Positions 1 through 64,000 of a stretch of DNA of 64,000 nucleotides are shown piece by piece. Position numbers and translations under genes: made by a program. Below the pieces are notes generated by a model, which searched no databases, was not told the DNA's origin, and saw only the letters and a list, made by a program, of their open reading frames with translations. The DNA comes from Halorubrum kocurii JCM 14978 (lineage in GTDB: Archaea > Halobacteriota > Halobacteria > Halobacteriales > Haloferacaceae): positions 1 to 64,000 of the forward strand of contig NZ_AOJH01000040.1 of assembly GCF_000337355.1 (NCBI RefSeq). The letters are read 5' to 3'. The number at the start of each line of letters is the position of its first letter. The stretch's first letter is position 1.

Positions 1-165
1 GGCGACTGACGAGGCTGGGGAGGCGTGAGGTGCTGTGCGGTTGCGGACGGCTGGGGCTTTGGCGGTGTTCACCGTCGATCCGGCAGCAGCGATTTAAAAG
101 TGACCGGCTGGGCCTTCGGAGGCGTTCGCCACCGAATCGGAAGTAACCACTTATAAACGAACGTA
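1..165 (+). repeat. Truncated copy A of a dispersed structured repeat
   Basis: The left edge carries the core gaggctggggaggcgtgagg at 11-30 followed by a GCTGTGCGGTTGCGG block, both shared with the copies near 21.6 kb and 37.4 kb. The middle segment of the other copies (the GGGACTCAAA block and the long stem) is missing. Position 46 onward joins directly to the CTGGGGCTTTGG 3' block seen in the 37.3 kb copy. A second, diverged version of that 3' block follows at about 105-140. The 5' part lies outside the window. No protein is supported here. Confidence 0.6.
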
Positions 166-207
166 CGCGTCAAAACCGGATTCACCCGCGACCGCTCCAC
201 TCACTAC

Positions 208-1293
208 TTACAACACGTCCTCCAGCGCGTCCATCGCCTCGTCCACGCGCTCGACCCGCGCGTTGTGTCCCATATGCCCGACTCGAAGCACGTCGTCGGC
301 CATCTCTGCCAACCCGGTCGCGAGGAGCACGTCGTGTTCCTCGCGAAGCCGCGTCTGCAACTCCTCGGCCCGGCCGGGCGCCGCGAACGCCGTCACCGTC
401 GGCGAACTCCGCTCGGGGTCGGGGAACGGCTCTAACCCCAGCGCCGCGCCGCGCTCGCGACACCGCGCCGCCGCGGTCCGGTGTCGCTCCCGGACCGCGT
501 CGAGCCCCTCCTCCAGCCACAGCCCGAGCGCCGCGTCGAGCGCGACGACCTCGGTCGTGAGGTGGGTGTACGGGAACCCCTCGTCGGTGTCGCGCCACGG
601 CAGGAAGTTCGTGTACAGCGAGTGCGGGTCCCGCTCCTCCATCGCCGCCCACGCGCGCTCGCTGATCGCGGCGGTGGTGAGCCCCGGCGGCGCGCTGAAA
701 CACTTCTGGGACGCCCCCAGACAGACGTCGATCCGATCGGTCGGCACCGAGACGCCCCCGAGCGAGGAGACGGCGTCGACGACGGTGAGAACCTCCCCGT
801 CCGCCTCCTCCAAGAGGTCGAGCGCGGGTCCGAGGTCGTTGATGGTTCCCGTCGGGGTCTCGCAGTGGACCATCGTCGCGACCGCGAACTCGCGGTCGTC
901 GTCGGCGAGGACAGACTCGAGCTCCGCGAGGGGGAGGGGGTCGTCGTACGCCGCCGAGACCAGCGTCGCCTCGCCGCCGTACGACTCGACGAAGTCGGCG
1001 AAGCCGTCGCCGTAGAGCCCGTTCGAGAGACACAGTACCTCGGTGCCGGGCTCGACCAGCGAGGCGATCGCGGCCTCGAGCCCCAGGATCCCCTCGCCGC
1101 CGGGGACGACGACGTCGCGCGCCGGCCCGCCGGTCGACGCGTCCGTCTCGACCCCGTAGACCGCCGCCAGTCGGTCGGTCAGCCGGTCGTAGATCCGCCG
1201 GAACTCGGGGTCCACGTCGGGGTTTATCAGCTCGCGGCTCATCGCGTCGCGGACTGGAGCGGGGACCGCGGTCGGTCCCGGCGTCATGAGCAT
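208..1293 (-). CDS. Class V aminotransferase, alanine-glyoxylate/serine-pyruvate type
   Basis: This is a 361-residue PLP-dependent aminotransferase of the alanine-glyoxylate / serine-pyruvate / (S)-ureidoglycine-glyoxylate group, a soluble fold-type I enzyme. The N-terminus has the family MTPGPT motif. His143 sits in the VHCETPTGT segment, Asp173 in VVDAVSS should contact the pyridine nitrogen, and Lys197 in GASQKCFSAPPG is the expected Schiff-base lysine. The length is normal. The gene stands alone, with a repeat copy downstream and a divergent membrane-protein gene upstream. The exact substrate cannot be fixed: glycine/serine-glyoxylate exchange is the family default. Confidence 0.88.
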   Translation of the reverse strand: MLMTPGPTAVPAPVRDAMSRELINPDVDPEFRRIYDRLTDRLAAVYGVETDASTGGPARDVVVPGGEGILGLEAAIASLVEPGTEVLCLSNGLYGDGFADFVESYGGEATLVSAAYDDPLPLAELESVLADDDREFAVATMVHCETPTGTINDLGPALDLLEEADGEVLTVVDAVSSLGGVSVPTDRIDVCLGASQKCFSAPPGLTTAAISERAWAAMEERDPHSLYTNFLPWRDTDEGFPYTHLTTEVVALDAALGLWLEEGLDAVRERHRTAAARCRERGAALGLEPFPDPERSSPTVTAFAAPGRAEELQTRLREEHDVLLATGLAEMADDVLRVGHMGHNARVERVDEAMDALEDVL

Positions 1294-1457
1294 ACGCCGT
1301 CACCGGGTTCCATCGGTATAAGGACGCCGTCGTGGGCCGCAAACCCGCCGTCGCGAACCTCGCGAACCCGTCGGTGCGAGCCGTTCGGGTCCGCTGTCAA
1401 CACTCCCCAAGGTCCGCCGATACGTTAATAGGCTTCTGTCGCTTCGGTTAGGCCACA

Positions 1458-2075
1458 ATGATGCTTCCGACCCACGTGCTCGGCGGGATGCTGCTCGCCG
1501 CGCCGCTGGTGCGCGTGGCCCCGGAGCTGGCGCCGATCGGTTTCGTCGCCGGGTTCCTCGGGGGGCTCTTCCCGGACCTGGACATGTACGTCGGTCACCG
1601 GAAGACGCTCCACTTCCCCGTGTACTACAGCGTGTTCGCGGCGATTGCCCTCCTCGCGGCCCTCGCGCTGCCGGTGGCGGCGACCGTCGGCGCCGCCCTG
1701 TTCCTCCTCGGCGCGGCCGTCCACAGCGTCGCGGACATGTACGGCGGCGGGCTGGAGCTGCGCCCGTGGGAGGGGAACTCCGACCGCGCCGTGTACGACC
1801 ACTACCGCGGGACGTGGGTCGCGCCGCGGCGACTGGTGCGATACGACGGCGCGCTCGAGGACCTCGCGCTGTCGGTCGGCCTGTCGATTCCCCTGTTGTA
1901 CCTCGTCGGCGGGCCGCTCCAGCAGATCGTGATCGGTACGCTCGTCGTCGCTGCCGCGTACACGCTGACCCGCCGCCACCTCGCGGAGCTCGCGGCCCAG
2001 GTGGTCCCGTACGCGCCGGCCGCGCTGTCGCCGTTCCTCCCGGACCGGTACCTCGACGACGATCCGAAGCAGTAG
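1458..2075 (+). CDS. Membrane-bound metal-dependent hydrolase, YdjM/DUF457-like
   Basis: The 205-residue protein has about four hydrophobic segments (roughly 7-40, 55-92, 130-160 and the C-terminal part). Conserved His/Asp residues lie at the membrane edges: His6, Asp40, Asp42, His47 and His52 (FPDLDMYVGHRKTLH) and His89/Asp93 (HSVADMYGGG). This spacing is typical of the YdjM/DUF457 family of predicted membrane metal-dependent hydrolases, whose reaction is mostly unknown. ATG 1458 is the natural start. It is divergent from the aminotransferase and seems monocistronic. Confidence 0.75.
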   Translation: MMLPTHVLGGMLLAAPLVRVAPELAPIGFVAGFLGGLFPDLDMYVGHRKTLHFPVYYSVFAAIALLAALALPVAATVGAALFLLGAAVHSVADMYGGGLELRPWEGNSDRAVYDHYRGTWVAPRRLVRYDGALEDLALSVGLSIPLLYLVGGPLQQIVIGTLVVAAAYTLTRRHLAELAAQVVPYAPAALSPFLPDRYLDDDPKQ

Positions 2076-2383
2076 TGCGCGGCCCCCCCGCCGGGCGATC
2101 AGCTCGGCGGAATAGTCTAATTTGTCCACAACCGCACGTCCGGTCGCACAGCGGCCACGCGCGTGGCGAGCGACCGTGATCCGGTCGCGAACCGGGTATG
2201 CGTCTCTTTCGCACCACCAGCGCCTCGTCATGGGGTGGTTTGGTAATCACCACCGCGATCGAGGCGGAGGCGAAGCCATAATGTACGCATACGTTACGGA
2301 TGGCGCCGCGTTCGTCATACGGATATAGTATTGTATAGTAAGCCCAAAGCTATTATATCCCGTCGCCTGCTACAGACTAGTAT
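2076..2383. other. Intergenic region upstream of the TauE operon
   Basis: This 308-nt stretch has no convincing gene; the ORFs in it lack family features and a sensible start. Its 3' end becomes AT-rich (from about 2318) and carries the TATA box that precedes the next operon. Confidence 0.5.
2351..2358 (+). promoter_or_regulatory. TATA box of the TauE operon
   Basis: TATTATAT ends 26 nt before the ATG at 2384, so the transcript should begin at or next to that codon (leaderless first ORF). Confidence 0.6.
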
Positions 2384-2458
2384 ATGAGCCAAACCGACCC
2401 GCGGGACTCGCTGAGCGCGAGCGCGCCGAACGCGCGCAGTGTAGGGAGACACCGATGA
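2384..2458 (+). CDS. 24-residue leader-like micro-ORF
   Basis: ATG 2384 opens a 24-codon frame (MSQTDPRDSLSAS...) that ends in TGA at 2456-2458. It overlaps the next start codon as ATGA. It sits at the predicted transcription start and has no recognisable domain. It may be a short leader whose translation couples to the following genes, or a degenerate coding remnant. Support is positional only. Confidence 0.4.
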   Translation: MSQTDPRDSLSASAPNARSVGRHR

Positions 2459-2613
2459 CGGGGACGGAGCTGCTTCCCGGTGCGTCGCCGACGGTCGCGG
2501 CGCTCGCCGTGATCGGCGTGGTGATCCTCGAGGCCGTGCTGCTGTACGCGGGGTACGGGATCTTAGAAGACCGGCTCGGACCGGTCGTGTTCGAACAGAT
2601 CGGCCGGAGATAG
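2455..2613 (+). CDS. Small single-span membrane protein upstream of TauE
   Basis: This 52-residue protein (MTGTELLPGASPTVAAL...) has one transmembrane helix at about residues 12-35 and a charged C-terminal tail (EDRLGPVVFEQIGRR). It starts by ATGA overlap with the micro-ORF, and its TAG is immediately followed by the ATG of the TauE gene. Small proteins of this kind recur next to haloarchaeal TauE/SafE exporters, so it may be an accessory subunit; that role is inference. Confidence 0.7.
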   Translation: MTGTELLPGASPTVAALAVIGVVILEAVLLYAGYGILEDRLGPVVFEQIGRR

Positions 2614-3651
2614 ATGTTCGCGCTACTCGGACTCACTCCCGGCCTGTTCGCCCTCTTCGTCGTCTTCGGCTTCATGGTCGGGGTGTTCTTCGGCTTCTTC
2701 GGGATGGGCGGGTCGTTCCTCGTGACTCCCGCGCTGCTCATCCTCGGCTACTCCGCGCCGGTCGCCATCGGGAGCTCGATGACGTTCGTGTTCGGGACCG
2801 CGATAATCGCGACGATGAAACACCACGATTCGGGGCAGGTGGACTACCGGCTCGGCGCGCTGATGTTCGTCGGGATCGCCCTCGGGATCGAGGCGGGTAG
2901 CCGACTGGTGTTCGGGCTGGAAATGCTCGGCATCGCGGAGGCGGTCGTCGGGATCGCCTACGTCTTCATCCTCGCGGCCATCGGGCTCCTCTTCACGCGA
3001 AGCGCGCTGAACGACGGGGCCGACGGGGGAGACGGGGCCGAGAGCGAAGCGGGCGTGGAGCGCGACGAGACGAGCGACGACGTCCCCGCGATCGCTCAGA
3101 CGATCCAGTCGTACGAGGTCCCGCCGATGATGACGCTGGCGGACGGACAGCAGGCGTCGCTGTGGACGATTTCCGGCGTCAGCGCCGGCGTCGGCGTGAT
3201 ATCCGGCTTTCTCGGCATCGGCGGCGGGTTCGTCCGGATGCCGGCGATCTACTACGTGATCGGCACCTCGCTCGCGGCCGCGGTCGGCACGAGCCTGTTC
3301 ACCGGACTGCTCTCGGGGGGCGTCGGGGCGTTCACCTACGGACGCGCCGGCGTGATCGACCTCGGGATCGTCACCGCGCTGCTGCTCGGGAGCGCGCTCG
3401 GCGCCCGGATCGGCTCGGGAGCGACCGCGTACGTGAACGAGGACGACGTGACCATCTACTTCGGGCTCATGCTCCTCGTCGCGAGCGTCGCCGTCGCGCT
3501 CGGCGAGGCGGCGGCGTGGCTCTCGAGGCCGGTCCTCGACCAGGTCAGCTTCGTCCTGCTCGTCGGCTCCGCGCTGTTCGTCTGCGCGATCATCCTCTAC
3601 CACGGCGCCCTCGCCGTGCGGCAGGACCGCGGCCCGTCCACGTCGCCGTAA
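2614..3651 (+). CDS. TauE/SafE-family sulfite/organosulfur anion exporter
   Basis: This is a 345-residue polytopic membrane protein of the TauE/SafE (DUF81) family, which moves sulfite, sulfonates or related anions across the cytoplasmic membrane. Both halves of the internal repeat are visible: a first glycine motif GMGGS at residues 30-34 and a second FLGIGGGF at about 199-206. They are separated by an acidic cytoplasmic loop at about 132-160. Roughly eight membrane segments are present. The start codon abuts the stop of the 52-residue membrane protein, so the two are translationally coupled. No sulfur-metabolism enzyme lies next to it, so the anion is unknown. Confidence 0.88.
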   Translation: MFALLGLTPGLFALFVVFGFMVGVFFGFFGMGGSFLVTPALLILGYSAPVAIGSSMTFVFGTAIIATMKHHDSGQVDYRLGALMFVGIALGIEAGSRLVFGLEMLGIAEAVVGIAYVFILAAIGLLFTRSALNDGADGGDGAESEAGVERDETSDDVPAIAQTIQSYEVPPMMTLADGQQASLWTISGVSAGVGVISGFLGIGGGFVRMPAIYYVIGTSLAAAVGTSLFTGLLSGGVGAFTYGRAGVIDLGIVTALLLGSALGARIGSGATAYVNEDDVTIYFGLMLLVASVAVALGEAAAWLSRPVLDQVSFVLLVGSALFVCAIILYHGALAVRQDRGPSTSP

Positions 3652-3685
3652 CGCCCCGTTTCCGGTCCCGCCGCCCGAGTCGGCC

Positions 3686-4483
3686 TCAGTCCAGTCCGTC
3701 GATCGCCCGCGCCGCCTCGAGCACCTCGTCGTGCAGGTCCCCGTTCGAGACGACGAGGCCCGTCGAGTCGTGTCGCCAGCGGTTCCCCTCCAAGTCCGTC
3801 GCGTGCCCGCCGGCCTGTCGGACCATGAACACGCCGGCGACGGAGTCCCACGGGTTCGCTCGGAGGTTCGAAATGACTCCCTCCAGACCCCCCGCGGCGA
3901 CGGTCGGTAACACGATCTGCGCGGCGCCGAGGCGGCGCATGTCACCGAACCGGCGGACGATCGCCTCGCAGGCGGCGGCGTACTCGTCGCGGGAGTCGAA
4001 GTCCCACCACAGCGTCGGGTCGACCGCGGCCCGCCGCGGCTCGGACACGTCGCTGACGCGCATCGGCTCCCCGTTGCGGTACGCGCCGTCCGCGTCGGCG
4101 GTGTACACATCGCCCAGCGCGGGCGCGACGGTGGCCGCCGCGACCGGCTCGCCGTCGACGACGGCCGCGACCGCGGTCCCCCACACGCGGATGTCCCGGA
4201 CGTAGTTGTTGGTGCCGTCTATCGGGTCGATCACCCACGCGGCGCCCTCCTCGGGGACCGTCTTGCGCTCGTCCTCCTCCTCGCCCACGACCGCGTCGTC
4301 CGGGAACGCCTCGCGGATCGCCTCGATCACGGTGCGCTGGGCCGCGCGGTCCGCCTCCGTCACCACGTCGTCCTCGCCTTTGATCTCGACGTCGATGTCG
4401 CTCCGGAACCGGTCGTTCGCGACCCGCGCGCCGGCTCGCGCCGCGCGCTCGGCGACGGCGGCGCGCTCGTCTGTGTCTGCCAT
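3686..4483 (-). CDS. Inositol monophosphatase-family phosphatase
   Basis: The 265-residue enzyme belongs to the metal-dependent IMPase/archaeal fructose-1,6-bisphosphatase family. It has the GEEE metal motif near residue 70, the WVIDPIDGTNNYV signature around 85-97 (metal aspartates in DPIDGT) and a C-terminal PWDSVAG motif. I prefer ATG 4483 over the GTG six bases upstream. It could hydrolyse inositol phosphate, fructose-1,6-bisphosphate or a related sugar phosphate; archaeal members are often dual specific. It is convergent with the exporter gene. Confidence 0.88.
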   Translation of the reverse strand: MADTDERAAVAERAARAGARVANDRFRSDIDVEIKGEDDVVTEADRAAQRTVIEAIREAFPDDAVVGEEEDERKTVPEEGAAWVIDPIDGTNNYVRDIRVWGTAVAAVVDGEPVAAATVAPALGDVYTADADGAYRNGEPMRVSDVSEPRRAAVDPTLWWDFDSRDEYAAACEAIVRRFGDMRRLGAAQIVLPTVAAGGLEGVISNLRANPWDSVAGVFMVRQAGGHATDLEGNRWRHDSTGLVVSNGDLHDEVLEAARAIDGLD

Positions 4484-4625
4484 GGGCACGCTCGGACCGC
4501 CCGACGCGTATAAACGTCGATCCCGCGAGCGTCGGCCTCGGTCCCGCGAGCGCCGGAACGGAGGAATTATTAACTCAATTCCGAATCCGAGTACACTTAA
4601 GTAGGTACGGCACAGACGGACGTGT

Positions 4626-4883
4626 ATGGAACCAGAGGAAGCGGTCCGTCAGCTCGAGTACGCAATCGACGCCTCCCTCGACGAGACCGGACAGCGCACG
4701 GCCGCCACCTACCGCCCCACCTTCGAGCGCGTCGCCGACCGCGCCGACGGGGGCGCCGTGTACACGCTCGCCTGCGACCTCGCCGGCGAGGTCGTCGCCG
4801 GAGACTGCCCCAGTCCGGCCGAGGCGAACGCGAGCGCCGAGCGCGTCCTCGACGACTGGGCGTACACCGACGGCGGGGCGTAA
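4626..4883 (+). CDS. Small acidic haloarchaeal protein of unknown function
   Basis: The 85-residue soluble acidic protein starts MEPEEAVRQLEYAIDASLDETGQ. A TATA-like ACTTAAG lies about 27 nt upstream, so the gene is probably nearly leaderless. Predicted shape: an N-terminal helix, a short strand pair (VYTLACDLAGEVVAG) and a C-terminal helix. I do not recognise a family. It is transcribed divergently from the IMPase gene and followed by about 235 nt of non-coding sequence. Confidence 0.65.
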   Translation: MEPEEAVRQLEYAIDASLDETGQRTAATYRPTFERVADRADGGAVYTLACDLAGEVVAGDCPSPAEANASAERVLDDWAYTDGGA

Positions 4884-5119
4884 TCGGACCTCCCGTCCGG
4901 TCGTTTCTCCTCCTCACACTCTTTACCGGGATTCCTCCGGGAGCCACTGCTTAGCTATCCTTGCCTCTGGAGAATCTGTCAGTCGTCCTCATCGATCCGG
5001 TCGTCAGACGTCGCGACCACAGATCAGCAGCCGCTTGTTGGATTAGATCTATATGAATATCAATATTTAACAAGCAATATTGTCCTGACGACCAACCGTC
5101 GAAAATAACTGGTGGATCG

Positions 5120-5776
5120 CTAGACAGCGGTCGCAGAGACGCTCAGACTCCCCGAGATCTCGTCTGTCACCACTCCTTCTAGTGCATTAATAACAAACGA
5201 CACGCCGATCGACTCGCCGGTGGCCAACTGCGCGGTGAGCTGGTCGGTGGTGGTTATCGGACTCGTCGCGAGTCCTTCCCGTGTACCGTTCCCGCTCTGT
5301 GAAGACTGTAGCTCGAAGGCGTACTCGGTGCCGCCGTCGATATCGTCGTTCAGTCTGAAATCCACCGTGACCGACAGGTCTTCCGCAGACTGGTTCACGA
5401 CGGCGAACGCGGATTCGAGGGAATCCTGGCCCTCACTCATGTCCGATGGGTCGCCCTCCGTGACCACGGAGAACGTGTCGCCCGTGATGTCTTCGACGCC
5501 GTCGTCGGTGACGAACGCGCCGAACTGGTAGACTGAACTGACGTTCACGCCGGGATCGTCGTCACCGATCGATACCGTCAGTTCACCGCCGGAATCCATC
5601 TGAACGCCCGCGATCGCTTCGTTGGCGACAAGTCCGACTAGCCCGTCGCTGTCGTCGACGATGTCGATCTCCGCCTGTCGGGAAACCTCCGCAGCGCCGA
5701 ACGCACCGGTTCCGGAAGCCGTGGCTCCCGTACCGACGATCGCTCCCAGCCCGACCACGACGTCACGTCGATTCAT
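5120..5776 (-). CDS. DUF1102-like Tat-exported surface protein (paralogue 1)
   Basis: The 218-residue secreted protein begins MNRRDVVVGLGAIVGTGATAS, a short twin-arginine/SipW-like signal typical of the haloarchaeal DUF1102 family. It is followed by GTGAFGAAEVSRQAEIDIVDDSDGLVGL, the usual start of the mature domain. The remainder is predicted beta-rich. The gene lies 20 nt after a paralogue and is probably co-transcribed with it. Family members are thought to be envelope or fibre-type subunits; no enzymatic residues are visible. Confidence 0.78.
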   Translation of the reverse strand: MNRRDVVVGLGAIVGTGATASGTGAFGAAEVSRQAEIDIVDDSDGLVGLVANEAIAGVQMDSGGELTVSIGDDDPGVNVSSVYQFGAFVTDDGVEDITGDTFSVVTEGDPSDMSEGQDSLESAFAVVNQSAEDLSVTVDFRLNDDIDGGTEYAFELQSSQSGNGTREGLATSPITTTDQLTAQLATGESIGVSFVINALEGVVTDEISGSLSVSATAV

Positions 5777-5796
5777 GGCTGTATCGCTGGCTATAG

Positions 5797-6546
5797 TTAC
5801 GTCTCGGCGTCGGCGTTGGTGAAGTCGTCGTGGCTCCCAGCACGGACGGTGAGGGTACCGCCGAGGTCGGTACTGGTATCGGCACCGCCCACGTCGACGA
5901 GGATTGTGACGTAGAACTGCTTACCAGAGCCGATGGGAGTTGAGTACTGCTGGTCGTCGAAGATGATACTGGCAGACTTGGCGTTCGAGTCTGCGACGGC
6001 ACCGACAGCGAGTCCCTCCTCCTGTTCGGAATTGTCGTCCCCTTCGGGGTAGTACGCGACGAGGAAGAGACGCGTTCCATCCGGGAATGGTTCTTCGTTC
6101 GCGTTGTACGTAACCTCGATAGCCTTCGGGCTATCCGTCTGGTTCATCACCTTGAATGCGTACTCGCTTGAGATGTGAGTCGCCGTGTCGATAGCAACCT
6201 GACCGACCGGCGGTTTCACAGTCGGATCGCCTGGAACCAAATCAATGTTTTGAGAATCAAATTCTCCGAGTCCACCGACTTGGTACGTGGAGTTCGGATT
6301 GACGCCCTCTCCACCGCCGGTTGAGCTGAAGTCGATCATCAGCTCGTTGCCGCCACTCCCACCAGTGTTAGTGACGTATTCAGAACCACCTGCCTCAAGC
6401 CCGATAAGGCCGCTGCTGTCGTTGACGACACCGATGTTTGCTTGCCGACCGTCGAGTTCTGCCGCCGTGAACGCCCCCGTACCTGTCGCGGCCGCTGCTC
6501 CCGAAGCCAATGCACCCAGTCCAATCACAAATTTGCGTCGTTCCAT
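5797..6546 (-). CDS. DUF1102-like Tat-exported surface protein (paralogue 2)
   Basis: This is a 249-residue paralogue of the downstream gene, with the same layout: a short MERRKFVIGLGALASG signal, GTGAFTAAEL, then the conserved IGVVNDSSGLIGLEA start of the mature beta domain. I choose ATG 6546 over GTG 6558 because AGGTGAG sits just upstream as a ribosome binding site. The pair may encode two subunits of one surface structure, since they diverge after the first 60 residues. It heads a two-gene leftward operon opposite the winged-helix/membrane operon at 7.0 kb. Confidence 0.78.
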   Translation of the reverse strand: MERRKFVIGLGALASGAAAATGTGAFTAAELDGRQANIGVVNDSSGLIGLEAGGSEYVTNTGGSGGNELMIDFSSTGGGEGVNPNSTYQVGGLGEFDSQNIDLVPGDPTVKPPVGQVAIDTATHISSEYAFKVMNQTDSPKAIEVTYNANEEPFPDGTRLFLVAYYPEGDDNSEQEEGLAVGAVADSNAKSASIIFDDQQYSTPIGSGKQFYVTILVDVGGADTSTDLGGTLTVRAGSHDDFTNADAET

Positions 6547-6984
6547 GTCGTATCTCACCTGTGTTGGCGCACCCCCGCAACCCGGACGTCCGGGCCGGGA
6601 GCGCTCGAATAGTCCATACGGGGGGAGGTACTTCGTTATGAAATTCTCGACATGTTCGCGTGCCGGCCTCGTTGCGTGACGGGGGCGGCTCGATGCGCCG
6701 AGGGCGCTCCTCGTCGCTCGTATCGTGGTGTGCCTGAAGTCGGATAAACGGCGCCTAAATCCTTTCAGGCGAGAGTTTCGGTAATCAATGACTCCCTGAA
6801 GAGGCGGTCGGGAGTGCGTACCGTTCTCCGTCGCCGATCGCCTGCCCGACGATCAGACCCTGTTCGTGACAGAATATTTACTATCACTAGTTAACTATCC
6901 TACCTATTTATGCCAGAGTATCGCACACGCTACAGGTGAACGACGCCGGTTCCGGGGAGGGAAGTCCGCCGGCGCGGATTCGAG
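6547..6984. other. Divergent intergenic region between the surface-protein and regulator operons
   Basis: About 440 nt without a credible gene. It must hold promoters for both directions. The right part (about 6870-6915) is AT-rich, with several TTTA/TTAA blocks suited to TATA boxes for the rightward operon. No clear operator is recognised. Confidence 0.5.
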
Positions 6985-7584
6985 GTGCTCACAGCCATGG
7001 TCTCTGCCGCTACCACGACGAACGAATCGATCCAAGACGGGGGTGAACTGTCCGAAGAGGAGGTCTTCGAGGTGCTGTCGAACAGGCGACGACGGTTCGT
7101 CATCCACGCGCTCAAGCGCGCGGAGGGCCCGGTCGACGTCTCGGAGCTCTCCGCGCACGTCACCGCGTGGGAGCGCGACATCGACCCGGAGGAGGTCCGG
7201 TACGAGGACCGCCGGAACGTGTACAGCACGCTCCAGCGCACGCACCTGCCGAAGCTGGAGGAGAAGAACGTGGTGACGATCGACGAGGAGGCGAACGTCG
7301 TCGAGCCGACGACCGAGCTCGAGAGCCTCGACATCTACGTCGAGGTCCTCCGGAGCCGGGAGATCCCGTGGAGCCTCTACTACGTCGGGCTCGCCGGCGT
7401 CGCCGTCTCCCTCCTGCTCGCCGTCGCCACCGGAACGCCGGGATTCACCGGGTTCGAAGCGCTCGACGTGGGGATGTTCACCGCGACCGCCTTCGGCATC
7501 TCCTCGGTCGCTCACCACGTCATCGGGCGCCGGGCGCGTCTCGGCAACACCGAGAAACCGCCCGAGCTCCGCAAGGGAACATGA
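6985..7584 (+). CDS. Membrane-anchored winged-helix protein (DUF7344-like)
   Basis: The 199-residue protein has an N-terminal winged helix (about residues 24-105; motif EEEVFEVLSNRRRRFVIHAL) of the haloarchaeal DUF7344 type. Two transmembrane helices follow near residues 133-150 and 155-175, then a basic tail. ATG 6997 is an alternative to GTG 6985. The last codons overlap the next start as ATGA. The architecture suggests a membrane-tethered transcription regulator or sensor. Its position beside the DUF1102 genes suggests it controls that surface module; this is inference. Confidence 0.78.
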   Translation: MLTAMVSAATTTNESIQDGGELSEEEVFEVLSNRRRRFVIHALKRAEGPVDVSELSAHVTAWERDIDPEEVRYEDRRNVYSTLQRTHLPKLEEKNVVTIDEEANVVEPTTELESLDIYVEVLRSREIPWSLYYVGLAGVAVSLLLAVATGTPGFTGFEALDVGMFTATAFGISSVAHHVIGRRARLGNTEKPPELRKGT

Positions 7585-8462
7585 GCGTTTCGACCCGGTC
7601 GCCGCCGGCCCGCATGAGCTCCCTGCGGACGCTGAGCCTCGTGCTCGCGTTCGCGGCGGCTGTCGGGCTGATCTTCGGTACCGCCGGGTTCACCGCGATG
7701 GAGGCCGACCGCGGCGTCACCGCGAACATCACCGACGACGAGAGCGCGTACCTCGGCTACGCGCCGGTGACCGACGCGGTCAGCGACGGGGAGTCCGCGA
7801 CCGTCGTCGAGTACCGCAACCGGTTCGCGACCGACCTCGACGAGTTCGACGTCGACGTGTCGATCGCGGACGGCGCTTCGACGGACGCGACTCTCGAGTC
7901 GGTCGAGACCCCCTCGTCGCTCGACCGCGGGAGCGTCGCCGCGGTCGACGTCACGCTGCGCTGCGCCGAGAGAGAGTCGGTTCCGCTCCTGTTCGAGGCC
8001 GATGGGAGTGGTAGCGGCGTCAGCGTCTCCCTGAATCGCATCCACACCGTGACGTGCGTGCCCGCGGAGCCGACCGTGACGGGGGTCCGATACACGGGGG
8101 TCGGCAACGCGTTCGTCGACACCGACGGCCGGAACGGGACCGTCGAGGCGGTCGTGTGGCTCACCGACGCCGAGCCGGGTGCGGACGGCTCCGAGGGAAC
8201 GCTGCGCGCTGAGACGGTCTCGGCACTGAACACGTCTGCGCCCGTCGGACCGCAGCTCTCGTCCAACGCGTCGAACGAGCGGATGGCGGCCATCGAGTTC
8301 CCCGACCAAGGGGTCGCGTTCTTCCACCCGAGCTGGAACGGGGAGAACCACGCCAGCCCCGGGGCAGGAAGCGGTGTCGCCTTCGGCGACGTGCCGCTAG
8401 ACGCCGAAACCGTTGGGAACACCTCCGTCGTCAGCGACGACGTCGACGACAGCGACGACTGA
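7581..8462 (+). CDS. Secreted/membrane-anchored beta-rich protein of the surface module
   Basis: The 293-residue protein has an N-terminal signal/anchor at about residues 12-36 (SSLRTLSLVLAFAAAVGLIFG) followed by GTAGFTAMEADRG, like the mature start of DUF1102-type proteins. The extracellular part is acidic and Asn/Thr/Ser rich with no catalytic motif. It begins inside the stop of the winged-helix gene (ATGA), so the two are coupled. It is probably another envelope component of the 5.1-8.5 kb module. The exact family is not recognised. Confidence 0.72.
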   Translation: MSVSTRSPPARMSSLRTLSLVLAFAAAVGLIFGTAGFTAMEADRGVTANITDDESAYLGYAPVTDAVSDGESATVVEYRNRFATDLDEFDVDVSIADGASTDATLESVETPSSLDRGSVAAVDVTLRCAERESVPLLFEADGSGSGVSVSLNRIHTVTCVPAEPTVTGVRYTGVGNAFVDTDGRNGTVEAVVWLTDAEPGADGSEGTLRAETVSALNTSAPVGPQLSSNASNERMAAIEFPDQGVAFFHPSWNGENHASPGAGSGVAFGDVPLDAETVGNTSVVSDDVDDSDD

Positions 8463-8467
8463 GTCCT

Positions 8468-9712
8468 TTATACCTCGATCCGCTCCCCCAGTTCCGGCGC
8501 GCTCGCGTCGAACCCGTCGGCTCGGAGGTCCTCGGCGAACGCCTCACAGCGGTCCCCGTGGTTCACGAGGACCCGCGCCCCGCGATACGGCTCCAGGAAC
8601 TGTTCCAGTCCCGAGCGGTCGGCGTGCGCCGAGAAGTCGAACGACTCGACCCGGGCGCTCACGGGGCGCACCGTCCCGTTTATCGCCAGCCGGCCGTGAT
8701 CCTGGAGCTCGCGGCCGGGGGTTCCCTCGACCTGGTACCCGGTGAGCGTCACCGCGTTCGTCGGGCTCCCGCGGATCGCCGGGAGGTACGAGTGGACCGG
8801 GCCGCCGGAGAGCATCCCCGAGGTGGTGAGTATCAGCTCGTTGTCGCCGGCGATCCGCTCGCGCTGGCCGTCCCGGCCGGTGACGAAGCGCGCGGCGCCC
8901 TTCGCCCGGCGGAGCGCCTCCGGGTCGCGCAGGAACTCGGGATACCGGCGCACCAGCCGGGTCACCTCGACGCCCATCCCGTCGACGTAGGGCGTCAGGT
9001 CGTTGGCGTCGGCGACGAGCATGAGCTCCTGGGTCCGCCCGATCGCGAACGCGGGCGCGACGACGGTGCCGCCCTCCCAGATCGTCGTCTTCACGCGTTC
9101 CGCCCAGCGGTCCTCGACGGCGCGGCGGTCCTCGTGGGTCACGTCCGCGTACGTCGACTCGCAGATAACGGCGTCGGCGTCGGGCCGCGCGGTCGTGCCG
9201 GCGACCAGCCGCTGGTCGTCGGTGTGGAAGTCGCCGGTGTAGAGGAGGCTGGTCTCCCCGTCGTCCAGGAGGACGTGCGCCGACCCCGGGATGTGGCCGG
9301 CGTTGAACAGCGTCACCTCGTACGCGGTCCCGCCCGCCTCGACGACGAACGGCTCGCGGTACGCGTGACGCTCCTCGACCTCGCCGAGCCGCGCGACGTG
9401 CTCCTCCGAGAAGGGACACAGCGGGCTGTTGCCGTGGAGCTTCAGGGTGTCGCGCGCCAGCGTCCGCGCGAGCGCCGCGGTCGGCGGCGTCCAGTGAACC
9501 GACGGCCGGCGATCGCCTTTTAAAAGGGCCGGGACCGCGCCGACGTGGTCGAGGTGACCGTGCGAGACGATCGCGGCGTCGGGCTCGGGGTCGCGGAGGG
9601 GGTACTGCGGGGGATCCGCCGTCAGCAGGCCGTAGTCCAGAAGCAGCGCGTCGTCGACGAGGACCGCGCTCCGACCCACCTCGCGGGCGCCGCCGAGGAA
9701 CTCGACCTCCAT
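8468..9712 (-). CDS. Beta-CASP metallo-beta-lactamase nuclease (CPSF/RNase J-like)
   Basis: The 414-residue protein combines a metallo-beta-lactamase domain with an inserted beta-CASP domain, the set-up of RNA-processing nucleases such as CPSF73 and archaeal RNase J. Motif II is complete (HGHLDH, residues 51-56), with AGHIPGSAH and YTGDF for the further metal ligands and C-terminal FSAHAD and LVNHGD for the beta-CASP histidines. There is no KH domain, unlike aCPSF1. Expected role: RNA endo/exonuclease in the cytoplasm. Its stop lies 5 nt from that of the convergent surface-protein gene. Confidence 0.88.
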   Translation of the reverse strand: MEVEFLGGAREVGRSAVLVDDALLLDYGLLTADPPQYPLRDPEPDAAIVSHGHLDHVGAVPALLKGDRRPSVHWTPPTAALARTLARDTLKLHGNSPLCPFSEEHVARLGEVEERHAYREPFVVEAGGTAYEVTLFNAGHIPGSAHVLLDDGETSLLYTGDFHTDDQRLVAGTTARPDADAVICESTYADVTHEDRRAVEDRWAERVKTTIWEGGTVVAPAFAIGRTQELMLVADANDLTPYVDGMGVEVTRLVRRYPEFLRDPEALRRAKGAARFVTGRDGQRERIAGDNELILTTSGMLSGGPVHSYLPAIRGSPTNAVTLTGYQVEGTPGRELQDHGRLAINGTVRPVSARVESFDFSAHADRSGLEQFLEPYRGARVLVNHGDRCEAFAEDLRADGFDASAPELGERIEV

Positions 9713-9782
9713 CGCCGGCCCCTACTCGGCCGCGGCGTTAGTGTTCGTCGGTCCGAGCCGCGGCGGGCGGCGAGCGGCGACC

Positions 9783-10895
9783 TCAGTCGAGCCGCTCGGC
9801 GGCGTCCCGCTGGACCAGCGGCTCCGCGTTCTCGGCGGGGAGGCTGACGACGTCCTCGCTCGCGAGGTCGTACTCCCGCTCGTCGACCCCGAATATCGAG
9901 CCCACGTCGCGGGTGATCCTGACCGTGGCGCGGTCGTCGACGGCCGGGTCGGACTCGCGGGACACCTCGTCGGCGTCGGACGAGCCGGCGGCGTCGGGCG
10001 AATGGGCGTCGCTCGCGGCCGGGGTGGCGTCGCTCGCGGCATCGTCGTCGCCGACGCCCGGCGCGCCCGGCGGCGCGGGCTCCGGCGGGACCGCGGTCGG
10101 GCCGCCGTCGGTGGTGGCGCCCTCATCGGGGGCGGCGTCATCGCCGGTGAGAGCGCCCTCGCCGGTGGCGTCACTCGCTCCGTGCTCCGGCGCGTCTGTC
10201 GGCGGGGGCGAGCCGGAGGACTCCCCCGATTCACTGGCCGCCGCGTCGAGCGCGTCCGCGACTTCGTCGTCCGCGCCGCCCATGGCCCCGGCGAGGGCGT
10301 CGGCGACCGCGCCGCTTCCGTCCCCGGCGTCGGGTCTCTCGCCCGAGCGCTCCGGTTCCGGGGCGGGCGGTGCCGGGTCCTCGCGCGAGTCGGCGGCGGC
10401 CGTCTCCGTCGGTTGCTCTCGTTCGGGGGTCCCCTCGGTCGTGGGCGGGGAAGCGGTGGCGGTCGCGGCCTCGGGGTCGGGCGCAGACGCGGATTCGTCG
10501 ACCGACACCTCGCCGGCGAGCACGTCGAGGACGCGCGATTTGTTGTCGCCGATGCGGTCGACGAGGTCGTCGAACAGCTGCCGCTCCTCCGTGGTCATGC
10601 CGTCGGCGTCGACCGGCATGTCCGCCGCCGCGAACGACGCGAGCTTGACGACCTTGCCGACGCGGCGCTCGTACAGCGCCTCCGCGACCTCCTCGGCGGT
10701 CTCGACCTCGTCGGACATGCGCCGCACGTCGTCGTCCGAGAACGGTTTCTCGACCTGCTCGGCGCGGCGGTCGCGGGCCGCGCGCAGGTCGGCCACGTAC
10801 GCGGCGACGTCGTCGTAAAAGGAGTCCCGCAGGTGCTGGAGGCTGTCCTTGCGGCGTTCCTTCGCTTGGGCCGATCTGAGCTCGTCGAGGTTCAT
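9783..10895 (-). CDS. GINS replication factor (Gins51-type) with acidic linker
   Basis: The 370-residue protein has an alpha-helical GINS A domain (about residues 1-140; [10 protein letters not shown]...[10 protein letters not shown]) and a small C-terminal B domain (about 318-370; [20 protein letters not shown]). They are joined by about 170 low-complexity residues rich in Asp, Glu, Ala, Pro, Ser and Thr. GINS bridges MCM and the Cdc45/GAN-like nuclease in the CMG-type helicase. Its start overlaps the primase stop (ATGA, 10892-10895), matching the well-known archaeal priS-gins pair. The long disordered linker is typical of haloarchaea. Confidence 0.92.
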
Positions 10896-12055
10896 CGTTC
10901 GGGGGCTTTCCGCGCCTCGCCGCGGGCCATCAGGAAGACTCCCGCGAACTCGGGCACGGCGTTTCTACCGGGTTCAACTCTAACGCGCTCGCCGTTTAAT
11001 TCTACCGTCCGATCGACGTCGGTCTCGATCCGTATCTCGCGACCGACGAACCGCTCCGGCACCGCGTCCCGGAGCGGGTCGAAGTCGTCGAGCGCGTCGC
11101 GCTCGATCGGCGTGACGACGAGCCCGGAGCCGCCGTGCAGCGTCCCCGGGAGGCGGATGAGGCGCCGGGTGTCGGTGGTGACCGGCTCGTCGATCGGCGC
11201 GGTGTCGGTCGCGGTCACGCGCGCGGCCAGCGCGGAGACGAGCCGGCGGACGCCCGGCCCGCCGGCCTCCACGTTACCCTCGCGGACCGCGGTAGGGTTT
11301 CGCTCGAAGGCGCCGAGGATCGTCTCCGCGCGGCCCTCGCCGATCCCGTCGAGCTCCATCAGCCGCTCGCGGGCGTCGTCTTCGTCCATGTCGCGGAGGT
11401 CGTCGGCGTACTCGATCAGCGCCTCGTGGACGCGCGCGCCCCAGCCGCCCTCGGTCCGGAGGACGCGCTTGGTCGTGCCGCGCTCGGAGACCGTCCGGAT
11501 CAGGCCGTCGGTGTCGAGGTCGATCGCGCGGACGTAGTCCACGACCTCGCGGCGCGCCTCGCTGTCCAGTTCCCGCACGTCCTCGTCGCGGACGTGGACG
11601 TGGTAGCCGCGGCCGCCGGAGAAGACGACGGTGAGGTCGTCGAACGCGAAGTCGTCGTCGAGGAAGTCGAGGAGCCGACGGAGGGCCCCCTTGCATTCGG
11701 CGAGCATCTCGGGGTAGGAGGTCGCGTCCGGGTCGACCCCGGGCAGGTGGTCGGCGTCGAGGTCGAAGACTAGGTCGGCGGAGCGCCACTCCTTCCCCGA
11801 CATCGTCGACGCGCCGGGGTCGTCGTAGCGGGCGGCCGAGAAGTACGCGTGCCGGGGCGCGTTGTCCGCGAAGAACGTGTCGACGTCGCCCAGGTCGTAC
11901 AGCGACTGGTGCCGGAGCATCGTCGTGCCCGACCCGGGCGTCCACGGGATGTGGCCCCACTCGCGGAGGTTCGCGTCCGGGGGGAGCGCCGGCGAGGCCC
12001 GGCGGTAGTAGTCGCCGAACCGCCCCTTCAGGTACTCGCGCGTCCGGTCGTCCAT
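10892..12055 (-). CDS. priS: DNA primase small (catalytic) subunit PriS
   Basis: The 387-residue catalytic subunit of archaeal/eukaryotic-type primase makes RNA/DNA primers with PriL. The catalytic aspartates are visible in [13 protein letters not shown] near residue 95, with the [10 protein letters not shown] motif further on and [11 protein letters not shown] in the C-terminal half. ATG 12055 ([17 protein letters not shown]) fits the family N-terminus better than the in-frame codon 33 nt upstream. It is co-transcribed and translationally coupled with GINS. PriL is not in the window. Confidence 0.93.
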
Positions 12056-12189
12056 CGTCTCATCGGATACCGGCGGTCGACGTATCAACGTATCGTTCCG
12101 GGCGAGCGTCGGGCGACGGAGGAGTCGGTGGCGAAGAAATTGATGGCGGAGGAGCTAGCGGAGGCACCGGCGGCCGGCGTGTGAGGTGT

Positions 12190-12531
12190 TCACCCGACCG
12201 CGGTGTGTGGTTCCGGAATCGATTCGAGGAGCATTTCGACGAGCTCGTCGCCGTTGTACCGAACCGCCTCGGAAGACGAATCGAAGTCGAGCACGCTGGT
12301 CGTGGCGAGGCTGGGAAGGTGGTTGTGGTGTAACTCGATGGCAATGTCGTCGCGTCCGTCCCGCGTCGCATCCGACTCCCGGAGGTGGCGCGTGATCTCT
12401 CCGACCGGGACGGTGTCCGCCTCGCTTTCCCGCAGATACCGGATAATCGCTCGCCGCTCGGACTGAGCCAACAGCGCGAGTCGCCGGTCTATCTCCTCGC
12501 TGGTGTATGCTCCCATGTTACACACTCCCAA
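12190..12531 (-). CDS. Small DUF7344-like winged-helix protein
   Basis: The 113-residue protein consists of a winged-helix domain only: EEIDRRLALLAQSERRAIIRYLRES, then a wing and HHNHLPSLATTSVLDFD, as in the DUF7344 haloarchaeal regulators. There are no membrane segments, in contrast to the relative at 7.0 kb. A TATA box about 25 nt before ATG 12531 supports that start as leaderless; ATG 12516 is the alternative. It probably binds DNA; the targets are unknown. Confidence 0.78.
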   Translation of the reverse strand: MGVCNMGAYTSEEIDRRLALLAQSERRAIIRYLRESEADTVPVGEITRHLRESDATRDGRDDIAIELHHNHLPSLATTSVLDFDSSSEAVRYNGDELVEMLLESIPEPHTAVG

Positions 12532-12551
12532 CTGATCACTGTACGTGTTAG

Positions 12552-12559
12552 CTTATATA
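12552..12559 (-). promoter_or_regulatory. TATA box of the DUF7344-like gene
   Basis: On the minus strand TATATAAG lies about 24-27 nt before the start codon at 12531, which decides the start and predicts a leaderless mRNA. Confidence 0.6.
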
Positions 12560-12763
12560 CATTTTGTAATTTCCAATAATTGAAACTTCCGGAATACGGT
12601 ACTCCAGCGAAATGCTGGGAAAGCCTGTCTCTCTGGTGGTATCGGCACTTTCATTTCTGGAGTGTGGGAAGCAGCGGTCTGACACGGTCGTTCTGTCCGC
12701 GTCGGGCGCTCAGGAACCGGTCTCGGCCACAACACTATGCCCCCGAGAGCCGTACCGGTGTCC

Positions 12764-12910
12764 ATGCGCTCCGAAGACGAGGTTCGCGAGCAGTACGAGT
12801 TCCTCCGCGACCAGCTCGACGACGAGGAGATGCAGCACCGCGGCGTCGAGGAGCTGTTCACGCACTACAAGCGCGCGCTCGGGTGGGTGTTAGAAGAAGA
12901 ACACATGTAG
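12764..12910 (+). CDS. Small conserved-looking protein, 48 residues
   Basis: ATG 12764 to TAG 12908-12910 encodes MRSEDEVREQYEFLRDQLDD... ending LGWVLEEEHM. The composition is strongly haloarchaeal (acidic, amphipathic helices) and the third-codon GC bias is high. Both support a real gene, although it is short. Two helices are predicted; no family is recognised. The region just downstream contains two strong hairpins. Confidence 0.6.
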   Translation: MRSEDEVREQYEFLRDQLDDEEMQHRGVEELFTHYKRALGWVLEEEHM

Positions 12911-13391
12911 CGCGCGCTCGTTAGGTTTATCAACCGGTACACTGTACGCACAGGTGACGCTTCGTCTGGAGGGCCGAAGCGTCAGCGGGGACCAATGGCA
13001 GGCCCGACGCGGCTTTTTTCCGCGTCGGGCGTGCCTCTTTCCGATGATAGCCAACACCGACGAGCGACTGCGCCGTCGCGCGCCCGGCGGCGACCGCCCC
13101 ACCGCCCCGTCGACCGCCTTTCGCGAACGCCTCCCGGAGACCGTTGACGAACAGCAGAGGGCCCCTTCCGCCGCGCTCTCCTCGTTGCCGGGCGATCGCT
13201 CGCCGCGGCGAAACTCTCACAATTCGGAAATGACGCGGTCCCGGCTCAACGGCGATCGAATCCGAAAGACGGTTGATACGCTGACAGAACTGATCTCGGC
13301 ATATACGCGGATATGGCGGGGTCACGGAGAGATGGGCGCTTCTTATAACGGTATATTTATTTATTCAGGATGGGTATGTACGAGCCGTTGC
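12911..13391. other. 481-nt intergenic region before the PadR gene
   Basis: The long in-frame extension of the PadR ORF through this region has no family homology and is rejected as coding. The left part holds the hairpin pair at 12956-13034. The right end is AT-rich (13341-13362, CTTATAACGGTATATTTATT) and holds the PadR promoter. Confidence 0.55.
12956..13034 (+). ncRNA. Candidate small structured RNA or terminator: two tandem hairpins
   Basis: Hairpin 1 pairs GACGCTTCG (12956-12964) with CGAAGCGTC (12975-12983), a perfect 9-bp stem. Hairpin 2 pairs GCCCGACGCGG (13002-13012) with CCGCGTCGGGC (13020-13030) around a T-rich loop, is extended by GGCA/TGCC, and is followed by CTCTTT. A TTTATC element at about 12927-12932 lies some 25 nt before hairpin 1, where an RNA 5' end could be. 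It may instead be a double terminator for the 48-residue gene. Confidence 0.45.
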
Positions 13392-13667
13392 ATGTACGAC
13401 CTCACAGGTTTCCAGCGTGACCTGCTCTACGTGATCGCCGGTCTGGACGAGCCTCACGGACTCGCAATCAAAGAGGAGCTCGAGGACTACTACGAGAAGG
13501 AGATCCACCACGGTCGGCTCTATCCGAACCTCGACACGCTCGTCGAGAAGGGGCTCGTCGAGAAGGGCCAACGCGACCGGCGCACGAACTACTACACGCT
13601 GACCCGGCGCGGCCGACGCGAGATCGACGCGCGGACCGAGTGGGAAGCGCAGTACGTCGACCACTGA
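13392..13667 (+). CDS. PadR-family winged-helix regulator
   Basis: The 91-residue PadR-type repressor begins MYDLTGFQRDLLYVIAGLDEPHG. It has the recognition helix region LEDYYEKEIHHGRLYPNLDTLVEKGLV and a wing KGQRDRRTNYYTLTRRG. It lacks the C-terminal dimerisation helices of long PadR proteins, as is usual for this strongly conserved haloarchaeal subgroup. ATG 13392 matches the family N-terminus; the upstream in-frame extension does not. A soluble DNA-binding dimer is expected; the target genes are unknown. Confidence 0.9.
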   Translation: MYDLTGFQRDLLYVIAGLDEPHGLAIKEELEDYYEKEIHHGRLYPNLDTLVEKGLVEKGQRDRRTNYYTLTRRGRREIDARTEWEAQYVDH

Positions 13668-13905
13668 CTGACCGACCCCTCGGCTCCGGCGCCGAGACGG
13701 CGGTCCGTAGCGTCCGGTCTCTCGCTCGTCTCTGCTCTTCCCGTCCTCCGCTTTCTCCGCTCTCCGCTCCAACGCCCTCCGCTTTCTCCGCTCCGTGTTC
13801 CCACCAGTTTTCATCCATATCGACCGATCTGCACCGGAGTTAGATATTTCTCCAACTCAGCGCGGACCGCCTTGATTTTATTCTCCTCGGGTGTCACTCG
13901 TCGAC

Positions 13906-15246
13906 ATGGATCGCCACACGGCCACCCCCGAAGTCACCGACCTCCCGGGCGACCGCGCGCGGGAGTGGGTGGAGTACCACCACGAGTCGGCCGCGCCGAG
14001 CACGTACGTCTACGAGTTCGTCTGGGACCGCACCGCGCCCGCCGAGGGGCCCTTCTGTACCGACGTCGACGGCAACGTCCTCATGGACTTCACGAGCCAC
14101 GTCGCCGCCGCGCCGCTCGGGTACAACAACCCGCTGATCATGGAACCGCTCGCGGAGTTCGACCTGGTCGACCCGCTGAAGATCGCGGGGCAGGACTTCT
14201 ACGTCGCCGGCGGGGAGTCGCCCGGCGACGGGCTCCCGGGGTCGTCCGGGCTGATGGAGCGGCTCACGGAGGTCACCGCCCACTACGACATGGACACCGT
14301 CTTCCTCTCGAACTCGGGGGCGGAGGCGGTCGAAAACGCGATCAAGATCGCGTACGACGACTCCGACGGCGCCAAGCACGCGATCACGTTCGACGGCGCG
14401 TTCCACGGCCGAACGCTCGGCGCGCTCTCGCTCAACCGCTCCAAGTCCGTGTACCGCCGCGAGTTCCCGGAGATCAGCGGGGTCCACGACGCGCCCTTCT
14501 GTGACGACCGGACCTGCACCGCCGAGACCTGCTCGTGCGGCTTCTTCGCCGACGGCGACTCGCGCCTCCGCGAGAAGCTCGACCCCGAGCGCGGGCACAT
14601 CGACCCGGACGACGTGGCGTACCTGATCATGGAGCCGATCCAGGGCGAGGGGGGCTACCGGTTCCCCTCGGACGCGTTCACCGACGAAATCGCGGCCCTG
14701 GTCGACGAGCACGACATCACGCTGATCGCCGACGAGATCCAGTCAGGAGTCGGCCGCACCGGCGAGCTGTGGGGTTCCGACCACTACGCCCTCGAACCCG
14801 ACGTGATCTCCAGCGCGAAGGGGCTCCGCGTCGGCGCGACGATCTCCCGATCGGACGTGTTCCCGGAGGAGAAGAGCCGGCTCTCGTCGACGTGGGGCGC
14901 GGGCGACGTCATCGCCTCCGCGCAGGGCGCGCTCACGCTCGACGCGATCCGCGAGCACGACCTGATGGACAACGCCACGGTCCGGGGACGACAGTTCAAG
15001 GAGACGATGCGCGACGCCGACCTCCCGGGCGTCGACGACGTGCGCGGCAAGGGGCTGATGCTCGCGTTCCAGTTCGACTCGAAGGAGCGCCGCGACGCGG
15101 TCCTGGAACACGCGTTCTCTCGCGGCCTGCTCACGCTGGCGTGCGGCCACGACGTGCTCCGGATCCTCCCGCCGCTCGACGTCACTGAGCGCGAGATCGA
15201 ACTCGGCTGCGACCTCCTCACCGCGGCGATCGCCGACGCGGCCTAG
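13906..15246 (+). CDS. Class III aminotransferase with Cys-rich insertion
   Basis: This 446-residue PLP enzyme of the acetylornithine/4-aminobutyrate/L-lysine aminotransferase family transfers an omega- or epsilon-amino group to an oxoacid. It shows SNSGAEAVENAIK, the ITFDGAFHGRT loop, the LIADEIQSGVGRTG motif with the pyridine-binding Asp, and ISSAKGL with the Schiff-base Lys. Between the PLP loop and the ADEIQ motif there is an insertion with clustered cysteines (FCDDRTCTAETCSCGFF, about residues 201-217). ATG 13906 is preferred to GTG 13891. The substrate is undetermined. Confidence 0.87.
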   Translation: MDRHTATPEVTDLPGDRAREWVEYHHESAAPSTYVYEFVWDRTAPAEGPFCTDVDGNVLMDFTSHVAAAPLGYNNPLIMEPLAEFDLVDPLKIAGQDFYVAGGESPGDGLPGSSGLMERLTEVTAHYDMDTVFLSNSGAEAVENAIKIAYDDSDGAKHAITFDGAFHGRTLGALSLNRSKSVYRREFPEISGVHDAPFCDDRTCTAETCSCGFFADGDSRLREKLDPERGHIDPDDVAYLIMEPIQGEGGYRFPSDAFTDEIAALVDEHDITLIADEIQSGVGRTGELWGSDHYALEPDVISSAKGLRVGATISRSDVFPEEKSRLSSTWGAGDVIASAQGALTLDAIREHDLMDNATVRGRQFKETMRDADLPGVDDVRGKGLMLAFQFDSKERRDAVLEHAFSRGLLTLACGHDVLRILPPLDVTEREIELGCDLLTAAIADAA

Positions 15247-15287
15247 GCGCCGTTTCGACCGCCGTCGCCGCCCCGCGACCTAACGGC

Positions 15288-15935
15288 TCACCGGTCCGCG
15301 TACCATTCGGCGAACTTCTCCAGCGCGCGGCCGCGGTGCGACACCGCGTTCTTCCGGTCGGTGTCCATCTCGGCGAACGTCTCGCCGTCGTGTTCGAAGA
15401 TCGGGTCGTAGCCGAACCCGCCCTCCCCGCGTGGCGCGACGATCCGACCCGGGACGTACCCCTCGAACAGCTTGACCGGGAGCACGTCGGCCGACTCGCC
15501 TTCGTCCGCGGGTTTCCCCTCCCCGTTCGGCCCCGCCGCCGCGGCCGCGTCGCGGTCACCGCGGTCGATCGGGTCCGGGCTCGCGGCGAACCCGTCGCCG
15601 TCGCAGTAGCCGAGCACGCAGCGGAACGCGGCCCGGCGGTCGTCGAGGTCGGCGGCGATGTCGTGGACGCGCTCGATCCCCAGCGTCTCCTCGACGTACG
15701 AGGAGTAGGGCCCGGGAAACCCGTCGAGCCCCTCGACGAACAGCCCCGCGTCGTCGACGAGGACCGGCCCGCCGGCGTGTCGGTACGCCTCGCGCGCGCC
15801 CTGCGCGGCGATCGGTCCCAGCTCCGCGGCCTGGATCTCGGGGTAGTCGAAGTCGAGTCGCTCCACCGAGCCGTCCCGGAGGTAGCGCTCCGCCTCGCGC
15901 ACCTTTCCGGGGTTCGTCGTCACGTATCTGAGCAC
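15288..15935 (-). CDS. Non-canonical purine NTP pyrophosphatase (RdgB/HAM1 family)
   Basis: The 215-residue XTP/dITP diphosphatase removes inosine/xanthosine triphosphates from the nucleotide pool. The N-terminal TTNPGKV phosphate-binding motif, DDAGLFVEGLDGFPG, GFGYDPIF and the C-terminal SHRGRALEKF are all present. I start at GTG 15935 (VLRYVTTNPGKV), where the family begins; the upstream in-frame ATG adds about 37 residues without homology. An unusual Gly/Asp/Ala-rich insertion (about residues 125-152) lies before VKLFEGYVPG. Confidence 0.9.
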   Translation of the reverse strand: MLRYVTTNPGKVREAERYLRDGSVERLDFDYPEIQAAELGPIAAQGAREAYRHAGGPVLVDDAGLFVEGLDGFPGPYSSYVEETLGIERVHDIAADLDDRRAAFRCVLGYCDGDGFAASPDPIDRGDRDAAAAAGPNGEGKPADEGESADVLPVKLFEGYVPGRIVAPRGEGGFGYDPIFEHDGETFAEMDTDRKNAVSHRGRALEKFAEWYADR

Positions 15936-16055
15936 GGGTACGGGTGAGAGCGGCCGGAACGAATAGCCGTCGGTCGCGGGCGACGGCGGGCTCGCCGACC
16001 CGACAGACGGGCCTTCGGCAGTACGCTTTTGTTTATTCGTCAACACCTCCCGCGT

Positions 16056-16448
16056 ATGTCCCTCCCGACGTTCGAAAAGAAGCGCCTGATCGGGCTCATC
16101 GCGATCCTCTCGTTCGGGCTCACGTCGCTGTTCGCCGTCCTCCTTCCGGTGGTGCTGGAACCGCTGATCCCCGCCACGTTCATCCTCGGCTTCTTCGTGT
16201 TCATCCCGCTGGTGGCGCTGCTCGGGGAGGACTTCCCGCTCGTCGCTCCCGAGGCGGCGGACGGTCGGTCGGCCTCGACGACCGCGACGGCCGAGGACCC
16301 GCTGGCGACGCTGCGCGAGCGGTACGCGACCGGCGAGATCGGCGAGGAGGAGTTCGAGCGGAAGCTCGACCGACTGCTAGAGACGGAAGAGCTCGAGGGC
16401 CGCGTCGACGACGGCCCAGACCGTGAGCGCGAGGTCGAGTTCGAGTAG
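16056..16448 (+). CDS. SHOCT-domain membrane protein
   Basis: The 130-residue protein has two transmembrane helices (about residues 8-32 and 36-57), then a disordered linker and a C-terminal SHOCT helix pair (DPLATLRERYATGEIGEEEFERKLDRL). SHOCT motifs are short oligomerisation or anchoring modules. ATG 16056 is preferred to the TTG 27 nt upstream. It is divergent from the ITPase gene. The cellular role is unknown. Confidence 0.8.
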   Translation: MSLPTFEKKRLIGLIAILSFGLTSLFAVLLPVVLEPLIPATFILGFFVFIPLVALLGEDFPLVAPEAADGRSASTTATAEDPLATLRERYATGEIGEEEFERKLDRLLETEELEGRVDDGPDREREVEFE

Positions 16449-16507
16449 CCGGACGGGAGGGAGCGAGGGACACCGTCTTAAGAGTCGACCGTCAGGAACG
16501 GACGGAC

Positions 16508-17833
16508 ATGCTGATCGCCGGAACCGTCATCGCCGACCTCGAGACCGTGGTCCCCGACGGCGCCGTCGTCGTCGAGGGAGAGACGATCGCCGCGGTCGGG
16601 GACGCCGAGACCCTCCGCGACGAGTACCCCGACCACGAGCGGCGCGACCTCGACATCGTCGCGCCCGGGCTGGTCGGCGGGCACGTGCACTCGGTGCAGT
16701 CGCTCGGCCGCGGGATCGCCGACGACGCCGCCCTGCTCGACTGGCTCTTCGACGCCGTGCTCCCGATGGAGGCGGCGATGGACGCCGACGCGACCCGCGC
16801 CGCCGCCGAACTCGGCTACCTCGAGTGCCTCGAATCGGGGACGACGACCGTCGTCGACCACCTCTCCGTCAACCACGCCGAAGAGGCGTTCGAGGCCGCG
16901 ATCGAGACGGGGATCCGCGCGCGCCTCGGAAAGGTGTTGATGGACCGAGAGTCGCCCGAGGGGCTGATCGAGGACACCGACGCCGCGCTCGCCGAGAGCG
17001 AGGCGCTCATCGAGGAGTACCACGGCGCCGCCGGCGGCCGGGTCCGGTACGCGGTCACCCCCCGGTTCGCCGTCACCTGTTCGGAGGCGTGTCTGCGGGG
17101 CTGCCGCGCCCTCGCCGACCGCCACGACGGCGTGAGGATCCACACGCACGCCAGCGAGAACGAAGAGGAGATCGAGGCGGTCGAGGCCGACACGGGCAGC
17201 CGAAATATTCTGTGGCTCGACGAGGTCGGGCTCACGGGGCCGGACGTGACGCTGGCCCACTGCGTCCACACCGACGAGGCGGAGCGGGAGGTGCTCGCCG
17301 AGACCGACACGGTCGTCACCCACTGCCCCTCCTCGAACATGAAGCTCGCCTCGGGGATCGCCCCGGTCCACGACTACCTCGACCGCGGGATCACGGTCGC
17401 GCTCGGCAACGACGGGCCGCCCTGCAACAACACGCTCGACCCGTTCACCGAGATGCGACAGGCGAGCCTCCTCGGGAAGGTCGACGCCCGGGACCCGACC
17501 CGGCTCCCGGCCGCGACGGTCCTGGAGATGGCGACGACGAACGGCGCGCGCGCCGCCGGCTTCGACCGGCTCGGCACACTCCGGGCGGGCCAGCGCGCCG
17601 ACGTAATCGGACTCACGACGGACCGCACCCGCGCCACCCCCATTCACGACCCGCTCTCGCATCTGGTGTACGCCGCCCACGGCGACGACGTGGTCTTCAC
17701 GATGGTCGACGGACGGGTTCGGTACGAGGGCGGCGAGCACGTCGGAATCGACGCCGACGCGGTCCGCGAGCGCGCGACGCGCGAGGCGAAGCGCGTGGTC
17801 GAGGTGGCCGGCATCGAGACGGTCGAATCGTAG
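16508..17833 (+). CDS. Amidohydrolase/deaminase (SAH/MTA deaminase- or ATZ/TRZ-like)
   Basis: The 441-residue member of the amidohydrolase superfamily is related to S-adenosylhomocysteine/5'-methylthioadenosine and guanine-type deaminases. Metal ligands are visible as GHVHS (His59, His61), the HTHASENEEE segment, LAHCVH and LGNDGPPCNN (Asp). The C-terminal beta-sandwich strand ADVIGLTTD closes the fold. Typical family members read NTHTH where this one reads GHVHS, so specificity may be shifted. The gene stands alone, so context does not help. Soluble cytoplasmic enzyme. Confidence 0.82.
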   Translation: MLIAGTVIADLETVVPDGAVVVEGETIAAVGDAETLRDEYPDHERRDLDIVAPGLVGGHVHSVQSLGRGIADDAALLDWLFDAVLPMEAAMDADATRAAAELGYLECLESGTTTVVDHLSVNHAEEAFEAAIETGIRARLGKVLMDRESPEGLIEDTDAALAESEALIEEYHGAAGGRVRYAVTPRFAVTCSEACLRGCRALADRHDGVRIHTHASENEEEIEAVEADTGSRNILWLDEVGLTGPDVTLAHCVHTDEAEREVLAETDTVVTHCPSSNMKLASGIAPVHDYLDRGITVALGNDGPPCNNTLDPFTEMRQASLLGKVDARDPTRLPAATVLEMATTNGARAAGFDRLGTLRAGQRADVIGLTTDRTRATPIHDPLSHLVYAAHGDDVVFTMVDGRVRYEGGEHVGIDADAVRERATREAKRVVEVAGIETVES

Positions 17834-17928
17834 CTCTCGGCGATGCGGTCGGCGGTTGTTGATAACGGACTGAGACGATCCCCCGCAAAACGGGCTTAAT
17901 CCGCGCTAATTCGGATAGCGTATCTCCC

Positions 17929-17945
17929 TTATATACCCGTACGGG
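17929..17945 (+). promoter_or_regulatory. TATA box and 10-bp palindrome before the DUF4382 gene
   Basis: TTATATAC at 17929-17936 is followed at once by the perfect palindrome CCCGTACGGG (17936-17945), placed between the TATA box and the expected start site. A repressor bound there would block transcription of the gene starting at 17965. Confidence 0.5.
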
Positions 17946-17964
17946 GCGAGTTAGGTGACTCACG

Positions 17965-18966
17965 ATGACTGACCAACCGCGGACGACAGGCGACGACCGC
18001 TCACAGGACACTCCCGCCGACGGCTTCCGGCGACGGGAGTTCGTGGCGCTCGGCGCGGGCGCGACGGCGACGATGCTCGCTGGCTGTGCCGGCGACGGCG
18101 AACTCACCCCGTCCGGCGGCTCGGACGGCTCCGACGGTTCGGAAACCCTCACCGGCAACTTCCGGCTCCTTATCAGCGACGCGCCGGCCGACATCGCCGA
18201 CTTCGACCAACTGAACGTCACCCTTGACGAGGCCCGGATCTTCCAGGCGCAGGACGAAGACGGGGAGGAGGAAGATGACGAGGAGGAAGATGACGAAGAG
18301 GAAGATGACGAAGAGGAAGACGACGAGGACGACGAAACCGACGATGCGGAGGCGGACGACGAAGACGAGGGGACCGACCAGTCCGGCAACGAGACCGTGG
18401 ACGAGAGCGCCCCCACGAACGGGACCGCGGAGGAAGACGACGGCGACGCGACGGACGACGAAAACGACGCGACCGACGACGAAAACGAAGAAGCGGACGA
18501 CGGTGGAGACGATAACGACGAGGACGACCGCGGCTTCACCGTCGTCGACCTCGAGGACGCGACGGTCGACCTCACGCAGGTGATCGAGGACGACGCGATG
18601 GCCGTGTTCGACGGTGAGATCCCGGCCGGGAGCTACGAGAAGATCGAGCTCTCGGTCACGACGGTCGAGGGGATCGTCGACGGCGAGGAAGTCGACGTGA
18701 AGCTCCCGAGCGAGAAGCTCCAGATCACGAACGGGTTCGAGGTCACCCCCGACGAACCGGTCAGCTTCGTCTTCGACATCAACGTCGTCAAGCGGGGCAA
18801 GAACAACGGCTACATCCTCAAGCCCGTGATCGCCGGGAGCGGCGTCGCGGGGCGGGACGTCGAGGTGAACGAGATCGACGACGAGGATGGCGAGGACGCC
18901 GACGACACCGACGACGGGTCGGGCGACGCCGAGAACGGAACGGCCACGAACGAGACCGCGAGCTGA
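17965..18966 (+). CDS. DUF4382-like Tat lipoprotein with acidic repeat
   Basis: The 333-residue exported lipoprotein has a twin-arginine motif at residues 22-24 (FRRREF) and a lipobox MLAGC with Cys41. The mature domain resembles DUF4382 (GNFRLLISDAPADIADFDQLNVTLDEARIF...GSYEKIELSV...VSFVFDINVV), a beta-sandwich found in surface proteins. It is split by about 100 extremely acidic residues (about 95-190) encoded partly by four 15-nt tandem repeats at 18268-18327. The acidic tract may bind divalent cations. A TATA box plus palindrome precede it. Confidence 0.8.
   Translation: MTDQPRTTGDDRSQDTPADGFRRREFVALGAGATATMLAGCAGDGELTPSGGSDGSDGSETLTGNFRLLISDAPADIADFDQLNVTLDEARIFQAQDEDGEEEDDEEEDDEEEDDEEEDDEDDETDDAEADDEDEGTDQSGNETVDESAPTNGTAEEDDGDATDDENDATDDENEEADDGGDDNDEDDRGFTVVDLEDATVDLTQVIEDDAMAVFDGEIPAGSYEKIELSVTTVEGIVDGEEVDVKLPSEKLQITNGFEVTPDEPVSFVFDINVVKRGKNNGYILKPVIAGSGVAGRDVEVNEIDDEDGEDADDTDDGSGDAENGTATNETAS
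18268..18327 (+). repeat. Four 15-nt tandem repeats encoding an Asp/Glu tract
   Basis: Units GAGGAAGATGACGAR at 18268, 18283, 18298 and 18313 are nearly identical at the nucleotide level and translate to repeated EEDDE. The near-identity of codons points to recent slippage expansion within the lipoprotein gene. Confidence 0.8.
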
Positions 18967-19082
18967 TCGACACCGCGAGCGGATCGACAACGCGGCTGAC
19001 CCGGTGCCCGAAGCCGAACCGGACGCGGCGCCGGACGTCGACCATGCGGTCGCTTTTTGACGAGGCGGACCCGATGACGCGT

Positions 19083-19406
19083 ATGACCATCGATCCGTCG
19101 GCGATCGCCGACCTCATCGAGGACGGGATTCCGGACGCCGTCGCCCGCGTGACGACCCCGCGCGTCCACGACGACGAGGACGAGGACGCCCACTTCGCGG
19201 CGTGGGTCGTCTCGCCAGCGTTCGAGGGGGAGTCGCTCGTCGACCAGCACCAGCGGGTGTACGACGCCGTCGGCGACCACATGACCCGGTCGGTCCACGC
19301 CCTAGAGATCAAGACGTACACCCCGGAAGCGTACGCGGAACACGGCGACGGCGCCCTCGACGACGACCTCCGGGACGCGGGGCTGTTCCCGGTCGACGAG
19401 GCGTAA
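19083..19406 (+). CDS. BolA-family protein
   Basis: The 107-residue protein fits the BolA fold: an N-terminal helix (IADLIEDGIPDAVARV), strands around HFAAWVVSPAFEG, and the conserved LVDQHQRVYDAVGDHM...VHALEIKTYTPEAY end. BolA proteins work with monothiol glutaredoxins in iron-sulfur or redox regulation. I prefer ATG 19083; in-frame codons at 19044 and 19074 would add residues not seen in the family. Translated alone; no glutaredoxin is adjacent. Confidence 0.85.
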   Translation: MTIDPSAIADLIEDGIPDAVARVTTPRVHDDEDEDAHFAAWVVSPAFEGESLVDQHQRVYDAVGDHMTRSVHALEIKTYTPEAYAEHGDGALDDDLRDAGLFPVDEA

Positions 19407-19454
19407 CGACTCGGCGCCGCTCCACCCTCACCACCCCCTGCTCCCCGAACCACA

Positions 19455-19901
19455 ATGCGATCCGCCCTCCGCGGAACCCTCGCCGGCGTCTCCGCGCTGG
19501 CGTTCGTCGCGCTCGGTGGCGCCCTCTACGTCCGCACCGCGCCACCGTCGGTCCTCGTCGGCCTCGCCGTCGTCGCGCTCGGGACGCTGCTGGCCGTCGG
19601 CGGTCGGCCGGCGCTGTTCGAACTGCTCGGGCGGGAGCCGGGCGCGGACGGCGATGAGACCGCCGACGCGATCGCCGCCGACGATCCTGACTGGTGGCTC
19701 GCCCGGGTTGAGCCCGCGCTCGACGACTCCTGGAACCGGTGGTCCGAGGCCGTCCTGACCCTCGGGCTCGCGGCGGTCGGGATCGGCTCCTTCGTGCTGC
19801 TCGTGACCCATTCCGGCGAAGACCCGCCGCTCGGACTGCTCGTGACCGGGACGCTCGGGATCAACGGCGCGCTGCTGACGCTCGCGTTCGTGTTTGAGTA
19901 A
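19455..19901 (+). CDS. Haloarchaeal four-helix membrane protein
   Basis: The 148-residue integral membrane protein has transmembrane segments at about 8-26, 33-50, 98-117 and 126-146, with a soluble loop between helices 2 and 3 (DDPDWWLARVEPALDDSWNRWSEA). No catalytic motif or named family is recognised. It lies between the bolA and fumC genes with short gaps and the same direction. Confidence 0.7.
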   Translation: MRSALRGTLAGVSALAFVALGGALYVRTAPPSVLVGLAVVALGTLLAVGGRPALFELLGREPGADGDETADAIAADDPDWWLARVEPALDDSWNRWSEAVLTLGLAAVGIGSFVLLVTHSGEDPPLGLLVTGTLGINGALLTLAFVFE

Positions 19902-19960
19902 GGGACGAGTTCGAGCGAAACCGGCTTCCCGTGCGGCGGGAACCGTGACCGCTTCCAGTA

Positions 19961-19969
19961 GCTTTTACC
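19961..19969 (+). promoter_or_regulatory. Putative TATA element of fumC
   Basis: GCTTTTACC lies about 24-32 nt before ATG 19993, consistent with a leaderless fumC transcript. It is a weak match to the TATA consensus. Confidence 0.4.
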
Positions 19970-19992
19970 CGGTCTCGCGGGAACGCGCACGT

Positions 19993-21402
19993 ATGAGCGA
20001 AGACTACCGCACGGAGGAGGACAGCCTCGGCGAGATGCAGGTGCCGACGGACGCCTACTGGGGCGCGCAGACCCAGCGCGCCGTCGAGAACTTCCCGATC
20101 TCGGGGATCCCGATGAGCCGGCGGTTCATCCGCGCGCTCGGCGTCGTCAAGAAGGCGGCCGCGCAGGCGAACCGCGACTTGGACCTCATCGACGACGACA
20201 CCGCCGACGCGATCGTCGCCGCCGCCGACGAGGTCATCGCGGGCGAGCACGACGACCAGTTCCCCGTCGACGTGTTCCAGACCGGCTCGGGCACCTCCTC
20301 GAACATGAACGCCAACGAGGTCATCGCCAACCGCGCCGCCGAGATCGCGGGCGCGGAGATCGGCGACCGGGTCGTCCACCCGAACGACCACGTCAACTAC
20401 GGGCAGTCCTCGAACGACGTGATCCCGACCGCGATGCACGTCGCGGCGCTCGAGGCCGTCAAGAAGGACCTCGTGCCGGCGCTCGAAACGCTCCACGCCG
20501 AGCTGGAGGCGAAGGAGGCGGCGTTCGACGGCGTCGTCAAGACCGGCCGGACGCACCTCCAGGACGCGACCCCCATCCGGCTCGGGCAGGAGTTCGGCGG
20601 CTACCGCACCCAGACCGCGAAGGGGATCGAGCGCGCCAAGAGCGTTCAGGCGAACCTCCGCGAGCTCGCCCTCGGCGGCACCGCGGTCGGGACCGGCCTC
20701 AACACCCACCCCGAGTTCCCGGAGCTCGCCGCCGAGTACATCTCCGACGAGACCGGGACGACGTTCCGCGAGGCGGAGAACCACTTCGAGGCGCAGGCCG
20801 CCCACGACGCGATGGCCGAGGCGCACGGCGCGCTCCGCACGATCGCGGGCAGCATGAACAAGATGGCCAACGACCTCCGCCTCCTCGCCTCCGGCCCGCG
20901 CAACGGGCTCGGCGAGGTCGAGCAGCCCGAGAACCAGCCCGGCTCCTCGATCATGCCCGGGAAGATCAACCCCGTCGTCGCCGAGTCGGTCAACCAGGTC
21001 CACAAGCAGGTCGTCGGCAACGACGCCGCGATCTCGGCCGGCGCCGCGCGCGGCGAGATCGACCTGAACCTCTACAAGCCCGTCATCGCACACAACTTCC
21101 TCGAATCGGCGGCGCTGTTGTCGAACGCCGCCGAGACGTTCGGCGAGCGGTTCGTCGCGAAGCTGGAGGCCAACGAGGAGCACTGCGAGACGCGCGTCGA
21201 GCAGTCGATGGCGCTCGCGACCGCGCTCAACCCCGCGATCGGCTACGACAAGGCCTCGAAGGTCGCGAAGACCGCGCTGAAAGAGGGCAAGAGCGTCCGC
21301 GAGGCCGCCGTCGACGCCGGCTACCTCACCGAGGCGGAGGCGGACGAGGTGCTCGACCCCGAGGCGATGACGCACCGCGTCATCCTCGGCGACGACGACT
21401 GA
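19993..21402 (+). CDS. fumC: Class II fumarate hydratase
   Basis: The 469-residue homotetrameric fumarase interconverts fumarate and L-malate in the TCA cycle. Family motifs are clear: DAYWGAQTQRAVENF, TGSGTSSNMNANEV, HPNDHVNYGQSSNDV, GRTHLQDATP and the signature GSSIMPGKINPV with the catalytic serine loop. Length and order are canonical. ATG 19993 matches the family start; an upstream in-frame extension does not. It is one of two TCA-cycle loci here, the other being sucCD 1.3 kb downstream. Confidence 0.96.
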   Translation: MSEDYRTEEDSLGEMQVPTDAYWGAQTQRAVENFPISGIPMSRRFIRALGVVKKAAAQANRDLDLIDDDTADAIVAAADEVIAGEHDDQFPVDVFQTGSGTSSNMNANEVIANRAAEIAGAEIGDRVVHPNDHVNYGQSSNDVIPTAMHVAALEAVKKDLVPALETLHAELEAKEAAFDGVVKTGRTHLQDATPIRLGQEFGGYRTQTAKGIERAKSVQANLRELALGGTAVGTGLNTHPEFPELAAEYISDETGTTFREAENHFEAQAAHDAMAEAHGALRTIAGSMNKMANDLRLLASGPRNGLGEVEQPENQPGSSIMPGKINPVVAESVNQVHKQVVGNDAAISAGAARGEIDLNLYKPVIAHNFLESAALLSNAAETFGERFVAKLEANEEHCETRVEQSMALATALNPAIGYDKASKVAKTALKEGKSVREAAVDAGYLTEAEADEVLDPEAMTHRVILGDDD

Positions 21403-21845
21403 GCGCCGGCGGATCCGAAGCGCGGCCCTCGTCATTTACGGCTGAACCGATGTTACGGTCGACAGTTCGGTCGAGCGAGTTTGCTACTCTGACGACTATT
21501 TATAAATGAACGAGGCGGTGGCGCGCTCCGGTAAGCGCCCACCGGGCGCGAACCAAGCCCGAGGGAGGCGGCGGGCCGGCGCGGGCGGAGTCGCGCCGGC
21601 CCGCTCGTTGAGGCTGGGGAGGCGTGAGGTGTGGTCGCTGTGCCGGGCGGGACTCAAAAGAGCAGTCGCGAGGGCCATCCCTGACGACGCAAGGACCGCA
21701 CCGAGTCACGCGAGCCGTCGCGGCTGCCCATTTGAGTGAGGACTACTGATCTGCACTCACTCATATATAAACAATCGTGTCGCCGACTGCGCCAAGAAGG
21801 AACCAACCGCAGAGTTAGACGTATGACGCCTGAGTTCGCGGACGG
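21403..21845. other. Intergenic region with repeat copy B
   Basis: There is no supported protein gene. Most of this 443-nt gap is the structured repeat (21498-21740), with an AT-rich stretch after it (21760-21780). ORFs across the repeat are artefacts of its GC-rich stems. Confidence 0.6.
21498..21740 (+). ncRNA. Copy B of the dispersed structured element, putative ncRNA
   Basis: A TATA box (ATTTATAAA, 21498-21506) precedes hairpin I (GGTGGCGC 21517-21524 with 21535-21543, one bulge). Next come GAGGGAGG and a 13-bp hairpin II (21571-21583 with 21592-21604). The core follows at 21610-21629, then GGGACTCAAAAG (21649-21660), and a stem GCAGTCGCG (21662-21670) with CGCGGCTGC (21719-21727) enclosing GACGCAAGGACCGCA (21686-21700). 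The 37.4 kb copy keeps the same order of elements but has different stem sequences. Function unknown. Confidence 0.55.
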
Positions 21846-22049
21846 CTACCGCCAAACCGGCTGACTCGTCCAAAGGAGGATAGCAAACGCGATACCGATC
21901 AGCAGATAGCCGACCCAATTTATCACCGAGACTCCTGTAAACGCTCCGAATCCAAGCGAGACGACACCGCCCGCAAGTATCAAAATAGTCCGGACTACCC
22001 ACTTGAACAGCTCGTCGATATCGCCAGTGTTGACTGATTTTGTGGCCAT
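21846..22049 (-). CDS. Small two-helix membrane protein
   Basis: The 67-residue protein starts MATKSVNTGDIDELFKWVVR. It has two hydrophobic segments (about 17-38 and 43-62) and ends TSQPVWR. Its start lies inside the 3' end of the upstream gene (55-nt overlap in another frame), suggesting coupling. The stretch is less GC-rich than its surroundings. No family is recognised. Confidence 0.6.
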   Translation of the reverse strand: MATKSVNTGDIDELFKWVVRTILILAGGVVSLGFGAFTGVSVINWVGYLLIGIAFAILLWTSQPVWR

Positions 22050-22516
22050 GGTCGGTTCATCCAGTCGATCCGGATCAACGTCTCCGTTTCCGGCTCGGAT
22101 TTCTTCTCGACTGAATCTTCTTTCCGCTGGGATGGTAAATCTTCCTCACCGTTGGTGGATTCGCCGGTAGTCTCAGAGAGCGTCTGCTGTTCCGTATCTC
22201 CGCGGAAGAGGGATAGCGACACCAACGGGAAGAACAATGCCACAATCGATAGCAGGGCCAGTCCCAGTCCAAGAGCGGTGACACTTATCAGTCCCAACAG
22301 CGAGAGTCCCGACTCAAATGCGAGACTCATCGCCGCAACGATCGCGGCCACGAAAAGCAAACTAGTCGCGACGAGTAGCCGACTCACGTACTCCAGTAGC
22401 TCGTCCGGGACGCGTTCGTTCAGCACATCCGTTCGAAGAATCTGGACCACCAGAATCGCAATCAACGGAACGGAAATCGCGGCGATCTCCAAGACTCTGA
22501 GGGCGAGCGAAATCAT
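21995..22516 (-). CDS. Three- to four-helix membrane protein of unknown function
   Basis: The 173-residue protein has hydrophobic segments at about 4-26, 45-66, 71-92 and 92-104, followed by a polar, charged cytoplasmic tail (DTEQQTLSETTGESTNGEED...). It overlaps the 67-residue gene downstream. The pair has atypically low GC and sits between a repeat copy and the sucCD promoter. This suggests an accessory insertion between two TCA-cycle loci. Function unknown. Confidence 0.6.
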   Translation of the reverse strand: MISLALRVLEIAAISVPLIAILVVQILRTDVLNERVPDELLEYVSRLLVATSLLFVAAIVAAMSLAFESGLSLLGLISVTALGLGLALLSIVALFFPLVSLSLFRGDTEQQTLSETTGESTNGEEDLPSQRKEDSVEKKSEPETETLIRIDWMNRPWPQNQSTLAISTSCSSG

Positions 22517-22710
22517 TCAGACGGTCACCTCTACAGTCCAACACAACATACTATCGGGTAGGGGTAGTATCACGTGAAAAGGCACCCGATCGGGTTTCGA
22601 TCGAGTACGTCGTCACGGAGGAATACACGATCACCGGACGAGCTCCGGGCTCCACAACCGCTACCACCTCCGGAGGCCCGGTACTCACCGCTCGCGCCGG
22701 ATCGGCACAA

Positions 22711-22716
22711 TTTAAG
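22711..22716 (+). promoter_or_regulatory. TATA element of sucCD
   Basis: TTTAAG ends 26 nt before the sucC ATG at 22743, predicting a leaderless transcript for the sucC-sucD operon. Confidence 0.55.
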
Positions 22717-22742
22717 CCGCCGTCGGTCACGATTCAACACGG

Positions 22743-23888
22743 ATGAAACTACACGAACATCAAGCGAAGACTATCTTCGCCGACGCTGGGATCCCGGTAC
22801 CGGACTCCCGGCTCGCGACGACCGTCGACGAGGCGCTCGACGCGGTCGACGAGATCGGCTACCCGGCCGCGATCAAGGCACAGGTCCACGTGGGGGGCCG
22901 CGGCAAGGCCGGCGGGATCAAGATCGCGACCGACCGGGAGGAGGCCGAGCAGTACGCCGAGGAGATCCTCGGAATGGACCTGAAAGGGTACACCGTCGAC
23001 GAGGTCCTCGTCGAGGCCGGCGTCGACTTCGTCGACGAGCTGTACGTCGGCGTCACGATGGACCGCGGCGAGGGGAAACCGGTCCTGATGGTCTCGACCG
23101 AGGGCGGCGTGAACATCGAGGAGGTCGCCGAGGAGAACCCGGACGCGATCGCGCGCGAACACGTCGACCCCGCGTTCGGGCTCCACCCGTATCAGGCCCG
23201 CAAGGTCGTCTACGAGGCCGGCGTCGACGCCGACGTGGCGCTCGACGTGGCCTCGATCCTCTCGACGCTGTACGACCTCTACGAGGAGAACGACGCCTCC
23301 GAGATCGAGGTCAACCCCGTCATGATCACGAGCGACCGCGACGTGGTCGCCGCGGACGCCGTGATGAACATCGACGAGGACGCGCTGTTCCGGCAGCCCG
23401 ACCTCGCCGAGATGGCCGAGGCGTCCTACGAGGACGACCTCGAACGGAAGGCCGGCGAGTACGGCTTCGACTACGTCCGCCTCTCGGGCAACGTCGGCAT
23501 CATCGGCAACGGCGCCGGGCTCGTGATGACGACGCTCGACCTGGTCGACTACTACGGCGGCGCGCCCGCCAACTTCCTCGACATCGGCGGCGGCGCGAAG
23601 GCCGAACGGGTCACGCAGGCGCTGGATATGGTGTTCTCCGACCCCAACGTCGACAGCGTCGTGTTCAACATCTTCGGCGGGATCACCCGCGGCGACGAGG
23701 TCGCCAAGGGGATCAACGAGGCGCTCGCCGAGTTCGACGAGATCCCGAAGCCGGTCGTCGTCCGGCTCGCCGGCACCAACGCCGAGGAGGGGATGGAGAT
23801 CCTGAACACCGACCTGATCGAGGTCGAGAAGACGCTGGAGGAGGCGGTCCAGCGTGCGGTCGCGAACGCCGAGGAGGTGTCCCAATGA
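22743..23888 (+). CDS. sucC: Succinyl-CoA synthetase beta subunit
   Basis: The 381-residue ADP/GDP-forming subunit pairs with SucD to convert succinyl-CoA to succinate with substrate-level phosphorylation. An ATP-grasp domain occupies about residues 1-235 (MKLHEHQAK...[25 protein letters not shown]). The C-terminal CoA-ligase domain shows [14 protein letters not shown] and [13 protein letters not shown]. The stop overlaps the sucD start as ATGA. Full length, no anomalies. Confidence 0.97.
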
Positions 23889-24754
23889 GCATTTTCGTCG
23901 ACGACGACACGCGCGTCGTGGTACAGGGGATCACCGGCGGGGAAGGGAAGTTCCACGCCGGCCAGATGATCGAGTACGGCACCAACGTCGTCGCCGGCGC
24001 GGTGCCGGGCAAGGGCGGCCAGGAGGTCGACGGCGTCCCGGTCTACGACACCGTCGACGAGGCGGTCGAGGCGGAGGACGCCGACGCCTCCGTCATTTTC
24101 GTGCCGCCGGCGTTCGCCGGCGACGCGATCTTCGAGTCGCTGGACACGGATCTGGACCTCGCGGTCGCGATCACCGAGGGGATCCCGACTCAGGACATGG
24201 CGAAGGTGAACAAGCGCCTGAGCGAGACCGACACCCGCCTCATCGGGCCGAACTGTCCGGGGATCATCACGCCCGGCGAGGCGAAGCTCGGCATCCTCCC
24301 CGGCAACATCTTCTCTGACGGCAACGTCGGGCTCGTCTCGCGGTCTGGCACGCTCACGTACCAGGTTGTCGACAACCTCACCGAGCGCGGGCTCGGCCAG
24401 TCGACCGCCATCGGGATCGGCGGCGACCCGATCATCGGCACCTCCTTCATCGACGCCTTAGAGGCGTTCGAGGCCGACGCCGACACCGACGCGGTCGTGA
24501 TGTGCGGGGAGATCGGCGGCGAGGACGAGGAGCAGGCCGCGCGGTTCATCGGCGAGCACATGGACACGCCGGTCGCCGGCTTCATCGCCGGGCGCACGGC
24601 GCCGCCGGGCAAGCGGATGGGCCACGCGGGCGCCATCGTCTCCGGCTCGGGGACGGGCACCGCGCAGTCGAAGATCGACGCGCTCAACGACGCGGGCGTC
24701 CCCGTCGGCGACACCCCCGAGGAGGTCGCCGACCACGTCGAGGAGTTCCTGTAA
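23885..24754 (+). CDS. sucD: Succinyl-CoA synthetase alpha subunit
   Basis: The 289-residue subunit has an N-terminal CoA-binding Rossmann domain ([18 protein letters not shown]) and a ligase domain. The [10 protein letters not shown] motif and [19 protein letters not shown] are present, the latter carrying the His that is phosphorylated during catalysis. It is translationally coupled to sucC through a 4-nt overlap. Normal length. Confidence 0.97.
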
Positions 24755-24847
24755 GCAGGCGAGCGGCCCGCTTCACCCGCCTCGACCCGTTTTCAGTTTT
24801 GGATACCGGAGCGAAAGGTAAAATTACCAGTAGAAAGAGGTGTGAGT

Positions 24848-27478
24848 ATGAATACCGATCCCACGGGCAGCGGGAACGGGCCGGAGGCCGACGCTTTCCG
24901 GGGGTCGGAGCCGGCGGGGGGCGGGCCTCGGCGGGTGCTCCTCGTCGACGACGAGCCGGGCGCCGCCGACCTCGCGGCCACCCACGTCGAGCGCCTCGTC
25001 GACGGGGTGGAGACGGTGACGCGGACCGCGCCGGCGGACGCGCTCGCCGTCGTCCGCGATCAGCGAGTAGACTGCGTCGTCAGCGACTACAACATGCCGG
25101 GCACGGACGGGCTCGAGCTCCTCGAAGCCGTCCGGTCGATCGACCCTGGACTCCCCTTCGTGCTGTTCACCGGTCGGGGGAGCGAGGAGATCGCGAGCGA
25201 GGCGATCTCGGCCGGCGTCACCGACTACCTCCAGAAGGGCGGCGGCCGCGACCGGTACGAGATGCTCGCGAACAGCGTCGAGAACGCTCTCGACCGTCGC
25301 CGGGCAGAGCGCGACCTCCGCGGGGTGAACGCGAAGGTCACCGCGATCCACGAGTTCGCGACCGAGGTGTCCGGGGCCGAGAGCGCGACCGATGTGTTCG
25401 AACGCGTCGTCGACGCCGCCGAAGAGATCCTGTCGTTCGACCGCTGCGTCACCGCCCGCCGCCGCGGCGACCGCCTCGTCCCGGAAGCGCGCTCGGCGAA
25501 CGTCGGGGAGGAGGAAGTCAGGACGTTCGACCTCGGCGAGGGCGTCGTCGGGACCACCGTCGCCGAGGAACGGACCATCGTCGTCGACAACCTCAGCGTC
25601 GACCCGGCGGATCCGGACGAACTGGAGGACCCGACGGACCCAGGTGTGTCCCGGCGGGGACCGGCCGCCGGGACCGCCGGGGGCGCTGCCCCCGCGAGCG
25701 AGGGCGACGCGAATGCACCTCCCGACGCGAACGCCCCTACCGAGGCCGAAGAACTGGCCGATCCGGTGGCCGACGACATCCGCTCCGCGATCAGCGTCCC
25801 GATCGGACCGTACGGGGCGTTTCAGGCCGTTTCTGACGGGTACGCTTCCTTCGACGGCGGCGACGTGGAGTTCGCCGAGCTGCTGGCCGCCCACGCCGCC
25901 GACGCGCTCGAACAGATCGAGACCGAGAACGCGCTCAGGAGCGAGCGCGACAGGCTCTCGGCGCTGTTCGAGGATCTCCCGCTACCTGTCGTTAGGACCG
26001 CCTCCGCGGAGGGGGACGAGCGGCGGCTCGACGCGACCAACGAGGCGTTCGAGGAGACGTTCGGGTTCTCGGACGCGGCGCACGGCTACCGAGAGATCCA
26101 CGACGCGATCGTCCCCGAGGGCGACGAGCGCATCGACGGCGGCGGGGTTCTCGACGACGGCGAGCCGATCCGACGAGAGGTACGCCGGCGGACCGCGGAC
26201 GGGCTCCGGGACTTCATCCTGAACGTGATCCCGGTCAGCCGGTCGGACGAGACGATCGTCTACAACGTCTACGCCGACATCGGCGAGCAGAAGCGAGTGG
26301 AACGCACCCTCCGGCGGCTCCACGAGACGACGCGAGAGATGTTCCGCGGCGGGGACCGCGAGGAGATCGCGGCGCTGGCGGCGCGGGCCGCGATCGACAT
26401 CCTGGAGTTCCCGGCCAGCGGCGTCCGGCTGTACGACCCCGACGCGAACGCGCTGTCGCCGACCGCCATCAGCGAGGAGGCGACGGCGGCCCTCGGCGAG
26501 CGACCCCCTTACGGGCCCGGCGACGGCCGGCTCTGGGAGGCGTTCGAGACCGGCGAGCCGATCGTCGTCGACGACCTCGACGCGGTCGAGACGGCCATCG
26601 GCTACGGCATGCACCGGAGCCTGCTCGTGGTCCCGCTCGGCGACCACGGCGTGATGCCGCTCGGCTCCCGCGAACCGGGATTCTTCGACGACACCGCGGT
26701 CCAGCTCGCGCGGGTGCTCGGTGCGAACGTCACCGTCGCGCTCGACCACGCCCAGCGCACGGCCCAGCTCCGCGACCGCGACGCTGAGCTCAACCGGGAG
26801 ATCGACCGCCTCGAGAAGTTCGCCGGGCTGGTCTCGCACGACCTCCGGAACCCGCTCAACGTCGCTGCGGGGCGGCTCGAACTCGCCCGGGCGAACGTCG
26901 ACGACGCCGACGCCCTCGACGAGCTCGACCGGATCGGCGATGCCCACGACCGGATGGAGGAACTCATCGACGACCTGCTCGCCCTGGCGCGGCAGGGGCG
27001 CACGGTCGACGAGCTGGAGTCCGTCCCCCTCGCCGACGCGGCGGCGCAGGCGTGGCGGACCGTCGACACCGTGGACGCGACCCTCGCCCGGCCGGACGAG
27101 TCGCTCGCCGTCGAGGCGGACCCGGAGCGCCTGCGCACGCTGCTGGAGAACCTGTTTATAAATAGCGTCGAGCACGGCTCGCCTGACGGTCGGGCGGCTC
27201 CCGACGGTAGCGTCGAGGGCGGCGACGCGGACTCCGCGTCGGCCCCCGACGGCGTCACCGTCCGCGTCGGCGCGCTTCCGGACGGCTTCTACGTGGCGGA
27301 CGGCGGCGTCGGCTTCGGGATCGGCCCCGCGGAGGCGACCGAGTACGGGGCGTCGAGCGACCCCGAGGGGACGGGGTTCGGTCTCGCGATCGTCCGCGAG
27401 ATCGCGGCCGCACACGGGTGGGCGTTCGACGCGGTCGATGACGACGGCGCGCGGTTCGAGTTCCGGACCGACGGCTGA
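24848..27478 (+). CDS. Hybrid sensor histidine kinase: REC-GAF-PAS-GAF-HisKA-HATPase
   Basis: The 876-residue soluble kinase begins with a receiver domain (about 29-150; Asp34/35, phosphoacceptor Asp80, Lys130). A GAF domain (about 165-355, with a low-complexity insertion near 265-300) follows, then a PAS domain (about 365-480), a second GAF (about 500-630), the H-box VSHDLRNPLN with His664, and an ATPase domain (NSVEHGS; DGGVGFGI; EGTGFGLAIV). ATG 24848 has AGAGGTG upstream; GTG 24842 is the alternative. There is no membrane span, so it probably senses an internal cue such as redox, light or a small ligand. Confidence 0.88.
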   Translation: MNTDPTGSGNGPEADAFRGSEPAGGGPRRVLLVDDEPGAADLAATHVERLVDGVETVTRTAPADALAVVRDQRVDCVVSDYNMPGTDGLELLEAVRSIDPGLPFVLFTGRGSEEIASEAISAGVTDYLQKGGGRDRYEMLANSVENALDRRRAERDLRGVNAKVTAIHEFATEVSGAESATDVFERVVDAAEEILSFDRCVTARRRGDRLVPEARSANVGEEEVRTFDLGEGVVGTTVAEERTIVVDNLSVDPADPDELEDPTDPGVSRRGPAAGTAGGAAPASEGDANAPPDANAPTEAEELADPVADDIRSAISVPIGPYGAFQAVSDGYASFDGGDVEFAELLAAHAADALEQIETENALRSERDRLSALFEDLPLPVVRTASAEGDERRLDATNEAFEETFGFSDAAHGYREIHDAIVPEGDERIDGGGVLDDGEPIRREVRRRTADGLRDFILNVIPVSRSDETIVYNVYADIGEQKRVERTLRRLHETTREMFRGGDREEIAALAARAAIDILEFPASGVRLYDPDANALSPTAISEEATAALGERPPYGPGDGRLWEAFETGEPIVVDDLDAVETAIGYGMHRSLLVVPLGDHGVMPLGSREPGFFDDTAVQLARVLGANVTVALDHAQRTAQLRDRDAELNREIDRLEKFAGLVSHDLRNPLNVAAGRLELARANVDDADALDELDRIGDAHDRMEELIDDLLALARQGRTVDELESVPLADAAAQAWRTVDTVDATLARPDESLAVEADPERLRTLLENLFINSVEHGSPDGRAAPDGSVEGGDADSASAPDGVTVRVGALPDGFYVADGGVGFGIGPAEATEYGASSDPEGTGFGLAIVREIAAAHGWAFDAVDDDGARFEFRTDG

Positions 27479-27588
27479 CGCGGGAGCGCGGGCCGAGCGG
27501 AGGCGGCATATATAAATCGGTCGTGGACGTGCGAACGCTGCGCACACCCGGGCCACGGTTATGCACGACTCGACCGTGTGTATGGGGT

Positions 27589-27906
27589 ATGGACGAAGGC
27601 ACCCGCGAGCTTCTGGAGCCGCTCCCGCCGAGCGCCAAACTGGTCTACTACGTTCTCGACGAGGAGGGTCGGTTCGACCAGACCGGGCTCGCCGAGGAGA
27701 CGCGCCTCTCGACCCGAACCGTCCGGTTCGCGGTGGAGAAACTCACCGAGGTCGGGCTCGTCGAAGAGGGGCTCTGCCCCAAGGACGCTCGCCGGTCCGT
27801 GTACTCGTCCGTCGCCGAGCCGGAGCGGTCGACCGGGTCCGATCCCGACGCCGCCTCCGAGCCCGACGCGGAGGCGCCCACGGCGACCGCGGTCGCCGAG
27901 GACTGA
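27589..27906 (+). CDS. MarR/TrmB-like winged-helix protein
   Basis: The 105-residue protein has a winged-helix DNA-binding domain over residues 5-75 (LPPSAKLVYYVLDEEGRFDQTGLAEETRLSTRTVRFAVEKLTEVGLVEEG) and an acidic, Ala/Asp-rich tail. I chose ATG 27589 because homology-like sequence starts there. It probably regulates transcription; it could be linked to the kinase gene just upstream, but no shared operon is proven. Confidence 0.82.
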   Translation: MDEGTRELLEPLPPSAKLVYYVLDEEGRFDQTGLAEETRLSTRTVRFAVEKLTEVGLVEEGLCPKDARRSVYSSVAEPERSTGSDPDAASEPDAEAPTATAVAED

Positions 27907-28087
27907 GCCCGGGCGGACGATTTCGAAACGGGGTCGTGAGCGATCGCGACCCGATCGACTCTCGCTCGTCCGTCGAGTACCGCCCCGCACCCTCGTGCGA
28001 GCCCGTCACCCCGCCGGGGGGAGCGACGGCGCGCCGGAACGTTTCGAGCGGCGGACATACTTATCCTCTCGAACGCTATATAGAGAC

Positions 28088-28759
28088 ATGTCACTGGAAG
28101 ATACACTTCGTGACGACCCCGAGCGGGTCGCGTCGATCATCGACCACACGAACGTCGACCCGACCGCGACAGAAGCGGCGATCCGGACCCTCTGCGAAGA
28201 GGTCCTCGAGTACGGCTTCTGCTCGGCCGTCGTCGTTCCGTACCACGCGGCGCTCGCGAGCGAACTGCTCGACGGGGACGCGAACGTCGTCGCGGTGGTC
28301 GGGTTCCCCTACGGGATACAGAACTCGGCGGCCAAACGGAGCGAGGTCGAGGCGCTCCGCGAGCACGTCGACGAGTTCGACATGGTGATGAACAGGACCG
28401 CGTTCGCGAACGGCGATCGCGAGGCCGTCGTCGACGACGTCGAAGCGGTCAGGGACGCGGTCGGCGAGAAGACGCTGAAATGCATCATCGAGTCGCCCGC
28501 CCTGACGCCGCCGGAGATACGGCGGGCCGCCGGACTCGTCGAGGAGGGCGGTGCCGACTTCGTCAAGACCGCCGTCGGGTACGACGGGCCGACGGCCACC
28601 GAGGAGATTACGGCGATCCGAGACGCGGTCGGTTCGGACACCCAAATCAAGGCGTCGGGCGGGATCTCCACCTTCGAGGAGGCCCTCGAGATGGTGGCCG
28701 CGGGGGCCACCCGGATCGGGGCCTCCTCGGGAGTGGAGATCTACGAATCGACGCAGTAG
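28088..28759 (+). CDS. deoC: Deoxyribose-phosphate aldolase
   Basis: The 223-residue class I aldolase splits 2-deoxyribose-5-phosphate into acetaldehyde and glyceraldehyde-3-phosphate in deoxynucleoside catabolism. IDHTNVDPTAT at the N-terminus, LKCIIESPALT with the proton-relay Lys, FVKTAVGYDG with the Schiff-base Lys and IKASGGIST are all present. A TATA-like ACTTATCC lies about 22-29 nt before ATG 28088 (leaderless). Single gene; no other deo genes are nearby. Confidence 0.94.
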   Translation: MSLEDTLRDDPERVASIIDHTNVDPTATEAAIRTLCEEVLEYGFCSAVVVPYHAALASELLDGDANVVAVVGFPYGIQNSAAKRSEVEALREHVDEFDMVMNRTAFANGDREAVVDDVEAVRDAVGEKTLKCIIESPALTPPEIRRAAGLVEEGGADFVKTAVGYDGPTATEEITAIRDAVGSDTQIKASGGISTFEEALEMVAAGATRIGASSGVEIYESTQ

Positions 28760-28858
28760 CCTCCGTCCGACCCAGCGGCGCGGCGGGGCCGGTCCGGCCA
28801 TTCGTCGCCGGGCCCGGTCGCGATCAAGAAACCCTCGCGCAGAGCGGAGCCGTCTCGG

Positions 28859-30082
28859 TCACTCTGCGCCTTCGAGTATCCACCCGAAGCGCTTCTCCCA
28901 GAACTCCTCGTTCCGGGGCTTCTTGTTCCGTCCGTACGTCTTTTTATCACGTATCTGGCGCTCGAGAGCGTCTCGCGTCTGGTTGAGCGCGTGGCTCGCA
29001 CCGTACCCCTCGGCCGAAGCGATGTACAGGCCTTGGTCCGTGTGGAGCCGGATCCGGGCCAGCAACAGCGGCGTGCCCCGAAGCTTCTCGTCGTGTTTGT
29101 GAAGATGGACCTTCGCATCGAGGATCTCCATCCCGTGGTCCCTGTCGTCGAACTTCTCGATCATCTCCACGATCTCGCCGTACTCCACGTCGTCGAGGAG
29201 GTCCGCGTTGTACACTTGGACGGCGCGGGTCTCGTCGGCCTCCCACGTCAGCGAGTCGAGGATGTCCGTTTTCGTGACGATCCCCGCCAGCTCACCGTCC
29301 CGCTCGACGACCAGCGACGATGCGCCGATCTCGAACAGCTCCTCCACGGCGGTTTCGAGCGTCCGGTCGGGTGCGATCGCCCGCACCGGCGACGCCATCA
29401 CGTCTCGAACCGGCAGGTCGATGACTCGCGCCAGTTCGCCTTCCCGGGCACCGAAACCGCCCCGCTGCGTACGCCCGTCGCTGACAGCTGTGCCGTCGGT
29501 GTCCGCTTGCGTGTCACCCGCGTCTCCGCCTTGGCTCCGAACCGCACTCCGAACCGTCAGATCCATCACATCGTAGAGACTGAGGATCCCGACCGCCGTG
29601 TCGTCCTCCACGACCGGGATGTGCGTGATCCGGTTTTCGCGAAAGACGTTGAGCGCCTCGCCGACGCTCGTTCGCGGTTCGATCGTGATGGCGTCCGGCG
29701 AGTACGCTTCGTCGACCGTGGCGGCGTCGAGGAACCGCTTGACGTTCTCCAGCAGGTCGTCTGCGGTAACGACGCCGATCAGTTCGTCGTCGTCGAACAC
29801 GGGGAGCAGCCGCGAGCCCCCGTCGATCATGAGCCGTGCGACCCGCCGGACGTCCTCGTCGGGCGTGACCCGGGGAACGTTCCAGACCACCGACTTGAGC
29901 TTCTGATCCGGCTGATGGTGCGAACTCGCGAGCTGTCGCCTCGTGACGACTCCCTCGAACTTCTCTCCGTACACGACGACGCCGGCGACTGACGGGTCGT
30001 CGAACGTCCCAACGAGCTTTGAGACCGGTGCGTCGGGAGGAAGCTTCACGTACTCCGTCGAAACGATGTCTGTTATCTCCAT
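28859..30082 (-). CDS. Four-CBS protein with C-terminal HPF/RaiA-like domain
   Basis: The 407-residue protein carries two Bateman modules, i.e. four CBS motifs (about 1-60, 65-125, 130-185 and 235-295). A basic C-terminal domain (about 300-407) contains MEILDAKVHLHKHDEK, LLARIRLHTDQGLYIASAEG and ALNQTRDALERQIRDKK. That segment resembles ribosome-hibernation factors of the HPF/RaiA fold. CBS pairs usually bind adenine nucleotides, so the protein could adjust ribosome activity to energy state. The HPF assignment is by pattern; a plain CBS protein with a novel tail is the alternative. Confidence 0.8.
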   Translation of the reverse strand: MEITDIVSTEYVKLPPDAPVSKLVGTFDDPSVAGVVVYGEKFEGVVTRRQLASSHHQPDQKLKSVVWNVPRVTPDEDVRRVARLMIDGGSRLLPVFDDDELIGVVTADDLLENVKRFLDAATVDEAYSPDAITIEPRTSVGEALNVFRENRITHIPVVEDDTAVGILSLYDVMDLTVRSAVRSQGGDAGDTQADTDGTAVSDGRTQRGGFGAREGELARVIDLPVRDVMASPVRAIAPDRTLETAVEELFEIGASSLVVERDGELAGIVTKTDILDSLTWEADETRAVQVYNADLLDDVEYGEIVEMIEKFDDRDHGMEILDAKVHLHKHDEKLRGTPLLLARIRLHTDQGLYIASAEGYGASHALNQTRDALERQIRDKKTYGRNKKPRNEEFWEKRFGWILEGAE

Positions 30083-30299
30083 GAGTGTGGGTGTGGTTCC
30101 GTGTTGGTCGGGCGGGCCAGTTCCACCGCCGCCTCGTCAACAGTTACATATTTGTCATTCGCTCTCAAGTAGTCACTGACTGTTCTCGGTACCCGGCAAC
30201 CCGTATTTCACTGTCTCGTCGCTGAACGCCGGCGGTTTGGTTTCCAGACGGTGAGAATACTCAGTACAATTGACATGCCTCCGCGACGTGGATTTATAT
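30083..30299. other. Divergent intergenic region
   Basis: The 217-nt promoter region between the CBS-fusion gene and the DUF2267 gene contains no ORF of interest. The GATTTATATATG at its right end overlaps the ATG at 30300, so the TATA box for that gene must be another, weaker element. Confidence 0.4.
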
Positions 30300-30707
30300 A
30301 TGAACTTCGACGAATTCACCGGAGAAGTGCAGCACCGACTCGAACTGCCCGGGACGGGAGAGACGGTGCGGGCGATCCGGGCGACGCTCATGACGCTCGG
30401 GCAGCGGATTCCCGAGGGCAACGCGGCGGACCTCGCCGCCTCGCTGCCCCTCGAGATCAAGTGGTACCTGACGGGCGCGGTCCACGACCACGGCCAGCGC
30501 TTCGACTGGCAGGAGTTCGTCGAGCGGGTGAGCGAGATCGAGCACGCGGACCCGGCCGACGCGGCCTATCACGCCCGGGTCATCATGGACGTCGTTCGGT
30601 CGCAAGTCCCCGAGTCGGACTTCCACCAGCTCCGGGACATGCTTCCCGAGAGCGAAGACTCCGAAAACTGGGGGAGCCTCTTCGAGGTCGTCGACGAGGG
30701 GCGCTGA
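30300..30707 (+). CDS. DUF2267 domain protein
   Basis: The 135-residue, fully helical soluble protein matches DUF2267: MNFDEFTGEVQHRLELPGTGETVRAIRATLMTLGQRIPEGNAADLAASLP, then LPLEIKWYLTG and a second helical repeat. ATG 30300 matches the family start. DUF2267 proteins have unknown function. It precedes a tRNA-modifying enzyme in the same direction with a 77-nt gap, so a shared operon is uncertain. Confidence 0.85.
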   Translation: MNFDEFTGEVQHRLELPGTGETVRAIRATLMTLGQRIPEGNAADLAASLPLEIKWYLTGAVHDHGQRFDWQEFVERVSEIEHADPADAAYHARVIMDVVRSQVPESDFHQLRDMLPESEDSENWGSLFEVVDEGR

Positions 30708-30784
30708 GACGAGCCGACGCTCGCGGCGCACTCGACCCCGATCCGTCGTCCTTTTGACCGCGCGTCAGTTACTACGCATACTCG

Positions 30785-32107
30785 ATGGCGACGTATCACA
30801 TCGAAACGTACGGCTGTAGTTCCAACCGGGGCGAGAGCCGGGAGATCGAGCGGGCGCTGCGCGACGGCGGCCACCGCCCGGCCGACGGTCCCGAAGACGC
30901 GGATGTCGCCATCCTCAACACCTGTACGGTCGTCGAGAAGACGGAGCGGAACATGCTCCGACGCGCCGAGGAGCTGGAAGACGAGACCGCCGAGCTCGTC
31001 GTCACCGGCTGCATGGCGCTCGCGCAGGGCGAGACGTTCGAGGAGGCCGGCGTCGACGCCGAGATCCTCCACTGGGACGAGGTCCCCTCCTACGTGCTCA
31101 ACGGCGAGTGCCCGACGGTCACCCCCGACGCCGAGCCCGTCTTGGACGGCGTCGTCGGCATCCTCCCCATCGCGCGCGGCTGTATGAGCAACTGCTCGTA
31201 CTGCATCACGAAGTTCGCGACCGGCCGGGTCGACTCCCCGTCGGTCGAGGAGAACGTCGAGAAGGCCCGCGCGCTGGTCCACGCCGGCGCCAAGGAGATC
31301 CGGGTGACCGGACAGGACACCGGGGTCTACGGGTGGGACGACGGCGACCGGAAGCTGCCGGAGCTGCTCGACCGAATCTGCGACATCGACGGCGAGTTCC
31401 GAGTCCGGCTCGGGATGGCCAACCCCGGCGGGATCCACGGCATCCACGAGGAGCTGGTCGAGGTGTTCGCGGACAACGAGGAGCTGTACGACTTCGTCCA
31501 CGCGCCGGTCCAGTCCGGCTCCGACGAGGTGCTCGAGGAGATGCGCCGCCAGCATCGCGTCGAGAAGTTCCGCGAGGTCGTCGAGACGTTCGACGACCGG
31601 CTCGACCACTGGACGCTCTCGACGGACTTCATCGTCGGCTTCCCGACCGAGACCGAAGCCGATCACGAGCGGTCGATGGATCTGCTCGCCGAGGTCCGCC
31701 CCGAGAAGATCAACGTCACCCGCTTCTCGAAGCGCCCCGGCACCGACGCCGCCGAGATGAAGGGGCTCGGCGGGACCGTGAAGAAGGAGCGCTCGAAGGC
31801 GATGTCCGAGCTGAAGATGGAGGTCGTCGGCGAGGCGTACGAGTCGATGGTCGGCGAGACGTTCGAGGTGCTCGTCGTCGAGGAGGGGACCGGCGACTCC
31901 GTGAAGTGCCGCGACGGCGCCTACCGCCAGATCATCGTCCAGAACGCGACCGAGCGCGGCGTCGACGTGGGGGACTTCCTGGAGGTCGAGGTGACCGGCC
32001 ACAACACCGTCTACGCGTTCGGCGACCCGGTCGACGAGGGCGGAGCGGGCGAGGGCGAGCCCGTCGAGGGCGACGACCCCTCGGAGTCGGTCACGTCGTC
32101 GGCGTAG
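30785..32107 (+). CDS. tRNA t6A37 methylthiotransferase, MtaB/CDKAL1 type
   Basis: The 440-residue radical-SAM methylthiotransferase converts t6A37 to ms2t6A in tRNAs decoding ANN codons. The N-terminal UPF0004 domain provides three cluster cysteines (Cys11, Cys47, Cys76). The radical-SAM motif is CMSNCSYC with Cys133, Cys137 and Cys140. A C-terminal TRAM-like domain spans about 355-415 (VGETFEVLVVEEGTG...FLEVEVTGHN), followed by an acidic tail. The archaeal/eukaryotic e-MtaB assignment fits the taxon; an i6A-type MiaB role is unlikely. Confidence 0.92.
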   Translation: MATYHIETYGCSSNRGESREIERALRDGGHRPADGPEDADVAILNTCTVVEKTERNMLRRAEELEDETAELVVTGCMALAQGETFEEAGVDAEILHWDEVPSYVLNGECPTVTPDAEPVLDGVVGILPIARGCMSNCSYCITKFATGRVDSPSVEENVEKARALVHAGAKEIRVTGQDTGVYGWDDGDRKLPELLDRICDIDGEFRVRLGMANPGGIHGIHEELVEVFADNEELYDFVHAPVQSGSDEVLEEMRRQHRVEKFREVVETFDDRLDHWTLSTDFIVGFPTETEADHERSMDLLAEVRPEKINVTRFSKRPGTDAAEMKGLGGTVKKERSKAMSELKMEVVGEAYESMVGETFEVLVVEEGTGDSVKCRDGAYRQIIVQNATERGVDVGDFLEVEVTGHNTVYAFGDPVDEGGAGEGEPVEGDDPSESVTSSA

Positions 32108-32130
32108 GGGTCGCGGTCGACGCGTGGCAG

Positions 32131-32391
32131 CTATTTGTACTGTTCTTTCAGGTACTCGACGATGGCGTCGCTCTCGTACATCGTCACGCCGCGGTCGGTG
32201 TCGACGAGGTACGGGATCTGATCGTCCCCGACGGCGGTGAGCTTCTCGTGGGTGACCTCGTTGGTCACGTCGCCGCCCACGTCGCCCGGGAGACGGGGGT
32301 TGTGGGCGACGTAGGAGACGCCGAGCTCCGAGAGCGTCTCCCGGACCTTCGTGCAGTGCGGACAGCCCTCCGACTGGTAGAGTTCGATCAT
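32131..32391 (-). CDS. Glutaredoxin-like / GST N-terminal-domain protein
   Basis: The 86-residue thioredoxin-fold protein has the dithiol motif CPHC (Cys10, Cys13), the cis-proline region DDQIPYLVD and the terminal MYESDAIVEYL segment typical of the GST-N/glutaredoxin-3 group. A likely role is disulfide reduction with small thiols such as gamma-glutamylcysteine; that partner is inference. Its upstream region contains a 23-nt tandem repeat. Confidence 0.87.
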   Translation of the reverse strand: MIELYQSEGCPHCTKVRETLSELGVSYVAHNPRLPGDVGGDVTNEVTHEKLTAVGDDQIPYLVDTDRGVTMYESDAIVEYLKEQYK

Positions 32392-32430
32392 GGCGTCGGT
32401 CGATCGTTGGCGCCGACCCGGCTAAAACGC

Positions 32431-32545
32431 TCCCGTCGATCTCATGCGCTGGCTCCCGTCGATCTCATGCGCTGGCTCCCGTCGATCTCATGCGCTGGCT
32501 CCCGTCGATCTCATGCGCTGGCTTCCGGCCGCCTCACTCGCTGGC
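32431..32545. repeat. 23-nt tandem repeat, four perfect copies plus one degenerate
   Basis: The 23-nt unit running from TCCCGTCGATC to TCATGCGCTGGC repeats exactly at 32431, 32454, 32477 and 32500. A degenerate fifth unit follows (32523-32545), and a further trace runs into the end of the ligase gene. It lies between the glutaredoxin start and the ligase stop. There are no spacers, so it is a minisatellite and not a CRISPR array. Confidence 0.9.
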
Positions 32546-32563
32546 TCCCCGCCGCCTCTCCCC

Positions 32564-34636
32564 CTAGGCATCCTCGTAGATCACCTCGACCTCGTCGGCG
32601 AAGCGGTCTAAGATGTTGCGCCGCTTCTTCTTCATCGTCGGCGTGAGCAGGTCGTTCTCCTCGGTGAACTCCTCTTCGACGATCCGGAACTGCTTGATCC
32701 GCTCGTACGGTTCGAACTCCTCGTTGACGCGGTCGACCTCCGCTTGGATCCGCTCGCGGACTCGGTCGTCGCGACAGATCCCCTTGCGGTCGTCGGGGAG
32801 GTCGATCCCCCGCGCGTCGGCCCATGCGTCCACCTTCTCGAAGTTCGGGACGATAAGGGCGGAGACGAACTTCCGGCCGTCGCCGAGCACGACGCACTGC
32901 TCGACGAACTCGTTGGCCGCGAACCGGTCCTCGATGGGACCGGGCGCGACGTTCTTGCCGGTCGAGAGCACGAGCAGCTGCTTGGCGCGCTCGCGGAAGG
33001 CGACGTACCCGTCCGGCCTGAGCTGGACGATGTCGCCTGTGTGGAACCAGGGCTCGTCCGGATCGCCGTCGCGTTCGTCGGGGGGCGTGCCGGCGACGAC
33101 GGCGTCCTCCGGGAGCCGGTCCGGTTCGGTGAACGCCTCCGCGGTCGCGTCGGGGCGGTTCCAGTAGCCGTCGGTCACCTGCGGTCCCCGCACAAGCAAT
33201 TCGCCCACGTCGCCGGCCAGCTCCGCGACCTCCTCGCCGACGACCGTACCGTCGATCGCGATCTCCGTCTCGACCACGGGCGGACCGATGGTGCCGACCT
33301 GCGGCTCCTCGGGCGGATTGACGCAGATCACCGGCGAGGTCTCCGTCAGGCCGTACCCCTCGAGGATCGGCAGGTCCATCGCGTGGTACAGCGCGCACAG
33401 CTCCGCCGACAGCGACCCGCCGCCGGAGATGAAGAAGTCGATGTTCCCGCCGATCGCCTCCCGAACCGACGAGAAGACGAGCCGGTCGGCGACCGCGCGC
33501 TTGGCGTCGAGGAGGGCGCCCGGCGCCTCGGTCTCGTGGTGGGCCCGGCCGACGTCGACCGCCCACTCGAAGATCCGCTCTTTCACCGGCGACTCGCTCG
33601 CCTGCTCGCGGATCGCGTCGTACAGCTTCTCGTAGACGCGGGGGACGCTCGTGGTCGTCGTCGGGCGCACGAGCCCGAAGTCCTCCCGCAGGGTGTCCGG
33701 GCTCTCGGCGTAGCCGACGGTCGCGCCGGCCGCGAACATCATGTAGTGGCCCGCGAGCCGCTCGAAGACGTGCGCGAGGGGGAGAAAGGAGAGCGTCGTC
33801 GACTCGGGCGAGATCCCCGGCACGTCGGGGTCGCGGTCCGGTCGGTCGGCGAACCGCCGGTAACACTGATTGACGTTCTCTCGGAAGTTCGCGTGGGTGA
33901 GTCGGACGCCCTTCGGCTGGCCCGTGGTCCCGGAGGTGTAGATGAGGCTCGCGAGGTCCTCGACGTCGACCGCGTCGATCCACGACTGGTAGGCGTCCTC
34001 GTCGAACGCCTCGTCGCCGAGGGCGTGGACCTCGCCGAGGGTGTACACGTCGTCGGCGGAGAGGCCGATGTCGTCGGCGTCGCCGCCCGCACCGCCGATC
34101 TCCGCGTCGAGGTCGCCCGTGTCCACGTCGTCGAACGTCACGATGGCGTCGAGGTCGTGGTCGAGGTCGCCGACGACCCCCAGCACCTCGTCGAGCAGCT
34201 CTCGGTTCTCCGCGACCACGACGGTGGCGCCCGGGTCCTCGATCAGGTAGCGGACCTGTCTCGGGGAGGAGGAGGCGTACACGGTCGTGACGGTCGCGCC
34301 CGCGGCGAGCACCGCGAAGTCGGTCTGGGCCCACTCCATCCGCGTCTGCGCGTACAGCGCCACGCGGGTGTCGTCTTCGACCCCGAGCTCGCGGAACCCG
34401 GCCGCGAGCCGCCGGACGATGGAGCGCATCTCGGCGTAGGTCACGTCGGCGTACTCCCCCTCCGAGGCGGGCGGGAGCACTCCCCTGGAGACCAGCGACC
34501 GGTCGTAGATCCCCCCCTTGTACCGCTGGGCGAGCCGGTCCGCGTTGCGCTCGGCGGACCGCTCGAAGGTGCGTGGGAGCGTCTCTCGGGCGACGACGTC
34601 GTCCGTGAACTCCCGCTCCGCCTCTCGCCAGTTCAT
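32564..34636 (-). CDS. Long-chain fatty-acid-CoA ligase, AMP-forming
   Basis: The 690-residue ANL-superfamily ligase adenylates a fatty acid and forms the acyl-CoA. The P-loop-like IYTSGTTGQPKGV, GYGLTETSPV, WFHTGDI and the LSTGKNVAPGPIED hinge with catalytic Lys region are all present. The length and N-terminal part match long-chain (FAA/FadD15-type) enzymes. A TATA box lies just upstream and the mRNA is probably leaderless. It is divergent from the helicase gene. The fatty-acid role in haloarchaea may be membrane-lipid turnover or beta-oxidation. Confidence 0.9.
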   Translation of the reverse strand: MNWREAEREFTDDVVARETLPRTFERSAERNADRLAQRYKGGIYDRSLVSRGVLPPASEGEYADVTYAEMRSIVRRLAAGFRELGVEDDTRVALYAQTRMEWAQTDFAVLAAGATVTTVYASSSPRQVRYLIEDPGATVVVAENRELLDEVLGVVGDLDHDLDAIVTFDDVDTGDLDAEIGGAGGDADDIGLSADDVYTLGEVHALGDEAFDEDAYQSWIDAVDVEDLASLIYTSGTTGQPKGVRLTHANFRENVNQCYRRFADRPDRDPDVPGISPESTTLSFLPLAHVFERLAGHYMMFAAGATVGYAESPDTLREDFGLVRPTTTTSVPRVYEKLYDAIREQASESPVKERIFEWAVDVGRAHHETEAPGALLDAKRAVADRLVFSSVREAIGGNIDFFISGGGSLSAELCALYHAMDLPILEGYGLTETSPVICVNPPEEPQVGTIGPPVVETEIAIDGTVVGEEVAELAGDVGELLVRGPQVTDGYWNRPDATAEAFTEPDRLPEDAVVAGTPPDERDGDPDEPWFHTGDIVQLRPDGYVAFRERAKQLLVLSTGKNVAPGPIEDRFAANEFVEQCVVLGDGRKFVSALIVPNFEKVDAWADARGIDLPDDRKGICRDDRVRERIQAEVDRVNEEFEPYERIKQFRIVEEEFTEENDLLTPTMKKKRRNILDRFADEVEVIYEDA

Positions 34637-34658
34637 ACCACGACCTCCCGCCCAAACA

Positions 34659-34665
34659 TTATAAA
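34659..34665 (-). promoter_or_regulatory. TATA box of the acyl-CoA ligase gene
   Basis: On the minus strand TTTATAA lies 23-29 nt before the ATG at 34636, supporting that start and a leaderless mRNA. Confidence 0.6.
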
Positions 34666-34740
34666 CGATCGGGTAGTTTCGAGTTCATTCGAGGGCTCGG
34701 AACGCGAGGGTTTAATCCCGAGAGAGGGCGAGGGACCTCT

Positions 34741-36648
34741 GTGGACCCCGACCGGATCCCCGCCGAGTTCCCCGCCCCGAGCTTCCGCGGGGCACAGGAG
34801 CGGGCGCTCGCGGACATCCGCGACGCGTTCGCCGCCGGCAACGACGTGGTGTTGGTGCGCGCGCCCACCGGCAGTGGCAAGTCCCTCCTCGCGCGGTCGA
34901 TCATGGGCGCGTCGGCCACCGTCGACGAGACGGCGCCGAGCGAGGCGACCGGCGCCTACTACACCACCCCGCAGGTGTCGCAGATCGACGACGTGGAGGC
35001 CGACGACCTGCTCGACGACCTGGCGGTGATCCGGGGGAAATCGAACTACGACTGCATCCTCCCCGGCGAGCACGACACGCCGGTCAACCGCGCCCCCTGC
35101 GTCCGCCAGCAGGGGTTCGACTGCTCCGTGAAACATCGGTGTCCGTACTTCTCCGACCGCGCCATCGCCTCCGGGAACCGCCACGCCGCGATGACGTTGG
35201 CGTACTTCATGCGGACGGCCGGCTCAGAGGTGTTCCGCAAGCGGGACGTCGTCGTGATCGACGAGGCCCACGGGCTCGCGGAGTGGGCGGAGATGTACGC
35301 GACGATCGAGCTTTCGCCCGACCGCGTGCCGGTGTGGGACGAGGTCGGCGTCCCCGACGTGGCGGCCGACGCCGGCCCCGAGGAGGACGTCCTCGACCGC
35401 ACCGCCCGGTTCGCCGCGTCGCTCCGGGACACCGCCAAACGGGCGAAAGACGAGCTGACCGGGCGGCCCGAGCTCGACCGTGAGGAGGTCGCGCGCCGGG
35501 ACCGCCTTCAGGAGCTAATCAGCGAACTCGGCTGGTTCCTCGAGGACTACCGCGACCCGGAGTCGCCGACGACGTGGGTCGTCGACCAGCCCGACGGCGA
35601 GGGGGCGGCGCTCGCGATCAAACCCCTCGATCCGGCCCGCTACCTCCGACACACCGTGTGGGACCGCGGGAACAAATTCGCGCTGCTGTCCGCCACTATC
35701 CTCTCGAAGGAGGCGTTCTGCCGCGGGGTCGGTCTCGACCCGGAGACGGTCGCCCTCGTCGACGTCGAGCACACGTTCCCGCTCTCGAACCGCCGGTTGT
35801 ACGACGTGACGCAGGGGTCGATGACCTACGAACACCGCGACGAGACGGTGCCGAAGATCGCCCGCCTGATCGTCCGGCTGATGGCCGAACACCCCGACGA
35901 GAAGGGACTCATCCACGCGCACTCGTACGACATCGCCGGCCGGCTCACGGAGCTGCTCGGGGAGTTCGGCGTCGCCGCGCGCGTCCGGCGCCACGACCGC
36001 GCGAACCGGGACGCGGAGCTGTCGGCGTGGAAGGCGAGCGACGACCCGGAGGTGTTCGTCTCGGTGAAGATGGAGGAGGCGCTCGACCTGAAGGGCGACC
36101 TGTGCCGCTGGCAGGTGGTGTGTAAGGCGCCGTACCGCAACACCAACGACTCGCGGGTCGCCCGCCGCCTCGCCGACGACCAGTGGGCGTGGTACCACCG
36201 GACCGCGCTCCGGACCGTGATTCAGGCCTGCGGCCGGGTCGTCCGCGCGCCCGACGACCACGGCGCGACGTACCTCGCCGACGACTCCCTCCTCGACCTG
36301 TTCGACCGCGCGGAGGCGGACACCCCGCCCTGGTTCCGCGACCAGATCGACGCGATGACGACGCCGGCGCTGCCCGACTTCGACCCCGGCGCCGCGCTCG
36401 CCGGGATCGACGCCGAGCCGAGCGGGCCCTCGCGGGCGGCCCGTCGCGGGAACAGCGGCGCCGTCGGCGGAGGCGGCTCGGGCGGGACCGGTGGGAGCGG
36501 AGGCGGCAGCCCGCGCTCGGGCCGATCGAACGGATCCCGCGCGTCCGGAGGGACGAGCGACGGGGACGGAACGACGCGCACGCGCTCGGAGTCGGACGCG
36601 GAGCGCCGGGAGGACCACCCGCTCTCCGACGTCTGGGGCGACGGCTAG
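34741..36648 (+). CDS. DinG/XPD-like iron-sulfur DNA helicase
   Basis: The 635-residue superfamily 2 helicase has Walker A APTGSGKS (Lys47), the DEAH box (VVVIDEAHG) and a four-cysteine FeS site between them (Cys105, Cys120, Cys128, Cys134). The second RecA domain ends with VIQACGRVVRAPDDHG. A Gly/Ser/Arg-rich disordered C-terminal tail begins near residue 565. It starts at GTG 34741, with TTTAA about 30 nt upstream. Likely 5'-3' unwinding in repair or R-loop removal; haloarchaea also have a canonical XPD, so this is a paralogue. Confidence 0.87.
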   Translation: MDPDRIPAEFPAPSFRGAQERALADIRDAFAAGNDVVLVRAPTGSGKSLLARSIMGASATVDETAPSEATGAYYTTPQVSQIDDVEADDLLDDLAVIRGKSNYDCILPGEHDTPVNRAPCVRQQGFDCSVKHRCPYFSDRAIASGNRHAAMTLAYFMRTAGSEVFRKRDVVVIDEAHGLAEWAEMYATIELSPDRVPVWDEVGVPDVAADAGPEEDVLDRTARFAASLRDTAKRAKDELTGRPELDREEVARRDRLQELISELGWFLEDYRDPESPTTWVVDQPDGEGAALAIKPLDPARYLRHTVWDRGNKFALLSATILSKEAFCRGVGLDPETVALVDVEHTFPLSNRRLYDVTQGSMTYEHRDETVPKIARLIVRLMAEHPDEKGLIHAHSYDIAGRLTELLGEFGVAARVRRHDRANRDAELSAWKASDDPEVFVSVKMEEALDLKGDLCRWQVVCKAPYRNTNDSRVARRLADDQWAWYHRTALRTVIQACGRVVRAPDDHGATYLADDSLLDLFDRAEADTPPWFRDQIDAMTTPALPDFDPGAALAGIDAEPSGPSRAARRGNSGAVGGGGSGGTGGSGGGSPRSGRSNGSRASGGTSDGDGTTRTRSESDAERREDHPLSDVWGDG

Positions 36649-36726
36649 GGATCGTCGACGGGGAGGGTCGGAAACGGTACCGGCCCTCGGTCCGGCCCGC
36701 GGTCGTCGGGCCGATCCGTTCGGCGG

Positions 36727-36810
36727 CTATAAGAGCGAGACGCCCCACGCGGCCATGGAACTGACCATGAGGAACGCGAAGAACAGCGCGAACAGCTGTT
36801 GTCTGTCCAT
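36727..36810 (-). CDS. 27-residue single-span membrane peptide
   Basis: On the minus strand ATG 36810 opens a 27-codon frame (MDRQQLFALFFAFLMVSS... ending GVSLL), ending at TAG 36727. It is one hydrophobic helix with an N-terminal charged DRQQ cap, a composition unlikely by chance. A TTATC element lies about 20-27 nt upstream. No function is known. Such small proteins are often missed in annotation. Confidence 0.6.
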   Translation of the reverse strand: MDRQQLFALFFAFLMVSSMAAWGVSLL

Positions 36811-37010
36811 ACTTCGGTTACGACCGCAGAACCTGATAACTCCTGCGGGCGCGGGTCGGCGCCGATCGGCGCCGCCAACCGATCGTGGAGCCAGCTGGAA
36901 TGCATTAAACTACCACGGACTGATCGATCGTCAATATATATCGTATAAGGTGTATCAGGGACCTCAGTCAATTAGTAACCTTCATAAACCTTCACGGCAC
37001 TATCGTAGGT

Positions 37011-37202
37011 ATGGCAACGAAGGGGCTGTCGACCGCGCTGACGCTGTACGGTGCGCGAACGCTGACGCTCTCCCAGGCGGCCGCGCAGGCCGGCCTCAGC
37101 GAGGCGGAGTTCGTCGAGCAGTTGGAACGCCGCGGGATCGAGGTGACCGAGTCGGAGCGCGCCGCCGCGCTCGGCGAGGAGCAGCCCGTCCACGCCGACT
37201 GA
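37011..37202 (+). CDS. UPF0175-like small helical protein
   Basis: The 63-residue protein reads ALTLYGARTLTLSQAAAQAGLSEAEFVEQLERRGIEV, the helix-turn-helix-like core of the UPF0175 family, some of whose members are proposed antitoxins. A TTCATAAAC element about 20-28 nt upstream predicts a leaderless transcript. No PIN-type toxin is adjacent, so an antitoxin role is not supported here. Confidence 0.75.
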   Translation: MATKGLSTALTLYGARTLTLSQAAAQAGLSEAEFVEQLERRGIEVTESERAAALGEEQPVHAD

Positions 37203-37782
37203 ACGACACCGACGCGCCAGACTGCGGATTTCGATCGCTCGGCGCTGTTGAATTCCTGTGCTTCAGACGTATGTTCGTCCGAAACGGCTGGTCGCTGAAC
37301 GGTGCTTCGTGATCGACGACACTGTGGTGACTGCCTCCAAAGCCCCAGTCGCGGCGGCGGGCGCACGCTCGCTGCGGTCCTCGGTCGTTCGCTTCGCTCA
37401 CTCCCTGTGGTCCTTGCGTCCCCTGCGCCCGCCGCCGCGACTGCCCCTTTGAGTCCCACCCGACCGCAACCGCACAGCGCCTCATGCCTCCCCAGCCTCG
37501 TCGGTCGCCCTCCGCTCCGCTTCGGGCGACCGAATCCCTCGCACCGTCGGTGAGCGGCCCAAAGAGCCGCTCACCGGGGCGCGCCCGACGCACATCTTAT
37601 ATAAAGGATCGTCGCTATCGCGTGCCTCTTTTTAAATATCGCATCCGACTCCCAATCTGCAACACTCACTCCCGCTCTCGATCGCTGCTGTTCCCGTATG
37701 AACCGTCTCCGGAGCGAAACGCCTCACGCGCTACGGATTCCGACAGCGCCGATCTCTTAAGTCGGTGAGAGACGCCGCCGAC
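37203..37782. other. Intergenic region with repeat copy C
   Basis: This 580-nt gap is dominated by the structured element on the minus strand (37310-37606). Its right part (37607-37782) is less GC-rich, with a TTTTTAAATA stretch at 37629-37638, and shows no gene. ORFs over the element are artefacts. Confidence 0.6.
37310..37606 (-). ncRNA. Copy C of the dispersed structured element, putative ncRNA
   Basis: Read on the minus strand it begins with a TATA box (about 37606-37595). Hairpin I is a perfect 10-bp stem (37566-37575 with 37549-37558) and hairpin II another 10-bp stem (37524-37533 with 37501-37510). The core complementary to 37480-37499 follows, then GGGACTCAAAGG (about 37457-37446). 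A perfect 19-bp inverted repeat (37424-37442 with 37347-37365) encloses 58 nt containing GACGCAAGGACCACA. The 3' block CTGGGGCTTTGG comes last. The order equals copy B at 21.5 kb. Confidence 0.6.
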
Positions 37783-38889
37783 CTACTCCTCGGGGACGAG
37801 GTGGACCTCGCCGCTGTGCTCGAAGGCGAGCACCGAGTCGGCGTCGCCGTCGACGAAGTCGGGGTTCGGTACCGTCTTCGCCTCGTATGTGACCGGGTCG
37901 AGCACCTGGATCGCGTTCTCGTCTTCCACGGTCACCACGGTGGTCGCTTCGGCGTCGTCGCGATCCCCGAGCCGTGTCGCGTCGGGGGCCTCCGCCTCCT
38001 CGAACTCCGAGGTGTACGCCGCGCCCGTGGCGAGGCGGACGCCGCGGAGCCGACCGGCGACGCTCGTGACGAGCACGGGGCCGTCGCCGTCCTCGGGGTC
38101 GATTATCTCGCCCTCGGCGTAGCGCGGGAGCCGGACTGCGAACGTCACCCGGTACACCTCGTTGCCGTCGCCGTCCTCGGTGACGAGCGTCGGGTACGAC
38201 TCGAAGCTCCCGCCGATCTCCTCCGTGATCCGCGTCGCGACGTTCTGCGCGAGCCGGTTCGAAGAGAGCTTGATGTCCGGGCCGTCGTCGGTCTCTTTCA
38301 CCTCCGTGATGAACGCCTCGCGGTCGCCGCCGGCCTCCTGGTCGGCGACGTACGTCTCGGCGATGTCGAGCGCCTCGGCGCGCTCAGCGGGCGTCAGGTC
38401 GCGCTCGTCCGCGCGCACCTGCACGATCCCGGCGTAGTAGCCGCCGGCGATCCGCCCGCAGCGGTCGCAGGTCCCGCGCGAGATCTTGACCGGGACCGTC
38501 ACTTCCGCCGAGCGGAGCGTCCCGCGAACGACCCCCGAGAAGCGGCAGTGCATCCGGACCGTGTTCTCGTCGACCTGCTCGGGCTCGACGCCCCACTCCA
38601 CGTCTTCGGCGTCGACGTGGACTCCGAGCGCCTCCGCGACCTCGTCGACGGCGACGTCGGTGTAGTCCCGCGCGCCCACGTCCCGCCACGACTCGCCGCG
38701 GCGGACCGCGCCGCAGCCGGAGCAGACCAGCACCTCGATCCGGTCGGGCGCGTCGACCAGCTCGAAGTCCTCGAAGTAGCAGTCGTCACACAGCAGCGCG
38801 TCCCGCCCGCCGGGGTCGCCGGGAAGCGGCTCGCGCCGCTCCGGGACGGCGTCGCCACACCGGGGACAGAACTCCCGCGACTCGCTCAT
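37783..38889 (-). CDS. nmd3: NMD3-like ribosome-maturation protein
   Basis: The 368-residue archaeal NMD3 homologue has an N-terminal zinc-binding module with CPRCG, CDDCY and CSGCG pairs, and a CDRCG near residue 150. The NMD3 central domain (KISRGTCDRCGRIAGGYYAGIVQVRA) and a C-terminal beta domain follow. NMD3 binds the large ribosomal subunit during late assembly; in archaea the role is inferred from the eukaryotic adaptor. Normal length for archaea, without the eukaryotic nuclear-export tail. Confidence 0.9.
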   Translation of the reverse strand: MSESREFCPRCGDAVPERREPLPGDPGGRDALLCDDCYFEDFELVDAPDRIEVLVCSGCGAVRRGESWRDVGARDYTDVAVDEVAEALGVHVDAEDVEWGVEPEQVDENTVRMHCRFSGVVRGTLRSAEVTVPVKISRGTCDRCGRIAGGYYAGIVQVRADERDLTPAERAEALDIAETYVADQEAGGDREAFITEVKETDDGPDIKLSSNRLAQNVATRITEEIGGSFESYPTLVTEDGDGNEVYRVTFAVRLPRYAEGEIIDPEDGDGPVLVTSVAGRLRGVRLATGAAYTSEFEEAEAPDATRLGDRDDAEATTVVTVEDENAIQVLDPVTYEAKTVPNPDFVDGDADSVLAFEHSGEVHLVPEE

Positions 38890-39012
38890 TACCGGCGGCT
38901 ACGCCGAGGAGGCGTTTAAGCGGCGCGGACCGGCCTCGTTCGTGGCCGCCGGGGCCGGCTCGGGGCCCGATCCTCCGAAATCGTTTTTCGCGCGGACCGA
39001 GAACGGGTGCGT

Positions 39013-39366
39013 ATGAGCGAGAACCCCGACGACGAACGGCTCGAAGAGCTGCGAGAGAAGAAGATGCAGGAGCTCCGCGAGCGCGAACAGGGCGGCGGCG
39101 CCGACGCGGAGGCCCAACAGCAGGCGCAGGAGCGCGCCGAGGCCCAACAGGAGGCCGTGCTCAAGCAGTACCTCACGGACGGCGCGCGCCAGCGGCTCAA
39201 CGCGGTCGCGATGTCGAAGCCGGAGTTCGGCGACAAGGTGAAACAGCAGGTCGCGGCGCTCGCGCAGAGCGGCCGCATCCAGGGACAGATCGACGAAGAG
39301 CAGATGCGCGACCTCCTGAAAGAACTCCAGCCCGACCAGCAGAGCTTCGACATCCGGCGGCGATAG
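39013..39366 (+). CDS. PDCD5-family DNA-binding protein
   Basis: The 117-residue helical protein has an N-terminal charged helix ([19 protein letters not shown]-like), a glutamine-rich stretch and the compact C-terminal PDCD5 bundle ([27 protein letters not shown]...LLKELQP). Archaeal members are called DNA-binding proteins. ATG 39013 is chosen over GTG 39007. The TAG is directly followed by the ATG of the PP-loop gene, so the two are coupled. Confidence 0.92.
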
Positions 39367-39960
39367 ATGGAGCTCGCGCTGCTGTACAGCGGGGGGAAAG
39401 ACTCCTCGCTCGCCGCCCACCTGCTCGACCGGTTCTACGACGTGCGCTGCGTCACCGGCAGCTTCGGGCTCACCGACGACTGGAAACACGCCGAGCGCGC
39501 GGCCGCGGAGCTCGGCTTCCCGTTCGAGCGCGTCGACCTCGACCGCGAGGTCGCCGAGGAGGCGGCCGAGACGATGATCGGCGACGGCTACCCGCGTAAC
39601 GGGATCCAGCGCGTCCACGAACACGCCCTCGAGACGATCGCGAGCCGCGCGGTCGACGCCATCGCCGACGGCACGCGGCGCGACGACCGGGTCCCCACCG
39701 TGTCGCGAGCCCAGGCGCAGAGCCTGGAGGACCGCCACGGAATCGACTACATCTCCCCGCTCTCCGGGTTCGGTCGCCACGCCGTCGACCGGCTCGTCGA
39801 GGAGACGTTCGACGTCCAACAGGGGCCGAGCGAGGAGGTCCCCAAGGCCGACTACGAGGACGAGCTCCGGACCCTCATCGCCGACGCGCACGGCGAGGGA
39901 ACGGTCAACGAAGTGTTCCCGGACCACGACCAGACGTACGTCCACGGTCGGAACGACTGA
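39367..39960 (+). CDS. PP-loop ATPase-like protein (adenine nucleotide alpha hydrolase fold)
   Basis: The 197-residue protein has the PP-loop SGGKDSS at residues 9-15, as in NAD synthetase, tRNA thiolation and diphthamide ligase families. The fold is the HUP/alpha-hydrolase type, and the rest (GDGYPRNGIQRVHEHALETIA; YISPLSGFGRHAVDRLVEETF) forms an archaeal-specific group. It probably activates a carbonyl or tRNA base by adenylation; the target is unknown. Its start codon follows the PDCD5 stop with zero spacing. Confidence 0.82.
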   Translation: MELALLYSGGKDSSLAAHLLDRFYDVRCVTGSFGLTDDWKHAERAAAELGFPFERVDLDREVAEEAAETMIGDGYPRNGIQRVHEHALETIASRAVDAIADGTRRDDRVPTVSRAQAQSLEDRHGIDYISPLSGFGRHAVDRLVEETFDVQQGPSEEVPKADYEDELRTLIADAHGEGTVNEVFPDHDQTYVHGRND

Positions 39961-40052
39961 CCGACCCGCGCGTCGACCCGTCCGCAACCGACACGTTCTC
40001 ACCGGTTGGGAGCGCCGGAACGACTTTCGGTCCCGCGCTCGTAGCACCAGGT

Positions 40053-40508
40053 ATGTCATCTGAACGAGTAGTCGAGCTGCTCCGAGCGGCGTACGCCGAC
40101 GAGATCGAGACCGTGATGAACTACCAGACGAACGCCATCGTCCTCGACGGCGTCCGCGCCGAGGAGATCAAAGAGAGCCTCAAACAGGACGTCCAAGAGG
40201 AGCTCGGCCACGCCGAACAGCTCGGACAGCGGCTCAAACAGCTCGACGCGCGACCGCCGGGGTCGGCCGAGTTCACGGCGAGGCAGGACTCCCTGCAGCC
40301 GCCCGAGGACTCGACCGACGTGCTCTCGGTCATCAACGGCGTGCTCGACGCCGAGGAGGGCGCGATCGCGACGTACCGCGACCTGATCGACGCCGCCGAG
40401 GAGGCGGGCGACCCGGTCACCGAGGACCTCGCCGTGACGCTCCTCTCCGACGAGGAGGCCCACCGGACGGAGTTCCGCGGCTTCCAGAAGGAGTACCAGC
40501 GCGACTAG
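40053..40508 (+). CDS. Ferritin-like (bacterioferritin/DPS-type) protein
   Basis: The 151-residue four-helix protein has helix-paired metal residues: YADEIETVMNY, QEELGHAEQLG, EEGAIATYRDL and SDEEAHRTEF. This is the E...ExxH...E...ExxH pattern of a di-iron ferritin-like site. The C-terminus is short, so haem binding and cage assembly cannot be claimed. Likely iron storage, peroxide defence or an oxidoreductase-like di-iron function. Confidence 0.85.
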   Translation: MSSERVVELLRAAYADEIETVMNYQTNAIVLDGVRAEEIKESLKQDVQEELGHAEQLGQRLKQLDARPPGSAEFTARQDSLQPPEDSTDVLSVINGVLDAEEGAIATYRDLIDAAEEAGDPVTEDLAVTLLSDEEAHRTEFRGFQKEYQRD

Positions 40509-40630
40509 GCGGGACTGGGAGCGACTAAACGAGACTGGGCTCGCCGAGGGGGCTCGCCAGCCGGCCCCCCTCCCGCCGGAGCCGGCCCCGAAAGGATGCT
40601 TTCAAGCGGGCGCTCGCCGAACCGACGTGC

Positions 40631-41953
40631 ATGTACGACGGCCTCAAGGGATTCCGCGACTTCTACCCCGGCGAGCAGTCGGCCCGCCGCGAGGTGACGG
40701 ACGCGATCGAGGACGCCGCGAGCCGGTACGGCTTCCGCGAGATCGCCACCCCCGCCTTAGAGCGGACGGAGATGTACGTCGACAAGTCCGGCGAGGAGAT
40801 CGTCGAGGAGCTGTACGCCTTCGAGGACAAGGGCGGTCGCGGCGTCTCGATGACCCCGGAGCTCACGCCGACCGTCGCCCGGATGGTGGTCGCGAAGGGC
40901 CAGGAGCTGTCGAAGCCGATCAAGTGGATGTCCACGCGCCCGTTCTGGCGCTACGAGCAGGTCCAGCAGGGCCGCTTCCGCGAGTTCTATCAGACGAACA
41001 TCGACGTGTTCGGCTCCTCGGCGCCCGAGGCCGACGCCGAGGTGCTCGCGGTCGCCGCCGACGCGCTCACGGCTCTAGGCCTCACCGGCGACGACTTCGA
41101 GTTCCGCGTCTCCCACCGCGACATCCTCGGCGGCCTCGTCCGCTCGCTCGCCGACGACACCGAGGCGGTCGACACCGCGGCCGCGATCCGCGCGGTCGAC
41201 AAGCGCGCGAAGGTCGACGACGGGGAGTACTTCGGACTCCTCTCCGACGCCGGGCTCGACCGCGCGACCGCTCGCGAGTTCGACGACCTGATCACGGGCG
41301 TCGAGACCGTCGACGACCTCGACGCCGTGGCCGAGGCCGGGGACGAGTCGGTCGAGGCGGCGGTCGAGAACCTCCGGAACGTGCTCGCCGCCGCGGACGA
41401 CTTCGGCGCGGGCGAGTTCTGCGAGGTCTCGCTCACGACCGCCCGCGGGCTCGACTACTACACCGGCGTCGTCTTCGAGTGCTTCGACTCCACCGGCGAG
41501 GTGTCTCGCTCCGTCTTCGGCGGCGGGCGCTACGACGACCTGATCGAGAGCTTCGGCGGCCAGCCCACCCCCGCGGTCGGCGTCGCCCCCGGCCACGCCA
41601 CCCTTAAGCTCCTCTGTCAGCGCGCCGGCGTCTGGCCCGACGAGGAGCTGACGACGGACTACTACGTGCTCTCCGTCGGCGACACGCGTAGCGAGGCGGC
41701 CGCGCTCGCCCGCGACCTCCGCGCGCTCGGCGACGACGTGGTCGTCGAGGGGGACGTCTCCGACCGGTCGTTCGGCGCCCAGCTCGGCTACGCCGACTCG
41801 ATCAACGCTGAGACCGTCGTGGTCGTCGGCGAGCGCGACTTAGAGAACGGCGAGTACACGGTGAAGGACATGGCGAGCGGCGACGAGACCACCGTGCCGG
41901 TCGAGGAGTTCCCGCCCGAGGACGGGCTGCCGACCTACGAGGACTACGACTAG
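40631..41953 (+). CDS. hisS: Histidyl-tRNA synthetase
   Basis: The 440-residue class II aminoacyl-tRNA synthetase charges tRNA-His. Motif 1 lies in the N-terminal MYDGLKGFRDFYPGEQSARREV region; motif 2 is in RPFWRYEQVQQGRFREFYQ. The histidine A segment reads ARGLDYYTGVVFE and motif 3 follows FGGGRYDDL. A C-terminal anticodon-binding domain covers about 345-430. Canonical length; single gene. Confidence 0.97.
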   Translation: MYDGLKGFRDFYPGEQSARREVTDAIEDAASRYGFREIATPALERTEMYVDKSGEEIVEELYAFEDKGGRGVSMTPELTPTVARMVVAKGQELSKPIKWMSTRPFWRYEQVQQGRFREFYQTNIDVFGSSAPEADAEVLAVAADALTALGLTGDDFEFRVSHRDILGGLVRSLADDTEAVDTAAAIRAVDKRAKVDDGEYFGLLSDAGLDRATAREFDDLITGVETVDDLDAVAEAGDESVEAAVENLRNVLAAADDFGAGEFCEVSLTTARGLDYYTGVVFECFDSTGEVSRSVFGGGRYDDLIESFGGQPTPAVGVAPGHATLKLLCQRAGVWPDEELTTDYYVLSVGDTRSEAAALARDLRALGDDVVVEGDVSDRSFGAQLGYADSINAETVVVVGERDLENGEYTVKDMASGDETTVPVEEFPPEDGLPTYEDYD

Positions 41954-42031
41954 CGCCCCGGGGACCCGTCCGCTTCCGCGTCGTCCCGCGTGCTCGACCA
42001 TTTTTAAGTGTGCGTCGGAACGGTGAGAACG

Positions 42032-43108
42032 ATGATCCCGCTCGTGACGGCGATGCCCCCCGGCGAGATCGGCCTCCGCGTGGCGGCCGGCGTTGCCCTC
42101 ATCCTGATCAACGCGTACTTCGTGGCGATCGAGTTCGGGCTGACGCGGCTCCGTCAGTATCCCGAATCGGAGATGGACACGCCCGGGCTGCGGCGCGCCT
42201 GGGAGATGACGGACGACCTGGAGTTCTACCTGACGACCTGTCAGGTGTGGATCTCAGGGACCAGCATCGCGCTCGGTATCGTCGCGGAGCCGGGGCTCGC
42301 AGCGCTGTTCGCGCCGCTCTTCGAGAATACGACGTTCGCGTCCGCCGGCGCGGGCTCGCTGTTGGGCTTTTTCATCATCAACATGGTCCACCTCACGCAC
42401 GGCGAGCAGACCCCGACGTACCTCGGCGTCGAGCGCTCGAAGCAGGTCGCCCAGTACGGCGCCCGGCCGCTGTACTGGTTCGCGTGGCTCATCTCGCCGC
42501 TGATCAAGTTCGGCGACTGGGTCGCGAAGGCGACGCTCCGGCTGTTCGGCGTCGAGATGACCGGGTCGTGGACCGAGGCCGAAGGGGAGGTGTTGGAGAC
42601 CCGCGCGCAGCTCCGGACCCGTCTCGGGTCGATGATGGAGGAGGTCGACCTCCCCGAAGAGCGTCGCGAGGAGGTCCTCAACGCGCTCGACGTCGACGAG
42701 CTCGCCGTGCGGGAGGTCCTGACCCCGGCCGACGAGATCGTCTCGCTGTCGACGGCGGCGTCGGTCGAGGAGAACCTCGACCGGATCCGCGACACCCCGC
42801 ACAGCCGCTTCCCGCTCGTGGGCGACGGGGCGACCGACTTCGAGGGGATCGTTTACGCCCCCTCGATCGTCTCCAACTTCGAGGCGCTCCGGCGGGGGGA
42901 GACGACGTTCGCGGACCTCGCGGCCCCGCCGATGACGATATCGGCGGGAACGAGCGTCAGCGACGCCTTCGATCAGTTCCAGACGGAGTCACAGGAGCTC
43001 GCGCTCGTCGTCGAGGACGGCGAGATCGCCGGACTGATCACCGCGACCGACGCCATGGAGGCGGTGATGGGGCAGCTCGAGGACCCGCTGGACGCGGGCG
43101 ACCTGTGA
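42032..43108 (+). CDS. CNNM/HlyC-CorC family membrane protein with CBS pair
   Basis: The 358-residue protein has a DUF21-type membrane domain (helices at about 10-30, 75-95, 110-130 and 145-165) and a CBS pair (about 225-345). It is of the family linked to magnesium/cobalt efflux or homeostasis (CNNM, CorC/YfjD). ATG 42032 is preferred to GTG 42008. It lacks the C-terminal CorC_HlyC domain of many bacterial members, as is common in archaea. Metal specificity is not determined. Confidence 0.88.
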   Translation: MIPLVTAMPPGEIGLRVAAGVALILINAYFVAIEFGLTRLRQYPESEMDTPGLRRAWEMTDDLEFYLTTCQVWISGTSIALGIVAEPGLAALFAPLFENTTFASAGAGSLLGFFIINMVHLTHGEQTPTYLGVERSKQVAQYGARPLYWFAWLISPLIKFGDWVAKATLRLFGVEMTGSWTEAEGEVLETRAQLRTRLGSMMEEVDLPEERREEVLNALDVDELAVREVLTPADEIVSLSTAASVEENLDRIRDTPHSRFPLVGDGATDFEGIVYAPSIVSNFEALRRGETTFADLAAPPMTISAGTSVSDAFDQFQTESQELALVVEDGEIAGLITATDAMEAVMGQLEDPLDAGDL

Positions 43109-43181
43109 GTGGACGGCCTCGTCGGAACCGCCGTCGGTCGCTGTCCGCCGACCGGTGACCACGGTGGGTATCTCGGCCGGG

Positions 43182-44117
43182 CTACGGGACGTACCCGAGC
43201 GTACGGAGGGTGTCCTCCACCGTCTCCTCGTCCACTTCGGGCATCCGCTCGGGCGGGTCGGCGCTGATCTCCCGTCTCGGTCCCTCCTTCACGACCTGCC
43301 ACGGCACCTCGACGAGTTCGGGGACGTACACGCCCTCTCTGTGACCGTACCACCGCACGGGGATCGGACGGAGGCGTTCGCCGAGCAGCTCTCCGTGGTC
43401 GGACGTGATCACCGTGCGTCCGTCGAGAGCGTCCAGCGTTGACTCCACGAGATCGAGCGTGATTTCGAGAGTGTCTCGGTAGGCCTCTCGGAGCGTTTCG
43501 ATGTCGGCGCCGCTCGCCGCCATCGTCGACCGAAGTCCGCCGTCGTACGTGAACCGGTCGCTTTTCGGCCCCAGATACGGCTTGTGGGGCTGCATCAGAT
43601 GGATGATGAGGCGTTTCTCGGGGAACTCCTCGGCCGCTTCCACCGCCGAGTCCAACACCGTCTCCGGGTGCGGAACGTACCCCACGTCGCGTTTGTCACC
43701 GTCGAGACGGCTGACGTAAAAGTCGCGCTCGACGTCCCGATACGCGTGGACTTCGGCGTTGATGAACTCCCTGAGCTCTAAGAACCACCGGTTCCCCGAG
43801 ACGTAAACGACGTCGTGAAGCGCGCGGTTCGAGAAGTTCCCCGTAATGAACTCCCGGCTGGCGGCCCCCCGCGACACCCGACGCTCGACGGGACCCTCAA
43901 ACTCTGTCGACTCAGCGAAGTAGTCGTATCGACAGGCGTCGAGAATGACGAGGTTGTCCCAGTCCTGCTCGAACACGTCGATCCCGTTCTGGTTGTAGTC
44001 CCGGTCGGACCGTCTCGTGTGGTAGAGTCGATTCAGTTCGACGAGGGTCGCCGGAGCGTCTCGGACCGCTTTCAGTAGGAGACGCGGATTCCGGCGGATC
44101 CTGTTACCGAGTTGCAT
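43182..44117 (-). CDS. Alkaline-phosphatase-superfamily (sulfatase-like) hydrolase
   Basis: The 311-residue protein carries the metal motifs LVILDACRYDYF (Asp60 and the adjacent Cys62/Asp65) and TVITSDHGELLGE (Asp240, His241), with His178 in MQPHKPY and His259 in YGHREG. Nucleophile assignment is uncertain: Cys62 would need sulfatase-type maturation, so a phosphodiesterase or phosphoglycerol-transferase-like function is possible. Proteins of this type often occur with surface-glycan genes, but none are adjacent here. Soluble; no signal peptide. Confidence 0.8.
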   Translation of the reverse strand: MQLGNRIRRNPRLLLKAVRDAPATLVELNRLYHTRRSDRDYNQNGIDVFEQDWDNLVILDACRYDYFAESTEFEGPVERRVSRGAASREFITGNFSNRALHDVVYVSGNRWFLELREFINAEVHAYRDVERDFYVSRLDGDKRDVGYVPHPETVLDSAVEAAEEFPEKRLIIHLMQPHKPYLGPKSDRFTYDGGLRSTMAASGADIETLREAYRDTLEITLDLVESTLDALDGRTVITSDHGELLGERLRPIPVRWYGHREGVYVPELVEVPWQVVKEGPRREISADPPERMPEVDEETVEDTLRTLGYVP

Positions 44118-44178
44118 GCGCTAACGCCCGCCGGGAGCGCTATTCGTTATAAAATAACTAATGTGACACAATGGGCCT

Positions 44179-44589
44179 TCAGTTGAACGCCTCGCGCAGG
44201 AAGACGAGCGCCCCGCCCAACATCGCGAGGTTGCCGAAGAACGCGAGCCGCTCGCCGCTCTTGTCGTCCTCGTCGGCGTTCCAGAAGTCGTGCATCGTCG
44301 CGGTCACCACCGTCAGGAAGGCGACGGCCGCGCCGGTCGCGACCCGGGGGAACCGCCAGAGCGCGATACCGACGCCCGCGACGACCATCATCCCGGACGC
44401 GAACGGGGCTGCGAGGTCGGGCGCCGGCACTCCCGCCGACTCCGCGTACTCGATCGTGTCGTCCATGTCGCGGAAGTCCTCCGAGGCCTGCGCGGCGAGG
44501 CCGACCCCGAGCAGGACGCGGCCGAGTCGCGAGGGCGCGCCGCCCGTGCCGGTCACCGATTCCGCCGTGTCGCCGTCGTCGTCCGTCAT
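44179..44589 (-). CDS. DoxX-like membrane protein
   Basis: The 136-residue protein has an acidic N-terminus and four hydrophobic segments (about 22-42, 58-78, 82-101 and 115-133). RLGRVLLGVGLAAQASEDF and the WNADEDDKSGERLAFFGNLAMLGGAL end match DoxX/DUF-type quinone-related membrane proteins. ATG 44589 is preferred; an upstream in-frame extension is not family-like. The role is unclear. Confidence 0.8.
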   Translation of the reverse strand: MTDDDGDTAESVTGTGGAPSRLGRVLLGVGLAAQASEDFRDMDDTIEYAESAGVPAPDLAAPFASGMMVVAGVGIALWRFPRVATGAAVAFLTVVTATMHDFWNADEDDKSGERLAFFGNLAMLGGALVFLREAFN

Positions 44590-44670
44590 GTCTGTACACA
44601 CGGTGGCATGGCACATAAATCGACGTGCGACCGCCGGCGCTCCGCCGGTCGGCCGACGCACCCTCCGGCG

Positions 44671-45465
44671 TCACGACCACTCGATGCGGTCGAGCAGCGT
44701 CGCCGTCTCGCCGGCGTCGAACGCCATGGGTCGCCGCCACCACGGCCCTCGCCCCGAGTCGCTCGAGAGCTCGGTGACGAGCCGGTTCGCGTCCGCCCCC
44801 GCGTCCGGCGCGCTCAGGGGCACGACGCGCTCGAACACCCCGGACGCGGCCGGGTCGCCCGCGACCACGACCCGCGCGTCGAAGGGGTCCCGCTTCAGGT
44901 GGGCGTTCGTCGGCGCGAGGTCGGCCGCCGCGGCGCGGTCGACGGTGCGGCCCTCGCTCCCGTCGCCGACTGCGAGGAGGCGATCGACCCGGATCCCCGC
45001 GAACAGGTACGCGCCCCAGTCGGGCGCGAGGTCGTCGTCCGGTCGGGGCCCGTCCCCGGTCCCGTCGCGCCCGCCGTCTTCGCCCGGCCCGCCCCAGCCG
45101 TGCGGGCGGAGCGACAGCGTCGCGTAGAAGAACAGCCAGTCGCCCGGTTCGAGGCCGGCGATCCGGCCGGCCTTCACGCCGTGCGGGTCGCCGTACGTCG
45201 CGCTGTCGCGCCCGTGGACGCCGGGGAACTCGGGGTCCGCGTGGACCGGAACCTCGCGGAGGGCGGTCGGCAGCGAAAAGGGGAGGTCGAGGTCGCCGTA
45301 CGTCGGGAGCGGCTCGTCGACCGGGAACCGGTCGCGCGTGAGCGTCGGCGCCGACTCGGGGATCGGCACGTACGCGAACGAGCCGTCGGGGAACACCGGT
45401 CCCCGGAAGCCCGGCTCGTTGGTGTTGGCGGCGACGTTGACGGCGACGGCTCGCGGTCCGGTCAT
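44671..45465 (-). CDS. Nmad3-domain protein (putative nucleotide-modification associated)
   Basis: The 264-residue protein opens AVNVAANTNEPGFRGPVFPDGSFAYVPIPES, the signature of the nucleotide-modification-associated domain 3 family. GDWLFFYATLSL and WGAYLFAGIRVDR in the middle and FERVVPLSAPD near the end support it. The family is named by comparative genomics for phage or modification loci; biochemistry is unknown. Here it sits between DoxX and PfpI genes with no modification partners. Confidence 0.8.
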   Translation of the reverse strand: MTGPRAVAVNVAANTNEPGFRGPVFPDGSFAYVPIPESAPTLTRDRFPVDEPLPTYGDLDLPFSLPTALREVPVHADPEFPGVHGRDSATYGDPHGVKAGRIAGLEPGDWLFFYATLSLRPHGWGGPGEDGGRDGTGDGPRPDDDLAPDWGAYLFAGIRVDRLLAVGDGSEGRTVDRAAAADLAPTNAHLKRDPFDARVVVAGDPAASGVFERVVPLSAPDAGADANRLVTELSSDSGRGPWWRRPMAFDAGETATLLDRIEWS

Positions 45466-45487
45466 TCGAAAGACGCCACGGCGGGGG

Positions 45488-46081
45488 TCAGTCCGCGGTC
45501 GCGGCGGGCGCGCCGTGGTCGATCTCGGTCCCGAGCAGGTCGAGGAACGCCGCGATCCACTCGGGGTGGTCCGGCCACGCCTGCCCAGTGACGAGGTTCC
45601 CGTCGGTGGTCACCCCGTCGACCCACGAGCAGCCCGCGGCCTCGACCTCGGGCCTGACGGCGGGGTAGGCGGTGAGCTCGTAGCCGCCGAGGACGCCCGC
45701 CGCGGCGAGGATCTGCGGGCCGTGACAGATCGACGCGACCGGCTTGTCCGCCTCGAAGAAGTGGCGGACCGCGTCGAGCACCTCCTCGTACCCCCGAAGG
45801 TACTCGGGCGCGCGCCCGCCGGGGACGACCAGCGCGTCGTAGTCGGCCGGGTCGACGTCGTCGAACCCGTGGGTGAGCTCGAAGTCGTGACCGCGGGTTT
45901 CCAGGTACGTCTGGTCGCCCCGGAAGTCGTGGACCGCGGTCTTGACGGTCTCTCCGCCCTCCCTCTCCGGACAGACGGCGTGGACCTCGTGGCCGACCGC
46001 CTGGAGCGCCTGGAACGGGACCATGATCTCGTAGTCTTCACCGAAATCGCCGACGATCATCAGTATCTGGTTTCCTGTCAT
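45488..46081 (-). CDS. DJ-1/PfpI-family protein
   Basis: The 197-residue class I glutamine-amidotransferase-like protein has the nucleophile elbow SICHGPQIL (Cys near 120), [10 protein letters not shown] and the N-terminal [14 protein letters not shown] acidic residue (Glu). It could be a glyoxalase III/deglycase-type enzyme or an intracellular protease; PfpI-like haloarchaeal members are usually annotated generally. Encoded next to Nmad3 with a 22-nt gap, probably in one operon. Confidence 0.87.
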
Positions 46082-46818
46082 GTGTACAACACCACCGAGA
46101 CGTACGCTCCGCGGGCAAATAACGGTACTGGCGAGTGGTACCGTGCCGCAGACGGGAATGGCGGTGTGTCACAGACGGGTCGTCGAGGCGGTCGGAGCGA
46201 ACCGGACCCCAGTGACCGGCCGCGCATGACCCCTCTCGACCGACGCCCGTCGATTCATTTATCTCGATATTCAGTAGTATATTCTAATCTGATAGAACTG
46301 GCGGTCGAACGCTCTCTGCGATCCCGATCGGCGAACAGCCCCCGATCGCACCGGGACCGAGAGAACCCGCGACGAAGCGTCGCAGTACTGCGGTCTCGGT
46401 CGTCGAACGGTTCCGAAACCGATGCCCCGGTCGGGGCGTTCGTCCGACCGCAACCGACCGCTCGTTCCCGGTAGAGAACGACCTAAAAAACGTATTAACT
46501 CCATGCGTCCGTCCAAAAGCCGAAGATAACGGTGACGATATCGACGAACACCGCTTCGAGTCGCCAGACGCACTCGGCCGCGATACTTATAATAAGATAA
46601 CGTATATTACTCACTTCATATCATATTTCAGTTATTTAAATATCCCGTGGTGTCCGCGGGTGAACCGACCTCGCTGCCGCGATCCCGGACCGCTGTGCGC
46701 CGTGGGCTCGCCGTGCGTCGTGGGCTCGCCGTGCGTCGTCGTCCGCGTCTCCCCCTCACCGGTCGACTCGCCCTCCGACCGACTCACCCTCACCGGCCGT
46801 CTCCCCCGATTCGACCGC
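46082..46818. other. AT-rich gene-free boundary with short tandem repeats
   Basis: The 737-nt gap has no credible gene. The section 46590-46650 is unusually AT-rich for this genome (runs such as ATAATAAGATAACG and TTATTTAAATA). Two 18-nt tandem units (GTGGGCTCGCCGTGCGTC) lie at 46702-46737. It separates the housekeeping half from the catabolic locus and includes the region downstream of leuD. Confidence 0.6.
46702..46737. repeat. 18-nt tandem duplication
   Basis: GTGGGCTCGCCGTGCGTC repeats directly twice at 46702 and 46720 in the gap after the catabolic operon. Minor slippage repeat. Confidence 0.8.
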
Positions 46819-47346
46819 CTACTCGGTGCCGAGCTTCGCGCGCGTGTACGGTTCGAGCCCGCCGCGGTCGACGAGATTCTGCAGGAACTCCGGGAGCGGG
46901 TCCGCGTCGTACCGCTCGTCGGCGGTGTGGTTGACGACGGCGCCCTCGTCGAGCCGGAGGCTGATCTCGTCGCCGTCGTCGATCCGGTCGGCGTCCGGGC
47001 AGATCAGCACGGGGAGCCCGAGGTTGATCCCGTTCCGGAAGAAGATCCGGGCGAACGACTGCGCGACGATCCCGTCGATCCCCGCGCCGAGGAGCGAGAT
47101 GGGGGCGTGTTCGCGGGAGGAACCGCTCCCGAAGTTGTGCCCGCCCACGACGAAGTCGCCGTCCGCGACGTTCGGCGCGAACTCCGGGCGGAGGTCGTTG
47201 AAGGCGTGCTCGCCGAGCTCCGCCGGGTCGCTGGAGACGAGGAACCGCGACGGGATGATCTGGTCGGTGTCGATGTCGTCGCCGAACGTCCACGCCCGAC
47301 CGGGCTCGGTCGTGTCGATGTCGCGGCCCGCGTCGGCGTCGGTCAC
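46819..47346 (-). CDS. LeuD/DmdB-like hydro-lyase small subunit
   Basis: The 175-residue swivel subunit of an aconitase-superfamily hydro-lyase shows GDDIDTDQIIPSRFLV and the HNFGSGSSREHAP phosphate/carboxylate site. The specificity loop reads RFLV, not the YLRT of homoaconitase. It starts at GTG 47346, overlapping the leuC-like stop. It ends a tight operon with a lyase and CoA-transferase and has no leuA/leuB neighbours. A catabolic role in hydrating maleate-, citraconate- or dimethylmaleate-type diacids therefore fits better than leucine synthesis. Confidence 0.86.
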   Translation of the reverse strand: MTDADAGRDIDTTEPGRAWTFGDDIDTDQIIPSRFLVSSDPAELGEHAFNDLRPEFAPNVADGDFVVGGHNFGSGSSREHAPISLLGAGIDGIVAQSFARIFFRNGINLGLPVLICPDADRIDDGDEISLRLDEGAVVNHTADERYDADPLPEFLQNLVDRGGLEPYTRAKLGTE

Positions 47347-48656
47347 GCGCCCACCCCCTCGAGGACGTAGTCGTCGTAGCGGTTCAGCTCGACCTCGCGC
47401 GGGTCCGTGATCTCGCCGTACAGCGCCGACACGCCCACGGTGGCGGGACTGGCGAGGTACACCTCGCTCTCCATCGAGCCCTCGCGGCCCGGGAAGTTGC
47501 GGTTCGCCGTGGCGAGACAGACGTCGCCGTCGCCCAGCACGCCCTGGTGGGTCCCGAAGCAGGAGCCGCAGCCGGCGCTCTGGACGATCGCGCCCGCGTC
47601 GACGAACGTCTCCATGACGCCGGTGTCCATCATCTGCTTGTACACCGACCGCGAGGCCGGGACGACGACCATCCGCGTGCCGGGGGCGAGCCGCTCGCCC
47701 TCGATGACGTCCGCGACGATCCGGATGTCCTCGTACCGCCCGTTCGTGCACGTCCCGACGAACAGCTGGTCGATCTCCGTGCCGACGACCTCGTCGACGG
47801 GGACCGCGTTCTCCGGGTTCGACGGCGTCGACACCTGCGGCGAGAGCGACTCGGCCTGATAGGTGTGGACCGCCTCGTAGTCGGCGTCGTCGTCCGGCTG
47901 CGTGTACGCCGGGATTGCGGGGCGCTCCCCGGTCTGCGCCTCGAGGAAGTCGACGGTCCGCTCGTCGGGCGCGACGATGCCGGCCTTCCCGCCCATCTCG
48001 ATCGCCATGTTCGAGAGGACGAGCCGCTCGTGGATCGGCAGCGCCTCGACCGCGGAGCCGCCGTACTCGGCCGTCTTGTACGTGCAGCCGTCGAACCCCA
48101 CGTCGCCGATGAACTTCAGGATGAGGTCCTTCGCGTACACCCCGTCGGGGAGGTCGCCCTCGACCTCGAACCGGAGCGTCTCCGGCACCCGGAACCACAG
48201 CTCGCCGGTCGCGAGCGTCGTCCCGAGGTCGGTGGAGCCGACGCCGGTGCCGAAGCCGCCGACGCCGCCGAAGGTGGTCGAGTGCGAGTCCGCGCCGATC
48301 ACCAGGTCGCCGGGAGAGACGAACCCCTCCTCGACGAGCACCTGGTGGCAGATGCCGTCGCCCACGTCGTACTGCTGGGCGCCGTACTCGTCCGCGAACT
48401 CCCGGACGATGTTGTGGTTGTTCGCGGCCTTGACGCCGTCGGCCGGGGCGTGGTGGTCGATCGTGATCACGGTGTTGTCCGGGTCGACGAGCTCCGGGTC
48501 GTCGCCCGTCACGTCCTCGAAGACCTCGAACGTCAGCGGCCCCGTCACGTCGTGGGTCATCATCACGTCGACCGCGGCCTCTACGTAGTCGCCGGCCCGT
48601 ACGTCGTCTCCCGATTTCTCCGACAGCAGCTTTTCCGATATGGTTTTTCCGGTCAT
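47343..48656 (-). CDS. LeuC/DmdA-like hydro-lyase large subunit
   Basis: The 437-residue large subunit has the [4Fe-4S] ligands Cys303 (GTCTNG), Cys363 and Cys366 (GCGSC), plus GADSHSTTFGG and the NRNFPGREGS substrate segment. It pairs with the adjacent small subunit. The family includes 3-isopropylmalate isomerase, homoaconitase, maleate hydratase and dimethylmaleate hydratase, and sequence alone does not separate these. Both ends overlap neighbours by 4 nt. The context (CoA-transferase plus lyase) favours hydration of an unsaturated diacid made by the amidase steps. Confidence 0.88.
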   Translation of the reverse strand: MTGKTISEKLLSEKSGDDVRAGDYVEAAVDVMMTHDVTGPLTFEVFEDVTGDDPELVDPDNTVITIDHHAPADGVKAANNHNIVREFADEYGAQQYDVGDGICHQVLVEEGFVSPGDLVIGADSHSTTFGGVGGFGTGVGSTDLGTTLATGELWFRVPETLRFEVEGDLPDGVYAKDLILKFIGDVGFDGCTYKTAEYGGSAVEALPIHERLVLSNMAIEMGGKAGIVAPDERTVDFLEAQTGERPAIPAYTQPDDDADYEAVHTYQAESLSPQVSTPSNPENAVPVDEVVGTEIDQLFVGTCTNGRYEDIRIVADVIEGERLAPGTRMVVVPASRSVYKQMMDTGVMETFVDAGAIVQSAGCGSCFGTHQGVLGDGDVCLATANRNFPGREGSMESEVYLASPATVGVSALYGEITDPREVELNRYDDYVLEGVGA

Positions 48657-49597
48657 GCGTTGTCCTCCGCGACGGTCGCTAACACGCGGTCGACGGTCCC
48701 GCCCATCAGGACGTGGCTCGTCGCCCCCAGGTCGAGTCGGTCGGCGACCTCGTGAGCGACCGACTCGACGCGCTCGAAGTCCGCGTTCGTTTCGAGACCC
48801 ATTCTACTCAGCAGTTGGACGAGGTCCTCGGTCGGCGTGTTGCCGACGCCGGAGAGCCCGTCCGGCAGGACGACGCCCCCGCCGAGCCCGCAGTGCGACG
48901 CGTCGAGCCGGTCGACGCCGCACTGCAATGCGACGAGGGTGTTCGCGAGGCTCATCCCGTTCGTGTCGTGGAGGTGTAACCCCGCGTCCAGGTCCGGGTG
49001 CCGGTCGAACACCGCCGTGTACATCTCCTCGATCTCGACCGGGTCGGCGAGCCCCATCGTCGTCGCGAGCGTCACCTCGTCGACGCCGGCGTCGACGACG
49101 CGGTCGACGACCGCCAGCGTGTCCTCCGCGGGGATCTTCCCCTCGTACGGGCAGTAGAAGCTCGTTCCCATCCCCGCCTCGACCTCGATGCCCGTCCCCT
49201 CGGCCATCTCGACGATCTCCTCGACTCCCTCGAGAATCTCCTCGACCGTCATGTTCTGGTTGTGCTCGCTGTACGTCTCGCTCACGGTCACCAGGGCGTT
49301 CACCTTGTCGACGCCGGCGTCGATCGCGCGCTCCATCCCGACCGCGTTCGGCACTAGTGCGCGGTACGTCACGTCGTCGTGCCGCTCGATGCGCTGCGCG
49401 ACCTCGTCCGCGTCCCGGAGCGTGGGCACCGCCTTCGGGTGGGTGAAGGAGGTGATCTCGATCTCGTCGACCCCGGTCTCGGAGAGGGCGTCGATGATCT
49501 CGACCTTCTCGTCGGTCGGGACGAACTCGTCGAGGCGCTGGAACCCGTCGCGCGGTAACATCTCCACGAGGGTCACGTCCGCGGGGTACTCGATCAT
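48653..49597 (-). CDS. HMG-CoA-lyase-like enzyme lacking the usual catalytic Cys
   Basis: The 314-residue TIM-barrel lyase (HMGL-like/DRE-TIM family) has the RDG metal motif (LPRDGFQ, Asp17) and the HLHD motif (His208, His210). At the position of the catalytic Cys in the GLGGC loop it reads GLGGG (Gly241), with a Cys at 236 instead. It would cleave an acyl-CoA with a 3-hydroxy or tertiary-alcohol group, such as citramalyl- or dimethylmalyl-CoA, to pyruvate plus an acyl-CoA; that substrate is inference. Start and stop both overlap neighbours (ATGA). Confidence 0.85.
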   Translation of the reverse strand: MIEYPADVTLVEMLPRDGFQRLDEFVPTDEKVEIIDALSETGVDEIEITSFTHPKAVPTLRDADEVAQRIERHDDVTYRALVPNAVGMERAIDAGVDKVNALVTVSETYSEHNQNMTVEEILEGVEEIVEMAEGTGIEVEAGMGTSFYCPYEGKIPAEDTLAVVDRVVDAGVDEVTLATTMGLADPVEIEEMYTAVFDRHPDLDAGLHLHDTNGMSLANTLVALQCGVDRLDASHCGLGGGVVLPDGLSGVGNTPTEDLVQLLSRMGLETNADFERVESVAHEVADRLDLGATSHVLMGGTVDRVLATVAEDNA

Positions 49598-50865
49598 ATC
49601 ACGCCCTCCGAGTCGAGCTCCGCGAGCGTCTCCTCGTCGTACGAGAGGCGCTCGCCGTACACCTCCTCGTTGTGCGCGCCGAGCCGCGGCCCGAGGTGCG
49701 ATATCTCCCCCGGCGTCTCCGAGAAGCGCGGCACGGTGTTCTGGACCGCGCCGGCGCCGAGCTGGTCGTCCGGGACCTCCACTACCGCGTCGCGGGCCCG
49801 GTAATGCTCGTCGTCGAGGATGTCCGCGACGTTGTAGATCGGTGCGATCGTCGCCTCGTACTCCTCGAAGCGGTCGATGACCTCCTCGCGGGTGTGGTCG
49901 TCCATCCACTCTTGAATGATCGCGTCGAGCTCCTCGACGTTCTCCAACCGCTTCTCGTTGTCCGCGAAGCGCGGGTCGTCTTTTAAATCCGGGCGCTCGA
50001 TCGCGTCGAACACCCGCATCGCGATCGGCTGGGCGCTCGCCGAGATGGCGACCGCCCGCCCGTCGCCCGTCCGGTAGACGTTGCGCGGCGCGGACGACGT
50101 CGAGCGGTTCCCCGACCGCTCCTCGATCTCGTCGAGCTGCTGGTAGCGGAGCGGCTGGGGCCCGATGAGCGAGAAGATCGGCTCGATGAGGCTCGTGTCG
50201 ATATACTGGCCGGTCCCGCCGTTCGCGTCGCGGCTGTACAGCGCGAACGCGACCGCCATCGTGGAGAACATCGCCGCGATCCCGTCGGCCAGCCCGGTCG
50301 GCGGCAGCAGCGGCTCCCGGTCGGGGTAGCCGTTGAGGAACGCGAACCCCGACATCGCCTCCGCGAGCGTGCCGAACCCGGGCCGGTCGCTGTACGGCCC
50401 CGTCTGCCCGAACCCGCTCAGCCGGAGCATCACGAGCCCGGGGTTGCGATCGGAGAGGTGGTCGTAGCCGAGTCCCCATCGTTCGAGGGTTCCCGGACGG
50501 AAGTTCTCGATGAGCGCGTCGGCCTCGGCGACCAGGTCCTCGAAGACGACTTTCCCCTCTTCGGTGGAGATGTCGAGCGTCACCGACCGCTTGTTGCGAC
50601 CGAGGTACTTCCACCAGAGCCCGACCCCCTCCTTCTGTGGGCCGAAGTGGCGCAGGTGATCGCCGGTCGCCGGGTGTTCCACCTTGATCACGTCGGCGCC
50701 GAAGTCCGCGAGCAGGCGGCCGACCGTCCCGATCGAGATCATGGATCCCGCCTCGACCACTGTCACGCCGTCGAGCGGGCCGGCGGGGGAGTCGTCGCCG
50801 TGGGAGCCGCCGTCGGCCTGCCCGTCGTCGGCCGGCACGCCGTCGGCAGCCTCGTCGCGGCTCAT
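49594..50865 (-). CDS. Family III CoA-transferase (CaiB/BaiF)
   Basis: The 423-residue CoA-transferase starts with a disordered acidic N-terminal stretch (about 1-28). The core then reads GVTVVEAGSMISIGTVGRLLADFGADVIKVE, NKRSVTLD and PSG-like FGQTGPYSDRPGFG. The catalytic acid position in the GTGQYIDTSLIEP segment is Glu rather than the Asp of formyl-CoA transferase; many homologues share this. It would move CoA to a dicarboxylate before the lyase step. It is coupled to the lyase gene by ATGA. Confidence 0.88.
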   Translation of the reverse strand: MSRDEAADGVPADDGQADGGSHGDDSPAGPLDGVTVVEAGSMISIGTVGRLLADFGADVIKVEHPATGDHLRHFGPQKEGVGLWWKYLGRNKRSVTLDISTEEGKVVFEDLVAEADALIENFRPGTLERWGLGYDHLSDRNPGLVMLRLSGFGQTGPYSDRPGFGTLAEAMSGFAFLNGYPDREPLLPPTGLADGIAAMFSTMAVAFALYSRDANGGTGQYIDTSLIEPIFSLIGPQPLRYQQLDEIEERSGNRSTSSAPRNVYRTGDGRAVAISASAQPIAMRVFDAIERPDLKDDPRFADNEKRLENVEELDAIIQEWMDDHTREEVIDRFEEYEATIAPIYNVADILDDEHYRARDAVVEVPDDQLGAGAVQNTVPRFSETPGEISHLGPRLGAHNEEVYGERLSYDEETLAELDSEGVI

Positions 50866-51061
50866 GCGCGCCTCGCGAGTGTCTCCGCACCGCCGTGGGC
50901 GGTGCGTGCTGTTCGGTCCGTCGCCGTTCGAGTGGGATGTCCTGTCATGGTTGGGTCCGCGTTGTCTCTCGTCCCCGCGTGGGCTGCACGCGGGCGTTCG
51001 CCTCCGGTTGCCGCGGGCAGATCGGGCGGTCGCCGCGGGCAGATCGGGCGATCGATGTCGA
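50866..51061. other. 196-nt gap inside the leftward operon with C-terminal repeat
   Basis: No gene is seen. CAGATCGGGCGRTC occurs three times (51010-51031, 51032-51053, 51054-51076). The rightmost copy spans the hydantoinase stop and last codons, so the gap holds two extra copies of that gene end. Transcription of the CoA-transferase group may depend on read-through. Confidence 0.6.
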
Positions 51062-52453
51062 TCAGATCGGGCGGTCGATGTGGGTCCCGAACCCGCGCTC
51101 GCCGACGACCTCGCCGTCCTCGTAGGCGACCTGGCCGCGGACGACCGTGTGCGTCGGCCACCCGGTCACCTCGCGCCCCTCGTACGGGGAGTAGTCCGCG
51201 CCGCTGCGGAGCAGCTCCGGGGTCACCGTCTTCGTCTCGTCGAGGTCGACGACCGTCAGGTCCGCGTCGGTTCCGACCTGAATCGAACCCTTCTTCGGAT
51301 ATATATTGAACGCTTTCGCGGTGTTCGTCGACGTCACCTCGACCGCGCGCTCCAGCGAGATACGCCCCTCGTGAACCCCCTCCGAGAGGATCAGCGGGAG
51401 CATCGTCGCCGACGAGGGGAAGCCGGGGAGGCTGTCGGGCACGTCCTCGCCGACCTTGTCGTCGCGCAGGTTCGCGCAGTGGTCCGTGCCGATACAGGAG
51501 ATCGTGCCGTCGGCGACCCGCTTCCACAGCGTCTCTTGGTCCGCTTTCGACCGCACCGGCGGGTTCACGTTGTGCCGCTCGTCGCACTCCTCCGCGGTCA
51601 GCGCCAGGTAGTGGGTGCAGGTCTCCCCGGTGATCTCCCAGCCCGCGTCGTGGAGCATCGCCAGCTCGTCCGCGGTCCGCCCGGCCGAGACGTGGACCGC
51701 GTAGAAGCTGTCGTCGTAGCCGTGTTGCCGGGCCAGCGAGCCGCTCGCGGTCATGCTCTGCGTCTCCGCGTAGTCCGGGAACTGGTCGACCAACACGTCG
51801 TAGCCGCGGTACTCCTGGTCCTCGTCGACCGCAGAGTCGAGGTACGGGTTGTCGCCGAGCGCGCTCGTGATCTCCATGTTCTCGGAGTGGTGACCGAGCG
51901 TCGTGGGCGCGTCCTGCGCGGCGAGCGCCTGGATGAACGCGTCCGCCCAGTCGTCGTGCATCTCCGAGTCGGTGCCGAACTTCTCGGGCGCGACGTCCTT
52001 GTAGTTCTTGTACCACTTGAACGACGTAATCCCCAGCTCCTCGACGATGTAGGGGATCTCCTCGATGTGCTCGAACGAGAGCAGCCCCAGCGAGAAGAAG
52101 TAGTCGTGGTAGTAGTTCGGCTCCGCCTCGGCGAAGTAGCCGTCCATGATCTCCTCGTAGGAGCCGCCCCGCCGGAAGTAGTTCCCGATGGTCGTGACGC
52201 CGCCGACGAGGTCGGAGCGCGACTCCGTCTCGGCGTCGGCCTCCAGTCCGCGGTAGATCCCGTGGTGGGTGTGCGGGTCGATCGCGCCGGGGAGGACGTG
52301 CTTCCCCTCGGCGTCGATCACGCGGTCGCCGGAGAGCGTCCCCGGGCTCGCGATCGCGGCGATCTCGTCGCCGTCGGCGGCCACGTCGGCGTTAAAAGCG
52401 CCGAGTTCGGGGGTAACGACGGTGCCGTTCGCAATGACGAGGTCGTGTGTCAT
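51062..52453 (-). CDS. D-hydantoinase/dihydropyrimidinase-like cyclic amidase
   Basis: The 463-residue amidohydrolase opens cyclic amides (hydantoins, dihydropyrimidines, imides, or lactams such as tetrahydro-6-oxonicotinate). The binuclear metal site is visible: DPHTHHG (His61, His63), the carboxylated Lys146 in SFKWYK, GHHSEN (His188/189), AVHVSAG (His254) and CIGTDHC (Asp). The C-terminal YSPYEGREVTGWP is typical. It lies next to an isochorismatase-like amidase, a classical order of ring opening then amide hydrolysis. Substrate unknown. Confidence 0.9.
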   Translation of the reverse strand: MTHDLVIANGTVVTPELGAFNADVAADGDEIAAIASPGTLSGDRVIDAEGKHVLPGAIDPHTHHGIYRGLEADAETESRSDLVGGVTTIGNYFRRGGSYEEIMDGYFAEAEPNYYHDYFFSLGLLSFEHIEEIPYIVEELGITSFKWYKNYKDVAPEKFGTDSEMHDDWADAFIQALAAQDAPTTLGHHSENMEITSALGDNPYLDSAVDEDQEYRGYDVLVDQFPDYAETQSMTASGSLARQHGYDDSFYAVHVSAGRTADELAMLHDAGWEITGETCTHYLALTAEECDERHNVNPPVRSKADQETLWKRVADGTISCIGTDHCANLRDDKVGEDVPDSLPGFPSSATMLPLILSEGVHEGRISLERAVEVTSTNTAKAFNIYPKKGSIQVGTDADLTVVDLDETKTVTPELLRSGADYSPYEGREVTGWPTHTVVRGQVAYEDGEVVGERGFGTHIDRPI

Positions 52454-52481
52454 CGCGCGCCCTCCGCCGGTTCGCTCCGGA

Positions 52482-53147
52482 TCATTCGTCGATCCCCTCC
52501 ACCCACGACTCCACCTCGTCGCGCTCGAGCACCTCGGCGTACTTCATCCACAGGTCCATCAGGGCGACCTTGTGGCTCGCCTCGATGCGGTCGAACACGC
52601 ACTCCTGTGGCAACACGACGTTGAATCCGTTCTGCTGGGCGTCGATCGCGGTCGCGCGGACGCACCCGCTCGTGGAGTTGCCGACGATGATCACGGAGTC
52701 GTGGCCGCCGCGGACCAGCCGCGAGAGCAGGTCGGTCCCGTAGAAGGCGGAGGCGTACGACTTGTCGATCACCGTCTCGCCCTCGCTCGGCGCGACGGCG
52801 TCGACGATGTCGAGGTCCTCGTGGTCCGGGTCGTCGTAGCTCGACGGGACGACCCGCGTGTACGTGACCGGGACCTCGTGGTCCCGGGCGAACTCGAGGA
52901 AGGGCCCGATGTGGTCGATCGCGTCCCACGCGATCTCGCCCATCGCGGTGCGATACTCCTCGACCGCGTCGAGGATGGGCTCGTCCTCGCCGACGACGAG
53001 CCGCTGCATGTCGATGACGAGGACCATCGGGTTCGTCCCCATGCCGCGGGACTCCCACGAGGACGCTCCCTCCTTGTCGTAACCGGCCGCCGAGATGACC
53101 TGCTTATCCCGTTCGGTGAGCAGGTCCTCCCAGATACGCTTGGTCAT
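52482..53147 (-). CDS. Isochorismatase-like amidase
   Basis: The 221-residue cysteine hydrolase has the Asp-Lys-Cys triad: Asp46 (LVIDMQR), Lys129 (VIDKSYAS) and Cys162 (NSTSGCVR, after a cis-peptide). Relatives hydrolyse maleamate, N-carbamoylsarcosine, ureidoacrylate, biuret or nicotinamide. I start at ATG 53147 (MTKRIWEDL). Next to a hydantoinase it would remove the amide or carbamoyl group left by ring opening and yield a diacid plus ammonia. Confidence 0.88.
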   Translation of the reverse strand: MTKRIWEDLLTERDKQVISAAGYDKEGASSWESRGMGTNPMVLVIDMQRLVVGEDEPILDAVEEYRTAMGEIAWDAIDHIGPFLEFARDHEVPVTYTRVVPSSYDDPDHEDLDIVDAVAPSEGETVIDKSYASAFYGTDLLSRLVRGGHDSVIIVGNSTSGCVRATAIDAQQNGFNVVLPQECVFDRIEASHKVALMDLWMKYAEVLERDEVESWVEGIDE

Positions 53148-53262
53148 GATAACGGCTGCCAGTACGACGAGCAGTCGCATAATTCTGTGGGTGGGGGTGA
53201 ACCGTCGTGACGTACCGTTCCACCGCGACGCCGCGACCGCCCCGCCGAGGCGATGAGACACC

Positions 53263-54279
53263 TCATTTCGACGGCGCGAACGCCTCCAGCGTCCGCTCCA
53301 CCCACTCCCTGTCGCTCCCGGCGGGGGCGCGGACGATCGGGAGGTCGACGCCGAGCTCCCGGAGGTGATCGAGCTGCGCCCGCGCGTCTTCGGGAGTTCC
53401 GACGACCGCGAGGTGGTCGAGGAGCCCGTCGGCGACGTGCTCCGCGCCGACCTCGGTCGAGGGCGCCTCCCGGACCGCCTCGACGACCTCCTCGAACCCC
53501 GCCTCCACCGCGGCGCGGTCGTAGTACCCCGGGATGTCGCGCAGGTAGTAGGCGACGTGTTCGGCCGCAGCCCGACGCGCGCGCTCCGGGTCCTCGTCGA
53601 CCGCGGTCAGCACGTACATCGCCACGTCGATCGACTCGGGCTCTCTGTCGCCGCGGGCCGCGCCGTCCGCGAGCCACCCCAGCGCCTCTTCGAACTGCGA
53701 GTCCGGGTAGAGGTTCGGCACCCAGCCGTCCGCGAACTGGCCCGTCAGGCGGACGTTTCCGGGGCCCAGCGCGCCGTTGTAAATCGGTATCGACGCGCGC
53801 TCGGGCTCGAACGCCTCCCAGAACGCGGTCCGCGACGGCGAGAAGAACTCCCCGTCGAACCCCTCCGGGTCGCCTCGGAGGTACCGGCGGACCAGTCGGA
53901 TGTACTCGGCCATCCGCGGCAGGGGACGCTCGAACTCGGCGCCGTGGAACCCCTCGACGACGCCCGGGTGGGCGACGCCGAGCCCGAGGATCGCCCGCCC
54001 GCCGGAGTGCGCGTCGAGCGTCGCGACCGCCTGCGCGATCGCGGCCGGCGTCCGCGAGAACACGTTGACGATCCCGGTCGCGAGCCCGATTTGCTCCGTG
54101 TGGACCGCCCACCGCTCCAGCTTGCCGAACGCCGACTTCCCCTGTCCCTCCGCGGCCCACGCGCTCTCGTACCCCAGCTGCTCCGCGCGGGCGACGAGGG
54201 CCGGCTCGTCGCGCAGCGCGAAGAGGACGCCGACGCGGTCGGTCGCCTCCCCGTCGCTCGCCTCTTTCGCGTCGCTCAC
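53263..54279 (-). CDS. LLM-class (luciferase-like, F420/FMN) oxidoreductase
   Basis: The 338-residue TIM-barrel protein of the luciferase-like superfamily resembles F420-dependent methylene-H4MPT reductase-type members more than RutA: VGVLFALRDEPALVARAEQLGYESAWAAEG, GLATGIVNVFSRTPAAIAQAVATLD and GRAILGLGVAHPGVVEGFHG. It starts at GTG 54279, overlapping the preceding stop. In this locus it could reduce or monooxygenate the ring before opening. Cofactor and substrate are inferred only. Confidence 0.86.
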   Translation of the reverse strand: MSDAKEASDGEATDRVGVLFALRDEPALVARAEQLGYESAWAAEGQGKSAFGKLERWAVHTEQIGLATGIVNVFSRTPAAIAQAVATLDAHSGGRAILGLGVAHPGVVEGFHGAEFERPLPRMAEYIRLVRRYLRGDPEGFDGEFFSPSRTAFWEAFEPERASIPIYNGALGPGNVRLTGQFADGWVPNLYPDSQFEEALGWLADGAARGDREPESIDVAMYVLTAVDEDPERARRAAAEHVAYYLRDIPGYYDRAAVEAGFEEVVEAVREAPSTEVGAEHVADGLLDHLAVVGTPEDARAQLDHLRELGVDLPIVRAPAGSDREWVERTLEAFAPSK

Positions 54280-54653
54280 GCCTCGACCACCCCCTCGACC
54301 GCGAGATCGTTGTACACGTCCAGCCGGCGGATCGCGCCCTCGCGGACCTCGTAGACGTCGACGTACCGCACGCCCTCGAAGCGCTCGCCGTCGTTGTCGA
54401 CGCCGTGGAGGGTCCCCTGACTGACGACCCGGTCGCCGTCGACGGTCCACCGGCCGAACGACTTGCCCGCGCGCTCGTATCGCGGTTCGAGGAACGCGAG
54501 GAACGACGCCGCCGCGTCAGGCCCCTCGAACCGCGCTCCCGGAACCGTGATCACGGCGTCGGCGGCGAACAGCTCGCCGACAGTCTCCCGCCCGTCCGGG
54601 TCACCCATCCGCTCGAAGAACTCCTCGACCGTCTCGCGTGGCGTTCGTGCCAT
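54276..54653 (-). CDS. NTF2-like (SnoaL-type) protein
   Basis: The 125-residue protein has an NTF2-like cone fold: ETVEEFFERMGDPDGRETVGELFAADAVITVPGARFEGPDAAASFL and a C-terminal sheet ending YDVYEVREGAIRRLDVYND. SnoaL-like members act as small hydrolases, isomerases or ligand-binding helpers. It is the first gene of the leftward operon, 24-30 nt after a TATA box (leaderless), and overlaps the LLM gene by GTGA. Confidence 0.82.
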   Translation of the reverse strand: MARTPRETVEEFFERMGDPDGRETVGELFAADAVITVPGARFEGPDAAASFLAFLEPRYERAGKSFGRWTVDGDRVVSQGTLHGVDNDGERFEGVRYVDVYEVREGAIRRLDVYNDLAVEGVVEA

Positions 54654-54833
54654 GATAGTCGTACGCACCCGAAGAGATATAAATCGGACTGCCGACTGTC
54701 GAGACGCCGATCGGCGGTCGCACGCGCGAGGAGTCGCCAGCGGCGCGGACTCGGGGGAACTCAGTGTTGGCACACGAACGGCGACACCCCGCCGACCGGT
54801 AACTTTACGAAAACCGGTTTCTTGACTCGTGTT
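54654..54833. promoter_or_regulatory. Divergent promoter of the catabolic locus
   Basis: The leftward TATA box is at 54677-54684 (ATTTATAT on the minus strand), 24-30 nt from ATG 54653. The rightward AACTTTAC is at 54801-54808, 26-33 nt from ATG 54834. The perfect palindrome AAACCGGTTT at 54811-54820 lies just after the rightward TATA element, and a second ACCGGT at 54795-54800 lies just before it. These are candidate operator half-sites for a shared regulator. No regulator gene is seen beside it. Confidence 0.55.
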
Positions 54834-56282
54834 ATGGGATCACTTGATGTGGAGCCGCAGCGGCGGACGCTAGACGACGCGAGCGCGGAGGTCGTCTCAG
54901 CCGACGAGGTCGAGTTCGACGTGGAGACCGACGTGCTGGTCGCGGGGGCCGGCGGGTGCGGGCTCACGGCGACGCTCGCGGCCTGCGAGAACGAGGACCT
55001 GACCGTCACCCTTCTGGAGAAGAGCGACGAAGTCGGCGGTAACGCCGCGCTGTCGACGGGGATGATCCCGGCGGCCGGCACCCGCTTCCAACGCGAGGCG
55101 GGGATCGAGGAGGGGCCGGCGGACATGGCGCGGGACATCTTGGAGAAGAACGGCCACGAGGCCGACGCGGAGCTGGTCCAGCACCTCTGCGAGCACAGCG
55201 TCGATCTGGTCCACTGGCTCGTCGACGACTGGGACCTGTCGCTGCACCTCGTGGACGACTTCAAATACCCCAAACACGCCGAGTACCGGATGCACGCGCC
55301 GCCGGGGCGGAACGGCGAACACCTCGTCGCCGAGATGCGCGACCGGATCGAGGCGCGGGCGAACGCGGAGCTGCTGACGAACACCCCGGTGACGAAGCTG
55401 GTCGCGAAGGACGGGGCGGTCGAGGGCGTCGTCGCCGGGGCGGTCCGCGAGGAGGCAATCCGCGCGGAGGCGGTGATCCTCGCCACCGACGGCTTCGCGG
55501 GGAACCGGGAGATGGTCCGCGCCCACTGCGAGGACGACATCGCCGACGCGCTCTACTACGGCTCGGACGGCAACACCGGCGACGGGATCCGGTGGGGCGC
55601 GGAGCTCGGCGGCGCGCTCGCGTCGATGGACGCCTTCCAAGGCCACGCGACCGTCGTCAGCGGGACCGGCGCGCTGTCGACGTACGCCGTCGTGATGAAC
55701 GGCGGGGTCCTCGTCAACGCCGACGGCGAGCGCTTCGGGAACGAGTCGAAGGGGTACTCGGAGTTCGCGGTCGACGTGGTCCGCCAGCCGGACGGCGTCG
55801 CCTACGAGATCTTCGACGAGCGCATCTTCAAACGCCTCAAAGGCGAGTTCGACGACTTCGACCGGGCGATCGAGCTCGGCTCGTACACCAGCGCCGACAC
55901 CGTCGCGGAGCTCGCCGCGGAGCTCGGCTGCGACCCGGAGGCGACCCGGGACGCGGTCGAGTCGTACAACGCCGCCGTCGAGGCTGGCGAGCCGGACGAG
56001 GTGGGACGGATGGACGGGCGGAACGTCCTCTCGCCGCCGTTCTACGGGACCGAGGTGACCGGCTCGCTGTTCCACACGCAGGGCGGGCTCGTCGTCGACG
56101 AGCACGCACGGGTGCTCCGCGAGGACGGGTCGACCGTCGCCGGGCTCTACGCCGGGGGCGGCACCGCGACGGGCATCAGCGGTCACGGGGCCGACGGCTA
56201 CCTCTCCGGGAACGGCCTGACGACCGCCATGGGGTTCGGCCGGCTCGCGGGTCTGCACGCCGCCGGCTCGCTCGGTGAGTGA
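54834..56282 (+). CDS. FAD-dependent dehydrogenase/reductase (fumarate reductase/KstD-like)
   Basis: The 482-residue flavoprotein has the FAD-binding LVAGAGGCGLTATLAACE (about 33-50), the GGNAALSTGMIPAAG active-region loop, and the C-terminal TQGGLVVDEHARVL and GLYAGGGTATGISGHGADGYLSGNGL. It belongs to the fumarate-reductase / 3-ketosteroid-1-dehydrogenase / urocanate-reductase group, which moves hydrogens at C-C bonds next to a carbonyl. No haem domain or Tat signal is present, so it is cytoplasmic. It heads the rightward unit and overlaps or abuts the SDR start. Confidence 0.88.
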   Translation: MGSLDVEPQRRTLDDASAEVVSADEVEFDVETDVLVAGAGGCGLTATLAACENEDLTVTLLEKSDEVGGNAALSTGMIPAAGTRFQREAGIEEGPADMARDILEKNGHEADAELVQHLCEHSVDLVHWLVDDWDLSLHLVDDFKYPKHAEYRMHAPPGRNGEHLVAEMRDRIEARANAELLTNTPVTKLVAKDGAVEGVVAGAVREEAIRAEAVILATDGFAGNREMVRAHCEDDIADALYYGSDGNTGDGIRWGAELGGALASMDAFQGHATVVSGTGALSTYAVVMNGGVLVNADGERFGNESKGYSEFAVDVVRQPDGVAYEIFDERIFKRLKGEFDDFDRAIELGSYTSADTVAELAAELGCDPEATRDAVESYNAAVEAGEPDEVGRMDGRNVLSPPFYGTEVTGSLFHTQGGLVVDEHARVLREDGSTVAGLYAGGGTATGISGHGADGYLSGNGLTTAMGFGRLAGLHAAGSLGE

Positions 56283-57051
56283 GATGACCGACGAGCGGGC
56301 GGGCCCGGACCCGTCGTTCGCCGGCGAGACCGCGCTGATCACCGGGACGGCCCGGGGGATCGGCCGCGCCTGCGCGGTCCGCTTCGCCGAGCGCGGTGCG
56401 ATGGTGGTCGGCGGCGACCGGCTCGACCAGTCGGAGACCGCCGCGGCCTGCGCGGACCTCCCGGGAGCGTTCGAGCCGGTCGCGGCCGACGTGACCGACC
56501 CCGCGGCGGTCGAGGCGCTGGTCGAGCGCGCGGCCGCCACCGGACGCGTCGACGCGGTCGTCAACGTGGCCGGGATCGTCGCCCGGGAGCCCCTCGCGAG
56601 CCACGACGGCGAGCCGTGGGAGCGATCGGTGGCGGTCAACCTCACCGCGCCGTTCCGGATCGCCCGCGCGGCCGCGCCGCACCTCCGAGAGACCGGCGGC
56701 GCGGTCGTCAACGTCTCGTCGATCTACGGCCAGATCGGGGCCGCCGAGCGCGCCGGCTACGCCTCGACGAAGGCCGGGCTCGAGGGGCTGACCCGCGCGC
56801 TCGCCGCCGAACTGGGCGAGGACGGGGTCCGGGCGAACGCCGTCGCGCCCGGGTTCATCGAGACCCCGATGACCGAGCCGTACGCAGAGGACGACGCGGC
56901 GCGCGAGCGGTTCCGAGAACTCGCGGCGCTCCACCGACTTGGAGACCCGACGGAGGTCGCGAGCGTGGTCACCTTCCTCGCGGGCGACGGCGCCTCGTTC
57001 GTCACGGGCGAGACGGTCCTCGTCGACGGCGGCCGAGCCACGGTGGAGTGA
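56275..57051 (+). CDS. Short-chain dehydrogenase/reductase
   Basis: The 258-residue classical SDR has TGTARGIG for NAD(P) binding, NVAG, the catalytic Ser-Tyr-Lys in VNVSSIYGQIG...GYASTKAG and the PGFIETPMTE loop. GTG 56275 overlaps the flavoprotein stop; ATG 56284 is the alternative, 1 nt after it. An alcohol or ketone step in the same pathway is likely; the substrate is unknown. Confidence 0.9.
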   Translation: MSEMTDERAGPDPSFAGETALITGTARGIGRACAVRFAERGAMVVGGDRLDQSETAAACADLPGAFEPVAADVTDPAAVEALVERAAATGRVDAVVNVAGIVAREPLASHDGEPWERSVAVNLTAPFRIARAAAPHLRETGGAVVNVSSIYGQIGAAERAGYASTKAGLEGLTRALAAELGEDGVRANAVAPGFIETPMTEPYAEDDAARERFRELAALHRLGDPTEVASVVTFLAGDGASFVTGETVLVDGGRATVE

Positions 57052-57124
57052 CGCGGCCGGCGAGCGACGCCGTTTGACGGACGATTTTTAAATTCGATCT
57101 GTGATGTAAACGCCCCCACCAGAC

Positions 57125-57216
57125 GCCGCGGCTACCGAAACGGGCACACGGCGGCTACCGAAACGGACACGCCGCGGCTACCGAAACGGACACGCCGCGG
57201 CTACCGAAACGGACAC
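57125..57216. repeat. 23-nt tandem repeat, four units
   Basis: Four units based on GCCGCGGCTACCGAAACGG plus ACAC (57125, 57148, 57171, 57194; the first two with substitutions) fill the gap between the SDR and the importer promoter. The unit length equals that of the 32.4 kb array, but the sequence is unrelated. There are no spacers. Confidence 0.88.
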
Positions 57217-57245
57217 GCGAGGGTGTCACTGACAGGCAGGAAAAC

Positions 57246-57262
57246 GTTTATTCGCACGTGCG
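57246..57262 (+). promoter_or_regulatory. Promoter with palindrome before the ABC importer
   Basis: GTTTATTC (57246-57253) is a TATA box about 23-30 nt before GTG 57276. The perfect palindrome CGCACGTGCG (57253-57262) overlaps its downstream edge and may be an operator. Confidence 0.55.
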
Positions 57263-57275
57263 GTGACGTTCGGGT

Positions 57276-58967
57276 GTGACTCGCCCGATCTTAGAGACCG
57301 AGGGGCTGACCAAGCGGTTCGGCTCCCTCGTCGCAAACGACAAGCTCTCCGTGACTGTCGAGGAGGACACGATCCACGGCATTATGGGGCCGAACGGCTC
57401 CGGGAAGTCGACGTTCTTCAACACCGTCACCGGCTTCTACCGCCCCGACGGGGGCACCGTCCGGTTCGACGGGGAGGACGTGACCGGATGGAAGCCCGAC
57501 GAGATCGCCCGGCGCGGGCTCGCGCGGACCTTCCAGATCCCGTCGCCGTTCGAGGACCTCACGGTCAAAGAGAACATGCTCGCCGTGTTCACCGGGGGGC
57601 TCCGCTCCGGCGTTCGGGTCCCCGAGGAGAAGCGCGCCCGCGCCGACGAGCTGCTCGAACTCCTCGAGATCGACCACGTCGCCGACCAGGAGGCCGGCGG
57701 GGTCTCCGGCGGGCAGGAGAAGCTGCTCGAACTCGGCCGCATCCTGATGCTCGAACCGGCCTGCGTGATGCTCGACGAGCCCACGGCGGGGGTCAACCCC
57801 TCGCTTCGGAACCGGCTGCTCGACCACCTGGAGACCCTCAACGACCGCGGCACGACGTTCGTGATCATCGAACACGACATGCGCGTCATCGCGGACGTCT
57901 GCGACCGCGTCACCGTGTTCAATCAGGGACAGGTCCTCGTCGAGGGCGACTTCGAGTCGGTGACGGGCGACGAGCGCGTGCGCGACGCGTACCTCGGCGG
58001 CGCGGCCGAACACGACGCGTCGCTGGAGACGCTCATCGGCGAGGAGTCGACCGAGTCCCCCTCGGAGGGGGCCGCGGCCGACACCGGGGCGACCGCCGAC
58101 GCCGAGCCCGCGGCCGAGGACGCGTCGACGGAACCGACGCCGGCCGCCGGCGGCGGAGCGATCCCGGCCGGCGGCGAGGCCGCCGGGTCAGCGGCGGCGG
58201 CCACCGCGTCGAGCGCCGCGTCCGCGCTCTCCGGAGTCGGGGCGGAGCCCGACGGGGAGCCGTGGCTCGTCGGCGAGGACCTCGTCAGCGGCTACGGGAA
58301 CCACCGGGTCGTCGACGGCGTCTCGGTGGAGAGCCGGGACGGCGTGACCTGCGTCTTCGGGCCGAACGGGTCGGGGAAGTCGACGCTTTTGAAGACGCTC
58401 GCCGGGGTCGTCCCGGCGTGGGAGGGGCAGGTCACGCACCGCGGCGTCGACGTGACCGGCAACCGGCCGGCCGAGAACGTCCACCGCGGCGTGACGATGC
58501 TCCCGCAGGACGGCGGGATCTTCGGCAACCTCACCGTCCGCGAGAACCTCCTCCTCGGCGGCTACACCGTGGGCGACGGGGCGGTCCGCGAGGAGCGGTT
58601 CGATGAGGTGCTGTCGTCGTTCCCGGAGCTCGAGGGCAAGCTGGACGATCGAGCTCAGTCGCTGTCGGGCGGCCAGCAGATGATGCTCAGCTACGGGCGC
58701 GCGATGATGACCGGCGCGGAGGTGTACCTCCTCGACGAGCCGTCGAGCGGCCTGGCTCCCTCCCTCATCGATCAGGTGTTCGAGATGACGCGGCGCCTCG
58801 TCGAGAGCGGCGCGCAGGTGGTCCTCATCGAGCAGAACGTCCGCGAGGCGCTGCGGATCGCCGACTACGTCTACATCCTGGCGCAGGGCCAGCTCCAGTT
58901 CGAGGGGACCCCGGACGACCTGACCGACGAAGACGACCTAGTCGAGCTGTACCTCGGTCTCGACTGA
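57276..58967 (+). CDS. Fused LivG-LivF ABC transporter ATPases
   Basis: The 563-residue protein joins two ATPase domains of a branched-chain-amino-acid-type importer. The LivG-like half (about 1-235) has GPNGSGKST at 38-46 and VSGGQEKLLELGRIL. An Ala/Glu/Gly-rich linker (about 236-325) follows. The LivF-like half has GPNGSGKST at about 362-370 and LSGGQQMMLSYGRAMM, LLDEPSSGLAP. The two are usually separate genes. It starts at GTG 57276. The fused pair would energise uptake with the LivH/LivM permeases downstream. Confidence 0.93.
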   Translation: MTRPILETEGLTKRFGSLVANDKLSVTVEEDTIHGIMGPNGSGKSTFFNTVTGFYRPDGGTVRFDGEDVTGWKPDEIARRGLARTFQIPSPFEDLTVKENMLAVFTGGLRSGVRVPEEKRARADELLELLEIDHVADQEAGGVSGGQEKLLELGRILMLEPACVMLDEPTAGVNPSLRNRLLDHLETLNDRGTTFVIIEHDMRVIADVCDRVTVFNQGQVLVEGDFESVTGDERVRDAYLGGAAEHDASLETLIGEESTESPSEGAAADTGATADAEPAAEDASTEPTPAAGGGAIPAGGEAAGSAAAATASSAASALSGVGAEPDGEPWLVGEDLVSGYGNHRVVDGVSVESRDGVTCVFGPNGSGKSTLLKTLAGVVPAWEGQVTHRGVDVTGNRPAENVHRGVTMLPQDGGIFGNLTVRENLLLGGYTVGDGAVREERFDEVLSSFPELEGKLDDRAQSLSGGQQMMLSYGRAMMTGAEVYLLDEPSSGLAPSLIDQVFEMTRRLVESGAQVVLIEQNVREALRIADYVYILAQGQLQFEGTPDDLTDEDDLVELYLGLD

Positions 58968-59096
58968 ACCGCCCGACTGCTCTCGTCTCGGTCTCGACCG
59001 CACCGCCGGATCGCTCCGGTCTCGACTGACTGTTTCTCCCACCGATCTCGACCGCCTGTCACGATCCGCGCTAGCGATCACAATTTTCCGTAACAA

Positions 59097-59104
59097 ACTA
59101 TATG
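59097..59104 (+). promoter_or_regulatory. TATA box of the binding-protein gene
   Basis: ACTATATG at 59097-59104 lies 26-33 nt before ATG 59130, so the substrate-binding protein has its own leaderless transcript in addition to read-through from the ATPase gene. Confidence 0.55.
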
Positions 59105-59129
59105 TGCACCCGTCACACACAAGACGTGT

Positions 59130-60434
59130 ATGGGAGACAATCCCGCAGATAGTGTCAGTAGACGGTCGTTTGTCAAGTACAGCGGCGCGGCCGGGGTCGC
59201 CGGTGCGCTGGCCGGCTGTAGCAGTACCGGCGACGGCGGCGACGGCTCCGACGGGGGCGATGGAAGCGACGGCTCCGACGGCTCTGACGGCTCTGACGGG
59301 AGCGACGGCGGTGACGCACCGGACGAGGTGATCATCGGATCCAACCACCCGCTGAGCGGCGCGCTCAGCAACACCGGCGAGCGGATGGACCAGGCGGTCA
59401 AACTGGCTGCGATGCTGAAGAACGAGTCGGGCGGGGTCGAGTCCCTCGACGGCGCGGAGCTCAGCGTCGTCAGCGGGGACAACGAGGGCGCACAGGAGCT
59501 CGGCGGCGAAGTCGCCCAGGAGCTCATCGACGAGGGCGCGAGCGTGCTGACCGGCTGCTACTCCTCGCCGGTGACGAGCGCGGCGACCCGGACCGCGGAG
59601 AGCGCGGGCGTGCCGTTCGTCATCTCGGTGTCGGTGGCCAACTCGATCCTCCAAGAGACGGAGCTGAACTACGCGTACCGGCCCCAGCCGCCGGCGGACC
59701 AGATGGCGATCGACCACGCCCGGCTCCTCGCCGAGTCGATCCGGGACGCCGGCGAGGAGATCGAGACCGCGGGGCTGTTCTACATCGACATCAGCTTCGG
59801 CCAGTCGATCCGCGACGCCCTCCGGGAGGAGCTCCCGGCCAACGACATCGAGATCGTCGCCGAGACCGCCTACGAGCCGGGCGACACCGCAGACACGCAG
59901 GTCACGTCGCTCCGAGACGCGGACCCCGACGCGGTGATCGCGACCACCTACCGGTCGGGGACGATCGAGCTCGTCAACGCGATGGATAACCAGGACTACC
60001 GGCCGGACTACCTGACGGGCTGTTCGAACGCGGCGATGAACGACATCAGTGCGCTCGAAGAGATGGGCGACACCGTCGAGGGTGGGTTCGCGACCAACTT
60101 CGCGCTCGACCCCACCTCCGACCGCGCCGCAGAGGTCCGCTCGCGCTTCGAGTCGGAGTTCGACTCCGGGTTCGACGCGAACGTCGCGATGACCTACGCG
60201 GCCACCGAAGTCATCATCGCGGCGATCGAGGAGGCCGGCTCGGCCGACCCCGAGGACATCAACGACGCGCTCGGCGGGATCACCGTCGAGAACCACATCG
60301 CGGCGATGCCGCCGATCACCTTCGCCGACAACGGTGAGAACGAGAACGCGCTCGCTCCGCTCTTCCAGATCCAAGATCTCGAGGACCGCGTGGTCGCCCC
60401 CGAGGAGTTCGCCGAGACTGACGTGCAGTTCTGA
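59130..60434 (+). CDS. Branched-chain-type substrate-binding lipoprotein (LivJ-like)
   Basis: The 434-residue extracellular binding protein has a Tat signal (RRSFVK, Arg11-12) with lipobox LAGC (Cys30). A Gly/Ser/Asp tether spans about 33-65. The mature domain is of the periplasmic-binding type I (amide/branched-chain) group: IIGSNHPLSGALSNTGERMDQAVKLAAMLKNESGG...YRPQPPADQMAIDHAR. It delivers the substrate to the LivHM permease. The ligand is not identifiable from sequence, but this group also binds amides, urea and aromatic acids. Confidence 0.9.
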   Translation: MGDNPADSVSRRSFVKYSGAAGVAGALAGCSSTGDGGDGSDGGDGSDGSDGSDGSDGSDGGDAPDEVIIGSNHPLSGALSNTGERMDQAVKLAAMLKNESGGVESLDGAELSVVSGDNEGAQELGGEVAQELIDEGASVLTGCYSSPVTSAATRTAESAGVPFVISVSVANSILQETELNYAYRPQPPADQMAIDHARLLAESIRDAGEEIETAGLFYIDISFGQSIRDALREELPANDIEIVAETAYEPGDTADTQVTSLRDADPDAVIATTYRSGTIELVNAMDNQDYRPDYLTGCSNAAMNDISALEEMGDTVEGGFATNFALDPTSDRAAEVRSRFESEFDSGFDANVAMTYAATEVIIAAIEEAGSADPEDINDALGGITVENHIAAMPPITFADNGENENALAPLFQIQDLEDRVVAPEEFAETDVQF

Positions 60435-60439
60435 CTCAC

Positions 60440-61453
60440 ATGCTCTCCTCGTTTCTCCCTGACGCCTGCTGTCGAGAAGCGGCCGCCGGTGCGCCAGGGG
60501 CCGCCGACCCGCTCGGAGGCCTCGCCGCCCTCGCGGGCACGGTCGACGCGACCGCGGCACAGGCCGTCCTCGGCATCTCGCTTCCGTCTCCGACGATATT
60601 CGCCCAGTACTTCGTGTTCGCAGTGCTGCTCGGCGGGATATACGGGCTCGTCGCGCTCGGGCTGACGATGATCTTCGGCGTGATGGACGTCATCAACTTC
60701 GCACACGGGGCGCTGATGGTTGTCGCGATGTACACGGTGCTGGTGTTCTCGAACGCCACGGGCCTCTCGCCGTTCTTCGCCATCCCGTTTGCGGTCGTGT
60801 TGCTGTTCGTCCTCGGCGTCCTCATCTACCGGTCGACGATTGCGCCGATCATCGACGCGCCACAGGAGAACCAGCTCATCGTCACCTTCGGGGTCCTGCT
60901 GATCCTCATCAGCGGTGTCGAGATGGCCTTCGGCTCCGACCCCCGACAGCTCGGACTCGAGCTCGGCTCCCTCAACATCTCCGGCGTGTTCGTTCCGCAG
61001 GGGCAGCTGTACGCGCTCGTCATCGCGCTCGTCGCGCTGACCGCCACGTGGCTGTTCCTCCAGCGGACGATGCTCGGTCGCGCGATCCGCGGGACCGCGG
61101 ACAACCGCGACGGCGCGCAGTACGTCGGGATCGACGTCCCGCGGATCGACGCGCTCACATTCGGGATCGGCGCCGCGCTGGCTGGGCTCGCGGGCGGCGT
61201 CATCCCGCTGTTTCAGTCGTTCACGCCGGCGCTCGGCGACCAGTACCTGATAAACGCGTTCGTCGTGGTCGTGCTGGGGGGGCTCGGCTCCTTCCCCGGC
61301 GCGTTCGTCGGCGGGCTCATCATCGGCTTCATCCAAGTGTTCGGCTCGGCGTACCTCGACGGCTCCTCTTACCAGATCCTGATATTCCTTGCCTTCATCC
61401 TCGTGTTGCTCGTGAAACCGGAGGGACTGCTCGGAGGGAGCGCCGATGAGTAA
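60440..61453 (+). CDS. LivH-type ABC permease
   Basis: The 337-residue permease has a predicted N-terminal extension (about 1-55) then about eight hydrophobic segments. GLVALGLTMIFGVMDVINFAHGALMV and the conserved ALAGLAGGVIPLF are the LivH signatures. Starts 5 nt after the binding-protein stop. The stop overlaps the LivM start by 8 nt. Confidence 0.92.
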   Translation: MLSSFLPDACCREAAAGAPGAADPLGGLAALAGTVDATAAQAVLGISLPSPTIFAQYFVFAVLLGGIYGLVALGLTMIFGVMDVINFAHGALMVVAMYTVLVFSNATGLSPFFAIPFAVVLLFVLGVLIYRSTIAPIIDAPQENQLIVTFGVLLILISGVEMAFGSDPRQLGLELGSLNISGVFVPQGQLYALVIALVALTATWLFLQRTMLGRAIRGTADNRDGAQYVGIDVPRIDALTFGIGAALAGLAGGVIPLFQSFTPALGDQYLINAFVVVVLGGLGSFPGAFVGGLIIGFIQVFGSAYLDGSSYQILIFLAFILVLLVKPEGLLGGSADE

Positions 61454-62525
61454 CGCGCTCTCCAGGGCCATCGAGCGGTACGGCGCGTTCCGCGACGAGT
61501 GGTACGCGCTCCCCGTCCTGGTCGCGGTGAGCCTCGTCGTGCTCGCGGCGATGCCGTTCCTCCGACAGCTCGCGCTGTTCGGCGTCGCTCCGCTGGGCTG
61601 GATCAGCCTGAACATGCTCATCGTCACGCTCGTCTGGGCGACGACCGCGCAGGCGTGGAACATCATGTCCGGATACACCGGACAGTTCTCGTTCGGACAC
61701 GCCGCGTTCTTCGGACTCGGCGCGTACGCGACGATCCTCCTGACCAGCACCTTCGCGATCTCCCCGTGGATCGGGATGCTGATCGGCAGCACCCTCGCGG
61801 GGATGTACGGCCTGCTGATCGGCGCGTTGACCTTCCGGTACGAACTCGAGGGTCACTACTTCGCGCTGGCGACGCTGGCGTTCGCGGAGCTGCTGCGGTA
61901 CGTGTTTACGAACGTCCCGCAGCTCGGCGGCGCCAGCGGGTTCTTCAGGCCGCTCGCGCGCGAGTACGCCGACGGGCCGGGGCTGGCCGCGTTCCAGTTC
62001 ACTGGCGACCTGCCGTACTACTACCTCATCCTCGGGTTCCTGACCGTCGTCACCGTCGTCTCGCTCGCGATCAACCGGTCGCAGCTCGGCTACTACCTGT
62101 TCGCGATCCGCGAGCGGGAGCAGGCCGCGGCCGCCATCGGCGTCCCGACCTACCAGTACAAGCTGCTGGCCGTCGCCGTGAGCGCATTCTTCACGGCGTG
62201 GCCCGGGGCGTTCTGGGCGATGTACTTCAACACGATCCGACCGACGACGGTGTTCGAGCTGCTCGTCAACGTCGAGATCCTCCTGCCGGCGATCGTCGGC
62301 GGGATCGGCACCGTTCTCGGCCCGATCGTGGGGGCACTCATCGTCATCCCCGTCGGCGAGTTCGTGCGCCAGTCCTTCTCCATTCCCGGGCTGAACAACG
62401 CCGTCTACGGGGTCATTCTCATCGCGATCGTGTTGTACAGCCCGAAGGGCGTCGTCTCGTGGCCGTCCCGGTTCGTCGAACTGCTCCGGTCGCGCACCGA
62501 CCTGTTGGACGACGATGGCGCCTGA
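61446..62525 (+). CDS. LivM-type ABC permease
   Basis: The 359-residue permease has the LivM signature WNIMSGYTGQFSFGHAAFFGLGAYA and the coupling-loop REREQAAAAIGVPTYQYKLLAVAVSAFF. About nine membrane helices are predicted. It overlaps LivH by 8 nt and the MmgE/PrpD gene by 11 nt, so all three are one transcript. With LivH it forms the transmembrane heterodimer. Confidence 0.92.
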   Translation: MSNALSRAIERYGAFRDEWYALPVLVAVSLVVLAAMPFLRQLALFGVAPLGWISLNMLIVTLVWATTAQAWNIMSGYTGQFSFGHAAFFGLGAYATILLTSTFAISPWIGMLIGSTLAGMYGLLIGALTFRYELEGHYFALATLAFAELLRYVFTNVPQLGGASGFFRPLAREYADGPGLAAFQFTGDLPYYYLILGFLTVVTVVSLAINRSQLGYYLFAIREREQAAAAIGVPTYQYKLLAVAVSAFFTAWPGAFWAMYFNTIRPTTVFELLVNVEILLPAIVGGIGTVLGPIVGALIVIPVGEFVRQSFSIPGLNNAVYGVILIAIVLYSPKGVVSWPSRFVELLRSRTDLLDDDGA

Positions 62526-63843
62526 GCCCGAACGCGAGCTGGCGACGTTCGCCGCGGAGCTGGAGACGGGGGCGATCCCCGACCGGGTCCGCGACCGCGC
62601 CGGGCTCACGATCGCCGACACGCTCGGCGCGATCGTGGCGGGGTCGACCGACGACGCGGTCGGCGCGCTCGCGCGGCGCTGGACCGACGGCGTCTCCGGC
62701 GGGGCGACGGTGCTCGGCGCCGACGGCGGCGAGACGGTCCCGCCGCTGGCGGCGCTGTGCAACGGCGCGGCGGGGACGGTCCTCGAGCTCGACGAGGGGC
62801 ACCGGTTCGCCGCCGGCCACCCCGCGATCCACGTCTTGCCCGCGCTGTTGGCCGACGCGGAAATCGGGTACGGCGACAGCGACGCGTTCGTGCGCTCGTT
62901 CGTCGCGGGCTACGAGGTGGCCGTCCGGACCGCTCGCGCGCTCGGCGCGCTCCGGTCGGGATACCACCCGCACGGGGTGTGGGGCGCGGTCGGCGGCGCG
63001 GCCGCGGTCGCCCGCTCGCGTGGGCTCGACCCGGGGACGACGCGGTCGGCCATGGCCATCGCGGCGAACTACGCGCAACACACCCGGTTCGAGGCGGCGA
63101 CCGAGGGGGCGACCGTGCGGAACGCCTACGCCGGCATGAGCAACCTCGCGGCGCTGGTCGCCGTCGATCAGGCCGAGGCCGGGTTCGGCGGCCTGGAGAA
63201 CGGGGTCGCGCGGCACCTCGAACACGCCGCCGAGAACGAGGTCGACGCGCCCGCTCTCGCCGCCGACCTCGGCGACCGCTGGGAGCTGGAACACGGCTAC
63301 TTCAAGATCCACGCCGCGTGTCGGTACACCCATCCGGCGCTGGACGCCGTCGCGGCCCTCCCGGACGGGGTGGACCCGACCGCGGTGGAGTCGGTGCGCG
63401 TCGAGACGTACCCGGCGGCCGCGCGGCTGACCGAGCCGCGACCGCGGAACCAGCTGCAGGCGAAGTTCTCGATCCCCTTCGCGGTCGCGACGGCGCTGTT
63501 GCGCGGCGACTCCGGGCCGCCCGCGTTCGCGGACGAGGCGATAACCCCCGAGGCGATCGCGCTCGCGGAGCGCGTCACCGTCGCCGTCGACGACGAGATC
63601 GCCGCCCGAGCCCCCGAACAGCGGGGCGCGCGGGTTACCGTCGAGACGGCCGACGACCGCCTCTCGCGGGAAGTCGTCGCCCCGCGAGGCGGCGAACACG
63701 ACCCGTTCGACGAGGCGCGGCTCGAATCGAAGTTCCGGGAGCTGGTCGCGCCCGTGATCGGCGAGGACCGGGCGGCCACGCTCTGGGAGAGCGCCAGGGC
63801 GCCGGAGCCGCCGCGCGTCCTCTGTACGCTCGCCCGACGCTGA
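62515..63843 (+). CDS. MmgE/PrpD-family protein
   Basis: The 442-residue protein belongs to the 2-methylcitrate dehydratase/cis-aconitate decarboxylase family: ELDEGHRFAAGHPAIHVLPALLADAE, YHPHGVWGAVGGAAA, NYAQHTRFEAATEGATVRNAYAGM and FKIHAACRYTHPALDAV are typical. Family members dehydrate or isomerise tricarboxylates, or decarboxylate them. Its 11-nt overlap with livM links it to the importer, so it probably acts on the pathway intermediate rather than in propionate metabolism (no prpB/prpC here). Confidence 0.88.
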   Translation: MAPEPERELATFAAELETGAIPDRVRDRAGLTIADTLGAIVAGSTDDAVGALARRWTDGVSGGATVLGADGGETVPPLAALCNGAAGTVLELDEGHRFAAGHPAIHVLPALLADAEIGYGDSDAFVRSFVAGYEVAVRTARALGALRSGYHPHGVWGAVGGAAAVARSRGLDPGTTRSAMAIAANYAQHTRFEAATEGATVRNAYAGMSNLAALVAVDQAEAGFGGLENGVARHLEHAAENEVDAPALAADLGDRWELEHGYFKIHAACRYTHPALDAVAALPDGVDPTAVESVRVETYPAAARLTEPRPRNQLQAKFSIPFAVATALLRGDSGPPAFADEAITPEAIALAERVTVAVDDEIAARAPEQRGARVTVETADDRLSREVVAPRGGEHDPFDEARLESKFRELVAPVIGEDRAATLWESARAPEPPRVLCTLARR

Positions 63844-63915
63844 CCGCGACGCGGTCCGCGCTCCGACGCCCGCCGCGGCCCATACGCTTTTGAGTGCGAC
63901 GCGCGTCTCCCGACC

Positions 63916-64000
63916 ATGGCAACTCGACACACACGAGAGTGGGAGCGAGCGGTCGCCGCGTTCCTCGCGTCGCCCGTCGACGACGAGGCCCGCGAACACG
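63916..64000 (+). CDS. Partial gene at the window end, possibly a second MmgE/PrpD protein
   Basis: ATG 63916 opens a frame still open at the end (MATRHTREWERAVAAFLAS...). A GCTTTTGAG element at 63886-63894 lies about 22-30 nt upstream. The first residues (a helix followed by PVDDEAREH) look like the start of MmgE/PrpD proteins. With 28 codons visible, this is only a suggestion. Confidence 0.4.
   Translation, partial: MATRHTREWERAVAAFLASPVDDEAREH

Follow-up and report, generated by a model that had tools for sequence, protein, structure and literature searches.

Two exported subunit genes that face a membrane-anchored winged-helix gene raise the question of which surface structure they encode and whether the locus carries its own regulator. 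Tat-fimbriae (tafi), reportedly described from haloarchaea by Galeva et al. in 2025, are surface fibres of a kind only recently recognized in archaea. The literature search found no description of how they are controlled, although the founding paper may contain one. The 64,000-nt stretch of Halorubrum kocurii JCM 14978 DNA analyzed here (the window) contained the following genes:

5120..5776, minus strand: gene A, fimbrial-type subunit of 218 aa with a Tat signal (ORF; TafE and TafA matches below cut-off)
5797..6546, minus strand: gene B, Tat-signal fimbrial-type subunit, 249 aa (TafE match below cut-off; 9p0a match)
6985..7584, plus strand: gene C, winged helix of the DUF7344 family, predicted to have two membrane helices (Pfam match, hydropathy)
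7581..8462, plus strand: gene D, exported TafC-like beta protein of 293 aa with a signal anchor (TafC match below cut-off; beta-rich model)

The four-gene set, in which the initial annotation had seen two paralogues facing a coupled pair, was present by ORF calls with small corrections of start codons (ATG 6546 for B, GTG 6985 or ATG 6997 for C, and ATG 7581 for D). A and B lay in tandem on the minus strand, facing C and D on the plus strand, and the start codon of D was shared with the stop codon of C in an ATGA overlap. D, absent from the gene-caller output in the window and in some orthologues, was taken from the ORF list or from direct search. The gene set is not a product of chance, since five named Halorubrum records and Halobellus captivus had syntenic loci.

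Kinship of A, B, and D with Tat-fimbriae

A and B were paralogous, as proposed earlier (33% identity over the matched part; E 5e-15), whereas their description as DUF1102-like failed for the two proteins themselves: neither matched Pfam DUF1102 (PF06510) at E<=1 or reached its gathering score, and the label was fair only via relatives in the same genome, namely a subunit at C82 (5.6e-6) and a TafF-like protein at C72 (2.9e-6). Among the NCBIfam profiles TafA, TafC, TafE, and TafF of the tafi system, TafE (1.3e-7) and TafA (4e-4) were matched by A, TafE (2.3e-8) by B, and TafC by D (9.3e-20; 71 bits, cut-off 410). With TafE scores of 31.5 and 34 bits for A and B (curated cut-off of 155), all Taf matches in the window fell below the NCBIfam curated cut-offs of TafA, TafC, and TafE. 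Both A and B carried a twin-arginine signal followed by a GTGAF-type mature start. The mature start noticed previously (GTGAF in A and B, GTAGF in D) proved genuine: R3, R4, G22, A25, and F26 were invariant in an alignment of 54 subunits.

The family profile headed by B matched the solved Tafi pilus subunit, PDB 9p0a, with an E-value of 1.8e-33 (0.0015 for B alone), and the structure model of B aligned with it over 141 residues (Z 7.0, rmsd 12.3). The envelope filament system suggested by the initial annotation was therefore supported by the kinship of A and B with a pilus subunit. Named taf clusters contain separate main and adapter subunits, and a main plus a minor subunit is at least as likely for A and B as the alternate subunits proposed before. 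D possessed a hydrophobic, non-Tat signal and a beta-rich structure model. A fimbrial chaperone fold was also considered for D (best E 1.1e-3; Z ~8 over ~100 residues) and set aside, because adaptin ears and sialidases gave the same Z, indicating a common Ig-like domain.

Neither TafF nor a signal peptidase was found among the neighbouring ORFs (ORF list, Pfam/NCBIfam profiles), and genes for a TafF-like protein and a signal peptidase were located at C72 of the same genome. Judged by these homologies, the locus is a diverged paralogue of haloarchaeal tafi loci that lacks a TafF and a signal peptidase of its own. The missing neighbours and the scores below curated cut-offs might alternatively mark a degenerate leftover, whose subunits are no longer assembled and whose regulator is kept for other targets; however, this is very unlikely, because all frames were open, synteny was kept in six named genomes, and C72 supplies the TafF-like and signal peptidase genes.

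Linkage of DUF7344 with taf genes

C matched DUF7344 (PF24035) with an E-value of 2.2e-25 (89.3 bits; gathering score of 27.8), and a simple hydropathy rule predicted two membrane helices (cut-off of 1.2; residues 127-143 and 155-171, numbered from ATG 6997), of which one was counted at a stricter cut-off of 1.35. These results agreed with the membrane-tethered DUF7344-type winged helix recognized initially. The domain retained the pattern of wing and helices that marks this fold. Little sequence separated the domain from the helices, the outside loop was very short, and no HAMP or sensor domain was matched in Pfam at E<=1. DUF7344 is an uncharacterised domain, and no literature naming it was found.

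The outcome named beforehand as refuting, a lack of co-occurrence of the two operons across genomes, was not observed. When TafE-like regions of 34 other genomes were grouped by hand (omitting the duplicate contig match G050 C15, and counting the three loci of the own genome apart), a DUF7344 gene was present in 46 of 65 regions and absent from 19; 30 of the 34 genomes, whose species may overlap with the named records of the synteny check, carried it in at least one region. In the usual arrangement, the DUF7344 gene was divergent from a subunit gene (31/45 for the nearest subunit) and followed by a TafC-like gene, while in a canonical taf cluster (L085) it lay between tafA and tafC. The letter missing from the series TafA, TafC, TafE, and TafF hints that the DUF7344 gene may already bear the name tafB. 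Sixteen of the 64 DUF7344 matches in six genomes fell in taf regions (0.8 expected), and one group of the tree held 45 of the 53 taf-linked rows (88/86).

This tight linkage, together with the overlap with TafC-like genes, would also fit C as a component of the fimbrial base or of the export machinery, in which the winged helix holds proteins and the DNA dyads described below are bound by an unlinked factor. We consider this rather improbable, since the wing and helix pattern is kept; further evidence on both sides came from the dyads themselves.

Candidate operator dyads between the divergent promoters

The gap between B and C contained the following elements:

6581..6594, unstranded: CCCGGACGTCCGGG, a palindrome within the conserved B leader (a single exact copy in the window)
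6635..6641, minus strand: TCATAAC, promoter-like element of B (upstream-position count)
6722..6738, unstranded: candidate operator dyad, degenerate, 3 mismatches (PWM score 12.1)
6764..6780, unstranded: candidate operator dyad, one exact half-site only (PWM score 5.0)
6784..6800, unstranded: candidate operator dyad, 2 mismatches (PWM score 16.0)
6891..6912, plus strand: conserved promoter of C, TTAACTATCCTACC then TATTTAT (12 orthologous loci)

The leader of B was conserved in 12 orthologous loci, with the palindrome imperfect in some. Of 102 upstreams, 17 had TCATAAC near -95 or at roughly -107 to -115, against an expected 0.6. The C promoter pattern had one further, unrelated match (L126). 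As a general operator, TTAACTATCC upstream of C was rejected; since its strict pattern was confined to 12 loci of this type and one other place, it was read as part of the C promoter. Scans for sigma-70 promoters and terminators gave nothing above shuffles, as an archaeal genome would lead one to expect.

The dyad TTCARGS-N3-SCYTGAA, a half-site mirrored after three bases, lay upstream of subunit genes, often in helical phase, and its occurrence at taf subunit genes is new in this analysis. The density of TTCARGS was 2.84/kb upstream of 102 taf-type genes versus 0.39/kb upstream of 430 control genes, some sites being counted twice where upstreams of neighbouring divergent genes overlapped. Phasing was stronger in taf-type upstreams (R 0.56 after blastn-cluster non-redundancy; 0.64 under a laxer filter) than in control genes (0.33), and part of it is general, being also present in the controls. 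The PWM enrichment was partly circular, since the PWM had been trained on the same upstreams, as was the 7/10 result of a dyad scan of 33 of the 35 genomes with TafE matches (G038 and G054 excluded), because the motif had been derived from the majority of those sites; the G040 site was not among the listed motif-source sites. Genomes not used for the motif were therefore analyzed. Eleven of their 59 exact dyads lay <400 nt upstream of a taf subunit (11/26 when limited to intergenic dyads), nine of these 11 with DUF7344 in the same retrieved stretch; the other 48 were away from taf genes, 33 of them inside genes.

Of 38 regions carrying a DUF7344 gene from the 45-row group, nine had no exact half-site, including the canonical clusters L085 and L086, and of 13 regions without such a gene, five had one (Fisher p 0.019 versus the 38). 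Half-sites without a DUF7344 gene nearby, seen in four regions (L082, L121, L134, and L137), fit an assembly role for C. On the other hand, two dyads without taf genes adjoined membrane DUF7344 genes (L149 and L156), and any other binding factor must be common to many genera yet unlinked.

In the window, where the copies at 6722-6800 were degenerate, dyads with <=3 mismatches occurred at 16 places (8.5 expected; 4/100 shuffles reached 16), and, taken alone, were only weakly above chance; the inverted repeats of the gap were likewise not telling on their own. The dyad array of the window was recognized by comparison among loci, and not from the window itself.

Palindromes are able to fold, and a different conserved palindrome was present in the leader of B; instead of binding protein, the dyads might form RNA or DNA hairpins that influence, for instance, the stability or termination of transcripts. 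We consider this reading very unlikely. In loci of this type, about 100-160 nt separated the dyads from the promoter-like element of B downstream of them, and they are therefore probably not transcribed with B, and whole-turn spacing fits a DNA-bound protein. The position of the candidate operator between the two operons supports local regulation.

Proposed control and comparison with known systems

We consider it probable that this tafi-type fimbrial locus has its own membrane-bound one-component regulator, C, binding the candidate dyads. A and B would be beta-rich proteins exported by the Tat route to build a thin fimbria, in which one of them is probably the main subunit and the other a minor or adapter subunit. 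D would be an exported, TafC-like partner translated from a message shared with C. Anchored by its two predicted membrane helices and with the winged helix facing the cytoplasm, C may bind as dimers to a row of dyads whole helix turns apart between the divergent promoters, and thereby set expression of the subunit operon, by activation or repression, and possibly its own. It may also sense how export or assembly stands, either across the membrane or by way of D; sensing of assembly had been suggested by the initial annotation. A broader possibility, which we hold only tentatively and rather doubt, is that membrane-anchored DUF7344 proteins are widespread haloarchaeal regulators of exported surface fibres, each binding helically phased dyad rows and so keeping the promoter of the fimbrial genes close to the site of fibre construction at the membrane; the co-translated TafC-like protein would serve as outside sensor and tie expression directly to assembly.

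The gene pairing and the candidate switch sequence recur in many related species, suggesting how these fibres are controlled. A candidate regulator, partner, and DNA site for tafi can now be named and examined in any haloarchaeon that has a taf locus, and a possible role is offered for DUF7344.

The locus shares with tafi the Tat-signal subunits with a GTGAF start, the TafC-like partner, and a DUF7344 gene placed as in canonical clusters, but differs in its sub-cut-off Taf matches, the absence of an adjoining TafF or signal peptidase (which, in our own reading of L085, may be defining cluster members), and the non-Tat signal of D. In ToxR/ToxS-type pairs, a membrane-tethered winged helix and a partner outside the membrane are made together. 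C and D resemble these in arrangement, and C differs in having two membrane helices, with very little loop on the outside.

ArnR and ArnR1 of Sulfolobus acidocaldarius are membrane-bound one-component regulators with an N-terminal HTH, two C-terminal membrane helices, and putative HAMP and sensor domains, and a gene for a surface filament is preceded by inverted-repeat boxes in a pair (PMC6396743). C has the same N-terminal HTH and two predicted C-terminal membrane helices, a likeness of architecture, and the candidate dyads recall the ArnR boxes in kind and position. The dyad sequence is different, the fibre is not type-IV-like, HAMP and sensor domains were not matched in C, and C has a linked, overlapping TafC-like partner. 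C probably works like ArnR, binding the candidate dyads. Surface filaments in Sulfolobus are under one-component control by a membrane-tethered protein, and the present locus suggests that haloarchaea use such control for an unrelated fibre.

Layout and relatives of the four genes

The four-gene layout proposed in the initial annotation was borne out by ORFs, Pfam, and helix prediction, small start corrections aside:

5120-5776, minus strand: gene A, Tat-signal subunit
5797-6546, minus strand: gene B, Tat-signal subunit, paralogue of A
6985-7584, plus strand: gene C, DUF7344 winged helix with two predicted membrane helices
7581-8462, plus strand: gene D, TafC-like

A and B are in tandem, an ATGA is common to the end of C and the start of D, and the B and C operons are divergent, with 438 bp separating the ATG of B (6546) from the GTG of C (6985). 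A paper citing the founding work (PMC12687288) describes haloarchaeal Tat-fimbriae (tafi) as thin surface filaments exported via Tat, with TafA as the core component. NCBIfam matches of A and B to TafE/TafA were weak and below the curated cut-offs, and D matched TafC, likewise below the cut-off. A profile of 54 relatives with B at its head matched PDB 9p0a (molecule "Pilin"; title "Structure of Natrinema sp. J7-2 Tafi pilus") at E 1.8e-33. When B was modelled with AlphaFold (mean pLDDT 72), its best structural matches, all with middling Z, were the archaeal bundling pili of 7ueg (Z 8.4, rmsd 13.8, 151 aligned), followed by 9p0a (Z 7.0, rmsd 12.3, 141 aligned) and the Sulfolobus filament 7pnb (Z 6.7, rmsd 4.4, 140 aligned). 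The model of D (mean pLDDT 76) had a confident beta core, but its structural matches were only generic Ig-like ones.

A syntenic locus was found in six named genomes: DUF7344 was present in all six, and two subunit genes in five, a single one being called in L045. Among named genomes, the nearest counterpart of D was in Halorubrum lipolyticum (85%). The subunit genes varied faster than the remainder of the locus: the syntenic place held quite different subunits in L047, an A-type gene was flanked on both sides by B-type genes in L129, and two B-type genes were present in L138. Pressure from viruses or the host may have led to cassette exchange at these genes.

Association of DUF7344 with taf genes

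Of 59 genomes from the order, 35, including H. kocurii itself, had TafE matches (E<=1e-6), and the matches of the other 34 were grouped into 65 regions. DUF7344 (E<=1e-3) was present in 46 regions and absent from 19, so that the two operons, suggested in the initial annotation to form one self-regulated system, do co-occur across genomes. Two membrane helices were predicted in 45 of the 46, and 30 of the 34 genomes had at least one DUF7344-bearing region. Across six genomes of the same genus, taf regions (244 kb) held 16 of the 64 DUF7344 matches, compared with 0.8 expected.

Taf regions, those of H. kocurii included, held 53 DUF7344 genes with predicted membrane helices, for which gene order was counted. 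An ORF began -60 to +200 nt after the gene in 44 cases, 34 of which satisfied a strict N-terminal TafC-like rule that overlooks the true TafC of L085; the ATGA overlap was found in 14 of the 53. Orientation to the nearest subunit gene (45 assignable) was divergent in 31, the same in 11, and convergent in three. In L085, a canonical cluster with TafA, TafC, TafE, and TafF each above the cut-off, DUF7344 sits between tafA and tafC and overlaps tafC. A tree of 70 rows placed 45 of the 53 rows linked to taf loci in one group (support 88/86), outside which lay the C82 type and some others, and C grouped with six orthologues at 100/100.

The H. kocurii genome contained two further such loci, in both of which a two-helix DUF7344 gene was followed by a TafC-like gene:

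Contig C72: three TafA/E-like subunits, TafF-like protein, signal peptidase, DUF5305 protein
Contig C82: one subunit

Among the 20 DUF7344 matches in this genome, membrane helices were predicted in eight: three at taf loci and five elsewhere (two on C43, two on C62, one on C51). No taf-type gene was seen in the stretches fetched around these five or around the soluble ones. One soluble protein (113 aa; 12190-12531), which lacked membrane helices and taf neighbours, lies in the window. The C43 genes form a convergent pair (L030:8287-9701), near which the first residues of other genes resemble, by eye, sugar-nucleotide and glycosyltransferase enzymes.

A candidate operator upstream of taf-type genes

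K-mer counts in the 300 nt preceding 102 genes of taf type (subunits and TafC-like) brought out the half-site TTCARGS: 87 copies, 2.84/kb, in 50 of 102 upstreams, compared with 0.39/kb (40 of 430) for control genes of the same regions. Alignment of half-sites showed a mirrored copy three bases on, giving the dyad TTCARGS-N3-SCYTGAA. Of the 41 taf clusters, 12 had strong dyads (score >12), compared with 8 of the 233 clusters of control genes (one-sided p 1.4e-6). A half-site preceded a subunit gene in 29 of 38 regions whose DUF7344 belonged to the 45-row group vs 5 of 13 lacking such a gene (p 0.019), and was absent there in the canonical clusters L085 and L086. The B-C gap contained three exact half-sites within 69 bp:

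6732-6738: exact half-site
6764-6770: exact half-site
6794-6800: exact half-site

The window contained 13 in total, and the chance of at least three falling in this gap was p 9e-5. Spacings of dyad centres in 87 upstreams peaked at 21-22, 31-33, 42-43, and 64-65 bp, approximately 2, 3, 4, and 6 turns of the helix. When each of the 41 blastn clusters was represented by a single upstream, phase strength at 10.5 bp averaged 0.56, compared with a mean of 0.13 (maximum 0.53) in 500 random placements; since control genes reached 0.33, this signal is partly general.

Across 12 orthologous loci, the leader of B and the core promoter of C were kept, with little general conservation between them. The leader (approximately 120 nt; 6547-6665) was strongly conserved between species (mean column identity 92% in seven loci), contained the palindrome CCCGGACGTCCGGG, and possibly serves as an element for mRNA stability or control.

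The exact dyad occurred at 10 places across 33 taf-bearing genomes, seven of them upstream of a TafE match; one pair of places was a duplicated contig, and most of these sites had supplied the motif itself. The reversed pattern occurred at 28 places. The dyad was found twice in 24 genomes without TafE matches. When one mismatch was allowed (20 genomes), there were 86 dyads vs 225 reversed patterns; at least 18 dyads were in taf regions among the 75 matches listed, with one at C72. For a held-out test, 293 genomes were scanned, and all 59 exact sites from genomes outside the first 59 were fetched: 33 lay within called genes and 26 were intergenic. Eleven, all intergenic, were <400 nt upstream of a subunit-HMM match, compared with <0.1 expected at random (a rough estimate from genome sizes), and DUF7344 was in the fetched stretch for nine of these (in L210, at no better than 4e-10).

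Intergenic dyads with taf genes absent were found in L149, from a first-set genome that lacks taf loci, and in L156, from a held-out genome. At L149:393-2329 and L156:198-2552, the exact dyad lay between a membrane DUF7344 gene and a gene with, by eye, a twin-arginine-like start, with no recognisable taf subunits; in L149, a membrane protein came next, the start of which resembled, again by eye, that of a signal peptidase. Dyads beside membrane DUF7344 genes at such loci point to the DUF7344 protein as a candidate binder, and these may be further exported systems under its control. Exact dyads also lay upstream of large exported proteins in L147 (~5985; ~80 nt; a beta-helix protein), L196 (~2518), and L197 (~2508) (157 nt in the latter two).

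Probable regulation by DUF7344 and comparison with ArnR

These results suggested that C probably regulates the subunit operon through the candidate dyads. Tat-fimbriae were reportedly first published in 2025, and that founding paper may already contain the DUF7344 link: the series A, C, E, and F skips a letter, and a "TafB" would fit precisely here. Our literature search found no paper naming DUF7344 and none with both DUF1102 and haloarchaea; "Tat-fimbriae" appeared in one citing paper and 9P0A in none, and the dyad was not met in print by this search, which was not aimed at the motif itself.

Membrane-bound one-component regulators are already known. According to PMC6396743, ArnR from Sulfolobus acidocaldarius has an N-terminal HTH and two C-terminal membrane helices, and its binding to the flaB promoter requires both of two inverted-repeat boxes. 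The parts described here are similar: C has a winged helix towards its N-terminus and two predicted membrane helices towards its C-terminus, and the candidate sites are inverted repeats. On the other hand, C differs from ArnR, as described there, in lacking the putative HAMP and sensor domains, and the loop between its predicted helices is only approximately 11 residues, so that an outside signal would need a membrane route or a partner. D, translated from the same message, would be the obvious partner, and sensing by C through D is a tentative, rather unlikely addition to the ArnR-like scheme.

Follow-up and report, generated by a model that had tools for sequence, protein, structure and literature searches.

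Among described elements, those closest to the family reported here are the REP, BIME and REPIN elements, which are high-copy, non-autonomous intergenic hairpins with RAYT transposases (PMC3116915), and the PATEs, SMRs and MITEs of Haloquadratum, which are transposase-free, high-copy haloarchaeal repeats (PMC3119063). The stretch of Halorubrum DNA that we analyzed, 64 kb in length and referred to below as the window, carries three copies (A, B and C) of an element that proved, when copies were read side by side, to belong to a dispersed family with two modules, M1 and M2. Like the REP-type elements, M1 and M2 occur as singlets and as head-to-head inverted pairs and show long persistence with turnover (PMC3116915), but the modules are far larger and have internal loops. 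With the Haloquadratum repeats they share palindromes near the ends and the nesting of small palindromic inserts (PMC3119063). M2 elements of several lineages have the same terminal repeats as IS6-type insertion sequences and MITEs, together with 8-bp duplications, although those ends are missing from most M2 copies and from the window-genus copies checked. Covarying helices and conserved unpaired blocks are held in common with the structured RNAs of Rfam, none of which matched this family. We found no description of the element in open-access papers. Best supported, and in our judgment probable, is a non-autonomous repeat, present in high copy across the haloarchaea and selected for a fold of one strand; it is best read as REP/MITE-like, with transposase-free M1+M2 modules that have spread through intergenic DNA.

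M1 consists, in order, of hairpin I, GAGGGA, hairpin II, GAGGCTGGGGAGGC and GTGAGG, and M2 of GGGACTSAAAGGGG, a stem ~13 bp long around GACGYAAGNACCGCA and GAGGANCGCAGCGAG, and then GGGGNCTTTS; the inner helix of M2 is bounded by GACGYAAG and GCAGCGAG, and 3' of M2, copies of the window genus have tail units of ~55-75 bp arranged in tandem. Two covariance models were used, R1 for the 5' half (141 positions) and R2 for M2, both of them built partly from copies in the window's own genome, with the M2 of copy C being one of the 20 sequences of R2. Copy B, on the plus strand, reads as follows: a TATA-like TTTATAAA (21499-21506, read from the sequence); hairpin I of M1 (21517-21562), with an inner helix beside an internal loop of the GA/GA type and outer pairs that are partly broken; the conserved, unpaired GAGGGA (21561-21566); hairpin II (21567-21609), the arms of which differ from copy to copy; the core GAGGCTGGGGAGGCGTGAGG (21610-21629); a variable, TGCGG-rich linker (21630-21648); and the M2 hairpin (21649-21734), which starts with GGGACTCAAA (21649-21658). 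The R1 match spanned 21517-21663 (E=7.5e-22). The M2 hairpin is degenerate, having an inner helix without its 3' half and GCCCATTTGAG in place of GGGGCTTTGG, and matched R2 at 52.9 bits (E=2.7e-9). Copy C lies on the minus strand, with the TATA-like TTTATATAA at 37597-37605 (again read from the sequence), M1 at 37443-37586 (hairpin I, GAGGGA, hairpin II, the core at 37499-37480 and the linker; R1, 96.9 bits, E=1.3e-25) and an intact M2 at 37338-37457 that has a GGACC/GGACC inner helix with an A.A mismatch (R2, 83.8 bits, E=5.5e-16). Copy A (1-57, plus strand) is cut at the 5' end and has M2 deleted, leaving the 3' arm of hairpin II, the core and the linker (an R1 match truncated on its 5' side, E=2.6e-6), and is followed by two tandem tail units of the CGGCTGGGGCTTTGG..GGTGTTC..CGATCCG..TTTATAA type (50-165, plus strand). 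Copies A-C are far above background, the rest of the window giving E values of ~0.02 or more against R1 and R2. The M1+M2 of copy C has an RNA fold z of -5.58 versus shuffles, and copy B folds more weakly (z=-3.2).

The earlier note on this DNA had described a block order shared by copies B (21498-21740, plus strand) and C (37310-37606, minus strand), and all of the blocks are present at those places. Its treatment of B and C as copies of one element can now be refined, in that they are two of ~85 copies, and B shows considerable wear, with outer pairs of hairpin I broken and half of the M2 inner helix lost. The closest own-genome relative of copy B, which was the only copy compared in this way, is 75% identical, and thus no recent jump of copy B is visible.

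M2 without M1 is the usual form in most other genera (140 of 161 fetched loci), and outside the window genus M2 sometimes occurs as head-to-head pairs ~30 nt apart. The joint M1+M2 form was also seen in Haladaptatus, Halostagnicola and Halopiger. An autonomous form, with a gene lying between the two modules, was looked for and no consistent case was found. At several loci of one genome, G041 (L053, L057, L059-L062 and L065), M1 is joined to another 3' part, of the CTGACCCCTAGG..TTGCATGCCGCTAG type, rather than to M2, and these copies sometimes form tail-to-tail pairs; these joins suggest that M1 can be reused as a module of its own. Other copies depart from the standard form in smaller ways. 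Three M2 copies (L161, L187 and L198) are without the inner stem and have GGGACTGAAAGGGGCCG fused to the GGCTTTC type, a precise hairpin loss, and in a minus-strand copy (L014) the M2 stem is broken by a sequence that looks like an IS605-type end (GACTTGACATCCTCTCCGCCCTGAAGGGCG). At recurrent places within the hairpins of L010, L018, L021, L028 and L132 there are small palindromic inserts with GNA loops, which recall the SMR-A elements that are reported to target palindromes in Haloquadratum (PMC3119063).

In the own genome, a 3.6-Mb draft, R1 gave 86 M1 matches at E<1e-3 and 92 places at E<=0.01, R2 gave 50 M2 matches, and copy B used as a query identified 46 places, itself included. With R2, the numbers of M2 copies in five other genomes were 94, 114, 89, 76 and 69. 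Several contigs of this draft stop inside a copy or close to one (L011, L013, L016 and L024); the element therefore probably breaks assemblies, and the copy counts are low estimates. Many matches were obtained in all 34 congeners searched. The search of haloarchaeal genomes with covariance models that had been proposed in the earlier note extended the family well beyond the genus, with R1 matching 54 of 146 genomes of the order and R2 matching 47 of 295 genomes of the phylum, which belong to 27 genera of one order; no M2 was found by R2 in the sampled genomes of other orders of the phylum. Two genomes of the same family as carriers had no M2 (G173) or two weak R2 matches (G090). An 18-base M2 pattern compared with GTDB species genomes gave at least 80 loci, 79 of them haloarchaeal, among the matches listed. 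Partial matches were found in 17 plasmid records, 14 of which are haloarchaeal, the best-scoring being from Halorubrum salinarum. A search of phage sequences gave no match, which removes carriage by sequenced phages as a candidate.

The earlier note had claimed covarying stems on the basis of two copies, and the claim holds in larger sets. In an alignment of 15 copies of M1, 94.5% of the pair cells were paired versus 81.0% in shuffled data, with covariation of 0.376 versus 0.145 and both sides changed in 15 of 29 pairs. For M2 (20 copies) the corresponding values were 95.3% versus 74.1% paired and covariation of 0.519 versus 0.141 (and <=0.085 when slid), with both sides changed in 20 of 31 pairs. 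Since the sequences aligned were chosen by hand and also supplied the structures, broader tests were carried out on every parsable copy. Swapping the 3' arm of the M2 stem among 61 copies of other genera lowered pairing from 92.3% to 65.9%, and among 39 copies of the own genus and G041 from 94.7% to 68.4%; the M2 inner helix was paired at 95.5% versus 80.7% in the other genera and 91.7% versus 82.3% in the own set. The effect of arm swaps was weaker for hairpin II (87 copies; 0.76-0.79 versus 0.62-0.64, and without wobble asymmetry), for which mis-anchored copies are partly to blame. At a locus common to two species several double changes were present in the M2 stem, such as GCGGCGC/GCGCCGC to GCAACGC/GCGTTGC. 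Pairing of the stems is strongly supported by these double changes, and the helices covary beyond chance in the manner of structured ncRNAs. The M2 helices hardly vary in position or length, and the unpaired blocks are conserved and purine-rich.

Mismatches within the helices are unevenly distributed, with 30 G.T versus 9 A.C in the M2 stem and 26 T.G versus 0 C.A in the GACGYAAG/CARCGAG pairing, and such strand-asymmetric wobbles imply that one particular strand folds. RNA and single-stranded DNA alike would give this asymmetry. On the RNA side would count the covariation, the purine-rich unpaired blocks and the wobbles. A TATA-like motif was identified in 46 of 82 copies, mostly 13-17 nt 5' of hairpin I, as compared with 2 of 82 in a control window. 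In haloarchaeal promoters the usual distance from the TATA centre to the start is 25-27 nt, and at this spacing a transcript would lack the 5' arm of hairpin I, its start lying within that hairpin. The spacing argues against a transcription start at the fold and does not fit a simple promoter reading of the motif. Most of the apical loops are triloops of the form C(GNA)G. DNA mini-hairpins with a GNA loop on a G-C pair are described as extraordinarily stable (PMC4686876); these loops hint at DNA, and a folded DNA strand is consequently a live alternative to RNA. Comparison with Rfam, of the whole window at the gathering score and of five loci at a permissive threshold, gave no match on the element. 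A weak HgcC-like match near the tail end of a copy in L005 (1945-2023, minus strand; 30 bits versus a gathering score of 50) is probably due to chance.

Turnover was apparent at the site of copy B, where the upstream gene, which we take by the look of its sequence to encode a fumarase-type lyase, has a high-identity counterpart in 32 of the 33 genomes compared within the genus. At this site 29 congeners were viewed: no element is present in 26, and the remaining three have, respectively, a 5' remnant, a tail unit on its own and a different copy. The lone tail unit (L077, in G002) lies between direct repeats (GCCGTCACCGATTTATAAG), which suggests gain or loss of a unit via recombination between TATA-like repeats. 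Eight loci could be compared with a second species (G004): at five of them both species have the element, in most cases with stems that differ throughout, and at the other three G004 has none. With genes called by a simple GC3 rule rather than a trained caller, all 21 placements were between genes and 10 of the 21 were in convergent gaps, versus 17% expected (p=0.0014), an excess that, as expected, fits tolerated insertions. Between codirectional neighbors, three copies were in sense and four in antisense orientation (7 and 9 in a rougher count of another genome), and this absence of an orientation preference speaks against a cis-acting mRNA element.

Signs of mobility were seen in the metagenome-assembled genomes QS_9, QH_7 and SW_5 and in Halonotius, in which M2 lies within elements of 207-250 bp (one of 303) with the ends GGYRGTGTTCAGATA/TATCTGAACACYRCC. 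The 8-bp flanks of M2 elements were 52.8% identical versus 29.3% when shuffled (0/2000), and this was specific to the 8-bp register. In G016 the same ends bound an insertion sequence of 698 bp that encodes an IS6-type transposase (PF13610) and of which one copy has a perfect 8-bp duplication, GTTTCCGT. The M2 elements of these four lineages thus have the terminal repeats and 8-bp duplications of IS6-type MITEs and are without a transposase, and based on these ends and duplications we conclude that M2 rides in IS6-type MITEs in QS_9, QH_7, SW_5 and Halonotius. No credible case of such ends was found among 80 copies of the window-genus M1+M2, and we therefore infer the mobility of the M1+M2 form from turnover alone. 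The copies are extragenic, high-copy hairpins with some inverted doublets, as is typical of REPs and REPINs. Mobilization by a RAYT or other IS200-like enzyme was rejected because a Y1 transposase was not found in several high-copy genomes (none in G016, G058 and G073, with 76-94 copies, nor in G019 and G145), which indicates that this is not a RAYT-driven REP; a Y1 transposase is present in the low- or no-copy genomes G090 and G173. An origin from IS605 or PATE elements was likewise rejected, since in six genomes the termini of tnpB elements of the IS605 type carried neither M1 nor M2, and the family therefore does not qualify as a PATE.

The explanation nearest to the earlier note is a multi-copy, trans-acting ncRNA, in which M2 (~110 nt) or M1+M2 (~260 nt) would be transcribed at many loci and bind protein or RNA, mobility being mere gene dispersal. 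We consider this rather unlikely: the very strong covariation, the conserved purine-rich unpaired blocks, the strand-asymmetric wobble and the TATA-like motif in over half of the copies are in its favor, but the TATA spacing sets the start inside hairpin I, many copies are decayed, and the element is absent or nearly so in members of the same family (G173 and G090). What stands of the candidate ncRNA family of the earlier note is a real family with conserved unpaired blocks, covarying stems, no Rfam match and one strand that folds; what found no support is transcription from the TATA-like motif, the spacing of which does not fit. The behavior of the family, with 50-115 copies, a patchy distribution, turnover and, in some lineages, residence in IS6-type MITEs, is that of a mobile repeat.

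Still less likely is a cis-acting element at 3' ends, a folded RNA that would protect, process or terminate transcripts between convergent genes. It would account for the excess of convergent gaps, and upstream stop codons sometimes appear, by eye, to lie within the TATA-like motif, but it is opposed by the near-equal codirectional orientations noted above, by the site of copy B not being conserved between species and by a 3' end without a T-run. A terminator was rejected as a candidate in view of there being no T-run at the ends of the copies read. Inverted repeats might also be kept perfect by mutation alone, through quasi-palindrome correction by template switching, so that the fold would have no function; paired double changes would arise likewise, and stems do differ wholesale between copies at one locus. 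Such correction sits poorly, however, with defined internal loops, mismatches and unpaired blocks kept across an order, with the asymmetry of the wobbles and with M2 helices nearly fixed in position and length, and we regard it as very improbable.

The reading we prefer therefore continues to be the non-autonomous repeat with a selected fold. The analysis establishes that the family exists, how numerous its copies are, that its stems covary, that copies turn over and that IS6-type ends occur together with target duplications; its spread may be pictured as follows. Enzymes acting in trans would propagate the copies, as judged by the terminal repeats and target duplications of M2 within IS6-type MITEs, and recombination between copies would also propagate the element. 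Copies would persist mainly where insertion harms little, such as in convergent gaps, and then decay. Folding of one strand, as RNA or single-stranded DNA, would keep the stems matched and may serve the maintenance or spread of the element. A simple MITE would not usually conserve an internal fold throughout an order, which could mean that there is a host function. A bolder possibility, offered tentatively, is that M2 is an expressed, protein-binding structured RNA of one archaeal order, present as 50-115 paralogous copies per genome and dispersed by MITE hitch-hiking and with M1, which would make it an archaeal equivalent of a SINE-like RNA family.

In many haloarchaeal genomes this element ranks with the commonest features between genes, yet it is without an Rfam model, and R1 and R2 now let annotators mark it. 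The family also offers a way to test how a non-coding repeat holds on to one internal fold throughout an order, with changing stem sequences and changing carriers. Transcription, if it occurs, would rank the copies with the most numerous RNA genes of the cells that carry them.
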